Below, piece by piece: positions 1 through 64,000 of a stretch of 64,000 nucleotides of DNA. Source of the stretch: Desulfosarcinaceae bacterium (GTDB lineage: Bacteria > Desulfobacterota > Desulfobacteria > Desulfobacterales > Desulfosarcinaceae); assembly GCA_030066015.1 (NCBI GenBank), contig JASJCL010000004.1:62001-126000 (forward strand). Reading direction: 5' to 3'. A program made the position numbers and the translations under genes. The notes beneath the pieces are model-generated. The model was not told where the DNA came from, did not search any database, and saw nothing but the letters and a program-made list of their open reading frames with translations. How positions within the stretch are numbered: the stretch's first letter is position 1; every line of letters begins with the position of its first letter.

Positions 1-1153
1 CAGTCATTGCGCTCAACTGACGGCTGACGACGGTGCGGGCGCCGAGTTGCACATCCAGGGTATCGTTGAAGATGGCACTGCCATTGGCGCGGATCAGCGT
101 TGCGCCTTTGACCGTCAACAGATCCCCCACCCGGGCCGCCACGTTGCCGGTAACCACGTCGAGATCTCCTCCGGGAACGCTGCTGCCGGCGTATACGGCG
201 GTGGCGGTGTAGGTGAAGCGAGGCCGACCGGTGGGCCGGATCACCAGCTCACCGACCGCCGTCGTCGCCGTGAGCGCCGGTTTTGCGTCGAGGACAGTCA
301 AGCCTTCCGCCCCCGCGTAGGACTCGCCGTCGATCTCGAAAACCGTATCCGCGTCGGTGGTCACCAGCAGGGTTCCGAAGGTCTCTTCTCCACCGGAGAG
401 GAGATGAATGAAGGGCCGAATGATGATGGTAAAGCGCTGATCTGCGGTATCGACCGATTTTAAGGGGCCGCGCACTCGGTGGGGTTTGGGGGCTTCGGCG
501 TCCACCTCGGCCAAGAGGACCGGCTGGACGGTCACCACAGGGGTCGCCCCGGTCATGTCCACATCATTGGAGGCCTGCAGATCGAAATCCAGCGTCAAAT
601 GCGCTGGCACACCGGGCAGAACGGTGAGTTTGGATCGATCTTCCAGGTGGACGGTCACCACCAACTCACCCGCTGGCTGGCCCTCAGCGTCGAGGATATC
701 GTCACCGCCGACGGCCACGGCATCCCCGTCGGCATCCTCCACCTGGATATCGGCGTCGCTGTAATCTAGCGTCAGCGTTGCCGCGGTGTATGTCCCCAGC
801 GGGACGCTGGCCGCGGTGAAGAATTCCGTCAGTTCAACATATTGACTGAAGTCAACCGTGGTGGATTCTCCTGTTGGCAAGGTTTCCACGACGGCACCGT
901 TGGCCCGCTCGAGCTGCAGGCTGACCACTTCGACGGTGTACGTCAGGAAGTCGCCGCTGGCGTCGGTGAGACCGATAATCACCTGGCCATTGTCGGCCGC
1001 TGACGTGGTGGTCTCATCTGCGGGCTCACAGGCGAGCAGCAGCAGGGCCGCGAATAAAACCACCAGCAGCGACCCATATGCCGATGGGATTCGTCGGGGG
1101 GGCAGAGAGCTGGGGGGATCGGCATGGGGGTGCTTTTCTGCGCATCGTACCAT
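1..1153 (-). CDS. DUF4382/DUF5666-type lipoprotein, 3' end outside window
   Basis: Probable surface or periplasmic lipoprotein of unknown function. The reading frame stays open from the ATG at 1153 to the window edge (384 codons), so the C-terminus is missing. The start is supported by a GGAGG eight bases upstream. A long arginine-containing n-region precedes a hydrophobic stretch and the lipobox LLLAC (Cys about residue 42). Residues about 55-200 (GQVIIGLTDASGDFLTYTVE onward) look like DUF4382, a beta-rich domain of secreted proteins. Residues about 230-300 (VRGPLKSVDTADQRFTIII) and the following block resemble DUF5666 repeats. The family assignment is from memory of the motif pattern. The frame was read by eye and is intact throughout. 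No partner genes are visible. Confidence 0.75.
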   Translation of the reverse strand, partial: MVRCAEKHPHADPPSSLPPRRIPSAYGSLLVVLFAALLLLACEPADETTTSAADNGQVIIGLTDASGDFLTYTVEVVSLQLERANGAVVETLPTGESTTVDFSQYVELTEFFTAASVPLGTYTAATLTLDYSDADIQVEDADGDAVAVGGDDILDAEGQPAGELVVTVHLEDRSKLTVLPGVPAHLTLDFDLQASNDVDMTGATPVVTVQPVLLAEVDAEAPKPHRVRGPLKSVDTADQRFTIIIRPFIHLLSGGEETFGTLLVTTDADTVFEIDGESYAGAEGLTVLDAKPALTATTAVGELVIRPTGRPRFTYTATAVYAGSSVPGGDLDVVTGNVAARVGDLLTVKGATLIRANGSAIFNDTLDVQLGARTVVSRQLSAMT

Positions 1154-1323
1154 GGTGTTTTCCTCCACTAATCGGGGTCGTTGGGGATTCGGCGGTGGTC
1201 CGTCATGTGGCGGCCCTCTCCGGCCAACCTTGACCCCTAAGACGGGTGAGCGGTAGGGAAAGTTTACAACATGCAGCAGGAGTGACGGCGGTGCTGAGAG
1301 ACGGGGGGCGTCTCGATATGTTG

Positions 1324-1752
1324 TCACTCCGCGCTATCTGATTTCGGATCTTCAGTGGGGAAAGGACCGGGCCCTGGTGGATCCAAGGTTTTATAAAAAT
1401 CCCGTGTGGACTTCACCAGCAGGAAGTAGCTGCTGCCCAGGAACAATATCGTCGTCAGCGCCGAGAAAAAGGCCGCGACGATGTTCGGCGTCGCTTTGGT
1501 GGCAAAGTAGAGCCCATATAAGCTGCAGTTGAAAATCGCCAGTGCGTTGGCGCACAGGCACAGCATGCGGGCCCAGTTTTTTATGCGCAGCAAAAAGAAA
1601 ATAACCAGCGCCCCGGCGATGGCGAAACGCATTAGAAATTCTGGTGCGTAGTATTGGTGCACCGACCAAAGAAAGGTGGCCCAGGCCCCCAGGAGGGAGT
1701 AGATGGCGAATCTAACCGTTTTGGGATAGGACTGGATGGAAAAAAGATCCAT
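1324..1752 (-). CDS. Small four-helix membrane protein, unknown function
   Basis: I do not recognise a family. The start is placed at the ATG of MDLFSIQ because an AGGAG lies seven bases upstream; an in-frame ATG 36 bases earlier has no such site. The 142-residue product has about four hydrophobic segments (VRFAIYSLLGAWATFLW, FLMRFAIAGALVIFFLL, MLCLCANALAIFNC and IVAAFFSALTTILFLGSS) joined by short loops. A polar, proline-rich tail follows (PPGPGPFPTEDPKSDSAE). It is probably an inner-membrane protein. It lies between two minus-strand genes, 89 bases downstream of the LysM gene, and may be cotranscribed with it. Confidence 0.6.
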   Translation of the reverse strand: MDLFSIQSYPKTVRFAIYSLLGAWATFLWSVHQYYAPEFLMRFAIAGALVIFFLLRIKNWARMLCLCANALAIFNCSLYGLYFATKATPNIVAAFFSALTTILFLGSSYFLLVKSTRDFYKTLDPPGPGPFPTEDPKSDSAE

Positions 1753-1841
1753 GGATTGCACTCCTGGTGGTGGGAAGGTGGACCCCATGTAAATGGTATT
1801 GACGAATCGGTGGCTGGATAGGGGTTAGCGGTTTCAGTGGG

Positions 1842-2561
1842 TCATGGTGTCACCCGCAGCCGCTGACCAGGTTTGATGACCGTGTCTGCAGGCAGATTGT
1901 TGATCCGGAGCAGTTCATCCACCTTGAGGCCATATTTGCGCCCGACGCTGTAAAGCGTATCGCCTTTTACGATCGTATGAAAGGTGGCGGGTGTTGCGGC
2001 CTTACTGGCCGTCGGCTTGGCGGGTTGCACGGCGCCGGATGATGCGGTGGCGCTGGTCTTGGCAGTGCTTTCGGTCGGACGGGGAGCAACCGTCGCGGCC
2101 CTGCTCTTCTCCAACTTCTCCACGCGTTTCTGGACGGCGGAGAGACTGGTGGCCAGATGATCCATCCGCAAGGATGTGGAGGCGTCGGTACGTTCGAAGC
2201 GCTCCTTAAATTGCTCAAAGGATTTGGCCTGCTCCCAGATGCGGGAGACATTTTCATCCACGCTGTCGAATTTGGCCAGCTGTTGTTCAAGCGCTTCGAT
2301 ACGGGTCTCTAACGCCAGGAGCTGTTCTTCTCCACCGGAGGGCTGTACACGGGGCAGAATCAAAATGATGATGAGGCCTAGTACCGCCACCGCGATAACG
2401 ACCCAGACGGAACTGCTCCGCGTGACGCCCGCCGCAAAATTGCGTTTGGCGGTATTCAATTCCGCGGCTTCATTCCATTCCGCGTTGGGGTCTCCATCGA
2501 AACCCTTTTCCACAGCAGGTTCGGATACACTCGTGGGGTCGTCCGAATCTCTCCATTTCAT
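1842..2561 (-). CDS. Membrane-anchored coiled-coil protein with C-terminal LysM
   Basis: Likely an envelope protein that binds peptidoglycan. Of 239 residues, the first 50 are polar and cytoplasmic. A single membrane helix follows (VWVVIAVAVLGLIIILILP, about 52-70), then a coiled coil (about 80-155, rich in Leu/Glu/Gln heptads), then an Ala/Thr/Lys-rich linker. One LysM domain ends the protein (about 192-238: HTIVKGDTLYSVGRKYGLKV ... LRINNLPADTVIKPGQRLRV). The orientation implied is N-in with the LysM in the periplasm. A promoter-like TTGCGG-N17-TATAAT lies about 100 bases upstream. LysM recognition is firm; the biological role is unknown. Confidence 0.8.
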   Translation of the reverse strand: MKWRDSDDPTSVSEPAVEKGFDGDPNAEWNEAAELNTAKRNFAAGVTRSSSVWVVIAVAVLGLIIILILPRVQPSGGEEQLLALETRIEALEQQLAKFDSVDENVSRIWEQAKSFEQFKERFERTDASTSLRMDHLATSLSAVQKRVEKLEKSRAATVAPRPTESTAKTSATASSGAVQPAKPTASKAATPATFHTIVKGDTLYSVGRKYGLKVDELLRINNLPADTVIKPGQRLRVTP

Positions 2562-2663
2562 GACACTACCTCGACGCTTCAGCGGGTTCGCACACTCCGG
2601 TGCGGTACGGACAGGTGAGGCCTAAACCGCACGCAGCTCTGGTGCGGTGCGATAACGGCACCG

Positions 2664-2692
2664 ATTATATACGTAAGCCCCTCTTTCCGCAA
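2664..2692 (-). promoter_or_regulatory. Sigma-70-like promoter for LysM gene
   Basis: On the minus strand TTGCGG (2692-2687) is followed after 17 bases by a perfect TATAAT (2669-2664). It would give a leader of about 95 bases before the ATG at 2561. Confidence 0.6.
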
Positions 2693-2837
2693 GGACAATT
2701 GAGACGGACACTTGTGAACCGCCCCATCCCGCCGATGGGGTGCGACGGTGTCCGCAGTGGCATCGTTCGCCCCCATAGGCGCTCCTCATCCCAAATCGCG
2801 ATGCCGACCATGGCAACCATCCGCTGGTCGGCACCCG

Positions 2838-2866
2838 TTGACCCGGCAGCCGAATTGGCATATACT
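2838..2866 (+). promoter_or_regulatory. Sigma-70-like promoter upstream of 2973
   Basis: TTGACC, 17-base spacer, TATACT. It points towards the small gene at 2973 and the aminopeptidase gene, with a leader of roughly 100 bases. Confidence 0.6.
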
Positions 2867-2972
2867 CCCCGCGGCAACTATCCGGAATTGCACTGCTATG
2901 TAGATGGCGTCGATCCGAGTCGCACCCTGTTGGCGGCGCCACTCCTTATCACCTGTGAACAGGACGGCCCCC

Positions 2973-3230
2973 ATGCCCACCCACTCTCACACCTTTGTCG
3001 AGAAGTACGATGGAATGGTAGGATTTGGGTTCAATCGCGAGACCGATGAACGGACGGTGATTTACTACCTGCAGAAATTTTCCGACGACGCCCTCATGCA
3101 AGCGATGGTCGGCCGAATGACGGACGCGGAGCTGTGCCAAATCTTCGACCTGCTCTCCGATCTTCTTCGGCGCCACCTTTCCGAATCGGAATACCACCGC
3201 CTTTTTCTCAAAGCGTCGCACCACCACTGA
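2973..3230 (+). CDS. Small conserved-looking cytoplasmic protein (85 aa)
   Basis: Family not recognised. The start is taken at the ATG of MPTHSHTFVEKYDGMVGFGF, with AGGA eight bases before it. An upstream in-frame ATG at 2904 would add a basic, unconserved-looking stretch and lies just behind the predicted promoter. The protein is soluble and acidic in the middle (SDDALMQAMVGRMTDAELCQ), probably helical, and ends in SHHH. It is 35 bases upstream of the aminopeptidase gene and probably cotranscribed with it. Confidence 0.6.
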   Translation: MPTHSHTFVEKYDGMVGFGFNRETDERTVIYYLQKFSDDALMQAMVGRMTDAELCQIFDLLSDLLRRHLSESEYHRLFLKASHHH

Positions 3231-3265
3231 TCGCCCGCGGCAACAACCGCTGAAGGAGGAATCCA

Positions 3266-4465
3266 ATGCTCAACGAAAAACAGCTGCAGCGCTATGCCGA
3301 CGTCATGCTGTGGGGGTTAACCACTGCCCGCAGCCGGCGTTTCAAAAAAAACGACATCGTTCAAGTGCGCTTCAATCTGCCGGCCTTACGCCTGGCGGAA
3401 CTACTCCATGAGCGAATACTGGAGAGGGGACTCAATCCGGTTATGCGCTTCAGCCCAACGCCGACCATGGAACGCAATTTCTTTCATTTGGCGAAACCCA
3501 AGCAATTGGTCTTTCAGCCGCCGGGAGCGATCCCGCTGTACGAGAACCTCAATGGAAGCATTTTCTTGCATGCGCCCGAATCCATCACCCATCTCAGCGA
3601 CGTCGACCCGAAGAAGATTGCCCGTTTTACCATCTCGCGCAAGCCATTGCGGGATATTCTTGACAAGCGGGATGCGGCCGGTCTCTTTGGTTGGACCCTC
3701 TGCATGCTGCCCACATCCGAGTTGGCCCAGCACGCCAAAATGGGGTTGGATGCCTACACCGGGCAGGTGATCAAAGCCTGCTTTCTCAACCGCAAAGAAC
3801 CGGTGAAACAGTGGGAGGAGATCTTCAAAAAAGCGGCGACCCTCAAGCGCTGGCTCAACCGAATGCGGGTCAAGCACTACCATGTGGAAAGCCCCCATAT
3901 CGACCTGGAGGTGACGCCTGGTGAAAAACGGCGTTGGATCGGCATATCCGGCCACAACATCCCCAGTTTCGAGCTCTTCTTGTCACCGGACTGGCGCGGC
4001 ACCCGGGGCCACTATTACGCCAACCAGCCATCCTACCGCAGCGGCAACTATGTGGAGGGGGTCTACCTCGAGTTTGACAACGGGCGCGTCAAACGGGTTC
4101 AGGCCGAAACCGGGGAGGCCTTCGTGAAACAACAGCTCAACATGGACACCGGTGCCAGCCAGTTGGGAGAATTCTCCCTTACCGACAAGCGCTTCTCCAA
4201 AATCGACCGGTTCATGGCCAACACTTTGTATGATGAAAATTTTGGTGGGCGGCAGGGCAATTGCCACGTGGCGGTCGGGTCCAGCTACGCAGACACCTAT
4301 AGCGGCGATCCAGCCGAGCTGACCCGTGACCGCAAGGCGGATCTGGGCTTCAATGATTCCGCCCTGCACTGGGATTTGGTGAACACGGAGAAAAAGCGGG
4401 TGAGCGCCCATTTGAGCAATGGAAATGTGGTCACCATCTACGAGAACGGGCAGTTCACCTATTGA
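3266..4465 (+). CDS. M29-family (aminopeptidase T/PepS-like) metallopeptidase
   Basis: Predicted metal-dependent aminopeptidase that removes N-terminal residues from peptides in the cytoplasm. Its 399 residues match the usual length of the M29 family. The region EVTPGEKRRWIGISGHNIPS, followed by a segment with GTRGHYYANQPSYRSGNYVEG, corresponds to the C-terminal metal-binding half. The late stretch GRQGNCHVAVGSSYADTYSG matches the glycine-rich active-site region where a His and Asp/Glu bind metals. The start is well supported by GAAGGAGGAATCC directly before the ATG. A perfect 18-bp hairpin follows the stop codon. Family membership is inferred from length and motif order; substrate preference is unknown. 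Confidence 0.75.
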   Translation: MLNEKQLQRYADVMLWGLTTARSRRFKKNDIVQVRFNLPALRLAELLHERILERGLNPVMRFSPTPTMERNFFHLAKPKQLVFQPPGAIPLYENLNGSIFLHAPESITHLSDVDPKKIARFTISRKPLRDILDKRDAAGLFGWTLCMLPTSELAQHAKMGLDAYTGQVIKACFLNRKEPVKQWEEIFKKAATLKRWLNRMRVKHYHVESPHIDLEVTPGEKRRWIGISGHNIPSFELFLSPDWRGTRGHYYANQPSYRSGNYVEGVYLEFDNGRVKRVQAETGEAFVKQQLNMDTGASQLGEFSLTDKRFSKIDRFMANTLYDENFGGRQGNCHVAVGSSYADTYSGDPAELTRDRKADLGFNDSALHWDLVNTEKKRVSAHLSNGNVVTIYENGQFTY

Positions 4466-4470
4466 TCCGA

Positions 4471-4516
4471 TGCCCCCAAGCCGGCAGCTGCTGGAGCGGC
4501 TGCCGGCTTGGGGGCA
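4471..4516 (+). terminator. Perfect 18-bp inverted repeat after aminopeptidase gene
   Basis: TGCCCCCAAGCCGGCAGC is complementary to 4499-4516 across a 10-base loop. It starts six bases after the stop codon and has no T-tract. It may act as a terminator or mRNA-stabilising hairpin in both directions, since the next gene converges on it. Confidence 0.6.
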
Positions 4517-4537
4517 CTATCCGGCCTTACGAAGCTC

Positions 4538-4738
4538 TCACGTCCCGGCGCGGCCATCGTCGCAGGGTTCGCCAATTTGATCCATACGGGAATGTTCGGC
4601 CGTGGTGGAAGTCGTGCAGACCGGCATCTCCTCCGCCTTCACCATGGGCGTGTCGCAACACTCCGGCGATGTTGCGTCGGCCGCCGATTTCGTCGTTTCA
4701 CCGCACACTTCACAGTTCCAGATGCACTTGTCGTCCAT
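4538..4738 (-). CDS. Small zinc-ribbon/rubredoxin-like protein (66 aa)
   Basis: Predicted small metal-binding protein. The start is the ATG with AAAGGAG five bases upstream; a GTG immediately before it is the alternative. The sequence carries CIWNCEVCGETTKS near the N-terminus and a paired cysteine motif SPECCDTPMVK, i.e. two knuckles that could hold Zn or Fe in a desulfoferrodoxin-N or rubredoxin-like ribbon. The C-terminal third is polar and probably disordered. Function unknown. Confidence 0.65.
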   Translation of the reverse strand: MDDKCIWNCEVCGETTKSAADATSPECCDTPMVKAEEMPVCTTSTTAEHSRMDQIGEPCDDGRAGT

Positions 4739-4934
4739 CACCTCTCCTTTGCCGCAGGCGATGCTCCGCCATCCGGCGATCTCGTTTTTAATATCTTGTT
4801 ATTTATTCGAAAAGAATAATCAGAGCGTAAAATCCTGTCAAGACGATCACCGCAGTTCGCCCCAATCGACGGGGACCTTGGAAGGGTAGCGGGGGGAAGG
4901 GAAGCGGAGGGCTGCACCCGATGGCGATGCTGTC

Positions 4935-5288
4935 CTAATTGGCGCCGGGGACCAGTGCCCGGGCTGTATCGATAAGGGTTTGGATGTGGAACGGCTTGGG
5001 CAAGACGCGATCGAAAGCGCTGTCCTTCAGGAGCCAGGGGGTACCCGATATGCCGATCACCGGTGTGGTCCCGCGTTCAGAGGCCCGTATGGAGCGGACC
5101 ACTTGATGCCCATCAGTCCCCGGCATGCGAATATCCGTGATCACCAGATCGTAGTTGCCGCCCTTGAATTTGCGCAAGCCGTCCTCTCCGGCCAGGGCGG
5201 TGTCCACATTGAACGCCTCCTGGCTGAGGGCCTGCTGAACGAGACTGACCACCATCTGTTCATCGTCGATGACCAAAACCTTGGACAC
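4935..5288 (-). CDS. Stand-alone response-regulator receiver domain
   Basis: A single CheY-like receiver of 117 residues with no output domain. The acidic pair is in VIDDEQ (residues about 7-9), the phospho-acceptor Asp is in LVITDIRMPG (about 54), the Ser/Thr is in ISGTP, and the conserved Lys is in LPKPF. The start is set at a GTG (VSKVLVIDD), preceded by GGAG with an 8-base spacer. The longer frame to 5417 adds an unrelated basic stretch. No kinase is adjacent, so it is probably an orphan phosphorelay element. A weak TTGTTC-N17-TATACC lies just upstream on the minus strand. Confidence 0.85.
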   Translation of the reverse strand: MSKVLVIDDEQMVVSLVQQALSQEAFNVDTALAGEDGLRKFKGGNYDLVITDIRMPGTDGHQVVRSIRASERGTTPVIGISGTPWLLKDSAFDRVLPKPFHIQTLIDTARALVPGAN

Positions 5289-5707
5289 AGATCTCACTCC
5301 ACTACCAAAATCGCGGTATATTCGTATTGAGCTTGCGGAACAAAGCAGATGAGGGATATCTTGGTCCACCCTACAAGGGCACCCGCGCACTCTACGCAAG
5401 GGTCGCAATAGCGTCAAATTTCATCATCGCCGGTTGCCACTCGGCCATCCAGTCCACCGCGATCAATCATACATCCTATTGATTTTATATTTATTTTTGG
5501 ATTTGCAGGGGCAATCTCCGAGGAAGGTGTCTCAAGAAAAGCCCTCCGCCAACACACCCGTTTTCATTACCAATCGAGATCTCTCCGAGAGTTATCGACA
5601 CCGCACAACGATACGAGAAAACTTTATTTTTCTCTGATTTTCGGCTTTTTTCAGCCCCTGACATGCAAGTGGTCGGTCCTGGGGGGATGGGGCACTCGGG
5701 GCAGGCG
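5289..5707. other. Intergenic region with AT-rich core
   Basis: About 420 bases between two minus-strand genes. The part 5460-5660 is clearly more AT-rich than its surroundings and includes GAGAAAA and TTTTCTC arms (about 5615-5637) that could form a weak hairpin. No RNA gene or credible coding frame was recognised. It probably holds the 3' end of the nuclease transcript and the promoter of the receiver gene. Confidence 0.5.
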
Positions 5708-6205
5708 TTACATCTTGTACTTGCCGAAATCCTCCGGCGACAGATCGTTGAGATACTCGGCCCATTTTTTGCCGGCACTGCTCTTGTCGTGTACCTCGAC
5801 TTTGGGTTCGCTCACGCGAGCCTTCTCGATCACGGCACTGTCTACGTAGATGGGGGCATCAAAGCGCAAGGCGATGGCGATGGCGTCACTGGGACGCGCA
5901 TCCATGGTGAAAACCTGCTCATCGGAGGCAAAATAGATCAAGGCGTAGAAGGTGTTGTCCTTGAGATCGCAAACCTCGATTTTAACCACCTCCATCTCCA
6001 TTGTCTGGACGAAATTCTTGAAGAGGTCATGGGTCATGGGCCGCTCGAAATCGATATTCTGCAGCGCCGCGGCAATGGCGGTTGCCTCTAGCAGCCCAAT
6101 CCAGATGGGGACCGTCTCTTCTCCCTCATCGGTCTTGAGGAGGATGATGGGCGTATTGGATGCCGGATCGATGGTCAACCCGGCGATGGAGACTTTCTGA
6201 CGCAT
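5708..6205 (-). CDS. Bifunctional nuclease family protein (DUF151)
   Basis: Member of the BFN/DUF151 family. Plant relatives have DNase/RNase activity; bacterial roles are poorly defined. The core is visible as SNTPIILLKTDEGEETVPIW, then IGLLEATAIAAALQ, RPMTHDLFKNFV, and the C-terminal signature DARPSDAIAIALRFDAPIYV. The length of 165 residues is typical. The start at MRQKVSIAGL is chosen because CGGAGG lies nine bases upstream; the longer frame adds a low-complexity basic stretch. It sits 148 bases downstream of miaB on the same strand, an arrangement I recall from Geobacter relatives, so the two may be cotranscribed. Confidence 0.88.
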   Translation of the reverse strand: MRQKVSIAGLTIDPASNTPIILLKTDEGEETVPIWIGLLEATAIAAALQNIDFERPMTHDLFKNFVQTMEMEVVKIEVCDLKDNTFYALIYFASDEQVFTMDARPSDAIAIALRFDAPIYVDSAVIEKARVSEPKVEVHDKSSAGKKWAEYLNDLSPEDFGKYKM

Positions 6206-6353
6206 GGCTGTGGACCTCCGTGGGTTGGTTCCGGCGGGCAGCGTGGCGCCGCCCTTTGGTCGGTCGCCGGCCCGATTTATTCGCATTTAATCGAGATCGG
6301 TGGCGCCCCATGAGACCCGCAGGGTGGTGGCGCAGGCCTTCGGCGAAATGGAT

Positions 6354-7736
6354 TCAGCGCCTCGGCGCGATCTCGCCCCAGAGGGAATGGGCCAAGGCTT
6401 TTTTAATGATAACATCGACCGTTGAGCCGGTCAAATTTCGCCGCTCCCCGGAACCCTCATCGACGCCGGCGAAATTGACGATCTTGTTGCCGTCGGTGCG
6501 ACCCATCCATTGCACCGGTAAACGCGCACCAACGCCGCCGCTGGCGGCATGGTCTTGCTTGCTGCGACCCTCAACGAGGACCGTCACGGTCTGCCCCACC
6601 AGCGCACGATGGCGGCGACGGGTATGGGCCTCTTGCTGGCTCAGGACTTGTTGGAGACGATCGCGCTTCACCGTTTCGGCAACCTTTTCTGGCAAACGGG
6701 TGGCGGCGGCATTGGGTCGATCCGAATACATGAACACGAAGAGGCCGTCAAAACCGACCGCATCAATGAGGGATTGCGTGGCCTGAAAATCTGCTTCATC
6801 CTCTCCGGGAAAGCCGACAATGATATCCGATGTGATGGCGATGGTGGGACAATAGGTGCGAAGCTGCGCTACCCGATCCAGGTATACCGAGCGGGTGTAT
6901 TGGCGGTTCATCCCTTTCAGGATCGTGTCTGAACCCGACTGAACGGGTAGATGAATGTGATCACAGAGCTTAGAGAGGTCGCGAAAGGCGCACATCAGCG
7001 GTTCCGAGAGATCTTTGGGATGGGAGGTGGTGAACCGAATCCGGGTCAGCCCATCGATGGCATTGATCTGAGCGAGAAGTTCGGGAAAGTCGCTGATGCC
7101 CTCCTTCTCTCCATAGCTGTTGACATTCTGCCCCAGGAGGGTCACTTCGCGGACCCCGCCCGCCACCAGGCCTTCGATCTCGCTGATGATCTCCGACGCG
7201 GACCGGCTGGCTTCGCGCCCGCGAACATGGGGCACCACACAATAGGTGCAGTAATTGTCGCAGCCCCGCATGATGGTAACGAAGGCGCTGACGGGACTGG
7301 GTGTCGCGATGGTGGGAAGGAATTCATGGGCATCGATACCCTCCACCTGGGTGGTATCCACAATGCGGCAGCGACGCTGGGCCACCTGACGGACCATATC
7401 GGGGAGACGGCTGACCGCATGGGTGCCAAAGACGATATCCACGTGGGGCACCCGACGGAGAATACGTTCACCCTCTTGCTGGGCCACACAACCGCCGATG
7501 GCGATGATCAGTCCGGGACGGCGGGCCTTTGCGGTGGCCAGACGTCCCAGGAAGCTAAAGGCCTTCTGCTCGGCTTTGGCCCGAATCGTACAGGTGTTGG
7601 CGATGATCAGATCCGCCGTATCGATATCTTCGGTCGGCGTGTAACCATCGGACGCTAAAAACGCGGTCATCTGCTGCGAGTCGTAGACATTCATCTGACA
7701 GCCGATGGTGTAAATAAAGACGTGTTTGCTTTGCAT
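6354..7736 (-). CDS. miaB: tRNA-2-methylthio-N6-dimethylallyladenosine synthase MiaB
   Basis: Radical SAM methylthiotransferase that converts i6A37 to ms2i6A37 in tRNAs reading UNN codons. The N-terminal UPF0004 domain supplies its three cluster cysteines in YTIGCQMN, ANTCTIR and IGGCVAQQEG (residues about 12, 49, 83). The radical SAM motif is RGCDNYCTYCVVP (about 156-168). A TRAM domain forms the C-terminus (VGQTVTVLVEG onward). The 460-residue length is normal. The start MQSKHVFIYTIGC is preferred over an upstream in-frame codon because the family begins at this point. The spacing and motif identities distinguish MiaB from MtaB and RimO. Confidence 0.95.
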   Translation of the reverse strand: MQSKHVFIYTIGCQMNVYDSQQMTAFLASDGYTPTEDIDTADLIIANTCTIRAKAEQKAFSFLGRLATAKARRPGLIIAIGGCVAQQEGERILRRVPHVDIVFGTHAVSRLPDMVRQVAQRRCRIVDTTQVEGIDAHEFLPTIATPSPVSAFVTIMRGCDNYCTYCVVPHVRGREASRSASEIISEIEGLVAGGVREVTLLGQNVNSYGEKEGISDFPELLAQINAIDGLTRIRFTTSHPKDLSEPLMCAFRDLSKLCDHIHLPVQSGSDTILKGMNRQYTRSVYLDRVAQLRTYCPTIAITSDIIVGFPGEDEADFQATQSLIDAVGFDGLFVFMYSDRPNAAATRLPEKVAETVKRDRLQQVLSQQEAHTRRRHRALVGQTVTVLVEGRSKQDHAASGGVGARLPVQWMGRTDGNKIVNFAGVDEGSGERRNLTGSTVDVIIKKALAHSLWGEIAPRR

Positions 7737-7794
7737 GAACGATAGCTTTCGTGGGTGCGTCCGATGGGCTCGGGTCGCCATGCACCAAGGGTGT

Positions 7795-8007
7795 TCAGGC
7801 CATGGGATGGATAAGGATTTCGCGGCCGAGATCCGCCATCAGCGCCTCGACCGTCGCTTCGCAGCCTGGCGGGACCCGCAGTTCGATGATGCCCTGGTGG
7901 GGGTCCAGAGTGGTGACCAATGCGAGGTTGTCATAACTCTCGACGATAAATTTAAGGTAGGCGATCTGGCGCCGATCCACGCGATAACGCCAACACTGCG
8001 CCTTCAT
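7795..8007 (-). CDS. DUF4911 domain protein
   Basis: A 70-residue protein with the pattern RQIAYLKFIVESYDNLALVT ... TLDPHQGIIELRVPPGCE. I recall this from the DUF4911 family of small deltaproteobacterial and Firmicutes proteins, where the domain may bind a ligand or regulate; no function is established. The start is the internal ATG of MKAQCWRYRV with GGAG about eight bases upstream. It is 58 bases upstream of miaB on the same strand and diverges from recJ. Confidence 0.7.
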   Translation of the reverse strand: MKAQCWRYRVDRRQIAYLKFIVESYDNLALVTTLDPHQGIIELRVPPGCEATVEALMADLGREILIHPMA

Positions 8008-8084
8008 CAAGCACTCTCCAACAGCCCGCATGGGGACCCGCTTTTCTTCTTGTTCGCACTGCCGGAATAAGATATGCCCCCTCT

Positions 8085-9821
8085 ATGGAAAAACAATGGA
8101 CCCTCCAGCGGCCCGATCCAAAACTTGTCGAGCAACTCCAGAATCATCTGCACTGCCACCGTGTCACCGCCACCATCCTCGCCAATCGCCAAATCAGAAG
8201 CACTGCAGCGGCACGGGCTTTCGTCACGCCGTCGCTAAATGATCTGAAGGCCCCCTTCAATCTGAAGGCGATGCCATCGGCCGTCGAGCGGATTGCAGCG
8301 GCCCTTCGCCGACAAGAGAAGATCCTTGTCTTCGGCGACTATGACGTGGACGGAGTGACCGCCACAGTGGCCGTGTTTGGCTTTTTGAAGGCCTGTGGCG
8401 CCAAGGTGGCCTACCACATACCCCACCGAATCCGTGAGGGCTACAGCATCCGTCCCGAACACATCGATACCACAGCCCGGGCGGCCGGGGTCGGTCTTAT
8501 TATCACGGTCGATTGCGGCAGCGCAAGCAACGATGCCGTGAGTGCGGCCAACGCTGCCGGTATCGATATCATCATCACCGACCATCACCAGATTTCGGCC
8601 CCCTACCCCGATGCCCTGGCGGTATTAAATCCCCAGCGGCCAGACTGTACAGCCGGCCTGGAAGATCTGGCCGGCGTCGGCGTGGCTTTTTGTCTCTTGG
8701 TGGGGCTGCGCCGACATTTGCGTGACATCGGTTTCTGGAAGAACGGCCAGGCGCCCAATTTGAGACGCTATCTGGATTTGGTGGCGCTGGGCACGATTGC
8801 CGACATGGTCCCCATGCGGGGCGACAATCGCATCTTGACGCGCACCGGCCTGGCGGTCATCAACCAAACCCCCAGGCCAGGGATAGCGGCCCTGATGACG
8901 GCCGCTGGTCTCAAATCACACCCGATTACGGCGGAGGACATCGCCTTCCGTCTGGCCCCACGCATCAACGCCGCCGGCCGCATGGACCATGCCCGCATCG
9001 CCGCCGAGCTACTCCTCACCCGGCACCCTCGCACAGCCGCCGAGCGCGCCGCCCACCTGTCCGACCTCAACCGCCGACGGCAGGAGACGGAGCAGGCCAT
9101 CCTGGCAGAGATCGAGACGGATCTGGCATCCCAGGCGGCGATTTTGCAGTCGGAGCGGAGCGCATTGGTGTTGGCGAGTGAAGGCTGGCACGAGGGCGTC
9201 CTGGGTATCGTGGCCTCAAAACTCACTCAGAACCACCATCTCCCGGCGGTGGTGATCGCCCTGAACAATGGCCGCGGCAAAGGGTCGGCCCGCAGTATTC
9301 CGGGTCTCAACCTCTATGCGTGTTTGCGCCAATGCGCCGCAGATCTGCAAGGGTACGGCGGTCACGCCATGGCGGCCGGCCTGCAGCTCGACGCCCGTCG
9401 GCTGGATGCCTTTCGGAACCATTTTGAAGCCGCCGTCCAAGCCCACAGCGGTGACGCCGATCTGTCTGCGCGACTGGCCATCGACTGTGAACTCTACTTC
9501 CAGGAGATCGCGCCTCGGCTGGTTGACGAGCTCGAAAACCTGCAGCCCTTCGGCAGCGAGAATCCGGCGCCGCTCTTCATGGCCCAGGATATCGTGGTCC
9601 TCTCTGCCCAGACGATCGGCCAACGCCACCGACGCCTCAAACTGCGCCAACGGGGCAATCGTCGCGAGCGCTTCAACGCCATCTGGTTCAACGTGGAGGC
9701 CGACCAGCCGTTTCATAAACGCTACACCCAGATCGCCTTCCGACTGCAGTGGAATCGCTGGAATGGCGCCAAAACCATTCAACTACAGCTAGAGGCAGTT
9801 TCCGGTGGTTCCGCCGACTAA
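8085..9821 (+). CDS. recJ: Single-stranded-DNA-specific exonuclease RecJ
   Basis: 5'-3' ssDNA exonuclease used in recombination and mismatch repair. The DHH phosphoesterase domain is clear: FGDYDVDGVTATVAV (residues about 83-97), IITVDCG and the signature IITDHHQ (about 163-169). DHHA1 follows with SEGWHEGVLGIVASKL and GYGGHAMAAGLQ (about 422-433). The OB-fold C-terminal domain includes PFGSENPAPLF. The 578-residue length is standard. The ATG lacks a strong Shine-Dalgarno sequence, but no better start exists. It is transcribed divergently from the DUF4911-miaB genes. Confidence 0.95.
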   Translation: MEKQWTLQRPDPKLVEQLQNHLHCHRVTATILANRQIRSTAAARAFVTPSLNDLKAPFNLKAMPSAVERIAAALRRQEKILVFGDYDVDGVTATVAVFGFLKACGAKVAYHIPHRIREGYSIRPEHIDTTARAAGVGLIITVDCGSASNDAVSAANAAGIDIIITDHHQISAPYPDALAVLNPQRPDCTAGLEDLAGVGVAFCLLVGLRRHLRDIGFWKNGQAPNLRRYLDLVALGTIADMVPMRGDNRILTRTGLAVINQTPRPGIAALMTAAGLKSHPITAEDIAFRLAPRINAAGRMDHARIAAELLLTRHPRTAAERAAHLSDLNRRRQETEQAILAEIETDLASQAAILQSERSALVLASEGWHEGVLGIVASKLTQNHHLPAVVIALNNGRGKGSARSIPGLNLYACLRQCAADLQGYGGHAMAAGLQLDARRLDAFRNHFEAAVQAHSGDADLSARLAIDCELYFQEIAPRLVDELENLQPFGSENPAPLFMAQDIVVLSAQTIGQRHRRLKLRQRGNRRERFNAIWFNVEADQPFHKRYTQIAFRLQWNRWNGAKTIQLQLEAVSGGSAD

Positions 9822-9836
9822 AACCCCAATTTTCTC

Positions 9837-9866
9837 TTGCCAAGCCTGCCTGCACTCAACTATTAT
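9837..9866 (+). promoter_or_regulatory. Sigma-70-like promoter upstream of 9937
   Basis: TTGCCA, 18-base spacer, TATTAT. It begins 15 bases after the recJ stop codon and gives the next gene its own start, about 63 bases upstream of the ATG. Confidence 0.55.
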
Positions 9867-9936
9867 GTGTCAATTTAACGTAAATCACCCCGTCAGCGTT
9901 GCGGCGGTTTTACATTGAAAACAAGGTGACCGTAAA

Positions 9937-10356
9937 ATGGGCAAAGTATTTCGGCCGAGCAACCGCGAATCATCCATCCTCTCCAAAATCGAATCTCAGA
10001 AGGAACAAGCCCGCCGCCGGGCGATCAACTACGTCCGAGACTTCAGCGACCAGATGGCCAACGCCATCGCCTCCAAACTGGTGGAGAGCCAACTGGTGGA
10101 AACCACCAGCAAGAATGAACTCGAAGATCAAATCCTCAAATGCCTGGACAAACTGGCCTACGCGGACGACTTTGACATCGATTACGCCACCGCCCCCATT
10201 CGCAACCTGGTGCAACAACCCAATGTGGTCAGTCTCTACGTCACCGCCTTTGTCCTTGAAAAGTTGATCAACCATAAGTCCGTGGTAGACATCTATGGCG
10301 AAGATACCGACATCTACCTCTGTATCCACGAACAGGTCGCCCGTCTGACGGCCTAG
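9937..10356 (+). CDS. Uncharacterised helical cytoplasmic protein (139 aa)
   Basis: Family not recognised. The start is supported by AAGGTGA upstream of the ATG and by a promoter-like element between it and recJ. The sequence is soluble and charged, and mostly helical in appearance: a basic N-terminal third (SKIESQKEQARRRAINYVRD), an acidic centre (NELEDQILKCLDKLAYADD), and a C-terminal part ending CIHEQVARLTA. There is no signal peptide and no membrane segment. Codon use looks like its neighbours, so it is probably a genuine resident gene. Confidence 0.65.
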   Translation: MGKVFRPSNRESSILSKIESQKEQARRRAINYVRDFSDQMANAIASKLVESQLVETTSKNELEDQILKCLDKLAYADDFDIDYATAPIRNLVQQPNVVSLYVTAFVLEKLINHKSVVDIYGEDTDIYLCIHEQVARLTA

Positions 10357-10676
10357 CCCTTGTCAGCCTGCCCCGATGTACCCCCCCTGGAGACATGGTC
10401 GGATCTGACCGCCGCGATCGACCCGCTTCCGCGGCGATACCCCGTGTGAGTGGTCGAACCGCTTCCCCCACCCTTGACGCCCCGCATTGGTATCAATCTT
10501 CCGAGGAAGAGGGCCCTGCACCCCCTTTACGGAATCGCGGTTGTGGAGCGGGTCAGGCGGGCGAGTGGCGACCCGATCCCCTCGGGCACCGGCGTTGGTC
10601 TGAAGGCGTTGGGTGTCACGGCGGAGGGCGCCGGGCAGCACCGATAATTCCATCTCTTTTAGGGGGCTGCCGGTGG
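10357..10676. other. Convergent intergenic region
   Basis: About 320 bases between the 3' ends of the 9937 gene and mqnC. It is GC-rich, with no strong hairpin plus T-tract on either strand and no recognisable RNA or protein. The short frames in it lack ribosome-binding sites. Confidence 0.5.
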
Positions 10677-11807
10677 TTACGGATCGACGGCGCATCCCAC
10701 CACCGTGGGCGGATCGAACCGCTTGATGATGCGATAGGATGAATCGCGCTGGGCGGGTGTGAATCCGCTGCGGCGGATGATGGTGAGCACATCCGCCATG
10801 GTGGTGGCCCGGTCGTGTCCGGCGCTGAGGTGGACATTCTCTTCGATCAGCAGGCCACCGAAGTCGTCGGCGCCGGCCAGAAGGCCCATCTGCCCTGCAG
10901 GCACGCTTTCGCTGAACCAGGAGCTTTGGATGTGGGGAAAGTTGTCCAGCATCAGCCGCGCCGTGGCGATGACGCGAATATATTTGGCGGGATGGACCTG
11001 GCCCTGTATCTGCTGCCCCAATGGGCTGTTGCCCGGTTTAAAGGACCAGGGGATAAAACTGGTGAAGCCCCCCGAACGATCCTGAAGATCGCGCAAGGCC
11101 ACCAGATGGGCCACAATCTCCGCGTCGGTCTCCACATGCCCGAACATCATCGTCGCCGTTGTTCGGAAGCCCACCTCATGGGCCAGGCGGCTCACCTCAA
11201 GCCACTCGAAGGCGGTCGCTTTGGCGGGTGCTATCTCAGCACGGACCCGTTCACTGAGGATCTCGGCCCCGCCGCCGGGCAGGGTGCGGACGCCTGCGTC
11301 GTAGATCATCTGCAGGAGATCTCGTAGCGGCACCCCCTCCTTATCCGCCATGTACACCATCTCCGCCGGACTGAACGGGTGGATGTGAATCGCAGGGCAG
11401 GCGGTTTGAATCGCCCGCAGGTACGCCAGCCAGTCCTTTACGCCGATAGCGGGGTTGTGTCCCCCTTGGAGGAGAACGGTCGTGGCACCCCTGCGCTGTG
11501 CCTGGCGAACTTTCTCCGCGATGACCTCCGGAGGGTGTGTAAACGCCGCTTCGTCATCTGCCTGCCGCCGAAAGGCACAAAAGCGACAGCCCGATTCGCA
11601 GACGTTGGTGTAGTTCGGGTTGGTGTCCGCCACAAAAGTGACGATATCGTTTGGCAGCCGCTTCCGGCGGGCGGCGTAAGCCAATCCCATGAGCTCGCCC
11701 ATGGGCATTTTCTGAAGCAACTCCAGCCCCTCGGCGGAGGAGTAGCGGTGGCCAAGGGCGGCGGGAGGGTTTGGAGCGCTGTGCCATTCGGGCGTTGCAC
11801 GTGCCAT
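10677..11807 (-). CDS. mqnC: Cyclic dehypoxanthinyl futalosine synthase MqnC
   Basis: Radical SAM enzyme of the futalosine pathway. It cyclises dehypoxanthinyl futalosine to the spiro compound that MqnD then cleaves. The cluster motif is CESGCRFCAF (residues about 69-78), within TNPNYTNVCESGCRFCAFRR, the MqnC version of the sequence. Downstream features include LQGGHNP, LPGGGAEIL and GADDFGGLLIEENV. The start at MARATPEW (11807) is chosen because GAGGA, within the end of mqnA, precedes it by seven bases; this leaves one intergenic base pair group of four. The 376-residue length is normal. It is the last gene of the eight-gene operon. Confidence 0.93.
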   Translation of the reverse strand: MARATPEWHSAPNPPAALGHRYSSAEGLELLQKMPMGELMGLAYAARRKRLPNDIVTFVADTNPNYTNVCESGCRFCAFRRQADDEAAFTHPPEVIAEKVRQAQRRGATTVLLQGGHNPAIGVKDWLAYLRAIQTACPAIHIHPFSPAEMVYMADKEGVPLRDLLQMIYDAGVRTLPGGGAEILSERVRAEIAPAKATAFEWLEVSRLAHEVGFRTTATMMFGHVETDAEIVAHLVALRDLQDRSGGFTSFIPWSFKPGNSPLGQQIQGQVHPAKYIRVIATARLMLDNFPHIQSSWFSESVPAGQMGLLAGADDFGGLLIEENVHLSAGHDRATTMADVLTIIRRSGFTPAQRDSSYRIIKRFDPPTVVGCAVDP

Positions 11808-11811
11808 AACG

Positions 11812-12651
11812 CTATCCTCGTCCATTGGGTGGCAAAGGCGCGAAGAGAGGCGCCCGTTCATGACGTCGAAAGAGCGCTTCAAAACGGGCCTGGCCGGCCA
11901 GATCCGGGGCTGTCAGGCGACGCCGGATCACCTCGAAATATCGGATGACGGCGGGCTCCGGTGCGCACATCTCTCGCGCCGCGATGGGAACCGCCTGCCG
12001 CACCAGCCGATCCTCCTCACGCGCGAAGCGCGCCATCCAGCTCCGCAGGGTCGCTTTGACGGCGCCAGGTGCGTCACGCCGCACCACCCATCGGGCAAAG
12101 ACAAAGGGCAGCCCTTCGCGGGCGAACCATTCGCTGGCCAGATCCGTGACGAGGGTCAGTTCGGCGGGGCGCGGACCAGCTTGGACGCCGGGGCAGGTCT
12201 CTATCCGCCAGGCCCACACCAGGGCCTTGTTGCCGATCACCAATTCGCCGTCGACCGCCATGTCGGCATTGTCAGGGGCCAATTTTGGGAGACGGTCAAA
12301 ACCGTTTAAACCGCCAAGAAGCAGATAGAGCAGCCGGACGCTGGAGGCGGAATCGGTGGTCAGTCGTACCCGATCGTGCGGACCGAAGCGATCCAGGGGT
12401 TTACGGCTGTAGAAAAGGACACTCATGGAGCGTTCTTTCGCGGCGATTCCGAAGGGTCCCAGGGGCTCCACCAGGTCCCCCAGGGTGAAGAGCCCCCCCA
12501 CGGGCACCGCCGCTGCCAATACGCTCCGCTTCTTCAGTGCGGCAACACTCTCCCGGGGCAGGAGCGAAATGAAGTGGCAGCCCGCCGGCGCCCCCAGCTG
12601 CCGATAGGGTGCCATGTTGGCATAGGGAATCATGGAGATGGGGTAGCTCAT
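11812..12651 (-). CDS. mqnA: Chorismate dehydratase MqnA
   Basis: First enzyme of the futalosine route, forming 3-[(1-carboxyvinyl)oxy]benzoate from chorismate. The N-terminus ISMIPYANMAPYRQLG is characteristic of the periplasmic-binding-protein-like fold of MqnA. Other family segments are AAVPVGGLFTLGD, LTTDSASSVRLLYLLL and IGNKALVWAW. The length of 279 residues is usual. It starts 14 bases after the mqnE stop and its stop is 4 bases before mqnC, so the three are translationally close. No signal peptide; cytoplasmic. Confidence 0.9.
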   Translation of the reverse strand: MSYPISMIPYANMAPYRQLGAPAGCHFISLLPRESVAALKKRSVLAAAVPVGGLFTLGDLVEPLGPFGIAAKERSMSVLFYSRKPLDRFGPHDRVRLTTDSASSVRLLYLLLGGLNGFDRLPKLAPDNADMAVDGELVIGNKALVWAWRIETCPGVQAGPRPAELTLVTDLASEWFAREGLPFVFARWVVRRDAPGAVKATLRSWMARFAREEDRLVRQAVPIAAREMCAPEPAVIRYFEVIRRRLTAPDLAGQARFEALFRRHERAPLFAPLPPNGRG

Positions 12652-12665
12652 GGCGGGTTCCGTCC

Positions 12666-13820
12666 TCAGGGCGTTGACCGGCGGGAACGGGTACCGGTCG
12701 CCGTCGGTCGCAGGCCGCCGTCAGCAGGCGGTGGATCCTCGGCACGGCGGGGCATGGGCCGGAAGCGGCCGTCGCGTTCAACGGCGGTGAAGCCAGCCGC
12801 GGCGATGGTCTCCTCCATGCGATGACGGGCCAGTCCCACCGGTGTGGGCGACCCGGCCAGATGGGCGATGCGCTCCTCGCTGATCGTACCGTCCATGTCG
12901 TCCGCCCCCCAGCTGAGACCGGCGGCGGCGGCTTCGACCCCGGCCATGGGCCAATAGGACTTGAGGTGGGGTATGTTGTCCAGCACCAGACGCGAAATGG
13001 CCAGCACGGCCAGGGTCTCCAGGGCAGTGGGGCCATGGGTGATGAAGTTCCCCTCACCGGGCTGAAAGGCCAGTGGAATGAAGCAGGTGAAGCCCCCGGA
13101 AGCGTCCTGGGCCGCCCGCAGACGCAAGAGGTGCTCCAAGCGCTCCTGCCAGGTCTCACCAAAGCCGAAGAGCATCGTGGCGTTGGTGGTCAGCCCCAGG
13201 CCATGGGCCTCGGCGTGGACCCGCAGCCACTCTTCCGGCCCCACCTTGTTCTTCCAATGCTGCCGCCAGAGTCGATCGGAGAAGATCTCCGCACCCCCCC
13301 CCGGCATGGCGTCCAGGCCGGCCGCGATGAGGGCCCTCAGAATAGCGCGTACCGAGGTGTCGGTGGTGGTGGCGAAATAGGCGATCTCTACGGCGGTGAA
13401 GCCTTTGATATGGAGGCCGGGAAACCGCTGGCGCAGCGTTCTGACCAGCTCCAGGTTACGTTCAAAGGGCCACACTTGGTTGAGGCCGCCGACGATGTGA
13501 ACTTCGGTGGGGGTGAGTCGCCCCACCTTGTCGAAAATCTCCGCCTCTTCCATGACGTAGGCGTGGGGATCGTCCGCGGAGGCGGCGTAGTTGCAGAAGG
13601 TGCAGCCCGACCCGCAGATATTGGAGGGATTGATCTGCAGATTGAAGACATAGGTGGCCCGGTTTCCATGGCGGGCGCGGCGCTGGGCAAGTGCCGATCG
13701 TCCCAGAGCGTGGAGGCTTGCGGGGGTGATGCACTGCCCCAGGGCGTAGGCCTGCTCACGCGTGAGACGCTCGCCGGCGGCACCCTTCTCCAGGGCGTAT
13801 GCAAAGGGATCGACAGTCAT
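12666..13820 (-). CDS. mqnE: Aminofutalosine synthase MqnE
   Basis: Radical SAM enzyme that joins the MqnA product to SAM to give 6-amino-6-deoxyfutalosine. The cluster motif is CGSGCTFCNY (residues about 69-78) inside INPSNICGSGCTFCNYAASA, which is the MqnE type and differs from MqnC. It is followed by VHIVGGLNQVWPFERNLELV, PGGGAEIFSDRLW and GADDMDGTISEERI. The start MTVDPFAYALEKG is preceded by GGAAGG; the longer frame to 13934 adds sequence without family similarity. The C-terminal about 25 residues (EDPPPADGGLRPTATG) look like an unconserved extension. 384 residues. Confidence 0.93.
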   Translation of the reverse strand: MTVDPFAYALEKGAAGERLTREQAYALGQCITPASLHALGRSALAQRRARHGNRATYVFNLQINPSNICGSGCTFCNYAASADDPHAYVMEEAEIFDKVGRLTPTEVHIVGGLNQVWPFERNLELVRTLRQRFPGLHIKGFTAVEIAYFATTTDTSVRAILRALIAAGLDAMPGGGAEIFSDRLWRQHWKNKVGPEEWLRVHAEAHGLGLTTNATMLFGFGETWQERLEHLLRLRAAQDASGGFTCFIPLAFQPGEGNFITHGPTALETLAVLAISRLVLDNIPHLKSYWPMAGVEAAAAGLSWGADDMDGTISEERIAHLAGSPTPVGLARHRMEETIAAAGFTAVERDGRFRPMPRRAEDPPPADGGLRPTATGTRSRRSTP

Positions 13821-14032
13821 GGTTGCCTTCCGCGGGGGCCCGCAGGTCCACAGCGAATCCCCGTGGCCACCGCGAAGCGGCGATTTTTGAGATCGCTGGT
13901 TGATCCGGCCCTGCCCGACCCCTGCAATGATCACGAGATGGCGGCGGGCGTTCGCCCGCTTTCCAGGGCTGTCGCCGCGGCCGCCGACGCTCAGGCATGG
14001 TGCCGGGAATCCGGACCACCAGCAGGCCGCCC

Positions 14033-15835
14033 CTAATCCGGCAGCCCCAACGCCGTCCAGCGCGCCAGGACGGACCTCTCGATGGCCGGATCGAACGCCA
14101 CCGGCTTGGGATACCCCTTTTTCCAGCGAGCGTCAATGAGAATGGGCGGGCGCAGGCGGAGACGGTTGCCCCGGCGCTCGCGATCGGCTGGATGGATATC
14201 GACGAGGGGATCAAAGCGGGTGAACCAGGCCCAGAGGGTGAGGAGGGGATCGGTGAGATCCACGTCCGCGCTGAGGAGCACGTGGAAGAGATAGGGTTGG
14301 GTTTGGGGGTGTTCGGCCAGACGCGTTTGCAGGTCATCGAGATCGCCGAGCTGATCGTCCACCTGCACCAGGAGAAAGGCGGGACCATAGGTGCCGATGG
14401 CCGCCACGTGCGGCCCCAGGCGATCGGCCGCCGGTGGCGCCGGCGGTGGCGCCGAGCGCAGCGGGGCGGTACCCTCCCCCACGGCCAGGAGGATGAGGCG
14501 ACTACCGGTGTTCATCTTGGGGCCGGTGAAGTCGAGCGTGTCCTGGGCGGTGGGCGCCAGCAGGTGGAGCCCCGTATCCATGTCCAGGTGGCGCCAGATC
14601 GCTTCGGAGACGGCCTTGAAATCGCGCACATTCACATGGGGGCCGGTGGTGACCATCACCTTGGTAAGGGAAACTTGCCCCTCGCCCAACATACCCAGGG
14701 TATGCTTGAGGGCCTCTCTGGGGTAGCGCTCCTTGACCGCCATGGCCGCCAAGGGATGAAATCCGGTTTCGGGAAAGGCCCACAGATCGACCACGGCCGG
14801 ACGAATCAACTTGAGCAGGGGAACGCTCATGGCGGCCAGGGCCACCCCGATATGGTAATCCTCTTGAACGGGCTTGCCCACGACGGTGGCCGGGTAGATG
14901 GCGTCCTGACGGGCCAGGACACGGTCCACCCGATAAACGGGGTAGTCGGCCGCATGGGAATAATGGCCGAAATGATCGCCGAAGGGCCCTTCCCAGCGCG
15001 TATCTCCGGCGCTGACCGTACCCTCCAGGACAAACTCGGCGTCGGCGGGGATGAGGTGGCCTGTCGCGGGGCGGGCGATCACCTTGAGGGGTCGGCCACT
15101 GAGATAGGCGGCCAGGAGGCGTTCATCGATCCCCTCGGGCAGGGGAGCGATGGCGGCGATGATCAGGGCGGGCGGCCCCCCCAAGAAAACACTGACCGGC
15201 AGGGAGCGGCCCAACTCGGCAGCGCGGTGAAAGTGGAAGCCGCCGCCCTTCTCGATCTGCCAGTGCATGCCGGTGGTGGCGGGTCCGAACCGCTGCAGGC
15301 GGTACATGCCGAGGTTGCCCTGCCCGGTTTCGGGATCGCTGGTATGCACCAGGGGCAGGGTGAAGAAGGGGCCCCCGTCCTCTGGCCAGCAGGTCAGTAC
15401 CGGCAGCCGGTCCAGGCGGGCCGGTGCGGTGACGGTCGCTAGCACAGGACCGCTTGCCACACGCCGCAGGCGGGCGCTGGTGAGGGGCAGGAGAAGGTTG
15501 CGGGCACGCCAGAGCCCCTTGAGGGTGGGCGGCATCAGCCGCTCGGCCAGATCCAGCAGCCCCTCACCCACCCGGCCCGGATCCCCGCCAAAAACCCGAG
15601 CGACCCGATCCTGGGTGCCGAACAGATTGCACACGAGTCGATACGGCGAACCGATGACATTTTCGAAAAGCAGGGCCGGGCCGCCGTTGCGGGCCATCAC
15701 CCGGTGCTGGATGATGGTGATCTCCTGGTCGGGATCCACCGGTGCCGTGACCCGCAGCAGATCGCCGTCGGCGTCTAGCTGCTTCAGGAAGGCGCGCAGG
15801 TCGGTGAGCTTTTCAGCAGGCGGCCGGCGTCTCAT
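14033..15835 (-). CDS. mqnL: UbiD-family decarboxylase of menaquinone pathway (MqnL)
   Basis: Prenylated-FMN-dependent decarboxylase predicted to remove the carboxylate of the prenylated 1,4-dihydroxy-6-naphthoate. The UbiD core includes LLFENVIGSPYRLVCNLFG, GMYRLQRFGPATTGMHWQ and the active-site stretch EGPFGDHFGHYSHAADYPVY, which holds the catalytic Glu. The length of 600 residues is normal for this subfamily. The start at MRRRPPAEKL (15835) overlaps the mqnM stop by four bases (ATGA). The gene lies beside the UbiX partner that makes the prFMN cofactor. The MqnL role is inferred from the operon; in older annotation it would be ubiD. A 212-base gap separates it from mqnE. Confidence 0.88.
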   Translation of the reverse strand: MRRRPPAEKLTDLRAFLKQLDADGDLLRVTAPVDPDQEITIIQHRVMARNGGPALLFENVIGSPYRLVCNLFGTQDRVARVFGGDPGRVGEGLLDLAERLMPPTLKGLWRARNLLLPLTSARLRRVASGPVLATVTAPARLDRLPVLTCWPEDGGPFFTLPLVHTSDPETGQGNLGMYRLQRFGPATTGMHWQIEKGGGFHFHRAAELGRSLPVSVFLGGPPALIIAAIAPLPEGIDERLLAAYLSGRPLKVIARPATGHLIPADAEFVLEGTVSAGDTRWEGPFGDHFGHYSHAADYPVYRVDRVLARQDAIYPATVVGKPVQEDYHIGVALAAMSVPLLKLIRPAVVDLWAFPETGFHPLAAMAVKERYPREALKHTLGMLGEGQVSLTKVMVTTGPHVNVRDFKAVSEAIWRHLDMDTGLHLLAPTAQDTLDFTGPKMNTGSRLILLAVGEGTAPLRSAPPPAPPAADRLGPHVAAIGTYGPAFLLVQVDDQLGDLDDLQTRLAEHPQTQPYLFHVLLSADVDLTDPLLTLWAWFTRFDPLVDIHPADRERRGNRLRLRPPILIDARWKKGYPKPVAFDPAIERSVLARWTALGLPD

Positions 15836-16422
15836 TGGACCGTTCCCCAATTGGCGGCAGCCGGCTGACCCAGCAGGGCCAGCACCCGGTCCACGAAGGC
15901 GCCTAGAAGTTCCCGAGCCGTGATCGCGGCCAGCGGCTTGGGGTGAAACATGTAGAACGGCGGTGACAGGGGCATGATCGTGGCACCGGCCTTGGCGGCC
16001 CGGGCGGCGTTCTCCAGATCGATGCTGGTCATGGGCGTCTCACGCAAGCAGAGAATCAGGGGGCGCTTCTCCTTGAGATGGCAATGGGCTGCCCGGGCGA
16101 TGAGATTGTCGCCCAATCCGGTCGCGATTTGGGCCAGGCTGTGCGCCGAACAGGGCAGCACCACCATTCCCACGGTGGGTACCGACCCGCTGCTGATGGG
16201 GGCCCACAGGTTGTCCGGCGCGTAGCGTGCGCTCGCCCGGGACGCCAGGTCGTCAAAATCGCCGCATTCGTAGGTGTAGACTTTTCGGGCCCAATCGCTG
16301 GCCACCAGCGCCACTGGCCATGGGGAGCGTTCCAGAAGCAGGTCGGCAGCGCCCACGCCCGATGCGCCCGTCATGGCGACCACCAGTTGGGGGGTAAGAT
16401 CCCGTTTGGATTCGGGTGACAT
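15832..16422 (-). CDS. mqnM: UbiX-family flavin prenyltransferase (MqnM)
   Basis: Makes prenylated FMN for the adjacent UbiD-type decarboxylase. The flavoprotein fold is marked by VVAMTGASGVGAADLLL at the N-terminus, and SSGSVPTVGMVVLPCSAHSL, GDNLIARAAHCHLKEKRPLI and LRETPMTSIDLENAARAAKA later. The length of 196 residues is typical. The start is the ATG of MSPESKRDL, preceded by GGGAGG five bases upstream; the longer open frame through 16944 overlaps mqnP and is not coding. It overlaps mqnL by four bases and follows mqnP by 11. Confidence 0.92.
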   Translation of the reverse strand: MSPESKRDLTPQLVVAMTGASGVGAADLLLERSPWPVALVASDWARKVYTYECGDFDDLASRASARYAPDNLWAPISSGSVPTVGMVVLPCSAHSLAQIATGLGDNLIARAAHCHLKEKRPLILCLRETPMTSIDLENAARAAKAGATIMPLSPPFYMFHPKPLAAITARELLGAFVDRVLALLGQPAAANWGTVQ

Positions 16423-16433
16423 GAAAACCTCCC

Positions 16434-17276
16434 TTAGGCCAGCATGGGCACCAATGCGCCGGCAATACCGGCGATGGTGCTGATGGGGAAAAAGCGGGTT
16501 CCCACGGGGATGCTGGGTATATACATGAGCACGAAGACCGAGGCGGCCAGCGCGAGCGTGAACCAGGCGGCGCCCCCGCCTTCGCTGATGAGCAGAAGAA
16601 GGACCAGGGCCGTCAATGCCACCGTATGGACGCCGGCGGCCACTTTCTGAGCCCCGACGGCACCCAGCCGGGCGGGCAGGCTGTGAATGCCGTGCCCCCG
16701 ATCGTGGCCGATATCGAGGATGGCGTAGATGATATCCGCTCCGCTGAGCCAGCAGAAGACAAACAGGGCAAAGAGGAGCACGCTCAGACTGAAGTTCAGG
16801 TGGCCGGCGGCGGCGATGAAAGCGCCCAGCGGGGCCAAGGCCAGGCAGAGACCGATGCCGAAATGGCATAGGGATGTGAACCGTTTGAGAAGAGAATACC
16901 CCATCAGGGGGATCAGGGGAATAACGGCCAGTTTGAGGCACCATTCGCCCAGGAGGGTGCAGGCGACCAGGTACACCATGAGGCCGGCGGCAGCGATACC
17001 GAGCGCCATGGGCACCGACATCTTGCCACTGGGCAGCTCTCTTCCAGCCGTGCGGGGGTTCTTCGCGTCGATGTGGCGATCCAGGATGCGGTTGCAGGCC
17101 ATCCCGAAGATGCGGGCCCCAATGGCGGCAAAAACGATGAGGAGCAGTACGCCGAAACCTGGAAACCGTCCCCCGGCTCCCATCCAGGCACCGGTGATGA
17201 TCAGCGGCAGGCTGAAGAGAGTGTGCTCGATCTTGGTGAAGTTCAGGATATGGGCGATCTGCCCGTCTGTGCGCAT
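16434..17276 (-). CDS. mqnP: UbiA-family prenyltransferase of menaquinone pathway (MqnP)
   Basis: Integral membrane enzyme that adds the polyprenyl tail to the naphthoate. It has about eight or nine hydrophobic segments and both Asp-rich motifs of UbiA proteins: CNRILDRHIDAKNPRTAGRE (NxxxDxxxD, residues about 61-80) and YAILDIGHDRGHGIHSLPAR (second motif). The length of 280 residues is normal. Its start overlaps the end of mqnB by 34 bases, suggesting translational coupling. The place in the operon between mqnB and mqnM is what assigns it to menaquinone rather than ubiquinone or heme synthesis. Confidence 0.9.
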   Translation of the reverse strand: MRTDGQIAHILNFTKIEHTLFSLPLIITGAWMGAGGRFPGFGVLLLIVFAAIGARIFGMACNRILDRHIDAKNPRTAGRELPSGKMSVPMALGIAAAGLMVYLVACTLLGEWCLKLAVIPLIPLMGYSLLKRFTSLCHFGIGLCLALAPLGAFIAAAGHLNFSLSVLLFALFVFCWLSGADIIYAILDIGHDRGHGIHSLPARLGAVGAQKVAAGVHTVALTALVLLLLISEGGGAAWFTLALAASVFVLMYIPSIPVGTRFFPISTIAGIAGALVPMLA

Positions 17277-17944
17277 ACGTCGCCGCTCCCCTCAGCCCGA
17301 CCTCGGGCGGGTGATGATGGGTGTTGAAGAAGAACCGGCACCTTTTGGGCCAGTGTCTCGATCACCGGAGCCAGATTGGCCCGCAACCGGTCGCGATCGT
17401 CGGGGCCAGCGGCATCGGTGATCCCCTTTACCAAAAGGCAGGGTACGCCGAACCAAGCGGCGGTACGCGCCACGGCGGCGCCCTCCATATCCACCACCTG
17501 GCCTAGCACCGCCAGGCGCCGCCGCCGATCGGCATCGAACACCGGCTGATCAGTGGTGACCAGGTTCACCGTGACCAGTCCCTCGCCGTCGATGGGGTGG
17601 CATTCGACGGGGGTTGCCGCCCGATCCCCCATGCCGAGACGATCCCCCTCCACCGCCTGCCGCACCTGACACAGCGTACCCGGCGTGAGCAGATCGCTGT
17701 CCACGAGGACTCCGCAGGCCCCCAGGTTGATCAACCAATGGATCTTCTCAGCGGCGAGCAGACTGGCGGTGGCGGCTGCCGCGGCCACCTTGCCCACGCC
17801 GCTCACCCGCAACAGAACATCCCCGCAGTGGCCCGCTGCGGCCGATCGCCATGTTGGAAACGGCGTATCGCTCACCTCGGTGGCCGCCAGCAGGGATATC
17901 AACGGATGCGCCTCCCTTTCGGTCGCCAGAACCAGGGCGATCAT
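17243..17944 (-). CDS. mqnB: Futalosine hydrolase MqnB
   Basis: Nucleoside-phosphorylase-fold enzyme that removes the base from futalosine or aminofutalosine. Visible features are the N-terminal ALVLATEREAHPL, SGVGKVAAAAATASLL, INLGACGVL and the phosphorylase signature VVDMEGAAVARTAAWFGVPC, followed by KGITDAAGPDD. The 233 residues include an unconserved tail (SSPARGRAEGSGDVCAQTGR) that overlaps the start of mqnP. The start overlaps the mqnD stop by four bases. MTA/SAH nucleosidase is the main alternative by sequence alone, but the operon makes MqnB far more likely. Confidence 0.9.
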   Translation of the reverse strand: MIALVLATEREAHPLISLLAATEVSDTPFPTWRSAAAGHCGDVLLRVSGVGKVAAAAATASLLAAEKIHWLINLGACGVLVDSDLLTPGTLCQVRQAVEGDRLGMGDRAATPVECHPIDGEGLVTVNLVTTDQPVFDADRRRRLAVLGQVVDMEGAAVARTAAWFGVPCLLVKGITDAAGPDDRDRLRANLAPVIETLAQKVPVLLQHPSSPARGRAEGSGDVCAQTGRSPIS

Positions 17945-18753
17945 GCCAGGATGCCCCGCTCGCGTGCCATCACCTCCAGCCGACGAATAGCCGCGTGCCC
18001 CATGGTACCCAGTTCACGGCTAAAATCGTTGACGAAGGTGTCGATGTGGGCCTTAAGGACGTGGTCCGCCATCTCTTGGGCATAGCGGCGAACCCGCGGC
18101 ATTACACTTTCCGGCTGTTGCCGGGCGTGATCCAGGCTCCGACCGATCGCGGCGTCCACCGCCGCAATGAGGTCGCCGGGCAACCTGCGCCGGGCGGCGA
18201 TGCAGCCGAGGGGAATGGGCAAGCCCGTTTCCGCTTCCCACCAAGCGCCCAGGTCGGCCACGGCGCTAAATCCCGCGCTCTCGAAGGTGAAGCGGCTTTC
18301 ATGGATGATCACCCCTGCGTCGGCCTCCCCGCTTTCCAGGGCTTCAAAGATGTGATCGTAGGGCACGAAATGGCGGTCACCGGCGCTCGGCATCCAGAGG
18401 CGGAACAGGAGATGGGCCGTGGTCCATCGACCGGGCAGGACAACGCGCGCAGTGGCCATGTCCGCTTCGGTCAACGCCTTCTTGGCCACGACGACGGGGC
18501 CGCATCCGTAACCCAAGGCCGCCCCACTGCTGAGCAGCCGATAGTCTGCCTGGCATTTCAGATAGGCGAAAAAGCTCAGCTTGGTAATGTCCAGGCGGGT
18601 CTCGAACGCCATCTGGTTCAGGGTTTCGACGTCGTGAAGCTCGGTCTTGATGCGGGCCGGCATCTCGTCCAGCAGCCCCTCCGAGAGGGCATGGAAGATG
18701 AAGGTGTCATTGGGACAGGGCGAATATCCCAAGCTGAGGCGCGGCACCGTCAT
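17941..18753 (-). CDS. mqnD: 1,4-dihydroxy-6-naphthoate synthase MqnD
   Basis: Releases the bicyclic naphthoate from cyclic dehypoxanthinyl futalosine. The N-terminal signature LSLGYSPCPNDTFIFHALSE is diagnostic for MqnD. Further family segments are DITKLSFFAYLK, GAALGYGCGPVVVAK and ADAGVIIHESRFTFE. The length of 270 residues is normal, and GGAG precedes the ATG by five bases. It is the first gene of the mqn operon; the 125 bases upstream separate it from the DegT aminotransferase gene and may contain an operon promoter, although no strong consensus was seen. Confidence 0.93.
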   Translation of the reverse strand: MTVPRLSLGYSPCPNDTFIFHALSEGLLDEMPARIKTELHDVETLNQMAFETRLDITKLSFFAYLKCQADYRLLSSGAALGYGCGPVVVAKKALTEADMATARVVLPGRWTTAHLLFRLWMPSAGDRHFVPYDHIFEALESGEADAGVIIHESRFTFESAGFSAVADLGAWWEAETGLPIPLGCIAARRRLPGDLIAAVDAAIGRSLDHARQQPESVMPRVRRYAQEMADHVLKAHIDTFVNDFSRELGTMGHAAIRRLEVMARERGILA

Positions 18754-18878
18754 AGGATCTCCAGCATCCGTTCAGTTCTCCGGCAGGCGGCAGACCACTG
18801 CTGCTCGCTACCGATTGTTCTATATGGGGCACCCGCCAATGAGCGGCACGCGCTTTGCTGCCGGAGGGCGGGCAATGT

Positions 18879-20012
18879 TCATGTAAAAAACGCCTGAATG
18901 CACGCCACCACGTAAACCAGTTGCGCATCGCTTAACTCGGGAAATATCGGCAGGGCCAAGGTCTCCGCGGCGGCCTGCTCCGCCGCGGGAAAGTGCCCCT
19001 CGGTGTAGCCCAGATCAGCGAAGCACTCCTGCTGGTGGAGGGGCAACGGGTAGTAGATTTCGCAGCCGATCCCCTGTTCGCCCAGATGGCGGCGCAGATC
19101 GTCGCGTCTCTGCGGCACACGAATGACGTACTGGTTGAAAATATGGCGTTCCTGGGTCACTGCCGGCAGACCAATGCGCTCGGTAAGACCGCTCGCGGCG
19201 AACAATTGGTCATATCGTTCGGCGTTCTTCTGGCGTTGGCGACTCCAGCCGTCCAGATACTTGAGCTTGACTGACACCACAGCGGCCTGCAGGGCGTCCA
19301 GGCGGAAGTTGCCCCCAACGAGCTTGTGAAAATACTTCGGCTTGGAGCCGTGCATGCGCAGGACCCGCAGCGCTTCGGCAGCCGCCGCGCTGTTAACGGT
19401 GACGATGCCACCGTCTCCAAAGGCGCCAAGGTTCTTTGAGGGGAAGAAGGAGAAGCAGCCGTAATCCCCCATGGATCCCGCACGCCGTCCCCTGTATTCG
19501 GATCCGATGGCTTGGGCGGCGTCTTCGATGACCGCCACCTGGTGCGCGCGGGCCCACTCCAGAATGGGGTCCATATCCGCGCACTGACCATAGAGATGGA
19601 CGGGAATCACCGCCTTGACCGCTGCTTTCTCATTCGATGGGAGCGCCTCGTAGGTCTGGATCAGGGCAGCCGGTGAGATGTTGTAGGTGGTCGGATCGAT
19701 GTCCACGAAGACCGGCCGAGCGCCAAGACGGCGGATGCAGCCACCGGTGGCAAAGAAGGAGTAGGGCGTGGTCAGCACCACGTCTTCCGCGCCCACGCCG
19801 GCGGCCATTAAAGAGATGATGAGGGCATCGGTGCCCGAGCTGACGCCGACGGCATCCTGAACCCCGCAGTATTCGGCGATCTCGCGTTCGAGCTGCGCCA
19901 CTTTGGGGCCAAGGATGAAGTACTGGCTGTCGACAACCTCGGCGATCACGGCATCCACTTCGGCCTTGATCTGCGCATATTGGGGTTTGAGATCGAGAAG
20001 GGGAACTTGCAT
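18879..20012 (-). CDS. DegT/DnrJ/EryC1 family PLP aminotransferase
   Basis: Sugar-nucleotide aminotransferase of the type that makes amino sugars for surface polysaccharide. The sequence shows VPLLDLKPQYAQIKAEV at the N-terminus, GVSSGTDALIISL, VIPVHLYGQCADM, VIEDAAQAIGSEYRGR, and the PLP-lysine region FSFFPSKNLGAFGDGG. C-terminal family blocks include GGNFRLDALQAAVVSVKL and IYYPLPLHQQECF. The start MQVPLLDLKP is preceded by AAAGGA; the longer frame to 20165 overlaps the previous gene. 377 residues. The neighbouring mannose-1-phosphate guanylyltransferase supports a role in polysaccharide synthesis. Confidence 0.9.
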   Translation of the reverse strand: MQVPLLDLKPQYAQIKAEVDAVIAEVVDSQYFILGPKVAQLEREIAEYCGVQDAVGVSSGTDALIISLMAAGVGAEDVVLTTPYSFFATGGCIRRLGARPVFVDIDPTTYNISPAALIQTYEALPSNEKAAVKAVIPVHLYGQCADMDPILEWARAHQVAVIEDAAQAIGSEYRGRRAGSMGDYGCFSFFPSKNLGAFGDGGIVTVNSAAAAEALRVLRMHGSKPKYFHKLVGGNFRLDALQAAVVSVKLKYLDGWSRQRQKNAERYDQLFAASGLTERIGLPAVTQERHIFNQYVIRVPQRRDDLRRHLGEQGIGCEIYYPLPLHQQECFADLGYTEGHFPAAEQAAAETLALPIFPELSDAQLVYVVACIQAFFT

Positions 20013-20055
20013 GGCTGGCATCCTTTGCTGAGAATACCGGAGCGGCGGGCGAGGG

Positions 20056-21453
20056 CTATCCCGCTGACGACGCTGCGGCGGGTGGGTCATCGATGGGGCC
20101 GCAGCAGATGCGCAGCACCTTGACCGGCTCGTGGTTGGGGTTTTTAAGATAGACACTGGCGCCATTGGTGAAGCGGACCGCTTCTCCGGGCTGAAGCAGT
20201 TTCTCGTCTCCCTCGGCGAAGACGGCCAACCTCCCCTCCACCACGGTGAGCTGGCGTGACTGCCAGCGGCCGGCTTCGTCTTTGAAGGTCATATTGGGAT
20301 AGAGGGTCAACCGGTCCACGTGGAAGCATTTCTGATGCTCCAGTACGGTAAGGCTGCCCCATGCATAGTGGACGGTGCGATGGTGGTGGTACTCGTGGCG
20401 ACCGTGGGCCTTGAGGTCACTGACGATGGCCTTGACGTCGCGGCTGTTCTCGATATCGGAGACGAAGACCGAGTCGGGCGTCTCCACCACCACGAGATCC
20501 TGAAGATGGTTGGTGGCGATGAGGCGTTCGCTGCCCAAAATGAAACAATTGTGGGTCGCCTTGCTGATCACATCGCCGTCGACCACATTCTGGTTCTCGT
20601 CCTTGGGCAGAAAGTCGTATAAGCTCTTCCAGGAGCCGATGTCGCTCCAACTGAAGTCCACCGGCAGGACCGCACCCTTGGTGGTGTGCTCCATGATGGC
20701 GTAGTCGATGGAGATGTTGGCCAACGAGCTGTAGTTTTCTCGATTTAGGGGCGCACCGGAGGCCATCAGGGCGGAGAGTTCATAGTAGAGGTCGGCCTGG
20801 AAGGCCTGGAATTCCGCCACCATCACCGATGCCTTGAAAGCGAACATGCCGGCGTTCCAAAAGAAACTGCCGGCGGAGAGATATCTTTGGGCGGTCTCCC
20901 GATCGGGCTTTTCCACAAATCGCTTGAGGGCCAGGGCCCCTTCCGGCAGTTCACCCGCCCCTTCGATGTAGCCATAGCCGGTCTCGGGATAGCTGGGTTG
21001 AATTCCGAAGGTGACGATGTAGCCCGCATCTGCCAGCCGCAAGGCGGCGCGCAGGCTCTCATGAAACACCTCCACCTCCCGGATCACATGATCGGCGGGG
21101 AAGACACAGACGATGGCGTCCTCGCTGCGCTTGAGGATATCGAGCACCGCCAATAGGATCGCCGGGGCGGTGTTGCGACCGCAGGGTTCGCGAATCACTT
21201 TGCCCTCGGAGGAGATGCCCGTGGCGTCCATATGGCGGGCGATCTCGTGGTAGTGCTCGTCCCCGCAGACGATGCGGATATTCTCCGGGCTGAGCACCGG
21301 CGAAAGCCGCTTGATGGTGGTCTGTACGAGGGAGTCCCGTCCGGTGAATTTGACCAGCTGTTTGGGGTAGAGCTCCCGGGAGACCGGCCATAGGCGGGTG
21401 CCGGAGCCACCTGCCAATAGGACGGGATAGGTTTTCAGCGCCAGTTCATCCAT
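20056..21453 (-). CDS. manC: Mannose-1-phosphate guanylyltransferase (ManC/AlgA family)
   Basis: Makes GDP-mannose for polysaccharide synthesis. The nucleotidyltransferase domain (residues 1-290) begins YPVLLAGGSGTRLWPVSREL and includes CGRNTAPAILLAVLDILKRS, VFPADHVI, FVEKPDRETA and FSWSDIGSWKSLYDFLP. A cupin domain follows (about 360-455). In bifunctional relatives the cupin carries a Q-x-H-x-H-R-x-E-H-W zinc site; here the equivalent region reads MTFKDEAGRWQSRQLTVVEG, without that histidine set. The isomerase activity is therefore doubtful. The start has AGAGGAG nine bases upstream and lies three bases after the dnaE stop. Confidence 0.88.
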   Translation of the reverse strand: MDELALKTYPVLLAGGSGTRLWPVSRELYPKQLVKFTGRDSLVQTTIKRLSPVLSPENIRIVCGDEHYHEIARHMDATGISSEGKVIREPCGRNTAPAILLAVLDILKRSEDAIVCVFPADHVIREVEVFHESLRAALRLADAGYIVTFGIQPSYPETGYGYIEGAGELPEGALALKRFVEKPDRETAQRYLSAGSFFWNAGMFAFKASVMVAEFQAFQADLYYELSALMASGAPLNRENYSSLANISIDYAIMEHTTKGAVLPVDFSWSDIGSWKSLYDFLPKDENQNVVDGDVISKATHNCFILGSERLIATNHLQDLVVVETPDSVFVSDIENSRDVKAIVSDLKAHGRHEYHHHRTVHYAWGSLTVLEHQKCFHVDRLTLYPNMTFKDEAGRWQSRQLTVVEGRLAVFAEGDEKLLQPGEAVRFTNGASVYLKNPNHEPVKVLRICCGPIDDPPAAASSAG

Positions 21454-21456
21454 GGG

Positions 21457-24400
21457 TCAGGCTCCTCTGCGTCGAAAGCCATTGCGGCGGCCATTGCCAC
21501 GCTCCCGGCGACGGGCCGTGGTGCAAGCCGTCTCGACGGCCGCGTAGCCCAGACAGGCACGCACCTCTCGGCCCAGCTCCGGCGTGGCGGTCAGCGCGTA
21601 GTCCGCTCCCAGGGCGATGACGGTCTCTGATAGGCCGGGTGCCACCAGATGAATGAAACTTTTACAGGTGCCCGGGTGGCGGCGGATGATGCGCTGGAGG
21701 TCCGCCAAGGTATCGCCCTGTGTTTTTCCCAGGTCCAGTTTGAAGTGCACCGTCGCCGTCCATAGCGCTTCGGCCTGTTCAATGGGAATGATGGTGTCCG
21801 CCAGGATTTTGAGGCCGCCCTCCTCCTTCTTGAGCTCTCCCTGGACGAAAAGGGGCGCATCCGCCACGAGAAGATCGCCGGCTTCGGCATAAACGGAGGG
21901 AAAGACCACCACCTCAACAGACCCGCGCATATCTTCCAAGGTGGCGAAGGCCATAAGTTCTTCGCGCTTGGTGCGAATCACCTTCGTGGTCTGTAGCGTC
22001 CCGCCCAGGCGCACCAAACTGCCGTTCGTCCGGTCGGCCAGCGTCTCGGCGTTGAGACCGGAGTACTTGGCCATCACGGCTTCGAAACGCTCCAGCGGAT
22101 GTCCGCTGATGTAAAAGCCAAGCGCCTCTTTCTCCAGCGCGAGTTTCGCCTTTTCGTCCCACTCGGGCACTTGGGCGAGAGGGGGGACGTTGAGATGCTG
22201 GTCCTCTATTCTGCAGGTGTCGAAGAGTCCCATCTGGGGATCGGCCTTCTCCTTCTGAATACACTGGCCGTAGTCCAGGGCGTCTTCGAGTGTCGCCTCC
22301 ATGCTGGCCCGGGAGGCGCCGGTGGCATCGAAGGCGCCGCAGCGGATGAGGCTCTCGACGACCCGTTTGTTGACCCGCCGCAGGTCCACCCGTTCACAGA
22401 AGTTGAAGAGCGTGTCAAAGGGGCCGTCCGCCGCACGCGCTTCGATGATGGCATCAATGGCGTTGCCGCCCACGTTCTTGACCGCCACGAGGCCGAAGCG
22501 GATGCTGCCTCCGTTCACCGTAAAGCTCTTGGAACTGGCATTGATGTCTGGCGGGAGGACCTCGATGCTGTGGGCCCGACACTCCCCGATGAATTTGACG
22601 ACCCCGTCGATGGAGCCCATTTCGCTGGTGAGCAGTGCGGCCATGAACTCGACTGGGTAGTGTGCCTTCAGGTAAGCGGTTTGGTAGGAGATCAGTGCAT
22701 AGGCCGCGCTGTGGCTCTTGTTGAAGCCGTAGCCGCCGAACTTCTCGATGAGATCGAAGAGGTCGGTGGCCGCCTGTTGTTCGACCCCGTTGCTCACCGC
22801 ACCGGAGATGAACTTCTCGCGATGCTCGGCCATGAGGGCCTTGATCTTCTTACCGATCGCCTTGCGCAAGCTGTCGGCGTCGGCCATGGTGTAGTTGGCC
22901 AACACGCCGGCCACCTGCATCACCTGCTCCTGGTAGACCATCACCCCGTAGGTCTCCTTGAGAATGGGTTCCAGGCTATCCACCAGATAGGCGACCTTCT
23001 TGCGCCCGTGTTTGCGCTCGACGAAATCGTCCACCATGCCGCTATCCAGCGGTCCGGGGCGATAGAGGGCCACCAAGGCCGTCAGGTCGGCGAAGCTCTC
23101 CGGCTTGAGACGCACCAGCAGGTCCTTCATGCCCGAACTCTCCAGCTGGAAGACACCGGTGGTGTCGCCGGCTTGCAGGAGCCGGTAGGTTTTTTCGTCG
23201 TTATCGGGCAGATGGGCCAAATCAGGGGGTGCCACCCCCTGCTGGGCAATCATCTTGAGACAGTCGTCGATGACGGTGAGATTTCGCAGACCGAGGAAGT
23301 CGAACTTCACCAGACCGATCTTCTCGACGATGTTCATGTCGAACTGGGTGACGATCTCTCCCTTCTTCCCCTTGTAGAGCGGCAGGTACTCCACCAGCGG
23401 TTTGTCGCCGATGACCACGCCGGCGGCATGCGTGGACGCATGCCGGGGCAGCCCTTCCAAGGCCTGGCTGACCTCGATGAGATCGCCGATACGCGGATCG
23501 CTATTGGCCAACTCGGCCAGTCGGGGCTCCTGTTCGAGCGCCTTGGGGATGGTGATCTTGAGATCGTCGGGCACCAGCTTGGCAATGACGTCCACTTCGG
23601 CCAAGGGCACGCCGAGAGCCCGGCCCACATCGCGGATCACGGCGCGTGCCTTCATCTTCCCGTAGGTGATGATTTGGGCCACATAGTCACCCCCCCCATA
23701 GCGCTCCACCACATACTTGAACACCTGCTCGCGGCCGTGGATGCAAAAATCCACATCGATGTCGGGCATGCTGATTCGGGAGGGGTTGAGAAAGCGTTCA
23801 AAGATCAGGCCATGCTCGATGGGATCCAGATCCGTGATGAACAAGGCGTAGGAGACCAGGCTGCCGGCGGCGCTGCCGCGTCCCGGACCGACAGGAATGC
23901 CGGCGTTCTTGGCATAGAGGATGAAGTCGGAAACGATGAGGAAGTAGCCGGGAAACCCCATGTCGATGATGGTCTTGAGCTCGTATTCGAGGCGCTCCGC
24001 GTAGAGTTTCTGATCGGCGTCGGGGTTTTTCGCCAGAATGGCCCGTAGGCGTTCGGCGAATCCCTCGCGGACCTTCTCCTCGAAAAGCTCATCGGCCGTT
24101 TTGCTGGATTCGGCATCATACTGGGGAAAGTGGTAGGTATCGAAATCGAATGCGATCTCGCAGCGGTCTGCGATCCGCAGGGTGTTGGCGATCGCATCGG
24201 GATAGGCATCAAAATAACCGACCATCTCCTCCGGCGCCTTGAAGTAGAGATGATCCGAGTCGAATTGAAACCGATCGGTGTCATGAATGGTTTTGCCCGT
24301 CTGGACACATAGAAGCACTTCATGCGCCCGCGCGTCCTCCCGCCGGAGGTAGTGGCAGTCATTGGTGGCCACGAGGGGAATCCCCAGCGACTGACTGAGT

Positions 24401-25005
24401 TCGCGGAGGCCTGCATTGACCCGCTCCTGGGCTTCAAGTCCGTTGTTCTGCACCTCCAGGTAGTAATTTTCCTCGCCGAAGAGCTGCTGATAGTAGCGGG
24501 CCGACCGCGACGCCTCATCCATGCGGCCCGCCAGAATCCACTGGGCCACCTCACCTTTCAGGCAGGCGGAGAGGGCGATCAGCCCCTTCGCATTCTCCTC
24601 CAAAAGGGCCTTGTCGATGCGCGGCTTGTAGTAGAACCCCTTCATTTGGGCGACGGAGGCCAGCTTGCAGAGGCTGCGGTAGCCATCCATATTTCTGGCC
24701 AGCAGCACCAGGTGACGCGTGCCCTTGTGATCCTGGGGGGTCTTGTCGATCAGGGTTCGCGGGGCCAGGTAACACTCGCAACCGATGATGGGCTTGATAC
24801 CGGCTTTGTTGGCTTGCTGGTAGAAGTCCACCGCCCCAAACATGGTGCCGTGATCGGTGATGGCCACCGCCGGCATACCGAAGGCCTTGGCCTGCGCGAA
24901 GAGATCGCCCAGGCGGATAGCACCGTCCAGCAGGCTGTACTGGGTATGCACATGCAGGTGTACGAAGTCCTGGGCGGAGTGGCTGTCAGTGGCGGTCGGT
25001 TGCAT
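21457..25005 (-). CDS. dnaE: DNA polymerase III subunit alpha
   Basis: Replicative polymerase. The N-terminal PHP domain reads HVHTQYSLLDGAIRLGDLF and AITDHGTMFGAVDFYQQANK (residues about 18-60). The polymerase catalytic aspartates lie in MPDIDVDFCIHG (about 413-424). Palm and finger segments such as VALYRPGPLDSGMVDDFVER and GGYGFNKSHSAAYALISYQT are present. QMGLFD at about residue 925 sits where the beta-clamp-binding motif of the E. coli enzyme is found. An OB domain (VRLGGTLQTTKVIRTKREEL) follows near residue 1000. The 1182 residues are a full length. AGGAG lies close to the ATG. It lies in a tight minus-strand series with guaB and manC. Confidence 0.97.
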   Translation of the reverse strand: MQPTATDSHSAQDFVHLHVHTQYSLLDGAIRLGDLFAQAKAFGMPAVAITDHGTMFGAVDFYQQANKAGIKPIIGCECYLAPRTLIDKTPQDHKGTRHLVLLARNMDGYRSLCKLASVAQMKGFYYKPRIDKALLEENAKGLIALSACLKGEVAQWILAGRMDEASRSARYYQQLFGEENYYLEVQNNGLEAQERVNAGLRELSQSLGIPLVATNDCHYLRREDARAHEVLLCVQTGKTIHDTDRFQFDSDHLYFKAPEEMVGYFDAYPDAIANTLRIADRCEIAFDFDTYHFPQYDAESSKTADELFEEKVREGFAERLRAILAKNPDADQKLYAERLEYELKTIIDMGFPGYFLIVSDFILYAKNAGIPVGPGRGSAAGSLVSYALFITDLDPIEHGLIFERFLNPSRISMPDIDVDFCIHGREQVFKYVVERYGGGDYVAQIITYGKMKARAVIRDVGRALGVPLAEVDVIAKLVPDDLKITIPKALEQEPRLAELANSDPRIGDLIEVSQALEGLPRHASTHAAGVVIGDKPLVEYLPLYKGKKGEIVTQFDMNIVEKIGLVKFDFLGLRNLTVIDDCLKMIAQQGVAPPDLAHLPDNDEKTYRLLQAGDTTGVFQLESSGMKDLLVRLKPESFADLTALVALYRPGPLDSGMVDDFVERKHGRKKVAYLVDSLEPILKETYGVMVYQEQVMQVAGVLANYTMADADSLRKAIGKKIKALMAEHREKFISGAVSNGVEQQAATDLFDLIEKFGGYGFNKSHSAAYALISYQTAYLKAHYPVEFMAALLTSEMGSIDGVVKFIGECRAHSIEVLPPDINASSKSFTVNGGSIRFGLVAVKNVGGNAIDAIIEARAADGPFDTLFNFCERVDLRRVNKRVVESLIRCGAFDATGASRASMEATLEDALDYGQCIQKEKADPQMGLFDTCRIEDQHLNVPPLAQVPEWDEKAKLALEKEALGFYISGHPLERFEAVMAKYSGLNAETLADRTNGSLVRLGGTLQTTKVIRTKREELMAFATLEDMRGSVEVVVFPSVYAEAGDLLVADAPLFVQGELKKEEGGLKILADTIIPIEQAEALWTATVHFKLDLGKTQGDTLADLQRIIRRHPGTCKSFIHLVAPGLSETVIALGADYALTATPELGREVRACLGYAAVETACTTARRRERGNGRRNGFRRRGA

Positions 25006-25054
25006 GATCTCCTGGTTCGAATGATGGCTGGGTTGTGACGGTCGCGGATGCGTA

Positions 25055-26536
25055 TCAGGACTCGACGCGGTAGTTGGGTGCTTCCTTGGTGATGATCACG
25101 TCGTGCACATGGCTCTCGCGCATGCCGGCCGCACTGATTTTGACGAAGCGCGCTTTCTCACGCAGTTCAGCAATGGATCGGCAGCCCACGTACCCCATGC
25201 CGGCCTTGAGTCCGCCCATGAGTTGATGCACATTGCTGCGCAAGGTGCCACGATAGGGCACCCGTCCCACAATTCCTTCGGGAACGAGCTTGTCATCTTC
25301 CTCCTGCTCGGTCTGGTAGTAGCGGTCCTTGCTGCCCTTCTTCATGGCTTCCAAGGATCCCATACCCCGATAGACCTTGTAGCTGCGACCCTGATAGAGA
25401 ATTGTTTCACCGGGGCTCTCCTCGGTGCCACCGAAGAGACCACCGATCATCACCGTGTGGGCCCCTGCCCCGAGCGCTTTGGTGACATCGCCGGAAAACT
25501 TGATCCCACCGTCGGCGATGAGGGGAACGCCGGTTTCGGCGGAGATCGCCTTGCAGTTCATGATGGCCGAAACCTGGGGAACACCGATACCGGCCACGAT
25601 ACGGGTGGTGCAGATCGACCCCGGGCCGATGCCGATCTTGATGCCGTCCACCCCGGCATCCACCAGGGCCTGGGCCCCCTCTGCAGTCCCAACGTTGCCG
25701 GCGATGAGTTCCAGATCGCCAAAGGTCGCTTTGAGTCGCCGGCTGGCATCGAGGACATTCTTGGAGTGGCCGTGGGAGGTATCGATGAGCAGGACATCGG
25801 CACCGGCGCCGAGCAGGGCATCGGCGCGCTCCAGCATGTCGGGGCCGACGCCCACCGCAGCGCCGCAGCGCAACCGGCCACGATCATCCTTGCAGGCATT
25901 GGGATACTTCCGAATCTTCTCGATATCCTTGATCGTGATCATTCCGGTCAGACGCCCGGCGGCATCGACCACCAACAGCTTTTCGATGCGATGTTCGTGA
26001 AGCAGGGCCTTGGAATCCTCAAGGCCGATCCCCTCACTGACGGTGACCAGGTTTTCCTTGGTCATTACCGCCGATACCGGCCGGTCCAGCTGGGTTTCGA
26101 AACGCAGATCGCGATTGGTGACGATCCCCACCAGTTGGTCGCCTTTGACCACGGGTACGCCCGAAATGCGGTATTTGGACATGAGGGCGAGAACGGTCTC
26201 GATCCGTTCGTCGGGATGGATGGTGACGGGGTCCACAATCATGCCGCTTTCCGATTTCTTGACCTTGTCCACTTCGACGGCCTGGCTTTCGGTGCTCATG
26301 TTGCGATGAATAAACCCGACGCCGCCCTCGCGCGCCAGGCTGATGGCGGTGTCCGCTTCGGTGACCGTGTCCATGGCGGCGCTGACAATGGGAATATTGA
26401 GGGTTAGGTTGCGGGTGAGGGAGGTCCGGGTATCCACATCCTTGGGCAGAATCTCAGAGTAGTTGGGTACCAGAAGGACGTCGTCGAACGAGAACGCCTC
26501 CTGGATGACAAGGCTCTCTTCGGGGGCAGTGGGCAT
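25055..26536 (-). CDS. guaB: Inosine-5'-monophosphate dehydrogenase
   Basis: Oxidises IMP to XMP, the committed step to GMP. The N-terminus [20 protein letters not shown] is typical. A CBS pair (about residues 95-210) begins after [20 protein letters not shown]. The catalytic loop is [15 protein letters not shown], with the active-site Cys near 307, followed by [20 protein letters not shown] and [10 protein letters not shown]. The start is placed at the ATG of MPTAPEES, with GGAG nine bases upstream; a TTG five codons earlier is less likely. 493 residues. It is 49 bases upstream of dnaE. Confidence 0.96.
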
Positions 26537-27123
26537 GATGCATTTCTCCAAGGATCGTCCTGCGGTGTACCGCTGGCACGGTCTCGCAGGGATCGTTCAG
26601 CAGTGCCGGATTGGCGCTGCTGCGGGTAATGTAGTGCGGAACGAGCGGTCTGCGCCGACGCCGCCACTGCGGGTAAGGTGCATGGCGTCAGGTATCGGCT
26701 TGGGGCACGGCCCTTAGTGTAATCTCGACTGACACGATCGGCTCGCCGGTGCGCATGATGCACAAAACGGCGGGCCGAGATCGACGCGATCTGCAAACCT
26801 GCCGTCTGGGGCGAATCACTGTCCACCCGGGAATTGCACCTCTCCGAAGGGGCGTAACCGGGTCACCGTAGAGCCCAAAATCAACGCTGCTTAGATACCA
26901 AATAGCCCCCTGAATCGCAATCTTTAATCCGGGTTGCGGCCGCCCCTTGCGGTGGTTTGCGGTCGTTGAATTCCATGATGTTGGAGGCTTGACACCCAGT
27001 GGAGGGCATCGTATGAGGTGTTGCTCGTTTGGCGCTGGAGAAGATGGATGGGGCCGCGTGAAGCGTCGCTTCCCGCAGAGATTTCCATGACCGCGGATTG
27101 ACGGTCAATAGGATCGTGCTGCC
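26537..27123. other. Long divergent intergenic region
   Basis: About 590 bases between guaB (minus) and the YciO-family gene (plus). A good promoter for the plus gene lies at 26989-27017 (listed separately). A minus-strand frame at 26881-27183 begins inside the YciO gene and gives an unrecognisable product, so it is not called. No RNA of a known family was identified, though a guaB leader could lie in the first 150 bases. Confidence 0.5.
26989..27017 (+). promoter_or_regulatory. Sigma-70-like promoter for YciO-family gene
   Basis: A perfect TTGACA, a 17-base spacer and TATGAG, ending 107 bases before the ATG at 27124. Confidence 0.55.
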
Positions 27124-27729
27124 ATGCTGCTCAAAATAAACCCCCACAATCCGCAGGGTCGCCTCATTGAGAAGGTCGTGCACATCATCCAGCGCGGCGG
27201 TGTGATCGCCTACCCCACAGATACCTACTACGGCATCGGGTGTGACCTGATGAACAAGAAGGCGATCGAAAAGATCTATCAGCTCAAGCAGCGCCGCAAG
27301 ACCAAGCCCTTCAGCTTCATCTGCTCCAACCTAAAGCATATCAGCGATTTCGCCAAGGTCTCCAACTACGCCTACAAAACCATGCGGCGCCTGCTCCCGG
27401 GGCCTTACACCTTTGTGCTCGAGGGCACGAAGCTGGTGCCGAAAATCATGCTCACCAAGCGCAAAACAGCGGGGATCCGCGTTCCCGATCACCGCATCTG
27501 CCTGGACCTGACCCGAACCCTTGGCAACCCTATCCTGAGCACCAGTGCGACAACTGCAGCTGGCGAGGTCTTACACGATCCTTCCCTCATTCACGACCAC
27601 TTCGGTAGCCGACTGGATGCCGTCATCGACGGTGGACCCGTTCCCAGGGAGCCCTCCAGCGTCATCTCCCTCATCGGCGATATTCCGGAAGTGATTCGGG
27701 AAGGGTTGGGAGACACCGGCAGTCTCTGA
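27124..27729 (+). CDS. YciO/TsaC/Sua5-family protein
   Basis: Member of the L-threonylcarbamoyladenylate synthase fold. The sequence has VIAYPTDTYYGIGCDLMNKK, then IYQLKQRRKTKPFSFICSNL, RLLPGPYTFVLEG, TAGIRVPDHRICL and GNPILSTSATTAAGEVLHDP. The KRR-type segment KQRRKTKPFSF is the YciO version rather than the KxR of TsaC. The role may therefore be RNA binding or a less defined function instead of essential t6A synthesis. 201 residues, which matches YciO. It starts directly at the first in-frame ATG after the promoter and stands alone on its strand. Confidence 0.88.
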   Translation: MLLKINPHNPQGRLIEKVVHIIQRGGVIAYPTDTYYGIGCDLMNKKAIEKIYQLKQRRKTKPFSFICSNLKHISDFAKVSNYAYKTMRRLLPGPYTFVLEGTKLVPKIMLTKRKTAGIRVPDHRICLDLTRTLGNPILSTSATTAAGEVLHDPSLIHDHFGSRLDAVIDGGPVPREPSSVISLIGDIPEVIREGLGDTGSL

Positions 27730-28132
27730 CGCGAGGATCTCCGACCGCATCATCGAAACCAGTTGGCCGTGCTTCGCTGGTCAGCCCACCGGCTACGCCG
27801 CTTCCCCATCGTTCACCCGGATTATGTAATTGTTTCTCTACCCGCCCAGGCAAGTAGGAACACAATTTCATATCCATTTTCACACGCCACCTTCCGCAAA
27901 GCGCTAAAAAAAATTATTGCATAACATTTCAATAGGTTACAGAAGAGGCCAAAGTGCTTCACGGTACCACAATGTGGCACACTTTCTGCAGACTCTGCAA
28001 ACTATTGAAATCGGACCCTATTCTACGCACCAATTGACAGAACTCTGGGGGCCGATATATAAATTGAATCGAATTCTTCAGGACAGGCGGGATGCCACCG
28101 TCCGCGAAGCGCAGACGATCAGGGTGATCGCA
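27730..28132. other. AT-rich intergenic region with promoter
   Basis: About 400 bases between the YciO-family gene and the PilZ gene, with an AT-rich centre (27820-27950, including an A8 run). A good sigma-70-like promoter sits at 28034-28063. The open frame extends upstream to 27917, but it covers the promoter and lacks any recognisable domain before the PilZ region. Confidence 0.55.
28034..28063 (+). promoter_or_regulatory. Sigma-70-like promoter for PilZ gene
   Basis: A perfect TTGACA (28034-28039) with TATAAA 18 bases on, or TATATA 16 bases on. It supports the translation start at 28133 rather than the longer frame. Confidence 0.6.
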
Positions 28133-29305
28133 ATGACCCAAACAGACAGACGCAGATACGAGCGAATCGACTCTGTGAACATGATCAACTACACCCAGCT
28201 GGACGCCGCCATGCAGCGCTCCGGCCAGGGAATGGGACGAACGCTCAATCTCAGTGAAGCGGGGATGTTGATCGAGACCCCAACCCCCATCATTCCCGAC
28301 CACCAGTTGTCGATCAATATCGGCCTGGCGGGCGAACTGGTCTTCTTCCGCGGCAAGGTGGCCTTCACCCAATCCCAGCGCCACGGTCAGCACTACACGG
28401 GCGTGCGCTTCACCCGTAGTGAGAAGAGCGGATTCAACGCATTTTGCGCGTTTTTAAACGAGCAGAAGAAGCACCAATGTCAAACCGGTGGATTGCTCAA
28501 CGCCGCCCCTGGTCGAGCGAGCCGCCCCTTCATCGAAGGCCCGCCGGTGGACTACCTCCATGTGGTCGACGAGGAGAGCTTCGAGCGGGGTCAAGCCATT
28601 GTGGAGCAGGGTCGCTACGGCAACTGGATTTGGGTTATTCTGGACGGCACCGCGGACGTGGTCCGTTACACCCCGAGCGGTAAATACAATATTGCCAGGT
28701 TGGGTCCCGGGGCCTTCATCGGCAGTGTCAGTGCGCTGGTATCCCGCAACCACAGCCGCCAGGCGTCCGTCATTGCCAGAGAATCGGTCTTACTGGGCGT
28801 TGTGGACACCCAGCGCTTGATCTCGGAATACGACCGCATGAGTCCCGAATTTCGCAAGGTCCTGTGGGGGCTCAACGATCGTTTTCAGCGGATCACCGAG
28901 CGTGCCCTGCAGGCGCGCATGGGCCAGCTCAGCAACCGAAACTTTATTCTGGACGGTATTCCCCTCATTCCCCATGCGCAGCATTCGACGGGACTCTATG
29001 TCCTGGCGGATGGCCAGGCATCGGTAATGGGCCATCGCAACTGCGACCATCTGCCCCTGATCAACCTTTACAAGGGCGATATTTTCGGCAATCTGCCCTT
29101 TGTCAATCTGGGTCAGGAACCGGAGCGCGCGACGGTGGTGGGCAACTCGACGGTCAAGAAGATCCCCCTGCGCCTGGATCCGCTCCAAACCGAATTCGAG
29201 AAGCTATCGGCCACCTTCCGGAATTTGTTGGTCAATATCGCCGACGGCATTGCCCAGACCACCGAATCGATTCACACCATCGTTGAGCCACAGACAGCCA
29301 ACTGA
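28133..29305 (+). CDS. PilZ domain protein with cyclic-nucleotide-binding-like domains
   Basis: Probable second-messenger receptor. An N-terminal PilZ domain (residues about 4-105) begins DRRRYERIDSVNMINYTQLD, has the LNLSEAGMLIET block (the D/NxSxxG type of c-di-GMP motif) and ends with HYTGVRFTRSEKSG. A cyclic-nucleotide-binding fold follows (about 145-240: EQGRYGNWIWVILDGTADVV and LGPGAFIGSVSAL). A second, more diverged copy (about 285-350) has STGLYVLADGQASVMG and YKGDIFGNLPFV. The tail is a helical segment. No DNA-binding domain or kinase is present. The start at MTQTDRRRYE has a weak AGGGTGA site and fits the promoter position. 390 residues. Confidence 0.8.
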   Translation: MTQTDRRRYERIDSVNMINYTQLDAAMQRSGQGMGRTLNLSEAGMLIETPTPIIPDHQLSINIGLAGELVFFRGKVAFTQSQRHGQHYTGVRFTRSEKSGFNAFCAFLNEQKKHQCQTGGLLNAAPGRASRPFIEGPPVDYLHVVDEESFERGQAIVEQGRYGNWIWVILDGTADVVRYTPSGKYNIARLGPGAFIGSVSALVSRNHSRQASVIARESVLLGVVDTQRLISEYDRMSPEFRKVLWGLNDRFQRITERALQARMGQLSNRNFILDGIPLIPHAQHSTGLYVLADGQASVMGHRNCDHLPLINLYKGDIFGNLPFVNLGQEPERATVVGNSTVKKIPLRLDPLQTEFEKLSATFRNLLVNIADGIAQTTESIHTIVEPQTAN

Positions 29306-29337
29306 ACCGACCGATCCCCCATCCCCAGCCGGCGACT

Positions 29338-29363
29338 GCCGGCGGCACCGCACGGCCGCCGGC
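29338..29363 (+). terminator. GC-rich hairpin after PilZ gene
   Basis: GCCGGCGGC pairs perfectly with GCCGCCGGC over an 8-base loop, 33 bases after the stop codon. Only a short pyrimidine stretch follows, so it is a terminator-like element of moderate credibility. Confidence 0.45.
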
Positions 29364-29446
29364 CATACGGCTTTCCTCACCATACCCGCCACCCTCAAAG
29401 CGCCATTTTTTTTGTAACGCTCGCCGCCGCTGCGTCTCTTCATAAT

Positions 29447-29526
29447 CAGGATGCCAATTACCTCCATTCTCAACCTCCTGTCCCAAGCCCCGGTTGCACG
29501 CGTTGCGATCGGGGCCTTCCTTTTTT
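29447..29526 (+). ncRNA. Candidate small RNA with CCTCC motifs
   Basis: A short segment preceded by CATAAT (29441-29446, five of six matches to the -10 consensus). It contains two CCTCC motifs that could pair with Shine-Dalgarno sequences and ends in an intrinsic terminator. No clear -35 element was found and no known family is recognised. This is inference from layout only. Confidence 0.25.
29487..29526 (+). terminator. Rho-independent terminator
   Basis: GCCCCG (29487-29492) pairs with CGGGGC (29510-29515) across a 17-base loop, followed by CTTCC and six T. Orientation is plus. Confidence 0.7.
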
Positions 29527-29675
29527 ATGGCCGACGCGTCCAGCCTCAACACGGTGATCCCACGCTCTGAAAGCGCCGTTCGCGGGGAGGGGCTGGATTG
29601 ACAAGTGTCCGAATCAGCCGAATATTTCCTGATTGTGGGTGCAGAAAACAACCGGACGGCTTCGCGGGTGACTTT

Positions 29676-30146
29676 GTGGAAATACCCCTTCGGCATCATC
29701 GAAAACGGACGCTTCTCCCAATGTGGATCTGCCTGATGATGCTGGCGACCATTATGGGCTGTGAAAATCGCGAAGCGTCGACGAGCGGCGAAAACCGCTC
29801 CGAGAACTATCCCCGCCCGATCTCAGATGCAGCGGCCTTTGAACAGCTCCTGGCAACCGCCGGCGATCGCCTCCTCGTCATCGATTTTCACGCCGAGTGG
29901 TGCGCACCATGTAAACTCCTCGTCCCGATACTGGCGGAGGTGTCCAGGAAGACGAGTGATCTGGCAGATTTCTACGCAGTGGATATCGACGCCAATCGGG
30001 CCCTGGCGCAGCGAATGGGGGTTTCGGGCATCCCCTACGTCCTCCTGATGCAAAATGGCACTCCCCTGAAAAAACTGCGCGGGCTCCTCTCTGAGGAGAT
30101 CTATATTGCCGCCATCCGAGAGGCGGCCGCGGCACCCGCCGATTGA
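29676..30146 (+). CDS. Thioredoxin-like lipoprotein
   Basis: Predicted periplasmic thiol-disulfide protein tethered to a membrane. The thioredoxin fold shows LVIDFHAEWCAPCKLLVPIL with the redox pair WCAPC (Cys about residues 74 and 77), VDIDANRALAQRMGVSGIPY with the cis-Pro, and MQNGTPLKKLRG. The N-terminus has a basic n-region (LRHHRKR), a hydrophobic core and the lipobox-like LATIMGC. The start is uncertain. A GTG at 29676 gives a complete lipoprotein signal peptide; an ATG at 29721 would leave no positive n-region; an ATG at 29598 adds a Cys-rich stretch. Relatives include TlpA-like and thioredoxin-related proteins. Confidence 0.75.
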   Translation: MEIPLRHHRKRTLLPMWICLMMLATIMGCENREASTSGENRSENYPRPISDAAAFEQLLATAGDRLLVIDFHAEWCAPCKLLVPILAEVSRKTSDLADFYAVDIDANRALAQRMGVSGIPYVLLMQNGTPLKKLRGLLSEEIYIAAIREAAAAPAD

Positions 30147-30257
30147 GGGTCGACCGCCGCCGTGTAAACTTCGCTTGACCCCGATCTCTCCGGCCGGTAA
30201 AAGCCGGATCCACAACCGATTCACCCGCCGCCCCGTCCCGAAGAGAGGATGCACATC

Positions 30258-30917
30258 ATGGCAGCCAATGCGAAAACGCCTCAGGCCAAAACCGCCAAAC
30301 CGCAAGGTTACGTCAAGACCGAAAACCTGCTCCTCTCCATCCTCATCGCGTTGGCGGTAGGATTTGTGGGGGGCGTTGTATTCGGCATCTATCGCTCACC
30401 AACCATCACACCGCCACCAAGTTCAGGCGGTATGCCACCCCAGGGTCAACCACAGGCATCCGGTCCAGCTCCGCTGACACCTGAAAAACGGGCCGAAATC
30501 GAAGGGCTCAAGGCCATGACGGCCAAAACCCCCGACAATGCGGATGCCTGGATTCAACTGGGCCACCTCTATTTCGACACAGGCCAGCATGGCGAGGCCA
30601 TCGCGTCCTACCAGAAAGCCCTGGCCATCACCCCGGACAATGCGAACGTTCTCACCGACCTTGGGGTCATGTACCGCCGCAGCAAACAACCCGACAAAGC
30701 GATCGAAAGCTTCGACAAAGCGATCCAAGTAGACGCCCGCCACGAGATCGCCCGCTTCAACAAGGGTGTCGTCCTGCTCCATGATCTGAACGACACCGAT
30801 GGTGCGCTGAATGCCTGGCGGGAATTGGTGGCCCTCAACCCCAACGCCACTGCGCCGGGCGGCCAGCTGGTGAAGGAACTGATCGAGCGATTTGCGCAGA
30901 AAGCGACCCAGGAGTGA
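30258..30917 (+). CDS. Membrane-anchored TPR protein
   Basis: A short basic N-terminus precedes one membrane helix (LLLSILIALAVGFVGGVVFG, residues about 25-45). A Pro/Gly/Ser linker and three tetratricopeptide repeats follow (about 88-190: ADAWIQLGHLYFDTGQHGEA, ANVLTDLGVMYRRSKQPDKA, HEIARFNKGVVLLHDLNDTD). It probably acts as a periplasmic scaffold for an envelope complex; it resembles the TPR part of CcmH-type proteins but lacks their other domains. The start at MAANAK is preferred because AGAGAGG lies nine bases upstream. The stop overlaps the NUDIX start (GTGA), so the two are translationally coupled. Confidence 0.75.
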   Translation: MAANAKTPQAKTAKPQGYVKTENLLLSILIALAVGFVGGVVFGIYRSPTITPPPSSGGMPPQGQPQASGPAPLTPEKRAEIEGLKAMTAKTPDNADAWIQLGHLYFDTGQHGEAIASYQKALAITPDNANVLTDLGVMYRRSKQPDKAIESFDKAIQVDARHEIARFNKGVVLLHDLNDTDGALNAWRELVALNPNATAPGGQLVKELIERFAQKATQE

Positions 30918-31456
30918 CAAAGACACATATCCACCATACGAAAATGGTGCACCGTGGCAGGGTCTTCGATTTCACCACCGAGCGGGTGACGCTGACCAAC
31001 GGCGTGACCGTCAACATGGAGATCATCCGCCATCCCGGGGCCGCCGCCATCGTGCCCCTGACCGCAGCGGGCGAGGTGATTTTGTTGCAGCAGTACCGCC
31101 ACGCTGTGGGGGGGTCGCTGTGGGAGATCCCAGCCGGCACCATGGACGCCGACGATCGTACGCCCTTGGCGTGTGCGCGTCGAGAGCTGGTGGAGGAGAC
31201 CGGTTTCAGCGCGGCCAGTTGGCGGGCGCTCGGCGAATTGACCCCCGTTCCCGGATACAGCGACGAACGCATCCATCTCTTCCTGGCCCGCGATCTCACC
31301 CCAGCGTCCCAGAACCTCGACGCAGACGAGATAGTTGCGGTACACCGACTCCCGCTGGCAGCGGTGCGCCAGATGGTGTTCGACGGACGGATCACGGATG
31401 CAAAAACCATCGCCGGTCTATTTATGATCGAGAATTTGGTGGACGAGGCCGTCTGA
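30914..31456 (+). CDS. NUDIX hydrolase, ADP-ribose pyrophosphatase-like
   Basis: Predicted to hydrolyse ADP-ribose or a related nucleotide sugar. A beta-rich N-terminal part (RVFDFTTERVTLTNGVTVNM), typical of the ADPRase branch, precedes EVILLQQYRHAVGGSLWEIP. The NUDIX box then reads GTMDADDRTPLACARRELVE followed by ETGF; the usual first Glu of the box is Asp here, while the catalytic REL-x-EE-x-G half is intact. The start is a GTG overlapping the TPR stop by four bases. 180 residues, cytoplasmic. Confidence 0.88.
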   Translation: MTKTHIHHTKMVHRGRVFDFTTERVTLTNGVTVNMEIIRHPGAAAIVPLTAAGEVILLQQYRHAVGGSLWEIPAGTMDADDRTPLACARRELVEETGFSAASWRALGELTPVPGYSDERIHLFLARDLTPASQNLDADEIVAVHRLPLAAVRQMVFDGRITDAKTIAGLFMIENLVDEAV

Positions 31457-31527
31457 AGGATGCCCGTGTCTGGGGCAGTACCCAAGCGCAGCCCATCAAC
31501 CGCGCCGCCGAGAACGCCGCCGGACGA

Positions 31528-32736
31528 TCATTCCGGTCGCCAGGATCGCAGGCCCAGACAGATGCAGCCAATCCCCAAGGCAGCGCATCCACCCGCCGCA
31601 GCACCAGCGGCCTGCATCCCGCCCCAGCCCCACAGGTACCCCCCCAGAAAGGCACCGAGGACGCGTCCCAAGCCGGCGGCGGCGAAGAATCCTGCCACCA
31701 TGGTGGCGCGCTGGGTCGGCAGAATCTCGGTGCACAAAGAGAGGCTGGTGACCAGGGTGAACTCGAAGCTGATGAAGACGAAAAAAAGCCCTCCCAATGC
31801 GACGCCCAGACGGGATCCGCAAAGGGGCAGCAGCAAATAGCTCAGGACTGAGAATATCCCGCCCAGCAGCACTGCCCGGCGCAGCCCGATTCGGTCGGCG
31901 AAAAGGGCCGTAAGTCCCTCGCCCCCCAACTCGGCCGCACCGATGATACTGGTGCCGAGGCCGAGGGCCACCACGCCCAAAGCAAAGCGCCCCTCCAGCC
32001 AGGTGCTATAGGTCACAAAGATCACATCGTTTGCCAAACTCACCAGGAAGGCGTAGGCCATGAAAGCGAGAGCGGATCGATCTTGGAACAGCCCCTGAAG
32101 CGCCCTGAAAAGGTTGTCGCCCTGCACGCCGTCGGGCTTGTCAGACCGCCGGCCAGAAGGTGGCAACAGCATCCAGATGAGTATGGCGCCCACGCCGCCT
32201 GCGATGCCGATGACCAAAAATGGCGCCCGCCACCCAAAGTGCTCAATCAGAAGGGCGATGCAGGGCATCCCCACCAAGGTGCTGGCCGCCCAGGAGGTCT
32301 CCACCAACCCCACAACCAGCCCGCGCCGCTCGAAGGGGACCCGCTCTCCAATGAATCCCTGAAGCGCCGGGTCGAAGAGCGTCTTGCCGAAGCCCGCCAA
32401 CAGCAATGCCGCCATCACCACCGCGTAAAAGGGCAAGCAAGCGGCGGCCAACATCCCCGACCCGAGCAGCCCCAGACCGATCACCATCAGCGTGCGATAG
32501 CCCCAGCGATCCGCCAATGGACCGCAAGCCGCCCCTAGGACGGCACTAAACTGGTTGACGGCGATGAGGCTGGTAACGGCGGTGAGCGGCACGCCCAGTC
32601 CCCGACTCAGCACCGGGGCGAAGGGATAGGCGAATCGGCGCGCGGTATTGAGGATGAACCGGCAAAAGATCGCCGCCCCGAGAGAGGTTGCCAGGCTGCG
32701 ATCGGCGCGGTGACGATGGTGGTCCGCGAACAGCAC
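31528..32736 (-). CDS. MFS transporter
   Basis: Twelve-helix major facilitator family protein of 402 residues. Helix 1 starts SLGAAIFCRFILNTARRFAY. The loop 2-3 motif is GPLADRWGYRTLM (MFS motif A), and a second copy occurs near FADRIGLRRAVLLGG after helix 8. It is probably an exporter or sugar/drug-like carrier; the substrate cannot be read from the sequence. The start is a GTG (GAGGG eight bases upstream) that lies three bases after the hslO stop, so expression is probably coupled to hslO. It converges on the NUDIX gene. Confidence 0.88.
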   Translation of the reverse strand: MLFADHHRHRADRSLATSLGAAIFCRFILNTARRFAYPFAPVLSRGLGVPLTAVTSLIAVNQFSAVLGAACGPLADRWGYRTLMVIGLGLLGSGMLAAACLPFYAVVMAALLLAGFGKTLFDPALQGFIGERVPFERRGLVVGLVETSWAASTLVGMPCIALLIEHFGWRAPFLVIGIAGGVGAILIWMLLPPSGRRSDKPDGVQGDNLFRALQGLFQDRSALAFMAYAFLVSLANDVIFVTYSTWLEGRFALGVVALGLGTSIIGAAELGGEGLTALFADRIGLRRAVLLGGIFSVLSYLLLPLCGSRLGVALGGLFFVFISFEFTLVTSLSLCTEILPTQRATMVAGFFAAAGLGRVLGAFLGGYLWGWGGMQAAGAAAGGCAALGIGCICLGLRSWRPE

Positions 32737-32739
32737 AGG

Positions 32740-33681
32740 TCAGCCCTCGCCGTAACGCAGCGCATAGAGGGTGGTCAGGTCGTCGGGGGAGAAAGTGTAG
32801 GCGCTGTTGCAGTGATGGCAACGGATCTCCAGGGGGAAGGGACCGTTGTCGCGCAGATCGCGCAGGTCTTCCTGGGCCAGCATCTGCAGCATCCGACGAA
32901 TCTGATCCGGATTGCAGCGGCAGAAAAACTCCACCCGCTGGTCCGAGAGGAAGTGGGGCCTGTGGTGGGCGAAATGGTGCTGGATGAAGCCTTCGGCAGA
33001 TAGGCCGTCAGCCATGGCGCCCCCTAGAGAGGGCAGCTCGGGTACCAGGTTTTCGATGGCGCCAATGGTCTTCGCTTCGGCCTTGGGCAGTGCTTGTAGG
33101 AAAAGCCCGCCAGCCCCTGTCACCTCGCCGTCGCCATCGAACTGGACGCTGAGGCTGAACGCGGTGGGGATCTGTTCCGACTTGACAAAATAGAGCGAGA
33201 GATCGTTGGCCAGGCTGCCCGTCTCCAGCATCACCTGACCGGTGAAGGGTTGTTTGGCGTCTGCCAAATAGCGGGTCACCGAGAGGAAGCCGGCTCCGTA
33301 AAAGGGCGCGAGGTTGAAATCGTCGAGCGGCTTCTCCACGGGAATGGGCACCTGGTTGAGAAAACCGCGCACCTCGCCGTAGGCGTTGGACTCCACCCGC
33401 AGTCCCTTGATGGGACCCGAGCACTCTATCTTAATGGCGAGGCGGTCCCGGCCCTTAAGGGTCGCCGTCAGCAATCCGGCGGCCAGGTAAGCGTGCCCCA
33501 GCACCAGGGTCTCCAAGATCCCCAGCGCGTGATTGGCCCGCATCTCGTTGACCATGCGGGTCCCACAGAGCACCCCCCCGCGCAGCTGGCCACCGGCCAA
33601 CAAAAAACTGTGCACCCGATCCCGGGCGTTGGCCTTTAGCTGTTCCTTCAAATTCCCGCCGAATGGCTGTCGTTTGATCAT
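32740..33681 (-). CDS. hslO: Redox-regulated chaperone Hsp33
   Basis: Holdase chaperone activated by oxidation. The sequence shows RVHSFLLAGGQLRGGVLCGT at the N-terminus, a central block with GGLFLQALPKAEAKTIGAIE, and the C-terminal zinc switch: CRC (residues about 250-252) and CHHC (about 288-291), spaced as in Hsp33. The start is the ATG of MIKRQPFGG with AGGA six bases upstream; the longer frame to 33765 adds 28 unrelated residues. 313 residues. It is immediately followed by the MFS gene. Confidence 0.95.
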   Translation of the reverse strand: MIKRQPFGGNLKEQLKANARDRVHSFLLAGGQLRGGVLCGTRMVNEMRANHALGILETLVLGHAYLAAGLLTATLKGRDRLAIKIECSGPIKGLRVESNAYGEVRGFLNQVPIPVEKPLDDFNLAPFYGAGFLSVTRYLADAKQPFTGQVMLETGSLANDLSLYFVKSEQIPTAFSLSVQFDGDGEVTGAGGLFLQALPKAEAKTIGAIENLVPELPSLGGAMADGLSAEGFIQHHFAHHRPHFLSDQRVEFFCRCNPDQIRRMLQMLAQEDLRDLRDNGPFPLEIRCHHCNSAYTFSPDDLTTLYALRYGEG

Positions 33682-33781
33682 ATCGGTTCCTGCATGCGCT
33701 GCTCGTTCAGTTAGCAGCGCTGGATTGAATCCGCGTCCATATCCAATCTTGCCCGCTTCTGTCAAAGGGAAACGCCGGGTT

Positions 33782-34906
33782 TCACGGGGTGGGAAGCTTA
33801 CGGCGGTGAATCACAAGCCGGTCCCCGGGCTGGAGGGTGCGATTGAGATCGATGCGGTTCCAGATGAGCAGGGCCGCCAAGGGCACGTTGAATTTGGCGG
33901 CAATGGTGGTTAGATTGTCCCCCTTTTGGACAACGTAAATACGCTGCTGACGATCCTTGCGGTGCGCCTCGAGGAGTGCCTGGTAGCGCTGCTGAAACCC
34001 CGGCTTCCCCGACGGCGGGATCTGCACCGTGCGGCTGCCGGCGGCGAGGTAGTGTCCGCGGATCTCGGGATTGAGGTCCTTGATGGCCTTGAAATGGGTT
34101 CCGGCCGCTTTTGCCAAGAGGGCCAGGGGCACCTCATCAAAAGCGTCGATCTGAATGCCGACGGACGCAATCGGTGCGTAGTAATCCGCATCGGACAGAT
34201 CGAAGCCGAACCCATGGGGATCTTCGAGGATGCGCTTGGCGGCCAGGATTCGAAAGATGAATCGCTGCGTCTCCAGGGGCAGGTAGAGGTGGTAGAAGTC
34301 GGCGCTATCCTGTTCGAGCATTTCTGCCTCAAGCCCCTCCTCTCCCATGTTGTAAGCCGCCGCCGCCAGGGTCCAACTGCCCAGCCGGCCGTGCAGCTCT
34401 TGGAGATAGTCCAGGGCGGCACGGGTGGAAAAGGTCACATTGCGTCGCTCGTCGAAGCGACTGTTCACCAGCAATCCATATCGCCGGGCCGTATCGGGCA
34501 GGAGCTGCCAAAACCCGAGGGCCCCCTTGGGAGATCCGACGTGGGGCCGCAGGGCGCTCTCCGCCACGGCGAGGTAGCGCAGGTCAGCCGGCATGCGACG
34601 CTTTTCGATGGCGGCGTCGACGAAGGGCATGTAGCGGGTCGACCGCTTCAGCCAGAGCAACGCCTGGGGGCGATCCCAGGCCGCAAGGAGCATCTCCTTT
34701 TCAAAACGCTCCCGGACCTGGGAGATCTCCAGCGGCACCCGTTCGCCAAAAAGGGTCACGGTTCCATCGATCCGAAGCAGGTCGCTGAGCATCGGCAGCC
34801 CTCGGTGGGCAGACGGTTGGGCAAGGAGCGCAGGCGGGGGCCAGATCAGCAGCGCGATGAAGAGGGTCATAGCAGGGATCATCCGAGGAAGGTGGATCCT
34901 ACACAT
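33782..34906 (-). CDS. Lytic transglycosylase with LysM domain (MltD-like)
   Basis: Predicted peptidoglycan lytic transglycosylase in the periplasm. An N-terminal signal peptide ends near ALLAQPS. The SLT domain (about residues 85-225) has the catalytic Glu in LAVAESALRPHVGSP (Glu near 115), GALGFWQLLPDTARRYGL, and AAAYNMGEEG. One LysM domain ends the protein (about 322-367: IYVVQKGDNLTTIAAKFNVP and IDLNRTLQPGDRLVI). AAGGAAA precedes the ATG by about seven bases. The gene is cooriented with the small membrane protein and dus. Confidence 0.92.
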   Translation of the reverse strand: MCRIHLPRMIPAMTLFIALLIWPPPALLAQPSAHRGLPMLSDLLRIDGTVTLFGERVPLEISQVRERFEKEMLLAAWDRPQALLWLKRSTRYMPFVDAAIEKRRMPADLRYLAVAESALRPHVGSPKGALGFWQLLPDTARRYGLLVNSRFDERRNVTFSTRAALDYLQELHGRLGSWTLAAAAYNMGEEGLEAEMLEQDSADFYHLYLPLETQRFIFRILAAKRILEDPHGFGFDLSDADYYAPIASVGIQIDAFDEVPLALLAKAAGTHFKAIKDLNPEIRGHYLAAGSRTVQIPPSGKPGFQQRYQALLEAHRKDRQQRIYVVQKGDNLTTIAAKFNVPLAALLIWNRIDLNRTLQPGDRLVIHRRKLPTP

Positions 34907-34959
34907 GCGGTATTTCCTTCACGGCCACAGCGTCACCGCCTTTGGGCGGGCATATGGCA

Positions 34960-35355
34960 TTAGAGCTGGAGTTGTCGACGGGCCGATTCCATGCGTTCGT
35001 TGACTTGGGCCGCCGTGGGCAGTTGATGCAGACTGAGCAGGGGGGGGACGGCCATTTCGGGATCCTGACCGGCGCTGCGCAGCTTAAGCCGATACCACAC
35101 CGGCAGCTCGATTTGATAGCAGTCCAGCAGGGCGTTGGCCTGCTGGCGAACGGCCTTCATTCGACGGCGGACCGATTTTGCCTTTAGATCCGGTTCACCA
35201 TCGCCACAGCCTTCGTCCAGTTGGCGCAAGGCGGCGGCCAGGCCCGCTTTGGCGCGGCCATAGGCGCGGATGGGACCGACCCAGTAGCGTACAATGACAT
35301 AGCCGGCTGCCCCGGCGATGAAGCTGGCGCCAGCGCCCAGTATGATAGGGTCCAT
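34960..35355 (-). CDS. Small N-terminally anchored membrane protein
   Basis: Family not recognised. It has one hydrophobic N-terminal segment (IILGAGASFIAGAAGYVIVR, residues 4-23) and then a soluble, basic, helical domain of about 100 residues (RAKAGLAAALRQLDEG, KAKSVRRRMKAVRQQANALL) with two cysteines. AGGACGATC lies directly before the ATG. The gap to the dus stop is only seven bases, so it is very likely cotranscribed with dus and the lytic transglycosylase. Confidence 0.65.
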   Translation of the reverse strand: MDPIILGAGASFIAGAAGYVIVRYWVGPIRAYGRAKAGLAAALRQLDEGCGDGEPDLKAKSVRRRMKAVRQQANALLDCYQIELPVWYRLKLRSAGQDPEMAVPPLLSLHQLPTAAQVNERMESARRQLQL

Positions 35356-35362
35356 GATCGTC

Positions 35363-36394
35363 CTAGGAAGCTTTTTTTAGGGGTACGAGCAACCGCCCTT
35401 CCGGCGGATCGCTCTGCCAGCGGGCCTCGTCGGTAAAGAACCGCTCCGTGACGGCCTTGAGTTGATCCGGGTATCGCGTTTTGTGGATGCGTTTAATCAC
35501 CTGGTAGCCATTGGCAAAGGGTCGGCCGAAATATTGCCACAGGCCTTTCATGCGCTGCACCAGGTGGGACGGACCGGACAGAACGGCGGCATAGCGCGCC
35601 ATCAGCAGGTTGTGAAAGTGGTGGAAACGCACGACCCGGTCCTCCTCAGTCAGCACCGCTCCGGCGATCTCTTCAGCCATAAAGGGATTGGCGATGAGAC
35701 CACGGCCCAGCATCCAACCGCTGACGCCGGGAAAGCGCTTCGCCAATTTGGTGAAGGTCGCCAGTGAATCGATATCGCCGTTATATACAACAGGGTGCCG
35801 ACTCAGTGCAAAGCATTCTCCGAACCGGTCGCGGTCTGCCCGACCGGTGTACATCTGGACGCCGGTGCGGGGATGGATGATCACCTCCCTCAGCGGAAAT
35901 GTGTTGAATAGGGGAAGGAGCGCGTCGATCTCGTTGTCGGAAAAACGCCCCAGACGGGTCTTGATGGAGAGACGGGCCCCCATCGCAGGTATCACTGCAT
36001 GGAGAAAGGTGGCGATTCGATCAGCGTACGGCAGCAATCCCGAACCGCGTCCCTTCTTGGCCACCATCGGGTAGGGGCAGCCCAGGTTCCAGTTGACGGT
36101 GTCGTAGCCAAGGTCGAAAAGGGCCCGGGCCATCGTCACGAACTCTTCGGGATCCTTGCCCAGTATTTGCGGGATCACCGGCAAGTGGGCATTGCGTTCG
36201 GGCAGCATGTCCCGGAGCAGTTTGGGTTTCACTTTGGACCCGCGCACCGTGGAGATGAAGGGGGCCACGGCGTGGGCGACCCCATCGAAGCACTCGGCGA
36301 AGGTGGTGCGGAAGATGGCGTCAGTGACCCCCCTGAGGGGGGCCAGAATCAGGGGCTGCCGCCCGAGGTCGTCCTTGGATGGGACCGCTTTCAT
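35363..36394 (-). CDS. tRNA-dihydrouridine synthase
   Basis: FMN-dependent enzyme that reduces uridine in tRNA. The sequence shows LILAPLRGVTDAIFRTTFAE at the N-terminus, VNWNLGCPYPMVAKKGRGSG with the catalytic Cys, ARLSIKTRLGRF, EVIIHPRTGVQMYTGRADRD, and VVYNGDIDSLATFTKLA with the FMN-phosphate site, then GWMLGRGLIANPFM. Which Dus class it belongs to cannot be fixed by eye; DusC/DusA-like is possible. The start at MKAVPSKDDL overlaps the radical SAM gene stop by four bases (ATGA), indicating coupling. 343 residues. Confidence 0.92.
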   Translation of the reverse strand: MKAVPSKDDLGRQPLILAPLRGVTDAIFRTTFAECFDGVAHAVAPFISTVRGSKVKPKLLRDMLPERNAHLPVIPQILGKDPEEFVTMARALFDLGYDTVNWNLGCPYPMVAKKGRGSGLLPYADRIATFLHAVIPAMGARLSIKTRLGRFSDNEIDALLPLFNTFPLREVIIHPRTGVQMYTGRADRDRFGECFALSRHPVVYNGDIDSLATFTKLAKRFPGVSGWMLGRGLIANPFMAEEIAGAVLTEEDRVVRFHHFHNLLMARYAAVLSGPSHLVQRMKGLWQYFGRPFANGYQVIKRIHKTRYPDQLKAVTERFFTDEARWQSDPPEGRLLVPLKKAS

Positions 36395-38325
36395 GGGATG
36401 CTGCACGCCCCCTCACCTGCCCAGCGTCGCCAACTCAGCGGGGGGGCCAGGCTGAGATAGCGATCCCCTTCGGCGAACATGAGGCCCTTGTCGCGCATCA
36501 TCTGGAGAAATCCGCGCAGCTCCGCCTCCGCCACTTTGTCGAAAAGGGCCCGAAGACGGCCGATGGACCTGGGCTGCTGGCAGAATTGATAGATGGCGCG
36601 TGAGGTTCCGGTGAGCCGGTGCTTGATCGGGCGGCCCGTTTCGCGGTGTTGGACGATCAGCGCAAATCCGCCCCCGTCGCGCAGATAGAGGGCTGGCGTA
36701 TCGGTCTCCGCAGGACGCATACGGGCATAGGCGCGCTCCCACTCGGTCACCTTGCGCACCACCGGTCGCCAGCGCTTGTACTGACGGAGTCGGTCACCGC
36801 GGTACCCGTGAATCATAAAGGTCAACCGTTGGGCCACACTGGCGGGGAAGTGCTTCGCCAGGTGGGGGTGGGGCCAAACCGCCCGAATCCCATACGTCTT
36901 GGGATCGCGCCAGACTGGGCTGTCCAGTCCCAGCCAGAAGCTCACGCATTTCAGTGGTCGAAAGGGCATTGCCAGATCGATGGCCGCCACGGTGGCCGCC
37001 ACCTCCTCGGCGGTGCTGCCGGGGAAGTGGAGAATGAGGTTGGCGCTGTTGATGAGCCCCAGGGCCTCACAGCACTTCATGAGGTGAAGGTTGTCGAGGG
37101 CCGTGGTCCCCTTGCCCAATCGCTTGAGCAGGGAGGTGCTGAGGGCTTCAATGCCCACTTGAAGTCGCACCGCTCCGGCCCGCCGCAAGGCGGCCAGGTC
37201 TTCGCGACGGGTGGTGGCGCGCACTTCGGCAAACAGGCGCAGATCCTTGCCCAAACCGGCGATGGCCTCGCTGAGTGGTCCGACACCCTCCCGGGGGAGA
37301 ACATTGTCCACGAAGGCCACCGACAGGGTTTCATGCTTGTTGGTGAGATGATCCACCTCCGCCGCCACCCGTTTGGTGCTTTTCACGCGGTAGCCCTGCC
37401 ACTGCAGGTTGAGGTTGCAGAAGGCGCATCCCCGGGAGCGACCCGCACTCAGGGGTTTTTGCCACCAGCAGCCCCGGGAGCCCTCCACCGGCAGAACCGC
37501 AAAAAAACGTTTGTCCGGCGCCAGCTGCGACAGCTTTTCGAAATAGGCGTCATACTCCGGAGGGGGCAGGCGATCGAGCGAGGGCACCTGATGGACACCG
37601 GGCAGGGCGTTCAGGATGGCGTGACGGTTCGTGACGCCCATGTGAAGGGGCAGGCTGGCCAGGGACTTGCCGGCGCGTAGGTGGGTGACGATGTGGTTCA
37701 GGGGCCGCTCCCCCTCGCCACTGACCACCAGGTCGATCTGCGGAAAGGCCTGGGTGAGGCCCACCGCGCCGTGGTGGGGCATGGCGGCCCCGCCGACAAC
37801 GATGGGCAGATCGGGGTGTTCGGCCTTGAGGCGAGTGATCAGATAGAGCGTGGCGGTGAACTGGCACAGGCCCACACTGAAGCCCGCCAGGAGACAGCGC
37901 TGCCAGTCGGTCGACTGGAGGAATCGGTCGGTGACCGCTTGGACCTCTGCCAGTAAGGCCTTGAAGGGAATTCTGCCCAATTCACTGCGGTGACCGGCCA
38001 GACGACGGAAACGAGCGTGGATACGGGACCGCCGCTCGGGATAGAGCAGTGCCGCATAGACAGCCTCGGCCAGAAACATGCGCTCCGATATGGCTTGATA
38101 GCGGCTGTATCCCAGGTGGGCGGCCACAGAGAGGTGAAGATGGTGAACCTGCAAGGGAATATCTGGGGCTTGCTGTCGCAGGTATGCGCTCAGAGCGCCG
38201 ATCTGTATGGAGGGGCGGTTGTATAGCGCCCATGGAGCGGCGATGAGCAACACCGGCCGCGCATCGGCCCGCAAGCGTTTCGCCTGCGCGGGTGTCCTGG
38301 TCGATGTCGTTTTCTTGGCGTTCAC
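36391..38325 (-). CDS. Radical SAM/B12-binding protein, RiPP C-methyltransferase type
   Basis: B12-dependent radical SAM protein that resembles the RiPP-maturation C-methyltransferase family (TIGR03975, rSAM_ocin_1). The N-terminal cobalamin-binding-like domain (residues about 20-220) begins PVLLIAAPWALYNRPSIQIG. The radical SAM core carries VEGSRGCWWQK (about 283) and RGCAFCNLNLQWQGYRVKST (about 298). The cluster cysteines are thus C-x13-C-x2-C; I recall the family as having a shorter gap after GCWW. The C-terminal about 150 residues form the extra family domain. It starts at a GTG with only a weak GGTGAAG site. It is coupled to dus; no precursor peptide was found nearby. 644 residues. Confidence 0.7.
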   Translation of the reverse strand: MNAKKTTSTRTPAQAKRLRADARPVLLIAAPWALYNRPSIQIGALSAYLRQQAPDIPLQVHHLHLSVAAHLGYSRYQAISERMFLAEAVYAALLYPERRSRIHARFRRLAGHRSELGRIPFKALLAEVQAVTDRFLQSTDWQRCLLAGFSVGLCQFTATLYLITRLKAEHPDLPIVVGGAAMPHHGAVGLTQAFPQIDLVVSGEGERPLNHIVTHLRAGKSLASLPLHMGVTNRHAILNALPGVHQVPSLDRLPPPEYDAYFEKLSQLAPDKRFFAVLPVEGSRGCWWQKPLSAGRSRGCAFCNLNLQWQGYRVKSTKRVAAEVDHLTNKHETLSVAFVDNVLPREGVGPLSEAIAGLGKDLRLFAEVRATTRREDLAALRRAGAVRLQVGIEALSTSLLKRLGKGTTALDNLHLMKCCEALGLINSANLILHFPGSTAEEVAATVAAIDLAMPFRPLKCVSFWLGLDSPVWRDPKTYGIRAVWPHPHLAKHFPASVAQRLTFMIHGYRGDRLRQYKRWRPVVRKVTEWERAYARMRPAETDTPALYLRDGGGFALIVQHRETGRPIKHRLTGTSRAIYQFCQQPRSIGRLRALFDKVAEAELRGFLQMMRDKGLMFAEGDRYLSLAPPLSWRRWAGEGACSIP

Positions 38326-38408
38326 GCTTCACCGCATTTATTGGGATATATATAAAGTAGATAGCGCAGTATACCTGGCCGTCGGCGAAAAGCCAAGCAT
38401 CGCCGCGG

Positions 38409-39539
38409 TCAGCTCAGTCGGTGGCGGGCCAGATACGCCCGAAAGGCGGACAGCCCCGCATCGAGATTGGCGCGGCCGAAACCGATGCGGAAGCGGTCCC
38501 GCGGTGTGGCGAGCAGTTCGGAGTGATAGACCTTGGGCGGCAACAGCAGTACCCCAGCGTCAACCACCAGATCCTCGCAAAACTGATCGGCGGTGCCCGG
38601 CCCGGTATACCGCGGATAGGCCACACAGCCGCCCTCCCCGGGCTGCCACTCGAACAGGTGGGGATAGTCGGCGAAAAAGCGGTCCAGCAGTGCCAGATTG
38701 GCTGCCACACGGGTACGATTATGATGCAGGATCCGTTGACGCGCCTTGAGGGCGATGAGGGCCAGCCATTCACTGGGACCGGCGTTGCATATGGACAGAT
38801 AGTGCTTGTAGCGCTCCATGCGCTGCAAAATAGCGTGGTCCTTGGTCATGATCCAGCCGATGCGCAGACCCGGCAGTCCGTAGGCCTTCGACATGACGCC
38901 CAGGGAGAGGGCGCGCTCGTATAGATCCGCCGCCTGGGGCAGTCGCCGGTCGGCGTCCCGCTCGATGCCGCGATAGACCTCGTCGCTGAAGAGGTAGATC
39001 CCATGAAGGCGGCAGAGCGCCACGAGGGACTCGAAACGATCCCTCGCCAACACGGCGCCCGTGGGGTTGTTGGGGAAGTTGATCGAAATCAAGCGGGTGT
39101 TGGGGCGAATGGCGGCACGGACCTGGTCCACGTCAAGGGACCAGCCATCCCTGGGATCCAGCGCCACACCGGTAACGGCGCAGATGGAGAGGGGGATCGT
39201 CTCGGCCGCCTGGTAGTTGGGGACCACCACAATGGCGTGCGCGTGGTCGTCCAGGAGAACCCGCATGGCGGCATAGATCCCCTCCTCGGCGCCGGCGAAA
39301 CAGAGGATATCCTCCGGGTTCGCGGTCTCGTAAGTGGCGGCGATTTCACGTCGCAGGTCCGGCAGGCCGTAAGTCTCCGAATAGCCCAGCCACAATTTGT
39401 CGAAGGCTTTCCGGTCGGCCGGCTCGGCCAGAGTGAGGAGCTGGGACAATGACATGCTCTCCATGTCCGACGCCGTCAGATGGTGGCGGGCGGTGAACTC
39501 CCACTTGGAGAGATAGGTCTCCAGGGCGAAATCGCGCAT
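38409..39539 (-). CDS. Fold-type I PLP aminotransferase (class I/II)
   Basis: Predicted aminotransferase of unknown substrate. The family landmarks are GLPDLRREIAATYETANPED, ISINFPNNPTGAVL, YLFSDEVYRGIERDA, and the PLP-lysine region GVMSKAYGLPGLRIGW. The start is the ATG of MRDFALETYL (GGAAAGGGG nine bases upstream). A much longer frame on the same strand runs through to 40352 but overlaps the CAP-domain gene and has no similarity. 376 residues. It lies 83 bases upstream of the radical SAM gene on the same strand; that gap is AT-rich and may hold a separate promoter. The divergent neighbour is the CAP-domain gene. Confidence 0.85.
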   Translation of the reverse strand: MRDFALETYLSKWEFTARHHLTASDMESMSLSQLLTLAEPADRKAFDKLWLGYSETYGLPDLRREIAATYETANPEDILCFAGAEEGIYAAMRVLLDDHAHAIVVVPNYQAAETIPLSICAVTGVALDPRDGWSLDVDQVRAAIRPNTRLISINFPNNPTGAVLARDRFESLVALCRLHGIYLFSDEVYRGIERDADRRLPQAADLYERALSLGVMSKAYGLPGLRIGWIMTKDHAILQRMERYKHYLSICNAGPSEWLALIALKARQRILHHNRTRVAANLALLDRFFADYPHLFEWQPGEGGCVAYPRYTGPGTADQFCEDLVVDAGVLLLPPKVYHSELLATPRDRFRIGFGRANLDAGLSAFRAYLARHRLS

Positions 39540-39746
39540 ACGGGCCCCTTTCCGGGCAACAATTTCCCAATACAAATGTGCACATATCGTGCTTTCGGAT
39601 CCATGGCAACGGCGGTGGATCGATGCGGAGTGTCGCCGAAGTGCTGAATTTGTCATGGCATTGTACCTGCATAGGAAATGACCGATGGCAACCGCTGGGC
39701 GCCCTAGCGGCGTATCTTCCCCCACTCGTTTGACAAAGGAATGCCT

Positions 39747-40826
39747 GTGCGAAACACGCTGATTGCCCTGATATGTATGGCGCTGATGCTCCTCTCCGGC
39801 CGACCGGCGGGAGCGGATCTTTTCTGGAAACCCGCCGATGCAGATGCCATTCAATTGCCGCCGGCCAATCCATCCCTCGTCAACCGTCAGCGGGCGGTCC
39901 GCATCGATTGGCATGCCTTTGCGGCAGTCCCGAACGCGGAAATTCGGCTGAATCTGTTCCCAGATGTCGTTTTGACGGCGGTCTGCGTCGGGATCGAGGA
40001 TGGCCCCGGAAACCGTCGGATCTGGCATGGAAGAGCGGCCGGCGAGACCCAGGGCCCCATCCATTTGGTGGTGGATCGCGAGCAGATCGCCACCACCATC
40101 TCCCTCCCAGGGGTGACATATAAGGTGAGGCCCATGGCCGAAAATTGGCACGTCGTACGGGAGATTCAGGCGGCGGGGGCCGGGCCCCCGCTCTGGGCGG
40201 CCGCCGCCACCGACGACGAGCGGTCGGTGTGGACCCTCACCAATCAGGAACGCATGGAACACAACCTGCCGGGCCTCAGCCTCAACGGTGATCTCGTGGC
40301 GTCCGCCCGTGCCCACAGCGCCGATATGGCCGATTTGAACTACTTCAACCACAGTTCACAGGATGGACGCTCACCAGGCGACCGCATCGCCGACGCCGGC
40401 TATGAGGCCTGGAGTTGGGGGGAGAACATCGCCGCCGGGTACGCCACACCCCAGGCAGTGGTGGACGGGTGGATGAACAGCGCTGGTCATCGTGCCAACA
40501 TCCTGAACGACGGCTACTGCGACATTGGCGTGGGCTACGCCTATGGGGAGAGCAGCGCCTATGGTCACTACTGGACCCAGAATTTCGGCCGTCAGGCAGG
40601 CGTGTCAACCTGTCCGGCGGCGAGCGACGACAGCGGCGAGGGCGGGAGCGACGAGGGTGGCCAAGAGGACACCGGTGGCGGTGCCGATGACGATGGCGGC
40701 GCCAATGACGATGGCGGTGCCAATGACGGTGGCGGCGCCAACGACGATGGCGGTGCCAATGACGGTGGCGGCGACAGCGGCGGGGGCTGTTTCATCGATG
40801 GACTCAGGCCGCTTTCACACCGGTGA
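39747..40826 (+). CDS. Secreted CAP (SCP/YkwD)-domain protein
   Basis: Probable exported protein with a CAP domain. The signal peptide is LIALICMALMLLSGRPAGA. Residues about 28-150 form an unidentified beta-rich domain. The CAP domain spans about 155-290: LTNQERMEHNLPGLSLNGDL, HSADMADLNYFNHSSQDGRS, SWGENIAAGYATPQAVVDGW, MNSAGHRANILNDGYCDIGV. An acidic Gly/Asp/Asn linker of hexapeptide repeats follows, ending SGGGCFIDGLRPLSHR. I prefer a GTG start at 39747 because AAGGA is seven bases upstream, whereas the ATG two codons earlier touches it. Function is unknown. Confidence 0.8.
   Translation: MRNTLIALICMALMLLSGRPAGADLFWKPADADAIQLPPANPSLVNRQRAVRIDWHAFAAVPNAEIRLNLFPDVVLTAVCVGIEDGPGNRRIWHGRAAGETQGPIHLVVDREQIATTISLPGVTYKVRPMAENWHVVREIQAAGAGPPLWAAAATDDERSVWTLTNQERMEHNLPGLSLNGDLVASARAHSADMADLNYFNHSSQDGRSPGDRIADAGYEAWSWGENIAAGYATPQAVVDGWMNSAGHRANILNDGYCDIGVGYAYGESSAYGHYWTQNFGRQAGVSTCPAASDDSGEGGSDEGGQEDTGGGADDDGGANDDGGANDGGGANDDGGANDGGGDSGGGCFIDGLRPLSHR
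40677..40766 (+). repeat. Five tandem 18-bp repeats in CAP-domain gene
   Basis: Five in-frame units of GGCGGYGCCRAYGACGRT encode GGADDD, GGANDD, GGANDG, GGANDD and GGANDG. Alternating GAT/GGT endings suggest duplication of a 36-bp pair. Confidence 0.9.
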
Positions 40827-40861
40827 AGGCATGCTGTGGTCCGGCGCCCACCCCACGATGT

Positions 40862-41494
40862 TCAGCGGTCCAGCCCCAGTTTGATCCCGAAAAAGAGCAG
40901 CAGCGCCCCGACGGTGCCATCGATGGTGCGCCGCACCGGCGGACTCTGGAGCATCGTCCGGGCGCGCTCCACCAGGGCGGCCAAAGCGCATTGCCAAACC
41001 ATGGCGATGAGAAAGTGCAGTCCTGCCAGAATCAGCGACTGCTGGAGGGCGGGCAAACGGGGGTCAATGAACTGGGGCAAGAAGGCCATGTAGAACACAA
41101 CGGCCTTTGGATTGAGCACGTTGCAGAAGAACCCCTCCTGCAGAGAGCGGCGCGGTGAGAAGGGGCGCCGGGCGTCCCCGTCACCGACAAGGGCAACAGC
41201 GGCCCGACGACCGGCTGCGCTTCGCAAACTCACAATCCCCAACCAAGCCAGATAGGCCGCTCCGGCCAGTTTCAGCATTCGAAACGCCCAAGCCGACTGC
41301 AGCAGAATTACCGAAATCCCTACGGCCGACACCGTGGCGTGCACGAATAGGCCGCAGCAGATCCCCAGACTGGTGGCGGCGCCGTCCCCCCAACCGCCCC
41401 GCGTGGTGTTGCGTATCACCAGCACGGTGTCCACTCCGGGAGAGATGGTGAGCAATGTTATCGCAATTAAAAATGTTAACGATATTGAGGTCAT
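40862..41494 (-). CDS. LysE/RhtB-family amino-acid exporter
   Basis: Six-helix inner-membrane exporter of amino acids or their derivatives. The signature ITLLTISPGVDTVLVIRNTT is at residues about 12-31, followed by GAATSLGICCGLFVHATVSA. The conserved GFFCNVLNPKAVVFYMAFLP occurs in the second half. The 210-residue length is typical. It is convergent with the CAP-domain gene. Substrate not predictable. Confidence 0.88.
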   Translation of the reverse strand: MTSISLTFLIAITLLTISPGVDTVLVIRNTTRGGWGDGAATSLGICCGLFVHATVSAVGISVILLQSAWAFRMLKLAGAAYLAWLGIVSLRSAAGRRAAVALVGDGDARRPFSPRRSLQEGFFCNVLNPKAVVFYMAFLPQFIDPRLPALQQSLILAGLHFLIAMVWQCALAALVERARTMLQSPPVRRTIDGTVGALLLFFGIKLGLDR

Positions 41495-41551
41495 GGGTCA
41501 ATATTCTGCATCTATTGGATGATATTGTGATCTTCGCGTAGATCACCGATT

Positions 41552-42655
41552 TCAGGCAGTCGGCTTGGGCCTGGGCTGATACCACTCTTCAAACAACGAT
41601 GTCCGCAGTTGGATCATCTCGATGGCCTGTCGGCTGCAGCCGGCAGCGCAGACACCGCAGCCGCGGCACCGGCTGCGGTCCAGCAGGCCCGTCGGCGGTC
41701 GATCCGGGTCACTGCCGGTGTGAATCTCGATCGCGCCGAAGGGACACCGCTGCGCACATCGGCCGCAGAAGTTGCAGGCCTGGGGATCCAATCGGGCGCA
41801 GTAGCGGCTGATGGGCCAGTGGCCAGCGGCCTGCTCCCGCTCAGCCAGTCGGTGGGGAAAGCAGCAATCATGGCAGCAATTGCAGATCGCCCCCCGCGGC
41901 CGGCCGTCGGCGTCCAGGCCCAGCTCGGCGCTGTGCATGAGGCCCTTGCGGCTGGCCTCGGTGAGGATGGCGCGGCCCCGTGCCTTGGAGATTTCCCAAC
42001 CGATGCCGCGCACGTTTTCGAATCGCAGGCAGTTCATTCGCGGCTTTCGGCAACCTGCCCACATGCTGCGACAATTACAGGGCCACAGGTAGAGATGGGG
42101 AACCCGCTCGATGAGCGCTTGGGCTTCATGCAACAGCACGTACTCGGGGATCACCTGGCGGGGATCGCGCGGCTTGCCAGCCCGGAGGTCGCTTACCACC
42201 CGTCGGTGGTCCTCGACGTAGGCGGCAAGCTCCCAGTGGTTGAGCTGCCAGCGCACCGCATCGGGGATATCCTGCCACCCTTCAAATAACGCCCAGTAGT
42301 CAAATCTAATATGAAAATCAGATGGTTGTAACTCGTTTCTTGAAGTGTTACTGAGGACACCGCGCACCACCGCCCGGCGGATCAGGTCGTGGGCCTCGGT
42401 CTGGGTAGACACCAGCTCGGCGGCCACCATCTGCTTGGCAAGCTGTGCAGGGGACACGCCGCCTGCCCCGCACCAGCCCAGCATCAGCAGTTCGGCGGGC
42501 TCATAAAAGCGATGCACCCAGAGGGCGACGAAATCCGGCATATCACAAAGGGATATCGCCAGATCCGCACCGCCATCGGGAGGAATCACTGGAAGTGTAG
42601 GGGCCATCGCATGCTTTGTCTCAATCTTAGGGTGACCGGCCAGGCGAGGCAGCAT
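41552..42655 (-). CDS. 4Fe-4S dicluster ferredoxin-type protein
   Basis: Predicted electron-transfer or Fe-S protein. An N-terminal region of about 185 residues has no visible cluster motif. It is followed by CNCRSMWAGCRKPRMNCLRF and AICNCCHDCCFPHRLAE, then two ferredoxin motifs: CNFCGRCAQRCPFGAIEI and CRGCGVCAAGCSRQAIEM (residues about 300-350). The start at the second codon of the frame overlaps the hutH stop (TGATG), implying translational coupling; an ATG 16 codons further in is the alternative. 367 residues. The pattern resembles a family of ferredoxin-domain proteins with N-terminal cysteine clusters, whose function I do not know. Confidence 0.75.
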   Translation of the reverse strand: MLPRLAGHPKIETKHAMAPTLPVIPPDGGADLAISLCDMPDFVALWVHRFYEPAELLMLGWCGAGGVSPAQLAKQMVAAELVSTQTEAHDLIRRAVVRGVLSNTSRNELQPSDFHIRFDYWALFEGWQDIPDAVRWQLNHWELAAYVEDHRRVVSDLRAGKPRDPRQVIPEYVLLHEAQALIERVPHLYLWPCNCRSMWAGCRKPRMNCLRFENVRGIGWEISKARGRAILTEASRKGLMHSAELGLDADGRPRGAICNCCHDCCFPHRLAEREQAAGHWPISRYCARLDPQACNFCGRCAQRCPFGAIEIHTGSDPDRPPTGLLDRSRCRGCGVCAAGCSRQAIEMIQLRTSLFEEWYQPRPKPTA

Positions 42656-44196
42656 CACAGTCGTAGCTCGCCAACCTCCTTTTCCACCTCCGCCACGATG
42701 GCGCCGCTGCGCATCACCGATACCATGGTTTCAATGTCCCTGTACAGATCGCGGTCGCCCTTCATGAAGGGCACGTGGCGACGGATGATGCGGTAGGCGG
42801 CGTGGGATCCCTTGCCGGCCCGCAACGGCTTGGGCTGACTGAGAAGGTCGCAGGCCTGTGCCGCGCAAAGCAGCTCGATGGCCACCACATGGAGGACGTT
42901 GTCCATTATTTCCCTGGCTTGACGGATGGCGATGGTGCCCATACTCACATGGTCCTCTTTGTTGGCCGACGTGGGGATGGAGTCCACACAGGCCGGGTGG
43001 GCCAGGACTTTGTTTTCCGATACAAGGGCGGCAGCGGTATACTGGGCGATCATGAGCCCGGAGTTGAGGCCCTCCTCCAAGACCAGAAATGGGGGCAGAT
43101 CGCTGAGCTGGGGATTGACCAGCCGCTCGATGCGCCGCTCCGACACCGACCCCAGTTCGGCCAGTCCCATGCTGAGGTAGTCGGCCGCCATGGCCACCGG
43201 CTGACCGTGGAAATTGCCCCCCAGACGCACCTCCTCGGAGTCGCTGAAGATAAGGGGGTTGGTGGTGGTGGCGTTGATCTCGATGTCGACCACCCGCCCG
43301 ATGTGGGCCACGGCCTCCTTGCTGGCCCCGTGAATTTGGGGGGAACAGCGCAGGGTGTAGGCATCTTGCACCCGCGCACAGCCGGCGTGGGAAGCGATCA
43401 GCTCACTTTCGGCCGTCAGGCGCCGCATGTTGTCTGCAGTGGCGATCTGCCCGGGATGCGGCCGCACGGCGTGGATGCGGGCATCGAACTCACTCTGGCT
43501 ACCCATGAGAACTTCGAGGCTCAGGGCGCAGGCGATGTCGGTGAGTTTCGAGAGGGCCCTGGCGTCATGAACCGCTAAGGCGGCAATGGCCGTCATCACC
43601 TGGGTGCCGTTGATCAGGGCCAGGCCTTCGCCCGACGCCAGCTCCAGCGGCGCCAGGCCGAGGCGCTCGAGGACGTGGCTACCGGGCAGGCGTTGTCCTT
43701 TGAAGTTGGCCTCGCCACGGCCGATGAGGACCAGTGCCAGGTGGGCCATTGGCGCAAGATCACCGCTGGCGCCCACCGAGCCTTTCGCCGGAACGATGGG
43801 GGCCACCCCTTCGTTGAGAAAAGTTGCCAGATAGCGGAGGGTTTCCAGCCGAATGGCCGAATGCCCCATGGCCAGATCGTGAACCCGGAGCGCCATGACC
43901 GCGCGAACGACCTCGTCGGGCAGGGGCTCGCCCACCCCGGCGGCGTGGCTCATCAGAATGTTCTCCTGGAGGCGGCGGGTGTCCTCCACGGGTATGGTCT
44001 TGTCACACAGCGCCCCGAAACCGGTGGTAACGCCGTAGAGGACTTTTCGCTCCCGTACCCACCGGTCCACCAGTTGTCCCGTTCGCATCACCCGCTCGGC
44101 GCCCCTTTCGGAGATTGCCACAGCGGTGCCCTCCCGCGCGATGGTCACCAGGTTCTCGACGGAAAGTTTCTCCTTGTCCAGATAGATGGGCAGCAT
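42655..44196 (-). CDS. hutH: Histidine ammonia-lyase-like MIO enzyme
   Basis: Lyase that removes ammonia from an aromatic amino acid, most likely histidine to urocanate. The MIO-forming triad Ala-Ser-Gly lies at residues 142-144 in GSVGASGDLAPMAHLAL. YGVTTGFGALCDKTI provides the catalytic Tyr, and NILMSHAAGVGEPL carries the Ser-His pair typical of histidine rather than tyrosine lyases. The GGNFHGQPVAMAADY block is also present. The start MLPIYLDKEKL has AAGGAGGAAAG directly upstream. 513 residues. No other hut genes are in the window; a ferredoxin-type gene follows, overlapping by one base. Confidence 0.9.
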   Translation of the reverse strand: MLPIYLDKEKLSVENLVTIAREGTAVAISERGAERVMRTGQLVDRWVRERKVLYGVTTGFGALCDKTIPVEDTRRLQENILMSHAAGVGEPLPDEVVRAVMALRVHDLAMGHSAIRLETLRYLATFLNEGVAPIVPAKGSVGASGDLAPMAHLALVLIGRGEANFKGQRLPGSHVLERLGLAPLELASGEGLALINGTQVMTAIAALAVHDARALSKLTDIACALSLEVLMGSQSEFDARIHAVRPHPGQIATADNMRRLTAESELIASHAGCARVQDAYTLRCSPQIHGASKEAVAHIGRVVDIEINATTTNPLIFSDSEEVRLGGNFHGQPVAMAADYLSMGLAELGSVSERRIERLVNPQLSDLPPFLVLEEGLNSGLMIAQYTAAALVSENKVLAHPACVDSIPTSANKEDHVSMGTIAIRQAREIMDNVLHVVAIELLCAAQACDLLSQPKPLRAGKGSHAAYRIIRRHVPFMKGDRDLYRDIETMVSVMRSGAIVAEVEKEVGELRL

Positions 44197-44241
44197 CTTT
44201 CCTCCTTGACTTGGCATTGACGCAGCACTCCTGCTAGCAAC

Positions 44242-44270
44242 AGAATGATCCTCCCCCGCTGACCTGTCAA
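44242..44270 (-). promoter_or_regulatory. Candidate promoter for hutH
   Basis: On the minus strand, TTGACA (44270-44265), 17 bases, then CATTCT (44247-44242). The -35 is perfect but the -10 is weak. It lies about 45 bases upstream of the hutH ATG. Confidence 0.4.
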
Positions 44271-44386
44271 TCGCAATTGTCCTTGTCGGCCGTGCACTTG
44301 ACACGCCGAATCCCGCATGGAAATAAACGAAAAAACCATTGGATTATGGTAGCATAGGTTTTCATACCGAGAATCGGAGGTACATC

Positions 44387-45766
44387 GTGACATTTCCTGC
44401 AAACGGGGCTCCCACCGTTCATGCAAGTGATCGTCAGCGCCAGCACGCCACGGAGATTTTCCGGGCGGCGCTGGCGGCCGTGAAACCGGAGGCCTGTATC
44501 GCTCGGATGGTGGCCCGACGCGGGAATTCGCTCTCATTGGGATCGATCACAATCGACTTGAACCAGGTGGAGCGCCTGTTCCTCCTGGGGGCCGGCAAGG
44601 CGTCGGCCGCCATGGCGGCCGCCATGGAAACCCTCCTGGGCGACCGCGTTACGGCCGGCAGCATCAGCGTCAAGTACGGTCATGGGGTGCCCTTGAACCA
44701 TTGTGCGTTGTTCGAGGCCGGGCATCCGGTACCCGATGCAGCGGGCTGTGAAGCGGCGCAGGCCATCCTGGACCTGGCCCGTGGAGCGCGAGAACGAGAT
44801 CTGGTGATCTGTCTCATTTCGGGAGGCGGTTCGGCCCTGCTCCCCCTGCCCTTGCCGGGCCTCACCCTGACCGACAAACAGGCCACAACCCGCCGCCTGC
44901 TGGCGTCCGGCGCCACCATTCACGAGATCAACGCCATTCGCAAGCACCTTTCGGCCATCAAAGGCGGACGCCTGGCGCAGGCGGCCGCGCCGGCGACGGT
45001 CGTCAGCCTGCTGCTCAGCGATGTGGTGGGGGATGATCTGGACGTGATCGCTTCGGGTCCCACGGTCCCGGACAGCAGCACCTATTCCGACTGCGAAGCG
45101 ATCCTGAAGCGCTACGGGCTGCTGGACAAGATCCCCGCCGCGGTCGTCACCCGCATCGCCGAGGGGGTGGCCGGTGCCTTTGCCGACACCCCGAAAGCCG
45201 GGGCCCCGATTTTCGATCGGGTCACCAATATCGTGGTGGGTAGCAATCGTGATGCGCTCGCGGCCGCCCGCAGCGTAGCGGCGGAGTTGGGGTACAACCC
45301 CATCGTGCTGACCAGCCGTCTGGAGGGCGAGGCGCGGAATGCCGCCCGCTTTCTCGTTCAGGTTCTCACCGAAGCCCACCTCTCCGGCCAGCCAGCGGGC
45401 CCCCCGCTGTGTCTGCTGTCGGCCGGAGAGACGACGGTGACGCTGAAGGGCGGCGGAAAGGGCGGGCGTAACACAGAGTTGGCGCTGGCGGCCGCCATCC
45501 ACCTGTCCGAAGATCCGTCATGTGCCCTTCTCAGTGGCGGCACCGATGGCACTGACGGTCCGACCGATGCCGCCGGCGCCATCGTCGATGGCGGCTCGGT
45601 CAAAAGAGCGATGGCCAGGGGCTTTGATGTGGAGAAGGCGCTGGCGAAGAACGATTCTTATACGGTGTTGGCGGCCAGCGGTGATCTGCTGATAACGGGA
45701 CCTACCCGGACCAATGTGATGGACCTGCAGATCGGCCTGGCAGGCGTACCCGGCGGGGAGGTGTGA
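44387..45766 (+). CDS. Glycerate 2-kinase (MOFRL family)
   Basis: ATP-dependent glycerate kinase of the GckA/TtuD/GLYCTK type that forms 2-phosphoglycerate. The N-terminal domain has VERLFLLGAGKASAAMAAAM, VKYGHGVPLNHCALFEAGHP, VICLISGGGSALLPLP and INAIRKHLSAIKGGRLAQ. The MOFRL domain is C-terminal with LLSAGETTVTLKGGGKGGRN and SGGTDGTDGPTDAAGAIVDG. The start is a GTG with GGAGG seven bases upstream. 459 residues. It is transcribed divergently from hutH. It could serve the serine cycle or glycerate use. Confidence 0.92.
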   Translation: MTFPANGAPTVHASDRQRQHATEIFRAALAAVKPEACIARMVARRGNSLSLGSITIDLNQVERLFLLGAGKASAAMAAAMETLLGDRVTAGSISVKYGHGVPLNHCALFEAGHPVPDAAGCEAAQAILDLARGARERDLVICLISGGGSALLPLPLPGLTLTDKQATTRRLLASGATIHEINAIRKHLSAIKGGRLAQAAAPATVVSLLLSDVVGDDLDVIASGPTVPDSSTYSDCEAILKRYGLLDKIPAAVVTRIAEGVAGAFADTPKAGAPIFDRVTNIVVGSNRDALAAARSVAAELGYNPIVLTSRLEGEARNAARFLVQVLTEAHLSGQPAGPPLCLLSAGETTVTLKGGGKGGRNTELALAAAIHLSEDPSCALLSGGTDGTDGPTDAAGAIVDGGSVKRAMARGFDVEKALAKNDSYTVLAASGDLLITGPTRTNVMDLQIGLAGVPGGEV

Positions 45767-45857
45767 GGGCCGGCGGTGGATGTCGCAGAAGGGGTAGTAG
45801 GTCACCCCCCGGCCGCGCACGATCGACCGGGAGGCGGTGATATGACACGCAGTCGGC

Positions 45858-46028
45858 TCACGGCAGCTTCTCGGGCTTGCAGAGATTCTCGGCATTGACG
45901 GCACTGCGGCCGCAGCCCTGGCAATAGTGTTGGGCCGGCTGGATCAGTTTGATGTAAGCGGCAGGGTCTTTGACCTGAAGCTCATCTTCAACATGGCCAC
46001 AAAGTGTTTTCGTGTTATCGTCACCCAT
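45858..46028 (-). CDS. Small cysteine-motif protein (56 aa)
   Basis: Family not named, but the layout is familiar from deltaproteobacterial small proteins: CGHVEDELQVKDPAAYIKLI near the N-terminus and HYCQGCGRSAVNAENLCKPE at the C-terminus. The C-x2-C plus later Cys could form a metal site. AAAGGAG lies six bases before the ATG, so the short start is well supported; the longer frame upstream is not. It diverges from the small plus-strand gene at 46271. Confidence 0.7.
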   Translation of the reverse strand: MGDDNTKTLCGHVEDELQVKDPAAYIKLIQPAQHYCQGCGRSAVNAENLCKPEKLP

Positions 46029-46182
46029 GGAAGGCTCCTTTCGTTGAACAGTTGGGGGCCGGCGGCATGGTTGCGCCGATAGTGAGCGGCACCGGCCAAA
46101 GTTGATATGTAAGGTATTCACCCGGGTATGGGAGTCAAGCCATACCCGATCTCGCCAAGGCCGGCAGCGAATCAATTGCCGC

Positions 46183-46211
46183 TTGTCCGCGGACGCCGGA
46201 AACGATAGACT
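46183..46211 (+). promoter_or_regulatory. Candidate promoter upstream of 46271
   Basis: TTGTCC, 17-base spacer, TAGACT. It points towards the small plus-strand genes at 46271-47545, with a leader of about 53 bases. Confidence 0.45.
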
Positions 46212-46270
46212 AATTCGGTTTGATGCGGGTCCCATCCACTCGCTGACCCTCAATGGAGCCTCCGTGACCC

Positions 46271-46543
46271 ATGGCAGACAATCTGATCCCCATCGATGAC
46301 ACCCTCGGCGGACTGGCCGAAGAGCTGCAGAAACTGATGAAGCTGGTGGACCCCCACCAACGTGACGACAAGGAGCTGGCGCGCCTGCTGCTGATCCGCC
46401 TGAAAATCGACGGTCTGGAGCGCACCCGCGCCTATTTGGTCGAGAAAACCCGCGCAGCGGACGCCTGCGGCTACACGGGTCGCCTCTATGACTATCTCAA
46501 GGACGATACCGAAGCGCGCTCCTGTCAGGGTGAGGGTTCCTGA
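46271..46543 (+). CDS. Small soluble helical protein (90 aa)
   Basis: Family not recognised. It looks all-alpha: GGLAEELQKLMKLV, RDDKELARLLLIRLKIDGLE and ERTRAYLVEKTRAADACG. There are two cysteines, no signal peptide and no membrane segment. GGAG lies 12 bases before the ATG, a slightly long spacing. It is the first of three closely spaced plus-strand genes behind a candidate promoter. Confidence 0.6.
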   Translation: MADNLIPIDDTLGGLAEELQKLMKLVDPHQRDDKELARLLLIRLKIDGLERTRAYLVEKTRAADACGYTGRLYDYLKDDTEARSCQGEGS

Positions 46544-46587
46544 TATCACGCCCCGAGCGCTCCCACCTGCAGGGAAAAGGCGTTCGC

Positions 46588-46893
46588 ATGCCCCGTAAAA
46601 TACCCCTTCGGCCCGGATTGTGGGCCCGCATCCTCAGAGATCTGCGTGTCTTCATCGCCCTGGTTTGGGATCTGCTGCGCGGGCGCTACACAGGCGTTTC
46701 CTGGCGTTTCGTCATCGCCCTGGGACTTTTCACCCTCTATCTGGTCTTCCCTCTGGATGCCATCCACGATGCCATCCCTATTTTGGGGCAACTGGACGAC
46801 ACATTGCTGTTTCTCTTCGTATTGTATCTCTTGGAGAAGGACCTCGTGGCCTACCAGGAGTGGCGTGCAAAGCGATCCAACGGGGAGGGGTAG
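46588..46893 (+). CDS. DUF1232 (YkvA-type) membrane protein
   Basis: Small membrane protein of the DUF1232 family. The conserved core is LYLVFPLDAIHDAIPILGQL followed by DDTLLFLFVLYLL, i.e. the Pro-Asp-x-Ile-x-Asp-x-Ile-Pro-x-x-Gly-x-x-Asp-Asp pattern with small changes. A second hydrophobic stretch (DLRVFIALVWDLL) precedes it. 101 residues. The role of the family is unknown. It is 44 bases after the previous gene and about 106 before the YcxB-like gene. Confidence 0.8.
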   Translation: MPRKIPLRPGLWARILRDLRVFIALVWDLLRGRYTGVSWRFVIALGLFTLYLVFPLDAIHDAIPILGQLDDTLLFLFVLYLLEKDLVAYQEWRAKRSNGEG

Positions 46894-46999
46894 CCACACA
46901 GCCATCGTCGGCGGGGTGGTGGCGGTCGGCCCCGACGCGTCAAACAGCAGCCGGCCAACGACGGCCGATTCATCGGTCGAAATGGAGATGCCACCGGGT

Positions 47000-47545
47000 A
47001 TGATGAAATTCGCCTACCACAACAGCGTGGACGATCTCATCGCGCTGCAGCGCTGCATGCTGCGTCATTCGGCATTCGGCCAGAAACTGATGCTGCATCG
47101 CTTCATCATGGTGGAGGTTGTGTTGGCCTTCATCTGCGGTATGTTCGCCATCAACGGCAACCCTTTCAAGGTGCTCCTGGCATTCGCGGCCCTGTCCGTC
47201 CTGGCGTGGCATTTTCGGGAACGTTCCGTCATTCAGCAGTTCAAGCGAGATTTCAAACGGGAGCTGCGCAAAGATGAGGACAACAGCTTCGCGAAACCCC
47301 GCATCCTGCAAATCAGCCCGCAACACCTCGCGGTGAGTACCGGCAACCATCATCAAACACACCCCTGGCGAACGGTGGAGTGGACTGGACAGGACGATCG
47401 ACGGCTCTACATCATCACCACCGGTGTGCTGCACTACGCCGTCCCCAAGAGTGTTTTCAAGGACCCGGAGGAGATGCAGAGCTTTCTCAAGCGTGTGGAC
47501 ACCTATCGCGATGACGCCGCGGGTTCATTGAGAGCGGCCGATTAA
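47000..47545 (+). CDS. YcxB-like membrane protein
   Basis: Predicted inner-membrane protein with two adjacent membrane helices (MLHRFIMVEVVLAFICGMFA and KVLLAFAALSVLAWHF) followed by a cytoplasmic YcxB-like domain. That domain reads KPRILQISPQHLAVSTGNHH, TVEWTGQDDRRLYIITTGVL, and PKSVFKDPEEMQSFLKRVD. The start is taken at MMKFAYHNSVDD, where the family usually begins; in-frame ATGs at 46982 and 46988 are possible. The longer frame to 46646 overlaps the DUF1232 gene. 181 residues. Function unknown. Confidence 0.7.
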   Translation: MMKFAYHNSVDDLIALQRCMLRHSAFGQKLMLHRFIMVEVVLAFICGMFAINGNPFKVLLAFAALSVLAWHFRERSVIQQFKRDFKRELRKDEDNSFAKPRILQISPQHLAVSTGNHHQTHPWRTVEWTGQDDRRLYIITTGVLHYAVPKSVFKDPEEMQSFLKRVDTYRDDAAGSLRAAD

Positions 47546-47639
47546 GCAGCCAGCGGCCCGATGTGCATGGAAACACCGGGTGTCGCAGCTGCCACCATTT
47601 GGCAAGGTCGGCCATTGCTGCGTATCCCCGCCCAGGTGG

Positions 47640-47903
47640 TCAACGGCCCAGCTTGCTGAAAAAGACCCGGTGCCGCGCCCGGGCCAACTCCGCATCTTCG
47701 GTCACCAGAAAGTGAAATGGTTGGTTGTCCTCGTCGTAGCAGACATAGAGGGCGTTGTAACCCGTCACATCATCCGCATCTCTTATCCGGTGGACATCCC
47801 CGTCAAATCGTTCACACACCGCAAACCACTCCTCTTGGGTTGCGGCGTCGGTTGGGGTGACGCTATCCGCAGCGGCGTCGTATTCCACGGCCAGCGCCTT
47901 CAT
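47640..47903 (-). CDS. Uncharacterised small acidic protein (87 aa)
   Basis: Family not recognised. The start is well supported by AAAGGAGG five bases before the ATG of MKALAVEYDAA; the longer frame adds 16 residues. The product is acidic and soluble, with ATQEEWFAVCERFDG and YNALYVCYDEDNQPFHFLVT; the latter beta-hairpin-like part suggests a small alpha/beta fold. It diverges from the sigma-54 activator gene. Confidence 0.6.
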   Translation of the reverse strand: MKALAVEYDAAADSVTPTDAATQEEWFAVCERFDGDVHRIRDADDVTGYNALYVCYDEDNQPFHFLVTEDAELARARHRVFFSKLGR

Positions 47904-48044
47904 GACGACCTCCTTTGCAAACGGGTAATTGGGATGGAACGACTTCAGCATAGTGACACCCGGCGACCGCTGTCAAATAGCAGCCCCTCCACTGGCGGCG
48001 CTTTTGCGGCCAGTGCGCCAGCGCCGCTTTCTCGGGCGCTTGTG

Positions 48045-48072
48045 TTGCATTTTAAGCAAACTTTGCTATATT
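48045..48072 (+). promoter_or_regulatory. Sigma-70-like promoter for sigma-54 activator gene
   Basis: TTGCAT, 16-base spacer, TATATT, giving a leader of about 90 bases before the ATG at 48166. Confidence 0.5.
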
Positions 48073-48165
48073 TTATGGGAATTGAACTTACACAACCGCC
48101 GACTCCCTGGCGCTGTCCCCCGCCCCTTCTTCGGTGCCCCAGTGAGAGATGGCAGAGGGTGCTTA

Positions 48166-49164
48166 ATGGCAAGGCTCAAACTCAACGGCATCATCGGCCA
48201 GAGCAAAGAGATCAAGGCCGTCTTCAATACCATCGAGAAAGTCGCCGCCAGCGACAGTACCATCCTGATCAATGGTGAAACCGGAACCGGCAAGGGTCTC
48301 GCCGCCAAGGCGATCCACCTGAACTCCAAGCGATCCGGCAAAGCTTTTGTATCGATCAATTGCGGGGCGATCCCCGAAAACCTGCTTGAGAGCGAGCTCT
48401 TTGGCCACGTCAAAGGCGCCTTCACCGGTGCGACCGCGACCAAAATGGGCAAATTCGAGCAGGCGAACGGGGGAACCATCTTTCTGGATGAGATCGGAGA
48501 CATGAGCCCTGACCTCCAGGTCAAGATTCTGCGCGTGTTGGAGGAGGGTGAGTTCGAACCGGTGGGGGGCAATCGCACTGTACGGGTGGATATCCGCGTC
48601 ATTGCCGCCACCCATCGCAATCTGGAAGAGCGTGTGGAAGCGGGCGAGTTCCGCGAGGACCTCTTTTTTCGCCTCTACGTGATCCCCCTGATGCTGCCGC
48701 CGCTGCGGGAACGACGAACCGACATCGCCCTACTGGCCAACCATTTCTGTACAGATGTCGCGGAGAAGAACGCGCTCGGAGTGACCGGGTTCGCACCAGA
48801 GACCCTCGGCCTGATGCAGACCTATGAATGGCCAGGCAATATTCGCGAGTTGAAGAACCTGGTGGAACGCATGGTGGTGCTTCGTCAGGAAGGCCGCCTG
48901 GAACCCGTCGATCTGCCGGAGAAGATCCGCGGCGCCAGCGCCAGTGTGGTCGTCGCGCCGCCCCAAATTGATATCGATGAAGACGGCATCTCCTTCAATA
49001 CGGCGGTCACCGAATTCGAAAAATCCCTAATTCTGCAATCGTTGGAGAAGGCCGACTGGGTCAAGAACCGGGCGGCCAAGCTCCTGCAACTCAAACGCAC
49101 CACCCTTGTCGAAAAGATCAAGCGCTATCAACTCAACCAGTCCGATCTAATGCAAAACGCCTAA
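48166..49164 (+). CDS. Sigma-54 activator without receiver (AAA+ and HTH only)
   Basis: Bacterial enhancer-binding protein that would open sigma-54 promoters. It begins almost directly with the AAA+ domain: Walker A GETGTGKGLAAKAIHL (about residues 37-52), the sigma-54-contacting GAFTGA (about 84-89), Walker B GGTIFLDEIGDM, and the arginine finger region REDLFFRLYVIPLMLPPLRE. A Fis-type helix-turn-helix ends it (KNRAAKLLQLKRTTLVEKIK). No N-terminal receiver, GAF or PAS domain is present. The start MARLKLNG has AGAGGG seven bases upstream. 332 residues. A separate receiver gene follows 117 bases on. Confidence 0.92.
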   Translation: MARLKLNGIIGQSKEIKAVFNTIEKVAASDSTILINGETGTGKGLAAKAIHLNSKRSGKAFVSINCGAIPENLLESELFGHVKGAFTGATATKMGKFEQANGGTIFLDEIGDMSPDLQVKILRVLEEGEFEPVGGNRTVRVDIRVIAATHRNLEERVEAGEFREDLFFRLYVIPLMLPPLRERRTDIALLANHFCTDVAEKNALGVTGFAPETLGLMQTYEWPGNIRELKNLVERMVVLRQEGRLEPVDLPEKIRGASASVVVAPPQIDIDEDGISFNTAVTEFEKSLILQSLEKADWVKNRAAKLLQLKRTTLVEKIKRYQLNQSDLMQNA

Positions 49165-49281
49165 CGCGTACCGGCATGCCGATCGACAGGCGGCTTACCC
49201 AAGATGGTCGCCACGACCCGCTCTGCGGCCTCTCAGAGTCCGCCATTTGCATGTACGCCACTTCCAATTCGAGGAACCGCC

Positions 49282-49965
49282 ATGGATGTCCGAATTCTGA
49301 TCGCCGACGATGAAATTCCCATTCTGGAACTATTGTCCGAATTCATTACCAAACTGGGCTATCAGGCGGATACCGCACAGGATGTCGAGAGCGCCATCGA
49401 ATTGCTCAAGAGCGGGACCTTCGACATTGTGCTGACCGATAAAAATATGCCGGGCCCGAAAGGAAGTCTGGAAGGCGGCATGGCCCTGCTGCGCTGGCTC
49501 AAGGAGAACGCCGCGCGGACCGAGGTGATCATGATGACGGGCTATGCCACCATCGAAACCGCGGTGGAGGCCATGAAACTGGGTGCCTTCGACTATATCA
49601 TGAAGCCCATTCCCCTCGATGAACTCAAACAGAAGCTGGAACGGCTCATCCAATACCGCGCCTTCATCAATTCGGAGAACACTCTGGAGATCTATCGCAC
49701 CCTCCATCAGCAGATGCTGGTGTTGTTGGAAAACCGCAAAGGGTTGCCCGAGGATCAGGTTCGCAGCATGCTCAAGAACCTGGGATCCCGCATCGACAAT
49801 GTGTTCGGGCTTCAACGGCAGTACGAGGCCATCGTCCAGCACCAGACCGAAGCACTGGAGCGTATCGAAGCGCTGGCCGAAGTGCTCAAAGATGGGCTCC
49901 CCTCCGACAGTCCCTATCAGGAGGTGGTGGTCAAGATCAGCGAAGAGGCCCAGAAACGGGTTTGA
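49282..49965 (+). CDS. Receiver protein with helical C-terminus
   Basis: Response regulator without a DNA-binding domain. The receiver (residues about 3-125) has IADDEIPILELLSEF, the phospho-acceptor Asp in IVLTDKNMPGPKGS (about 54), MMTGYATIETAVEAMKLGAF and YIMKPIPLDEL, which are the markers of NtrC-type receivers. The remaining 100 residues form a predicted coiled coil (TLEIYRTLHQQMLVLLENRK, LQRQYEAIVQHQTEALERIE). The start MDVRILIADDE has GAGGAA six bases upstream. The preceding gene encodes a receiver-less sigma-54 activator, so the two could work as a split regulator. Confidence 0.9.
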   Translation: MDVRILIADDEIPILELLSEFITKLGYQADTAQDVESAIELLKSGTFDIVLTDKNMPGPKGSLEGGMALLRWLKENAARTEVIMMTGYATIETAVEAMKLGAFDYIMKPIPLDELKQKLERLIQYRAFINSENTLEIYRTLHQQMLVLLENRKGLPEDQVRSMLKNLGSRIDNVFGLQRQYEAIVQHQTEALERIEALAEVLKDGLPSDSPYQEVVVKISEEAQKRV

Positions 49966-50145
49966 CGCGCAATGCCGCCGTGGCGGTAACCGCATCCGCC
50001 CGCCCTTCTCCTTAAATCGCCCATCATCCCTCCACATTTCCTCCACATTTGGGGCTTATCCTGGGACAGTGGTAGATAGCCGCGAGCCCCCTTTGGACCA
50101 CCAGTGCGGGCACGCGCTTCACCCCCAACGAATTGGAGGCCGACC

Positions 50146-50670
50146 ATGACGAAATCCCTGAAGATCGGTTTGGTGACGCTCCTGGTTCTCACCTTGGCCA
50201 TGCCGGCCTGGGCCGGCCGAGGCCATCGTTCTCGGCACTACTACCCGCACAAGCACCACCACAGTGGCCACCATCACCGGGTACACCTGCACGCAGTGGG
50301 CGCCGGACTCCTGGGGCTCGGCCTCATCACGGGCGCCGCCATTGCGGCCAGTGCCCTCCATCAGCCCAAAGTGGTCGTACACCGACCGGCGCCGCCCCCA
50401 CCGCCGGCATCACCGAACTGGTATGGAACCCCCTATCGGCACCACCGGCACCACCCCGATTTGGGATCCGCCCATGTGACAGCCCATCTGCTCAACGTGC
50501 GCCAGAATCCGGGCCGGCACCACCCCATCCTCCTGCAAGTACCCAAGGGGACCTACCTCAGCGTACAAGCCACCTCAGATGGCTGGCTCTTTGTCCGCAT
50601 TGCCGATGGTCGCATGGGCTGGGTGATGAAGCGGTACACCACCTGGGGCCAGGCCTATGCCGACGGCTGA
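50146..50670 (+). CDS. Secreted His-rich SH3-domain protein
   Basis: Signal peptide (LKIGLVTLLVLTLAMPAWAG) followed by a histidine-rich stretch (HRSRHYYPHKHHHSGHHHRV, residues about 27-46), a hydrophobic segment (GAGLLGLGLITGAAIAASAL), and a Pro/His linker. A bacterial SH3 domain ends the protein (about 112-168: AHVTAHLLNVRQNPGRHHPI, VPKGTYLSVQATSDGWLFVR, MGWVMKRY). It is probably an envelope protein that could bind divalent metals. The start has GGAGG seven bases upstream. A strong hairpin follows the gene. Confidence 0.75.
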   Translation: MTKSLKIGLVTLLVLTLAMPAWAGRGHRSRHYYPHKHHHSGHHHRVHLHAVGAGLLGLGLITGAAIAASALHQPKVVVHRPAPPPPPASPNWYGTPYRHHRHHPDLGSAHVTAHLLNVRQNPGRHHPILLQVPKGTYLSVQATSDGWLFVRIADGRMGWVMKRYTTWGQAYADG

Positions 50671-50697
50671 AGCGAGGCCAGTGAGGGAGAGCGGCCC

Positions 50698-50731
50698 GAC
50701 GGCGCCGAGCACAGCGATGCTCGGCGCCGTC
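50698..50731 (+). terminator. Perfect 14-bp hairpin after SH3 gene
   Basis: GACGGCGCCGAGCA pairs with 50718-50731 across a 6-base loop, 27 bases after the stop codon. No long T-tract follows (GCCGTTTCG). Confidence 0.6.
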
Positions 50732-50870
50732 GCCGTTTCGAACGGGTGCTGTCCCTATTTCCTTTTATGCATCGGATTGATACAACGAATTCCGTGGACA
50801 TCACGGAAAGATCGGGCCGTGCGGCGGTTCAAAACAGCGCGGCGTCCTGGACCAGGGACCTCGAAGTGGC

Positions 50871-52448
50871 ATGCAGATACGCCTCTCCTTTAAGATCATG
50901 GGGGCATTCATCCTCCTGACCCTGCTGACGGCCAGCATGATTCTGGTGTCGGTGCGCTATTTTTCGGAGCGCAATTTCAGCCGGTATCTGCGGGAGCGTG
51001 AGGATCGGATCATCGCCAACCTCATCCCCAAAATCGAGCAGATCTATGCCGATCGCGGCAATTGGGACATTTTTCAAACCAGACCGAGGCGCTGGCAGCG
51101 CTTCATCCGCCTGGGAGGCCGCCTGCCGCGTCGCATCCAGATTCACGGGGAGCCGGAAGCCGCCGCAGCTTCAGCGGAGCGGGTGCCCGCATCGGAGGGA
51201 GCAGAACCCGCTGTGATCCTCGGCGATGATCTCAAGATCACCTCCGCCGCTGGGGGCCGCAGCGGCGGCCGGGACGGCAGCGCCCTGCGGGAAACCATCG
51301 ATCTCATCCAACTGGCCGATCGCTTGACCCTCTTTGACGCTCGGCAGGCATACATCAGCGGAATTCCTTCGATGCCCGAAATTGAGATCATGCACCCCCT
51401 GGAAGTGGCCGGCCGCACCGTGGGGTGGGTGGGCGTAGATGCCAGCGGGGCCCTCATCTATCCTGTGGACAAGGCCTTCATGCAGCGCCAAGTGGAAACC
51501 CTTATTTGGGTGGGGCTTATCATTCTCATTGTGGGCAGTGCGCTGGCCTTCGGGTTCAGCAGACACCTGACAGCCCCCATCCACCGCCTGGCTGCCGCCA
51601 GCCGCAGGCTCGGTGATCGACGCTTTGATACCCGCATTCCCATCACCAACCGGGATGACGAATTGGGCCAATTGGCGGATGCTTTCAATGCCATGGCCGC
51701 CAACCTGGAGCGCTATGTGCGACGTCAGCACCAGTGGTTGCGGGACATCTCCCACGAGTTAAGAACCCCTCTCGCCGTGCTGTTGGGGGAGATCGAAGCC
51801 GTCCAAGACGGCGTACGTCCCATAACGCCAGAAGCGGTGGCCTCGCTGCACGCCGAGGTGAGTCACCTCATCGCCATCGTTTCCGATCTGCACGAGTTGG
51901 CCCGTGCAGAGGCGGACGGCTTCACCCTGGAATTGGCGCCCGTTCTCCCCGGCCGCGTGCTGATGACGGTGCTGGAGCTTTTTGAGCACCGATTGGGGGA
52001 ATCGGGAATTGCCCTCGCCTGTGAGCTATCGCCGGTGTCAAACCTGAAGGTGATGGGGGACAGCGAGCGGCTCCACCAACTCTTTACCAATCTGCTCCAC
52101 AATGTGCTGCGGCACGCCATAGGGGCGGATCGACTGACCATTGTCGGGCAGCGCCTCGGGCGCCGGATGGAGCTGTGCTTCAGGGACAACGGTCCCGGTG
52201 TCCCCGAAGAGGCCCTGCCCCACCTGTTCGATCGGCTTTTCCGCGTCGATCCCTCCCGCAGCCGCACTACCGGGGGATCGGGGATCGGCCTCTCGGTCTG
52301 CCAGACTATCGTGGAAGGTCACGGCGGCACCATCTCCGCCGCCAATGCTGCCGGACCAGCCCGGGGCTTGATCATCACGGTCCGCCTGCCCATGATACCG
52401 ACCCCCGCCGCCCCCTTCCCCCTGCCGCACCGGAGGCGTCAACGATGA
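50871..52448 (+). CDS. Sensor histidine kinase (BaeS-like)
   Basis: Membrane kinase with a first helix (IMGAFILLTLLTASMILVSV), a large periplasmic sensor region of about 160 residues, and a second helix (LIWVGLIILIVGSALAFGF). HAMP follows, then HisKA with the phospho-His in RDISHELRTPLAVLLGE (about residue 292). The ATPase part has an N-box (LHQLFTNLLHNVLRHAIGA), DNGPGVPEEALPHLFDRLFR, and TTGGSGIGLSVCQTIVEGHG. 525 residues. Its stop overlaps the response regulator start (ATGA). The ribosome site is weak. The signal sensed is unknown; envelope stress is suggested by BaeS similarity. Confidence 0.92.
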   Translation: MQIRLSFKIMGAFILLTLLTASMILVSVRYFSERNFSRYLREREDRIIANLIPKIEQIYADRGNWDIFQTRPRRWQRFIRLGGRLPRRIQIHGEPEAAAASAERVPASEGAEPAVILGDDLKITSAAGGRSGGRDGSALRETIDLIQLADRLTLFDARQAYISGIPSMPEIEIMHPLEVAGRTVGWVGVDASGALIYPVDKAFMQRQVETLIWVGLIILIVGSALAFGFSRHLTAPIHRLAAASRRLGDRRFDTRIPITNRDDELGQLADAFNAMAANLERYVRRQHQWLRDISHELRTPLAVLLGEIEAVQDGVRPITPEAVASLHAEVSHLIAIVSDLHELARAEADGFTLELAPVLPGRVLMTVLELFEHRLGESGIALACELSPVSNLKVMGDSERLHQLFTNLLHNVLRHAIGADRLTIVGQRLGRRMELCFRDNGPGVPEEALPHLFDRLFRVDPSRSRTTGGSGIGLSVCQTIVEGHGGTISAANAAGPARGLIITVRLPMIPTPAAPFPLPHRRRQR

Positions 52449-53155
52449 AGGCCCAGCCCAAAATACTCGTCATCGAAGATGAACAGAAGATCGCCACCCT
52501 CCTGCGGGACTACCTCCAACGCTCCGATTACCAGGTGGATCTGCTCAACAGTGGTGAGCGCGCGGTGGAGCGGATCCGTCGGCAGCCGCCCGACCTGGTG
52601 ATCCTCGACCTGATGCTGCCCGGCAAAGACGGCTTGACCATCTGCCGTGAGGTGCGGGCCTTTTCAGATCTGCCCATCCTGATCCTCACCGCCAAAGTAG
52701 ACGAGGTGGATCGTCTGGTCGGTCTGGAGATGGGTGCCGATGACTACATCTGCAAACCGTTCAGTCCCCGCGAAGTGGTCGCCCGAGTAAAGGCAGTCCT
52801 ACGCCGCGCGCGTCCTGCAGCGGAAACCCAACAGATCACGGCCGGCGCCTTGCTCCTGGAAGTGGCCACCCGCAGGGTCACGGTAAAGGGAGCGATCCTC
52901 CACCTGACGCCAAATGAATTCGACCTGCTCAAGGTACTCATGACCCACCCCGAGCGGGTCTTTGAACGCAGTGACCTGATCGCCTTGGTCCAGGGCTACG
53001 ACTTTGAAGGATATGACCGCACCATCGACAGCCACATCAAGAACATTCGCAAAAAGATCGGCGCTCACCTGCCCGATGTCCAGGTGATCAAAACCGTCTA
53101 TGGTGTTGGCTACGCCTTCTATCCGCCGGAGGCGGAGACACCCGGCAGGGAATGA
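52445..53155 (+). CDS. OmpR-family response regulator (BaeR-like)
   Basis: Partner of the upstream kinase. The receiver shows ILVIEDEQKIATLLRDYL, the acceptor Asp in LVILDLMLPGKDGLTICRE (about residue 54), ILTAK and YICKPFSPREVVARVK. A winged-helix DNA-binding domain follows (about 135-228: LHLTPNEFDLLKVLMTHPER, GYDRTIDSHIKNIRKKIG, VIKTVYGVGYAF). The ATG overlaps the kinase stop by four bases. 236 residues, a standard length. Confidence 0.95.
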   Translation: MKAQPKILVIEDEQKIATLLRDYLQRSDYQVDLLNSGERAVERIRRQPPDLVILDLMLPGKDGLTICREVRAFSDLPILILTAKVDEVDRLVGLEMGADDYICKPFSPREVVARVKAVLRRARPAAETQQITAGALLLEVATRRVTVKGAILHLTPNEFDLLKVLMTHPERVFERSDLIALVQGYDFEGYDRTIDSHIKNIRKKIGAHLPDVQVIKTVYGVGYAFYPPEAETPGRE

Positions 53156-53565
53156 CGCGGGGACCTGAGCAGCTCACCAATTAGGGCTTGCCAGCGGCGG
53201 CGGATCGCGGTTATGCTTCCAATATCCGGCGATCATTTACATCCATACCGTGTCTGCCGCAGACCTCCTGAACCGCTCGAGTGGCTTCCGGGTCCGAGAC
53301 GCTATCGGCGCTCTTCGACGCAACCGTTGCGACTGAAACTCACGCAATCCGTCACATCACGCTGCCATCGTTCAACATCAGCTGCCCCCCAGGCCGGATG
53401 CCCAACCCATTGCATGCCAGCATGGGGACCAGTTTCCGACCCCTCGGCCAGAGCGGTGCGCCAAACAATTTCTTCCGTCCAAGCCGATCTGCTGGCCCAT
53501 CTCCCCTCCAGCGGCATATCGATTGCTGCTGCGGGAAAACATCCAAAAGTAGAAGGAGGCGGCCC
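53156..53565. other. Intergenic region upstream of GAF gene
   Basis: About 410 bases between the response regulator and the GAF gene. The frame of the GAF gene is open upstream to 53281, but that stretch has no domain and the strong ribosome site sits at 53566. No convincing promoter hexamers, hairpin with T-tract or RNA gene was seen. Confidence 0.5.
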
Positions 53566-54195
53566 ATGCAAAAACCGATTGTCAACTACGAAACCCTACT
53601 GAAGATCACCAAAGCGATCTCCGTTCTGCGCGATCCCGACGAGATCGTTCTGGTGACCGTGGAAGGTGTTTCCTCCAGCCTGCAGGTCAAGGGGTGCGCC
53701 CTCTTCCTGCTCAACCCCAAGCACGACAAGCTGGAGTTGGCCGGCAGCTATGGACTTAGCGAAGAATACCTCAACAAGGGGCCTGTCAACGCGCTGCGCT
53801 CTCTGCCCGGCGCCCTCAAAGATCGTCAGCCGGTGGCCATCTACGACGTGACGGACGATCCCCGCATCCAATACCCCCAGGCGGCGGTCAAGGAGGGCAT
53901 CGCCAGCATTCTGTCGGTGCCCATCTCAACAGCCAGAAAGCTCATCGGCTGTATGCGCGTCTACACCGCCGACCCCTGGGAATTCACCCTCAATGATGTC
54001 AATTTTGTCCAATCGGTGGCGCAGCTGGTCGGTATGGCCTTGGAGCTGTGCCGCGTCAACCGGGGGCTCAAAGAGAGCATCGACATCCTAAAGACCATGC
54101 GCGATCCCAGCCTGCTCAAATCAAAGCGACGAACACCCTACGAGGGGGTTCCCAAGAGCTTTTCCCCCGATGCGATACCCGAGGCCGGCTCCTAG
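53566..54195 (+). CDS. GAF-domain protein
   Basis: Single GAF sensory domain (residues about 15-165) with no visible output domain. The visible pattern is TLLKITKAISVLRDPDEIVL, then KGCALFLLNPKHDKLELAGS, AIYDVTDDPRIQYPQAAVKE, GIASILSVPISTARKLIGCM and FVQSVAQLVGMALELC. The start MQKPIVNYET is firm: AAGGAGG lies seven bases upstream. The C-terminal 40 residues are basic and proline-rich. It may sense a small ligand and act on a partner protein. An intrinsic terminator follows. 209 residues. Confidence 0.85.
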   Translation: MQKPIVNYETLLKITKAISVLRDPDEIVLVTVEGVSSSLQVKGCALFLLNPKHDKLELAGSYGLSEEYLNKGPVNALRSLPGALKDRQPVAIYDVTDDPRIQYPQAAVKEGIASILSVPISTARKLIGCMRVYTADPWEFTLNDVNFVQSVAQLVGMALELCRVNRGLKESIDILKTMRDPSLLKSKRRTPYEGVPKSFSPDAIPEAGS

Positions 54196-54225
54196 CCACT
54201 ACCATTCGGCCAAGCCACCTCACCA

Positions 54226-54274
54226 GAGACCCGTCTGTGCCGCTCAGCGGCCATCGGACGGGTCTCCATCTTTT
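54226..54274 (+). terminator. Rho-independent terminator after GAF gene
   Basis: GAGACCCGTC (54226-54235) pairs perfectly with GACGGGTCTC (54257-54266), with a smaller CCGCT/AGCGG hairpin in the loop. CATCTTTT follows. Confidence 0.7.
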
Positions 54275-54390
54275 GCAGCGCCAAGCGCCTCTGCGTGGCG
54301 GGCTGGGGAGATCTGTGCTATACTGCCGCGATCATGCGGCCAGAAGAGACCGCTTCAAGCATAGACGGCCATCGAGCCCAAGAGGATGCG

Positions 54391-54870
54391 ATGTCAACAG
54401 CCAGCGTCACCGCTGTCTCCATCAGTCAACGCAAGGGCGAAAAGAAGCTCAATCTCCCATCCGGCGAACTGCGGGCGGGCCATGGGCTGGTGGGCGATGC
54501 CCATGCCGGCGATTGGCATCGCCAAATCAGTTTGCTGGCCGAAGAGAGCATCGCCCGCATCCGCGCCAAGGGGCTGTCGGTCAACGCTGGAGATTTCGCC
54601 GAGAATCTCACCACCAAGGGCATCGAGCTGTGGCGTCTGCCGGTGGGCACCCGGTTACGGGTGGGATCGGCGGTTCGACTCGAGGTCACCCAAATCGGCA
54701 AAACCTGTCACCAGCGATGCGCGATCTTTCATCAAGTGGGAGATTGCGTCATGCCGCGGGAGGGGATTTTCGCCAGAGTGCTGACCGGCGGGACTGTCCT
54801 TCCAGGGGATCCCGTGGCCATCGAGCGGTCAGACGATGGCGAGCCGACGGCACCGGCGCACACCGGGTGA
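54391..54870 (+). CDS. MOSC-domain protein
   Basis: Stand-alone MOSC domain (159 residues) related to the C-terminal part of molybdenum-cofactor sulfurase and to YiiM-type proteins, which bind molybdopterin or sulfur. The sequence shows NLPSGELRAGHGLVGDAHAG, then GDFAENLTTKGIELW, LPVGTRLRVGSAVRLEVTQI with GKTCHQRC carrying the conserved cysteines, and MPREGIFARVLTGGTVLPGD. The start MSTASVTAVS has AAGAGGA five bases upstream. A TATACT hexamer at 54319-54324 may be its -10, without a good -35. It could serve a molybdoenzyme; none is nearby except the nitrogenase genes on the other strand. Confidence 0.88.
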   Translation: MSTASVTAVSISQRKGEKKLNLPSGELRAGHGLVGDAHAGDWHRQISLLAEESIARIRAKGLSVNAGDFAENLTTKGIELWRLPVGTRLRVGSAVRLEVTQIGKTCHQRCAIFHQVGDCVMPREGIFARVLTGGTVLPGDPVAIERSDDGEPTAPAHTG

Positions 54871-54920
54871 ATGCTGCTGTCGTGGCGCCGGATCTGATTG
54901 CGGTGCGGTTAGCGCGGGGC

Positions 54921-54945
54921 AAAAAGGCCGCTGATAATCAGCGGC
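54921..54945 (-). terminator. Rho-independent terminator at end of nif-side genes
   Basis: On the minus strand GCCGCTG-ATTAT-CAGCGGC is followed by C and five T. It lies about 160 bases beyond the zinc-ribbon stop codon and can end the minus-strand transcript that comes from the nif side. Confidence 0.7.
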
Positions 54946-55104
54946 AGCCCTGCTGCATCCGCCCCCCCGCCTCACAGAAGAGCGACCCTATCTGGCCGGC
55001 CGGGCACACCTTCAGCGGGCGCTCGCCAGAACGCCCTTGCCCATCCCGGCCACCCGAGACCGCGGGCACGCGGTGAAATGGGATCCGGGATTGGGCCGAT
55101 GTGA

Positions 55105-55515
55105 TCAGCCCCCACCGATAAGCTCACCCAGCCAGCGGACCACCTGGCCGTCGCCACTTTGCAGATAGAGGCCGAACTGTGCCGTCAGGCGCAGGGCCAG
55201 GGCGAACTGCGCCAGAACGAAGCCACCGGCCATGAACTGCCCGACGCCGAATATCCCCACGCCAAATTGGGCCAAGGTGAAGACGCCGATGGCAAACTGG
55301 CCAATGGCAAATACGCCGCGGGCCGGGACCGGCACGCGATTGGGCCTGTATTTGAAGGAGATGTGGAGGAGCGGCCAGCCCAGAACGGTGACCCCTGAGC
55401 GATACTCGAAGCCCCAGCCGTCCCAGTGGGGCCTGGCGGGATAGGGTGCCCCGCAGTTGGGGCATTGGAGAGCTTGATGGCTGATCTGGTGGCGGCATTC
55501 GCGGCAGGGGGTCAT
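55105..55515 (-). CDS. Zinc-ribbon protein with F-x-x-x-Q-F decapeptide repeats
   Basis: 136 residues. The N-terminus is a zinc ribbon: TPCRECRHQISHQALQCPNC (two C-x2-C knuckles, residues about 3-22). A linker with two short beta-like stretches (GFEYRSGVTVLGWPLLHISF) follows. Four decapeptides (about 77-116) then read FAIGQFAIGV, FTLAQFGVGI, FGVGQFMAGG and FVLAQFALAL. The repeat is hydrophobic and glycine-rich and may form a membrane-lying or beta-solenoid-like layer. A longer frame to 55713 adds an unrelated stretch; the start MTPCREC has AAGGG. It is 211 bases downstream of the GNAT gene. Function unknown. Confidence 0.6.
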   Translation of the reverse strand: MTPCRECRHQISHQALQCPNCGAPYPARPHWDGWGFEYRSGVTVLGWPLLHISFKYRPNRVPVPARGVFAIGQFAIGVFTLAQFGVGIFGVGQFMAGGFVLAQFALALRLTAQFGLYLQSGDGQVVRWLGELIGGG

Positions 55516-55726
55516 GGCGCCCTTGATACCAGCCGATCCGCTCAGGGTCAACCAACCGCCACCGCAACCTGCTCCCGTCATCCGCCTCTGTTCGGTGCAG
55601 CGGGAAGTGTCGCCGGCGGAGCGCCCCTGCCGACCCGTCCCAGATGCCATCTGCCGAACCGTGTCGCTGGGACAGGGGCGGCCCTCCCAAGGACAAGCAC
55701 TGGCCGCACCCACCGCCGATCGCCCG

Positions 55727-56218
55727 TCAGGACCCCTCGCTGACCGCTGAACGGTGCGCCGGGTGTTTTCTCAAACAGATCAATTGGGTCGTTTGCCAGC
55801 CCCTTCGGGTGTAGAAATCGCGGCCGGCCCGATTGCTGCGGTCGGCCAGCAGTTGAAGCCGCGTCAAGCCGTGGCGGCGGGCCCAATCCTCGAGGGCCGC
55901 CATTAGATCTCGACCGATCCCTTGGCCCCGATGGAATTCCGCCACCACGACATCCTCCACAAGGCCCACCGGCCCCCCTTCGGCTGTGGAGAGCAGGGTC
56001 TGGATGGACGCCATGGCCACCACCTCACCGGCCCTTTCCGCCACCATGAGGCAGCGGTGCTTGCCGCACCCATCCAGGAACAAGGCCAGACCGCGTCGCT
56101 GCCGCGCTGGATCGGGGGTGAAGTCGACCTCGAGGCTGAATAGTGCCTGGAGCAGATTCACCAGCGCGTCCAAATCACCGTGTCGGGCCCTTCGAATGAT
56201 GATGTTTCCCCGGTTCAT
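55727..56218 (-). CDS. GNAT-family N-acetyltransferase
   Basis: Acetyl-CoA-dependent acetyltransferase of unknown substrate. The fold is seen in IIIRRARHGDLDALVNLLQA, then CLMVAERAGEVVAMASIQTL, VEDVVVAEFHRGQGIGRDLM (the acetyl-CoA pyrophosphate loop) and LADRSNRAGRDFYTRRGW. The start MNRGNIII is preferred over an in-frame upstream codon that would overlap the modA remnant. 163 residues. It lies just downstream of the modA remnant on the nif side; I recall a GNAT gene in comparable positions of other Geobacter-type nif regions. Confidence 0.85.
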   Translation of the reverse strand: MNRGNIIIRRARHGDLDALVNLLQALFSLEVDFTPDPARQRRGLALFLDGCGKHRCLMVAERAGEVVAMASIQTLLSTAEGGPVGLVEDVVVAEFHRGQGIGRDLMAALEDWARRHGLTRLQLLADRSNRAGRDFYTRRGWQTTQLICLRKHPAHRSAVSEGS

Positions 56219-56225
56219 GTGCCGC

Positions 56226-56734
56226 TCAGTCCCCCTTTCGGTCCCTGCAGGCGCCACCAATGGCGGCTTCGGTTCGGTAGATATAGCCGCCGTCAACCTC
56301 GCCCCGCATCAGATAGCCCAACACCTGGCAAACCGATTCACAATAGCGGGAGCGTGGGGGTCAGGGTTTCCATCAGCTGGAATTCGATCAGGGCCATACG
56401 GGCAAATTGACCGGCGGGTGCGGTCGCCGAAGTGCCGATTGCGATGCGGCCCACCCGCTCGGCCGTCAAGTCTGAGAGCGTTTTGAAGCCGGCCGGATTG
56501 AGTTCCGGAACATCAGGACGAGGCGATTGCGAGCAAAGCTGGTGACGGCCGCTGGGGCGACGAAACCGGCAGATACGGCTGCCGGCATCCAATTGAGGTC
56601 GGCCACGGCATAACCATCGACGGGGCCACCCTGCCAGGTGAACATGCGATTCACGCCGAAGGCCTCCTAGAGCCATCTGCCAAGGGGCGCCCGCCGACCG
56701 ATAAGGACCAACAGATAAAAGCCGGGTGCTTCAT
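56226..56734 (-). pseudogene. modA: modA remnant (molybdate-binding protein), multiply broken
   Basis: Decayed gene for the periplasmic molybdate-binding protein. An ATG at 56734 with AAGGAG seven bases upstream opens a short frame (MKHPAFICWSLSV) that soon stops. In the next frame are GGPVDGYAVADLNWMPAAV and FVAPAAVTSFARNRLVLM, matching the mid-part of ModA (GAPADVFISAD...WM, ...NRLVLV). The sequence then shifts frame to LNPAGFKTLSDLTAERVGRI with AIGTSATAPAGQFARMALIE, matching the ModA AxGdPxxxPAGkYA block. A second shift leads to RGEVDGGYIYRTEAAIGG, matching GEVDAGFVY. About 90 residues between signal and middle are missing. The shifts were located by eye near 56510 and 56345. Confidence 0.75.
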
Positions 56735-56781
56735 CGGATCGCTCCTTATGGCAGCGGCGATTCTCTGCCCAGCGCCGGTCT

Positions 56782-57186
56782 CTAAGCCTGCGGCGGAATC
56801 TGCTGCCCGGCAAATCGGGTCAGCGCGGCTGCAGTATCCAGAATCAACGCGACCTGTTCATCCCTCGGCGGCGGTTTAGGGGCCGCCGATAGAGCGCACA
56901 AATCTTCCATGATCTCCAACCGACAGATCCGTCGTGCCAGGTCGTTGTCCAACGGCGCCACCTCCGCCAGTGCCGCCACCAATCCCGATAGGGTATGGTC
57001 AGTGGGCATCCGTCGATGATACTGGCAGATGCCGGCCATGATATGCTCGATCCCCATGGCGGCCAGTTGAAAGACCAATTGACCGTTAAATACGGCCGAG
57101 CGACGGCGGCCGTTGCGGGCGGTTCGCAGGTATGCGCGCCCCTTGTTGAGGTGATCTTCCCATCCCGACATCACTGCGGTTTCCAT
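56782..57186 (-). CDS. HEPN-like helical protein in nif region
   Basis: 134 residues, all-helical in appearance. WEDHLNKGRAYLRTARNGRR, YHRRMPTDHTLSGLVAALAE and EMEDLC-like segments recall the HEPN fold (helical, with a conserved His region), but the RNase motif R-x4-6-H is not clear. The start at 57186 follows GGGAG by seven bases; a second ATG five codons later is possible. It sits between the [2Fe-2S] ferredoxin gene and the modA remnant, on the nif strand. It could be a nif-associated accessory protein; the role is unknown. Confidence 0.6.
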   Translation of the reverse strand: METAVMSGWEDHLNKGRAYLRTARNGRRRSAVFNGQLVFQLAAMGIEHIMAGICQYHRRMPTDHTLSGLVAALAEVAPLDNDLARRICRLEIMEDLCALSAAPKPPPRDEQVALILDTAAALTRFAGQQIPPQA

Positions 57187-57325
57187 CTATCGGCTCCCGA
57201 CCGGTATCGTTCGCTGTGAAATGCCCGGACAGCCGCTGGGAAACGATTGCCCCATGCGGCTGCTGATCTGCCGTATCAATCGGGCGGTCGCACCCCACCG
57301 GTGAGCGGCAGGGGGATGTTCTGCT

Positions 57326-57631
57326 TCAACCGATCCGCCGCTCCGCCACCACTTCGTCCTCTTCCAATGCATCCAGGATCTCGTCAACGCTGTCTTCGCT
57401 CTCCACGTTGCCGTACCATAGCCCTTTGGGTTGGATCACCATGACGGGGCCGTGGTCGCACGCCTTCATGCACCCCGTGCTGGTGATCTGGGCATCCAAC
57501 CCGCGGTCGAGGATCTCGTTCTCGATGTACGGCAGTAGATTGACCGAGCCTTTTCTATGGCAGACCCCTTTGGGATCGCCGTCGGCTCGGAAGCTGGCAC
57601 AGACAAAGATGTGGTGTTCCGGTGTTTCCAT
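57326..57631 (-). CDS. Thioredoxin-like [2Fe-2S] ferredoxin
   Basis: Small electron-transfer protein of the Shethna/Clostridium [2Fe-2S] type often found in nif regions. The cysteines are in HIFVCASFRADGDPKGVCHR (first two, 12 residues apart) and ITSTGCMKACDHGPVMVIQP (last two, three apart), the C-x12-C-x29-C-x3-C pattern of this family. The start METPEHHIFV has AAGGAG nine bases upstream; the longer frame to 57973 overlaps nifB. 101 residues with an acidic C-terminus (SEDSVDEILDALEEDE). It lies 160 bases downstream of nifB. Confidence 0.9.
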   Translation of the reverse strand: METPEHHIFVCASFRADGDPKGVCHRKGSVNLLPYIENEILDRGLDAQITSTGCMKACDHGPVMVIQPKGLWYGNVESEDSVDEILDALEEDEVVAERRIG

Positions 57632-57791
57632 GGTGCAGGTCTCCTTGTTTGTATCGTTTGCATCAAATGATGCCGTCCGTTGGTCCCGTTCTGATCTGTC
57701 CTGACCGGGCGCCCAAGTCCATATTGAACGCGCCGATGATCTGCCGCCTCTGGACGGAGACGAGGGGGCCGTCCGGTCGCGCCGAGCGGGA

Positions 57792-59066
57792 CTAGCCGCA
57801 GCCCAGGCCATTGCCCCCGCAAGCGGCCCCACAGGCCGACAATTCCCGCTTCGCCAGGTGGCGTATGCTCTCGCCGGTGAAAACGGCCCCGACGGCATCC
57901 TCGATGAGGCCCTCGATCTCGAGCACCTCGATACCGGCGGCGGAAAGGAGGTTGCGGGGCTTGGTACCCACACCGTTTACCAGGAGGGTGCTGCAGTCGG
58001 ACAGAAGTTCCGCCAGCGCTTCCCAGCGTCGATCCCCGCCGCCCCTGGGCGGGGTGGCGCGAGATTCGAGAAGCTGCAAGCGCCCCTCTTTCTCGCCATA
58101 CACAAGGAGCTCGCCGGCTTCGCCCAGGTGTTGGTTGACCAACACGCCTTCCATGCTGGCCACGGCCACACAGGGCCGCGGGGACACCCGACCGGTCCGG
58201 GGTCTGCTCACCTCCAGCCGCCGGCAGGCGTTCAACGTCTGGGTCAGCACCGCGTCCGGCTCCTCCCCCAGGCGCCCGACGGCGTCGGCCCGACAGCGCG
58301 TGCAATGGCGCATCTGCTTGACGTGGGGGGCCGCGGCCGCCCGGATTCTCTCCACCGTGTTTTTGTCGGGCTCCGTCAGGTGTTCGAAGGCGGATCCGGC
58401 ATTGGGGTAGTAGGGCATGGCATTGAAGAGATCCACCGCCAGAGAGCCCATCCGTTTGGCGATGTCGGTGATATGGGCCTCGTTTATGCCGGGGAGGATA
58501 ATGCTGTTGACCTTGACCATCATCTCCTGCTGCTTGAGGGCCGCAATGGCAGCCAATTGCCGCTCCAGCAGTATTTCGGCGCCCTCCCTGGCGCGCACCA
58601 CCCGCTTGCCGACGCGCATCCAGGCGTAAACCTGCGCCCCGATGGCGGGGTCGACGGCGTTGACCGTAATGGTGACATGGCTGACGTTGAGATCCTTGAG
58701 CGCATCCACATGGGGAAGTAGTTCAAGGCCGTTCGTGGCGATGCAGAGAAGGGTCTCGGGAAACCGGGCCCGCACTCGGGAGAGGGTTTCCAGCGTCTCC
58801 TTGGGGTTGGCAAAGGGGTCGCCGGGACCGGCGATACCGACCACCGAGATGTTGCCCTTGCGGGCGAAGACCTCCTCCAAATAGACCATGGCCTGGGCCG
58901 GCGAGAGCACGGCACTGGTCACGCCGGGGCGGGTCTCGTTGACACAGTCGAATTGGCGGTTGCAGAAGTTGCATTGAATATTGCAGCGCGGCGCGACGGG
59001 CAGATGGACCCGCCCATAGGTACTGCAGGCGCCGGGATTGAAGCAGGGATGCTGGTCGAGATTCAT
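57792..59066 (-). CDS. nifB: Nitrogenase cofactor biosynthesis protein NifB
   Basis: Radical SAM enzyme that fuses [4Fe-4S] clusters into the carbide-containing NifB-co precursor of FeMo-co. The N-terminus has HPCFNPGACSTYGRVHLPVA and the cluster motif RCNIQCNFCNRQFDCVNETR (residues about 27-46). The SAM barrel carries VVGIAGPGDPFANPKETLET. A C-terminal NifX-like domain follows (VAVASMEGVLVNQHLGEAGE), and the protein ends CGAACGGNGLGCG, a tail shared with many NifB proteins. 424 residues. It follows nifN by 30 bases. Confidence 0.96.
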   Translation of the reverse strand: MNLDQHPCFNPGACSTYGRVHLPVAPRCNIQCNFCNRQFDCVNETRPGVTSAVLSPAQAMVYLEEVFARKGNISVVGIAGPGDPFANPKETLETLSRVRARFPETLLCIATNGLELLPHVDALKDLNVSHVTITVNAVDPAIGAQVYAWMRVGKRVVRAREGAEILLERQLAAIAALKQQEMMVKVNSIILPGINEAHITDIAKRMGSLAVDLFNAMPYYPNAGSAFEHLTEPDKNTVERIRAAAAPHVKQMRHCTRCRADAVGRLGEEPDAVLTQTLNACRRLEVSRPRTGRVSPRPCVAVASMEGVLVNQHLGEAGELLVYGEKEGRLQLLESRATPPRGGGDRRWEALAELLSDCSTLLVNGVGTKPRNLLSAAGIEVLEIEGLIEDAVGAVFTGESIRHLAKRELSACGAACGGNGLGCG

Positions 59067-59096
59067 CTGAGTTGCCTTTCGGTGCTATCGAGACGG

Positions 59097-60488
59097 TTAG
59101 AAATAGGTGTAGCCGATCTCGTTTCTCTCCTGTTTGACCTGGATCAGGGTGTTGGCGATGCGGTCGAAAAGCTGCTGGGCGCCGCGATAGCCGAGGTGCA
59201 GCAGGCGGCTGCCGTCGACCCGGTCGTGGACGGGAAACCCCACCCGGATGAGGGGTTTCCCGAGCCGCCGGGACATGGTGTAGCCCTTGCTGTGTCCGAT
59301 GAGGAGGTCCACCTCGCCGTCCATCTCCGCCAGTTTCTTTTCGATGGTGACGAAATCCACATCTTCCAATATCTGCATCTGATCCCGGCAGTAATCGGGC
59401 ATCACCTTCCTGACCGTATCGGCGAAACGGCCCCGTCCCCCGCCGGTGGCACACAGCACGGGGAAGATGCCCAGCTCGCCGCAGAAAGCCGCCAGCCCGG
59501 CCACCAGATCCTCCTCACCGAAGATGGCCACCCGTACGCCGCTCAGGTGTTTGTGTCCGTCGACCAAGGCGTCCAGCAGGCGTCCGCGCTGGTCGGTGTA
59601 CTTCTGGGGGATCGCTTTTCCGCTGACCGCTGCCAGGGTATCGAAGAGGCGATCCGACTGGCTGATGCCGATGGGCAGTCCCTGACGGTGAAGCGGAACG
59701 TCGAATTGGGTCGCCAGCCAGGTCCCGGCGGTCTCTTTTTCGGCCGCCAGGAGCAGGCCGCACTCCAGGCTGGCCACGCCGGCCCCGGCGCGGCGCAGGG
59801 CGTTCACCGGCGTGCCGCCCTCGGGAATGCGCTGATACTCGGTCCACAGGGGACCGTTGAGGGTGTCACTGTAGTCCGGCACCACAGTGGCTTCCAGGCC
59901 GAAATCGATCACGATCTCTTTTAGGTGGCGCAGATCGGCGGGCGACACCATCCCGGGGAAGAGATTCATCGCGGGCGGCCCCTCGGCCGCTTCCCTTCCC
60001 GCCAAGGTCTGAATCAGGGCGCGCACCGCCCCGTGAAAGCCCTCCATATGGGTGCCCTGGTAGCTGGGGGTGGCGACATGCACCAGGGCCGGCAGCTGCT
60101 CGTCGCGACAGGCGTTCTGAAAGGCAGCTTTATAGGCTTGGATGAACATCGGCACGTCGTCCCCGATGGTCTCGGAGAGGCAAGTGGTGGCAATCCCGAT
60201 CAGCTCGGGATGGTACTGGCGGCGGATGTTGTCTAAGGCCAGCTTGAGGTTGGCGCCCCCGCCGAAGATGGCCGTGTCCTCCCCGAAGTTGGAGCAGGCG
60301 ATATCGAGCGGCTCCTTGAAGTGACTGATCATGTAGCGCCGAATATAGGTGGAGCACCCCTGTGAGCCGTGCAGGAGGGGCAGTGCGTTGGCGATTCCTT
60401 TGAACACCAGCGCGGCCCCCAATGGTGCGCAGAGATTGCAGGCGTTCTGGGTGGCCGTGTAGGGCGCTGTCTGCTTGACCGATCTCAT
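59097..60488 (-). CDS. nifN: Nitrogenase cofactor scaffold subunit NifN
   Basis: Beta-type subunit of the NifEN scaffold on which NifB-co matures to FeMo-co. The N-terminus reads YTATQNACNLCAPLGAALVF and LLHGSQGCSTYIRRYMISHF, with cysteines that align with the cluster region of NifK. ATTCLSETIGDDVPMFI and TPSYQGTHMEGFHGAVRAL are further NifN/NifK landmarks. It is 463 residues. The start MRSVKQTAPY overlaps the nifE stop by four bases (ATGA); the longer frame upstream is within nifE. Its identity as nifN rather than nifK is fixed by its position after nifE. Confidence 0.95.
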   Translation of the reverse strand: MRSVKQTAPYTATQNACNLCAPLGAALVFKGIANALPLLHGSQGCSTYIRRYMISHFKEPLDIACSNFGEDTAIFGGGANLKLALDNIRRQYHPELIGIATTCLSETIGDDVPMFIQAYKAAFQNACRDEQLPALVHVATPSYQGTHMEGFHGAVRALIQTLAGREAAEGPPAMNLFPGMVSPADLRHLKEIVIDFGLEATVVPDYSDTLNGPLWTEYQRIPEGGTPVNALRRAGAGVASLECGLLLAAEKETAGTWLATQFDVPLHRQGLPIGISQSDRLFDTLAAVSGKAIPQKYTDQRGRLLDALVDGHKHLSGVRVAIFGEEDLVAGLAAFCGELGIFPVLCATGGGRGRFADTVRKVMPDYCRDQMQILEDVDFVTIEKKLAEMDGEVDLLIGHSKGYTMSRRLGKPLIRVGFPVHDRVDGSRLLHLGYRGAQQLFDRIANTLIQVKQERNEIGYTYF

Positions 60489-61864
60489 GCGCGAAACTCC
60501 TCTTCCCTGTGCCCGGCTAGCTTTCGGGCGGGCGCGAATTGCCATACGGGACTGGTTACCGAAGCGTGCACCTCGCGGGCGAAGTGCAGCATGCCTTCGA
60601 ATCCGGCCAGTGGGATTTTGCGCTCATGATTGTGGTCGCAAAAGCCGATCCCCATCTTGAAAGCGATGGGCCGTTCTTTCACGCCGCCGATAAAAAGATC
60701 GGCCCGTTTTTCGATGATGTACTTGGAGAGTTCGAGGGGATTGGCGTCGTCCAGAATGACAGTGCCCGCATTGCACATCTCCTGAAGCGTGGCATAGTCC
60801 GCTTTGCTACCCGTCTGAGAGCCCACCAGGACAACCGCCATCCCCAGATAGCGCAGGGCCTTGATGAGCGAGAAGGCCTTGAAGGCGCCCCCCACGTAGA
60901 TCGCCGCCCGCTTGCCAGAGAGATCCCCCTTGAGCCGGTAGAGCTCGGGCATGATGGCGCTGACCTCACGCCGCACGATGCGGCGGGTTGTCTCCATGAC
61001 GGTCGGCTGGGTGCTGAAATGCGCGGCCACGTCGTAAAGGGCCTTGGCCATGTCGTCGATGCCGAAGTAGGAAGCGCGGATATACGGGATGCCATAGGTC
61101 TCCTTCATCATATCGGCCATGAAGGTGAGCGCCCCGGAACACTGCACCACGTTGAGGGAAGCCCCATGGCTGCGGGCCACATCGTCCACGCGGCCGTCTC
61201 CGGTCATGATGGAGACCACCTGGATGCCCATCTCCTCGTAATACTTCCGAATCATCCAGGCTTCCCCGCCGATGTTGAACTCCCCCAGGATGTTGATGCT
61301 GAGGGGCGATATGCCTTCCGTGCTGCCCGTTCCCACCAGACGGAAAAGGGCGTCGCAGGCCGCCTTGTAGCCATCTTTCTTGGTGCCCTTGAACCCCTCT
61401 GAATGGACCGGCAGAACGGGAATTCCTTTGTCCTGGGCGAGCTTGCGGCAGACGGCGGCCACGTCGTCCCCGATGATGCCCACGATACAGGTCGAGTAGA
61501 CGAAGGCGGCCTTGGGACGGTAGGCATCGATGAGTTCGTCCAGTGCGGCGGCCAGCTTTTTCTCACCGCCGAAGATGACATCCTTCTCGCGCAGATCGGT
61601 GGAAAAGCTGAGGCGATGCAGTTGCGGACCGGAACTGAGGGCGCCGCGGATGTCCCATGTGTAGGCCGCACAGCCAATGGGCCCGTGAATCAGGTGCAGG
61701 GCGTCGGCAATGGGATAGAGCACCACCCGGGAGCCGCAAAATACGCAGGCCCGCTGACTTACCGATCCCGCCAGACTGTGTTTGCCGCAGGTGATGTCAA
61801 AGGGTTCGGCGCCCTTTTGATGGATCTGGGCCTTGCGGGCCTCGAGGATGGGGATGGCGGACAT
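60485..61864 (-). CDS. nifE: Nitrogenase cofactor scaffold subunit NifE
   Basis: Alpha-type subunit of NifEN. The sequence shows CGKHSLAGSVSQRACVFCGS near the N-terminus, LHLIHGPIGCAAYTWDIRGA, and VYSTCIVGIIGDDVAAVCRK, corresponding to the cysteines shared with NifD. HSEGFKGTKKDGYKAACDAL and MGIGFCDHNHERKIPLAGFE follow. The start MSAIPILEARK has AAAGG about eight bases upstream; the longer frame upstream runs into the nifK gap. 459 residues. It overlaps nifN by four bases and follows nifK by 68. Confidence 0.95.
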   Translation of the reverse strand: MSAIPILEARKAQIHQKGAEPFDITCGKHSLAGSVSQRACVFCGSRVVLYPIADALHLIHGPIGCAAYTWDIRGALSSGPQLHRLSFSTDLREKDVIFGGEKKLAAALDELIDAYRPKAAFVYSTCIVGIIGDDVAAVCRKLAQDKGIPVLPVHSEGFKGTKKDGYKAACDALFRLVGTGSTEGISPLSINILGEFNIGGEAWMIRKYYEEMGIQVVSIMTGDGRVDDVARSHGASLNVVQCSGALTFMADMMKETYGIPYIRASYFGIDDMAKALYDVAAHFSTQPTVMETTRRIVRREVSAIMPELYRLKGDLSGKRAAIYVGGAFKAFSLIKALRYLGMAVVLVGSQTGSKADYATLQEMCNAGTVILDDANPLELSKYIIEKRADLFIGGVKERPIAFKMGIGFCDHNHERKIPLAGFEGMLHFAREVHASVTSPVWQFAPARKLAGHREEEFRA

Positions 61865-61932
61865 GTTGGGTTTCCTTTCGAAGGGGATTGTTGCGCCGTT
61901 GTGTGGCGCCGACACCGCACCGGTTGCACACG

Positions 61933-63312
61933 CTACATCACCAGTTCCATCGTGATGTCATCCGCGTCGCGATCCTTGCGGTCCAGGATGGCGTCGAGAA
62001 TTTTTTCCATCAGACGCAAGGCCCCGCGGTAGCCCATGGTGGAGAAGTAGCTGTGGCCCATGCGGTCGTATATGGGAAAACCATAGCGGACCAGGGGGAT
62101 ATCCTCATCCTTGGCAATGTACTTGGCGTAGGTGTTGCCGATGATCAGATCGACCGGATTGTTCTTGAGCCACTGGTGGAAAAGCAGCATGTCGCCGGGG
62201 ACCCTGATGTTGACCGCGTCGGGAACCCGCGCCACCGCATCTCGAAGCGACTTCTCATATTTCTTCCCGGATGGGCTGCCGGTGATGATGTGGACGGGCC
62301 GCATATCCAGGCCCACCAGGAAACGGGTCAGGGCCAATACCTGGTCCGGATCGCCGACGATGGCCACCCGTTTGCCGTAGAGATACTGATGCCAATCGGA
62401 GATGGTGTCCACCAGCTGGCCGCGCTCCAGGTTGATGGCGTCGGGAACGCTCACACCGGCCGTCTGCCGAAGGGTATCCACGAATGCGTCGGTCGCCGTG
62501 AGGCCGATGGGCAGATCGAGGATCTGGCAGGGCACCTTGCACTTGGCGTCCAGTGCCCGGGCGGCGGGCATGGAGGCGATGCGGCCCAATGCCACGGTGC
62601 CGGCGCTGCTACCGCACTTCTGAAGCTCGTTGATGGTCACCCCGCCTTCTGGGAACATTTTGTACTTCCCTGTGAGGGGACCGTTGAGCACTTTGGCCGT
62701 GTCGGGAAACATGATGGTGGTGATCCCCATCACCGTCGCGAGGCGCCGGATCTCGGCCATGTCGGCCGGCTCCACGTAGCCGGGAATCAGGTTGATGGTC
62801 TTGGACTTGAGCCCATTGGCCTCGGCGAAATACTCCACCATCGCCTTGGTCATGTTGGCGAAGCCGGTGACATGCGAGCCGACATAGCTGGGTGTATTGG
62901 CGTGGAAAACGTACTTGCCTTCCGGCACCTTGCCGTCGGCCTTGGCCTTGGCGACGATCTGCGGCACGTCGTCGCCGATCGTCTCCGACAGGCAGGTGGT
63001 GTGGACGGCGATCACTTCTGGATTGTAGACCGTGAAGATATTGTCGATGGCCTGGACCAGGTTGGCCTGCCCGCCGAAAACCGAAGCGCCCTCGGTGAAA
63101 GCGCTGGTGGCCGCCACCACCGGCTCCTTAAAATGGCGCGTCAAAGCGCTGCGGTGGTAGGCGTAGCAGCCCTGGGACCCGTGGCTGTGGGGCAGGCAGC
63201 CGTGGACGCCCAGCGCGGCGTACATGGCCCCGATGGGCTGGCAGGTCTTGGCCGGGTTGACGGTCAACGCGCTGCGTTCTTTGATCTCGGTGGGGGTGTG
63301 TCTGAGTAACAT
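61933..63312 (-). CDS. nifK: Nitrogenase MoFe protein beta chain NifK
   Basis: Beta subunit of the MoFe protein, which shares the P-cluster with NifD. The P-cluster cysteines lie in NPAKTCQPIGAMYAALGV, HSHGSQGCYAYHRSALTRHF and AVHTTCLSETIGDDVPQI. The region TPSYVGSHVTGFANMTKAMV is also typical. It is 459 residues with a short N-terminus, as in anaerobic relatives rather than the longer Azotobacter NifK. The start is the ATG of MLLRHTPTEIKE with GGAG nine bases upstream. It follows nifD by 101 bases. Confidence 0.97.
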   Translation of the reverse strand: MLLRHTPTEIKERSALTVNPAKTCQPIGAMYAALGVHGCLPHSHGSQGCYAYHRSALTRHFKEPVVAATSAFTEGASVFGGQANLVQAIDNIFTVYNPEVIAVHTTCLSETIGDDVPQIVAKAKADGKVPEGKYVFHANTPSYVGSHVTGFANMTKAMVEYFAEANGLKSKTINLIPGYVEPADMAEIRRLATVMGITTIMFPDTAKVLNGPLTGKYKMFPEGGVTINELQKCGSSAGTVALGRIASMPAARALDAKCKVPCQILDLPIGLTATDAFVDTLRQTAGVSVPDAINLERGQLVDTISDWHQYLYGKRVAIVGDPDQVLALTRFLVGLDMRPVHIITGSPSGKKYEKSLRDAVARVPDAVNIRVPGDMLLFHQWLKNNPVDLIIGNTYAKYIAKDEDIPLVRYGFPIYDRMGHSYFSTMGYRGALRLMEKILDAILDRKDRDADDITMELVM

Positions 63313-63413
63313 GGGGTCTATCTCCAATTGTGTTTAGCTGAAACCGTTGGGCTGACGATCCACGCTGTGAGCGCCCTGGCGGTGGGGAACATGCCACCGC
63401 CGGTGGTCGCACC

Positions 63414-64000
63414 TCACTCCCAGGCGTAGGTGGCCGACAGTTCCGGAGAGGCTTCCCAAGGGGCCTGCATATACTCCCAGACCCGGCTGTTGACCATTCG
63501 GTCGATCTCCTTGTAGAAGTTGATGGCGCCCTTGAAGCCTGCGTAGGGGCCGCCGTAGTCGTAACTGTGCAATTGCTTCAGAGGGATACCGTGCTTTTGG
63601 ACGGCGTACTTCTCCTTGATGCCGGCGCAGAAGAGGTCGGGTTTGAAGATGCGGATCAGTTCGTCGGTCTCGTACTGACTCAGGTCGTCGATGACCATGC
63701 TGCCGTCCGGCATCTCGGGCATCATGCCCTCGTAATCGCTGAAGCCCAGCCCTTCGGCCTCGAGGGTCTTCCGCTTGGCCTCATCGATGCGCGGGTGAAA
63801 GCGCTCCGGGTCCGGTTGGATCTCCAGCTCTTCAATATTGCGGCTATCGGCGTCCACCTTGATATCGGGCAGAACGCGCCGCCCCTCGTAATCGTCGCGA
63901 TGGCCGAACTCATATCCGGCCGAGAGGGTTTTGATGCCCAGCTCGCCAAACAGCTCCTGGTAGTGGTGGGCCCGGGATCCGCCCACGAACAGCATGGCAC
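63414..64000 (-). CDS. nifD: Nitrogenase MoFe protein alpha chain NifD, 5' end outside window
   Basis: C-terminal 195 residues or so of NifD. LFVGGSRAHHYQELFGELGI corresponds to the FeMo-co subunit core. The conserved His that binds the Mo of FeMo-co is in KQLHSYDYGGPYAGFKGAI, and the end NSRVWEYMQAPWEASPE is typical. Between HRDDYEGRRVLPDIKVDADS and MVIDDLSQYETDELI lies a charged stretch of about 50 residues (EELEIQPDPERFHPRIDEAK onward). This matches the insertion known from clostridial-type NifD and is absent from Azotobacter. The upstream part and nifH are beyond the right edge. Confidence 0.95.
   Translation of the reverse strand, partial: AMLFVGGSRAHHYQELFGELGIKTLSAGYEFGHRDDYEGRRVLPDIKVDADSRNIEELEIQPDPERFHPRIDEAKRKTLEAEGLGFSDYEGMMPEMPDGSMVIDDLSQYETDELIRIFKPDLFCAGIKEKYAVQKHGIPLKQLHSYDYGGPYAGFKGAINFYKEIDRMVNSRVWEYMQAPWEASPELSATYAWE

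Follow-up and report, generated by a model that had tools for sequence, protein, structure and literature searches.

The described systems that come closest to the locus analyzed here are the nif-linked molybdate ABC importer ModABC (TIGR02141, TIGR01256, TIGR02142), the transporter TupABC of Desulfovibrio alaskensis G20 and the nif region of Desulfosarcina alkanivorans PL12. TupABC is counted as tungsten-specific, and the same report counts 278 of 3683 molybdenum-using bacteria as lacking any known transporter (PMC6147048). For TupA, the residues TTTS, His59, Arg118, Thr124 and Asp170 were named as those of the oxyanion site and Kd values of 6.3 pM for tungstate and 6.1 nM for molybdate were reported (PMC5517513); elsewhere 0.5 nM was given for tungstate by direct titration, together with 6.1 nM for molybdate (PMC4139814). 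Molybdate was furthermore described as highly toxic to sulfate reducers (PMC10102598). The titles and abstract beginnings of the literature matches listed contain no description of a nif-linked mod operon scar or of TupABC feeding a nitrogenase.

The locus under study resembles the nif-linked ModABC in its remnant sequence and in its place, which in five loci of relatives is occupied by modB, modA and modC in this order. In these relatives the operon is unbroken, whereas here parts of modB and modA and perhaps 12 bases of modC are left, and no gene is open. The order B-A-C of these five relatives differs from the order A-B-C found in L083 and others; in L083 a ferredoxin gene and a GNAT gene are followed by modA, modB and modC. 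D. alkanivorans PL12 (survey locus L066, identical to L088) shows the same arrangement of nifB, fdx, a 134-aa gene and a GNAT gene without any mod gene match, and its genome contains a TupA match and lacks a ModA over the cut-off. It is unlike the present locus in that no scar was matched in the approximately 70 bases that separate the 134-aa gene from the GNAT gene and in that nifV is kept.

Positions 56226-56734 are almost certainly a pseudogene scar of the operon modB-modA-modC, and it is highly probable that this scar goes together with a genuine loss of the importer operon. The event itself is ordinary gene decay of a known kind and it is the physiological consequence that is of interest, as the genome, that of a relative of sulfate reducers, is a natural case of MoFe-type nitrogenase genes without a recognizable ModA. 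As the loss of the operon was caught half way, its deletion steps can be read.

The scar and its neighboring genes

The window, i.e., the whole stretch of DNA analyzed, comprises 64 kb (G000:C63:62001-126000) of a genome assembly of 155 contigs that is 96.6% complete. Scar coordinates are positions in the window, and the scar lies on the minus strand. It is bordered by the following genes:

55727 to 56218, minus strand: GNAT-family acetyltransferase gene, open, directly downstream of the scar (PF00583, 71.4 bits)
56782 to 57186, minus strand: gene for a 134-aa protein of unknown family, open, upstream neighbor of the scar
57326 to 57631, minus strand: 2Fe-2S ferredoxin-type gene (fdx), open (NF041612, 89 bits, below the cut-off of 150)
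57792 to 59066, minus strand: nifB, open (TIGR01290, 367.6 bits, over the cut-off)

By synteny the GNAT gene comes after modC in five distinct relatives, and the 134-aa gene, for which Pfam and NCBIfam scans of the protein gave no match, was matched beside nif in several relatives, with matches in L070, L071 and L087. The GNAT gene, the 134-aa gene, fdx, nifB, nifN, nifE and nifK contain the terminal stop only. In the same genome nifH is open, its product being over the NCBIfam cut-off with 455.1 bits, and four Oxidored_nitro genes of the nifDKEN type are over the Pfam cut-off without internal stop; the names nifD, K, E and N are based on gene order and Pfam family and not on single models. 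A molybdate-uptake gene is broken beside open MoFe-type nitrogenase genes, as the sequence-only reading had stated. The scar consists of these parts:

56226 to 56734, minus strand: predicted scar of the modB-modA-modC operon, assigned by remnant homology and by comparison with relatives in which this place holds the operon without breaks
56724 to 56781, minus strand: unassigned leader separating the 134-aa gene from the modB remnant, with an SD-like AAGGAG and an ATG (56734)
56629 to 56723, minus strand: modB remnant, codons 63-94 by L087 (60-91 by L071), with an in-frame TAG at 56667-56669
56629 to 56633, minus strand: putative deletion junction CAGGG, five bases in which the modB and modA alignments overlap
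56264 to 56633, minus strand: modA remnant, codons 72-195 by L087, with frame changes near 56505-56510 and 56345-56365
56242 to 56253, minus strand: possible rest of modC, a 12-base stretch that equals L087 13099-13110 and begins in register with a codon of modC

Within approximately 500 bp the scar combines an in-frame stop with two frameshifts and two or more block deletions, leaving no open frame for A and B and hence no functional ModABC at this place. For modA, the family PF13531 was matched on 56469-56666 (26.5 bits, E 6.4e-6, cut-off 25) and, below the cut-off, on 56341-56676 (21.3 bits, E 2.6e-4), and the pieces 56229-56360 and 56312-56512 gave no match in the PF13531 scan. A translated search of the 64 kb window with L070 ModA (tblastn) returned 56633-56253 with an E-value of 2.4e-10, and the DNA of 56633-56264 is 60% identical to L087 modA 12513-12882 (E 6e-18, from a comparison of two short sequences). 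The ModA equivalog model TIGR01256 (E <= 0.001) did not match the broken pieces, which are matched by PF13531 and by the ModA proteins of relatives.

In the three-frame translation of the minus strand, the ModA-like peptides switch from frame 1 to frame 0 and back to frame 1. The ModA pieces in correct order on the minus strand and the two frameshifts that the sequence-only reading had placed near 56510 and 56345 are thereby confirmed; its claim of ModA in all three frames has to be corrected to two frames, since the third-frame peptide starting at ATG 56734 is not ModA. The idea that a ModA frame survives from this ATG was rejected, as the frame comprises 27 codons without ModA similarity and from 56723 on represents modB out of frame. 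The same reading had taken modA alone to be decayed, but the scar also holds part of modB, and modC is missing here. The modB remnant is matched in the window by ModB of L071 (tblastn, E 5.8e-10) and of L070 (E 1.1e-8), and its DNA (56723-56629) is 70% identical to L087 modB 11792-11886 over 96 columns (E 2e-9).

By the alignment offset, 631 bp of L087 are absent at the junction of the two remnants, with one repeat copy counted. At this point the repeat CAGGG is present in both genes of L070, while L087 has CAGGG in modB and CAAGG in modA. A short-repeat deletion is the natural reading of this junction, in which the missing block would have been lost via slippage or end-joining at CAGGG. A lost segment had been noticed before; it exists (approximately 630 bp by L087), yet it takes the end of modB together with the first 71 codons of modA. 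In the proposed course of events, modB-modA-modC would once have sat between the nifB-side genes and the GNAT gene, and the rest of modB as well as modC would have been removed by further deletions. The 12-base match as a surviving piece of modC is suggestive only, because 16 of 2000 shuffles give an equally long match.

The leader is more difficult to assign. The 62 bases before the modB piece were compared with the corresponding regions of L087, L070, L086 and L089, and 141, 177, 168 and 127 of 200 shuffles, respectively, were as good. If bases shared with modB are included, the leader aligns with the modA start of L087 with a score of 15 (0 of 1000 shuffles as good), with the small-ORF start of L087 with 11 points (15 of 1000) and with three other candidates with 8 to 9 points (146 to 412 of 1000). 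Without these bases, 153 of 2000 shuffles were as good for the modA start and 126 of 2000 for the small-ORF start. The SD-like AAGGAG and the ATG at 56734, which had been described as a retained ribosome site, are therefore at most a possible ribosome site of modA, since the likeness to the modA start is no better than that to the small-ORF start once the modB-shared bases are left out.

The operon in relatives and its losses

Of 60 genomes searched, 21 have a NifB match at E <= 1e-20, with the genome of the window among them, and 20 stretches around the match were taken. The locus survey covers the best 80 of 260 loci and contains duplicates (L088 = L066, L092 = L071). The order modB-modA-modC-GNAT is found downstream of nifB and the ferredoxin gene in L070, L071/L092, L087, L093 and L096, and the mod operon is stop-free in the matched stretches of L070, L071 (= L092), L093 and L096. 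The closest unbroken relative is L087, a Desulfobacterales MAG with a NifB of 77% identity, in which modB, modA and modC are open ORFs and the sole stop in the modB match is that at the end of the gene. Of the L087 proteins, ModB (236.8 bits) and ModA (174.1 bits) are both over their NCBIfam cut-offs, and ModC with 185.6 bits is below the cut-off of 285.05. In L070 and L071 an extra small gene precedes modB, and the L070 protein matches PF02579 (Nitro_FeMo-Co). An ORF of 81-91 aa with the conserved motif MK.TW.KI... is present before modB or at its former place in L087 (11358-11606), L086, L089 and L070; L086 and L089 retain it with 83 and 81 aa, respectively, and the L087 copy gave no match in Pfam and NCBIfam.

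In comparison with ModB, ModA and ModC of L070/L071 (E < 1e-10), 57 of the best 80 of 260 loci had no match, 12 matched all three and 11 one or two, where a lone ModC match may be another ATPase; absence is a weak result in this survey because numerous loci are cut off by contig ends and mod genes lying farther away can be missed. In L156 (13737-15929, a Verrucomicrobiales MAG) a nif-linked modA-modB-modC shows frame breaks in modA and modC, which reflect decay or assembly error; for this reason it was not taken as a second case of decay.

No modA or modB match was found near nifB in D. alkanivorans, Desulfatibacillum alkenivorans (L119), L086 and L089, in all of which the GNAT gene is kept, and some relatives have lost the same mod genes without trace. 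At the level of genomes, ModA reaches 174.2 bits in that of L087, the genome of L089 has a ModA of 91.2 bits on a different contig, and no ModA over the cut-off is present in the genomes of L086 (best 38.2 bits) and D. alkanivorans (40.7). ModA is over the cut-off in 22 of the 60 genomes. TupA is matched in 49 of 60, with the TupA cut-off passed in none. Among the 21 genomes with a NifB match, 12 have ModA over the cut-off and nine do not (G000, G002, G012, G018, G022, G029, G051, G053 and G055, of which G022 and G053 have partial NifB matches). Seven of these nine have a TupA match, including D. alkanivorans (G029), which is assembled in one contig; G018 and G055 have none, which indicates that other routes exist or that genes are unassembled.

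In a NifB tree of 21 rows, L086 (no mod) groups with L087 (mod unbroken) at 99/98, and the tree gives no clear branching among the window, D. alkanivorans and L089. The grouping of L086 with L087 implies that the loss in L086 is separate from that of the window, i.e., at least two losses, unless L087 regained the operon. Repeated loss of mod in this setting is thus likely.

Age of the decay

For the codon-position test, four ungapped modA segments were used, a choice that is biased towards conservation. A fifth segment of 13 codons was left out as it is two residues out of register; its four CESV/CEHV codons, placed in register, differ at 1, 1 and 4 sites of the three codon positions. Over 113 codons the remnant and L087 modA show 35, 37 and 75 mismatches at codon positions 1, 2 and 3, a ratio of 0.48, with 56 of 113 residues identical (49.6%). 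Three unbroken ModA pairs gave ratios of 0.69, 0.78 and 0.56 over the same core, and the GNAT gene used as control gave 34/31/81 over 140 codons. Two of these pairs are only 38-46% identical, compared with 49.6% for the remnant, and this greater divergence raises their ratio. Most of the divergence seems to have arisen under selection on the gene. As the codon-position changes are still coding-like, the decay is probably recent, in agreement with the recent loss that had been proposed before.

The sequence-only reading had also offered an assembly error, in which case the organism would carry unbroken mod genes and the scar would be an artifact of assembly or consensus. Apart from the fragmentation of the genome into 155 contigs, the evidence points away from this, and we regard it as very improbable. 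No single error would produce a stop, two frameshifts and two or more deletions together, and these several kinds of lesion are confined to some 500 bases between open genes, seven neighboring genes being open. No ModB over the cut-off is found elsewhere in the assembly, and several relatives are without a modA or modB match at this place.

Entry of molybdate into the cell

If the organism fixes nitrogen, molybdate is needed by another route, so that the earlier expectation of a substitute transporter holds. A search of the genome for another modABC yielded no match to the ModA model TIGR01256, which was positive in 11 of 14 control genomes. The ModB model gave 28 matches with a best of 92.5 bits (cut-off 182.6), and the ModC model 133 ATPase matches with a best of 188.1 bits (cut-off 285.05), where the latter is no valid test as L087 ModC itself fails the cut-off. 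The four best of the 133 ATPases reach 121-142 bits against L087 ModC, and L070 ModC reaches 215 bits. A second modABC could be missing since the assembly is 96.6% complete.

A profile search with PF13531 returned 11 matches in the genome, two of which are the scar. The NCBIfam scan covered four proteins, those on C23 and C117 and two on C70, and none of these four passes the WtpA cut-off; the remaining five matches lie on C21, C89 (two), C155 and C146. The best PF13531 match, on C23, was considered as WtpA and rejected, being PhnS2-like (235.6 bits, below the cut-off) and scoring 21.7 of 355 bits with the WtpA model. A solitary 289-aa PF13531 protein is encoded on C117 (L027 7106-7975, 61.9 bits); it was rejected as ModA, having by eye no signal-peptide-like start and no transporter gene recognized among the nearby large ORFs.

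With PF12849 three binding proteins were found in the genome, of which the one on C70 is TupA-like. It belongs to the one tupA-tupB-tupC set of the genome, the genes of which lie together and are open:

Contig C70, L026 4583 to 5416: tupA, preceded by a gene for an HTH-PBP protein
Contig C70, L026 5636 to 6319: tupB
Contig C70, L026 6333 to 7364: tupC

In comparison with the D. alaskensis G20 system, the TupA on C70 aligns to PDB 5MY5, which is the G20 TupA, with 391.7 bits (E 1.6e-116), TTTS, His59, Arg118, Thr124 and Asp170 of 5MY5 are kept (alignment with hand-counted positions), and TupB and TupC follow. It is unlike the known system in that all three proteins are below the NCBIfam equivalog cut-offs (TupA 350.3 of 400, TupB 286.4 of 320 and TupC 166.3 of 400 bits), and its contig differs from that of the nif genes.

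The loss of mod would be tolerated if TupABC or another lower-affinity route delivered enough molybdate for the MoFe nitrogenase. There is about an even chance that TupABC is the main substitute for the lost importer; with its gene content and with site residues matching those of a nanomolar molybdate binder, it is a candidate for feeding the nitrogenase. TupABC is possibly a poor source of molybdate, because TupA prefers tungstate. Sulfate and molybdate are similar ions, and this likeness speaks for a competing explanation, in which molybdate enters via a sulfate transporter or another unrecognized system and TupABC serves tungsten enzymes only. The strong tungstate preference of TupA (PMC5517513) and the two NifB-matched relatives with neither ModA over the cut-off nor TupA, G018 and G055, point in the same direction, but a TupA with the same site residues does bind molybdate with a Kd of 6.1 nM (PMC5517513), and we consider the sulfate-type route a serious possibility that falls somewhat short of even odds.

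Alternatively, the whole nif region could be decaying, with the importer as an early dispensable part for which no substitute is needed. For this speaks that nifV, which adjoins the GNAT gene in L070, L071, D. alkanivorans and L089, was not matched beside nif (beside 55727-56218) and is unrecognized in the genome of the window, where D. alkanivorans NifV finds five matches, of which the two best, both on C72, are 36% and 32% identical and on visual inspection resemble LeuA and CimA, respectively. However, nifV may be unassembled, and L087 with its unbroken mod genes is also without a nifV match in the 5 kb after the GNAT gene. As nifH and nifB are over their NCBIfam cut-offs and the four Oxidored_nitro genes are open and over the Pfam cut-off, a decay of the whole region is rather unlikely.

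Regarding replacement of the importer by TupABC or by routes shared with sulfate, it is a tentative and on balance doubtful generalization that in this Desulfosarcina-related lineage the nif-linked importer was lost more than once and that such routes are then the sole entry of molybdenum for nitrogen fixation. Strong molybdate uptake is perhaps a liability for sulfate reducers, which would be a reason for the losses. D. alkanivorans, of which a named strain has been sequenced completely and which shows the same pattern of a TupA match and no ModA over the cut-off, makes it testable whether TupABC can feed the nitrogenase.

At 54295-54867 on the plus strand of the window, 1.4 kb from the scar, a protein with a MOSC domain is encoded (48 bits); MOSC is a fold tied to molybdenum cofactor enzymes.
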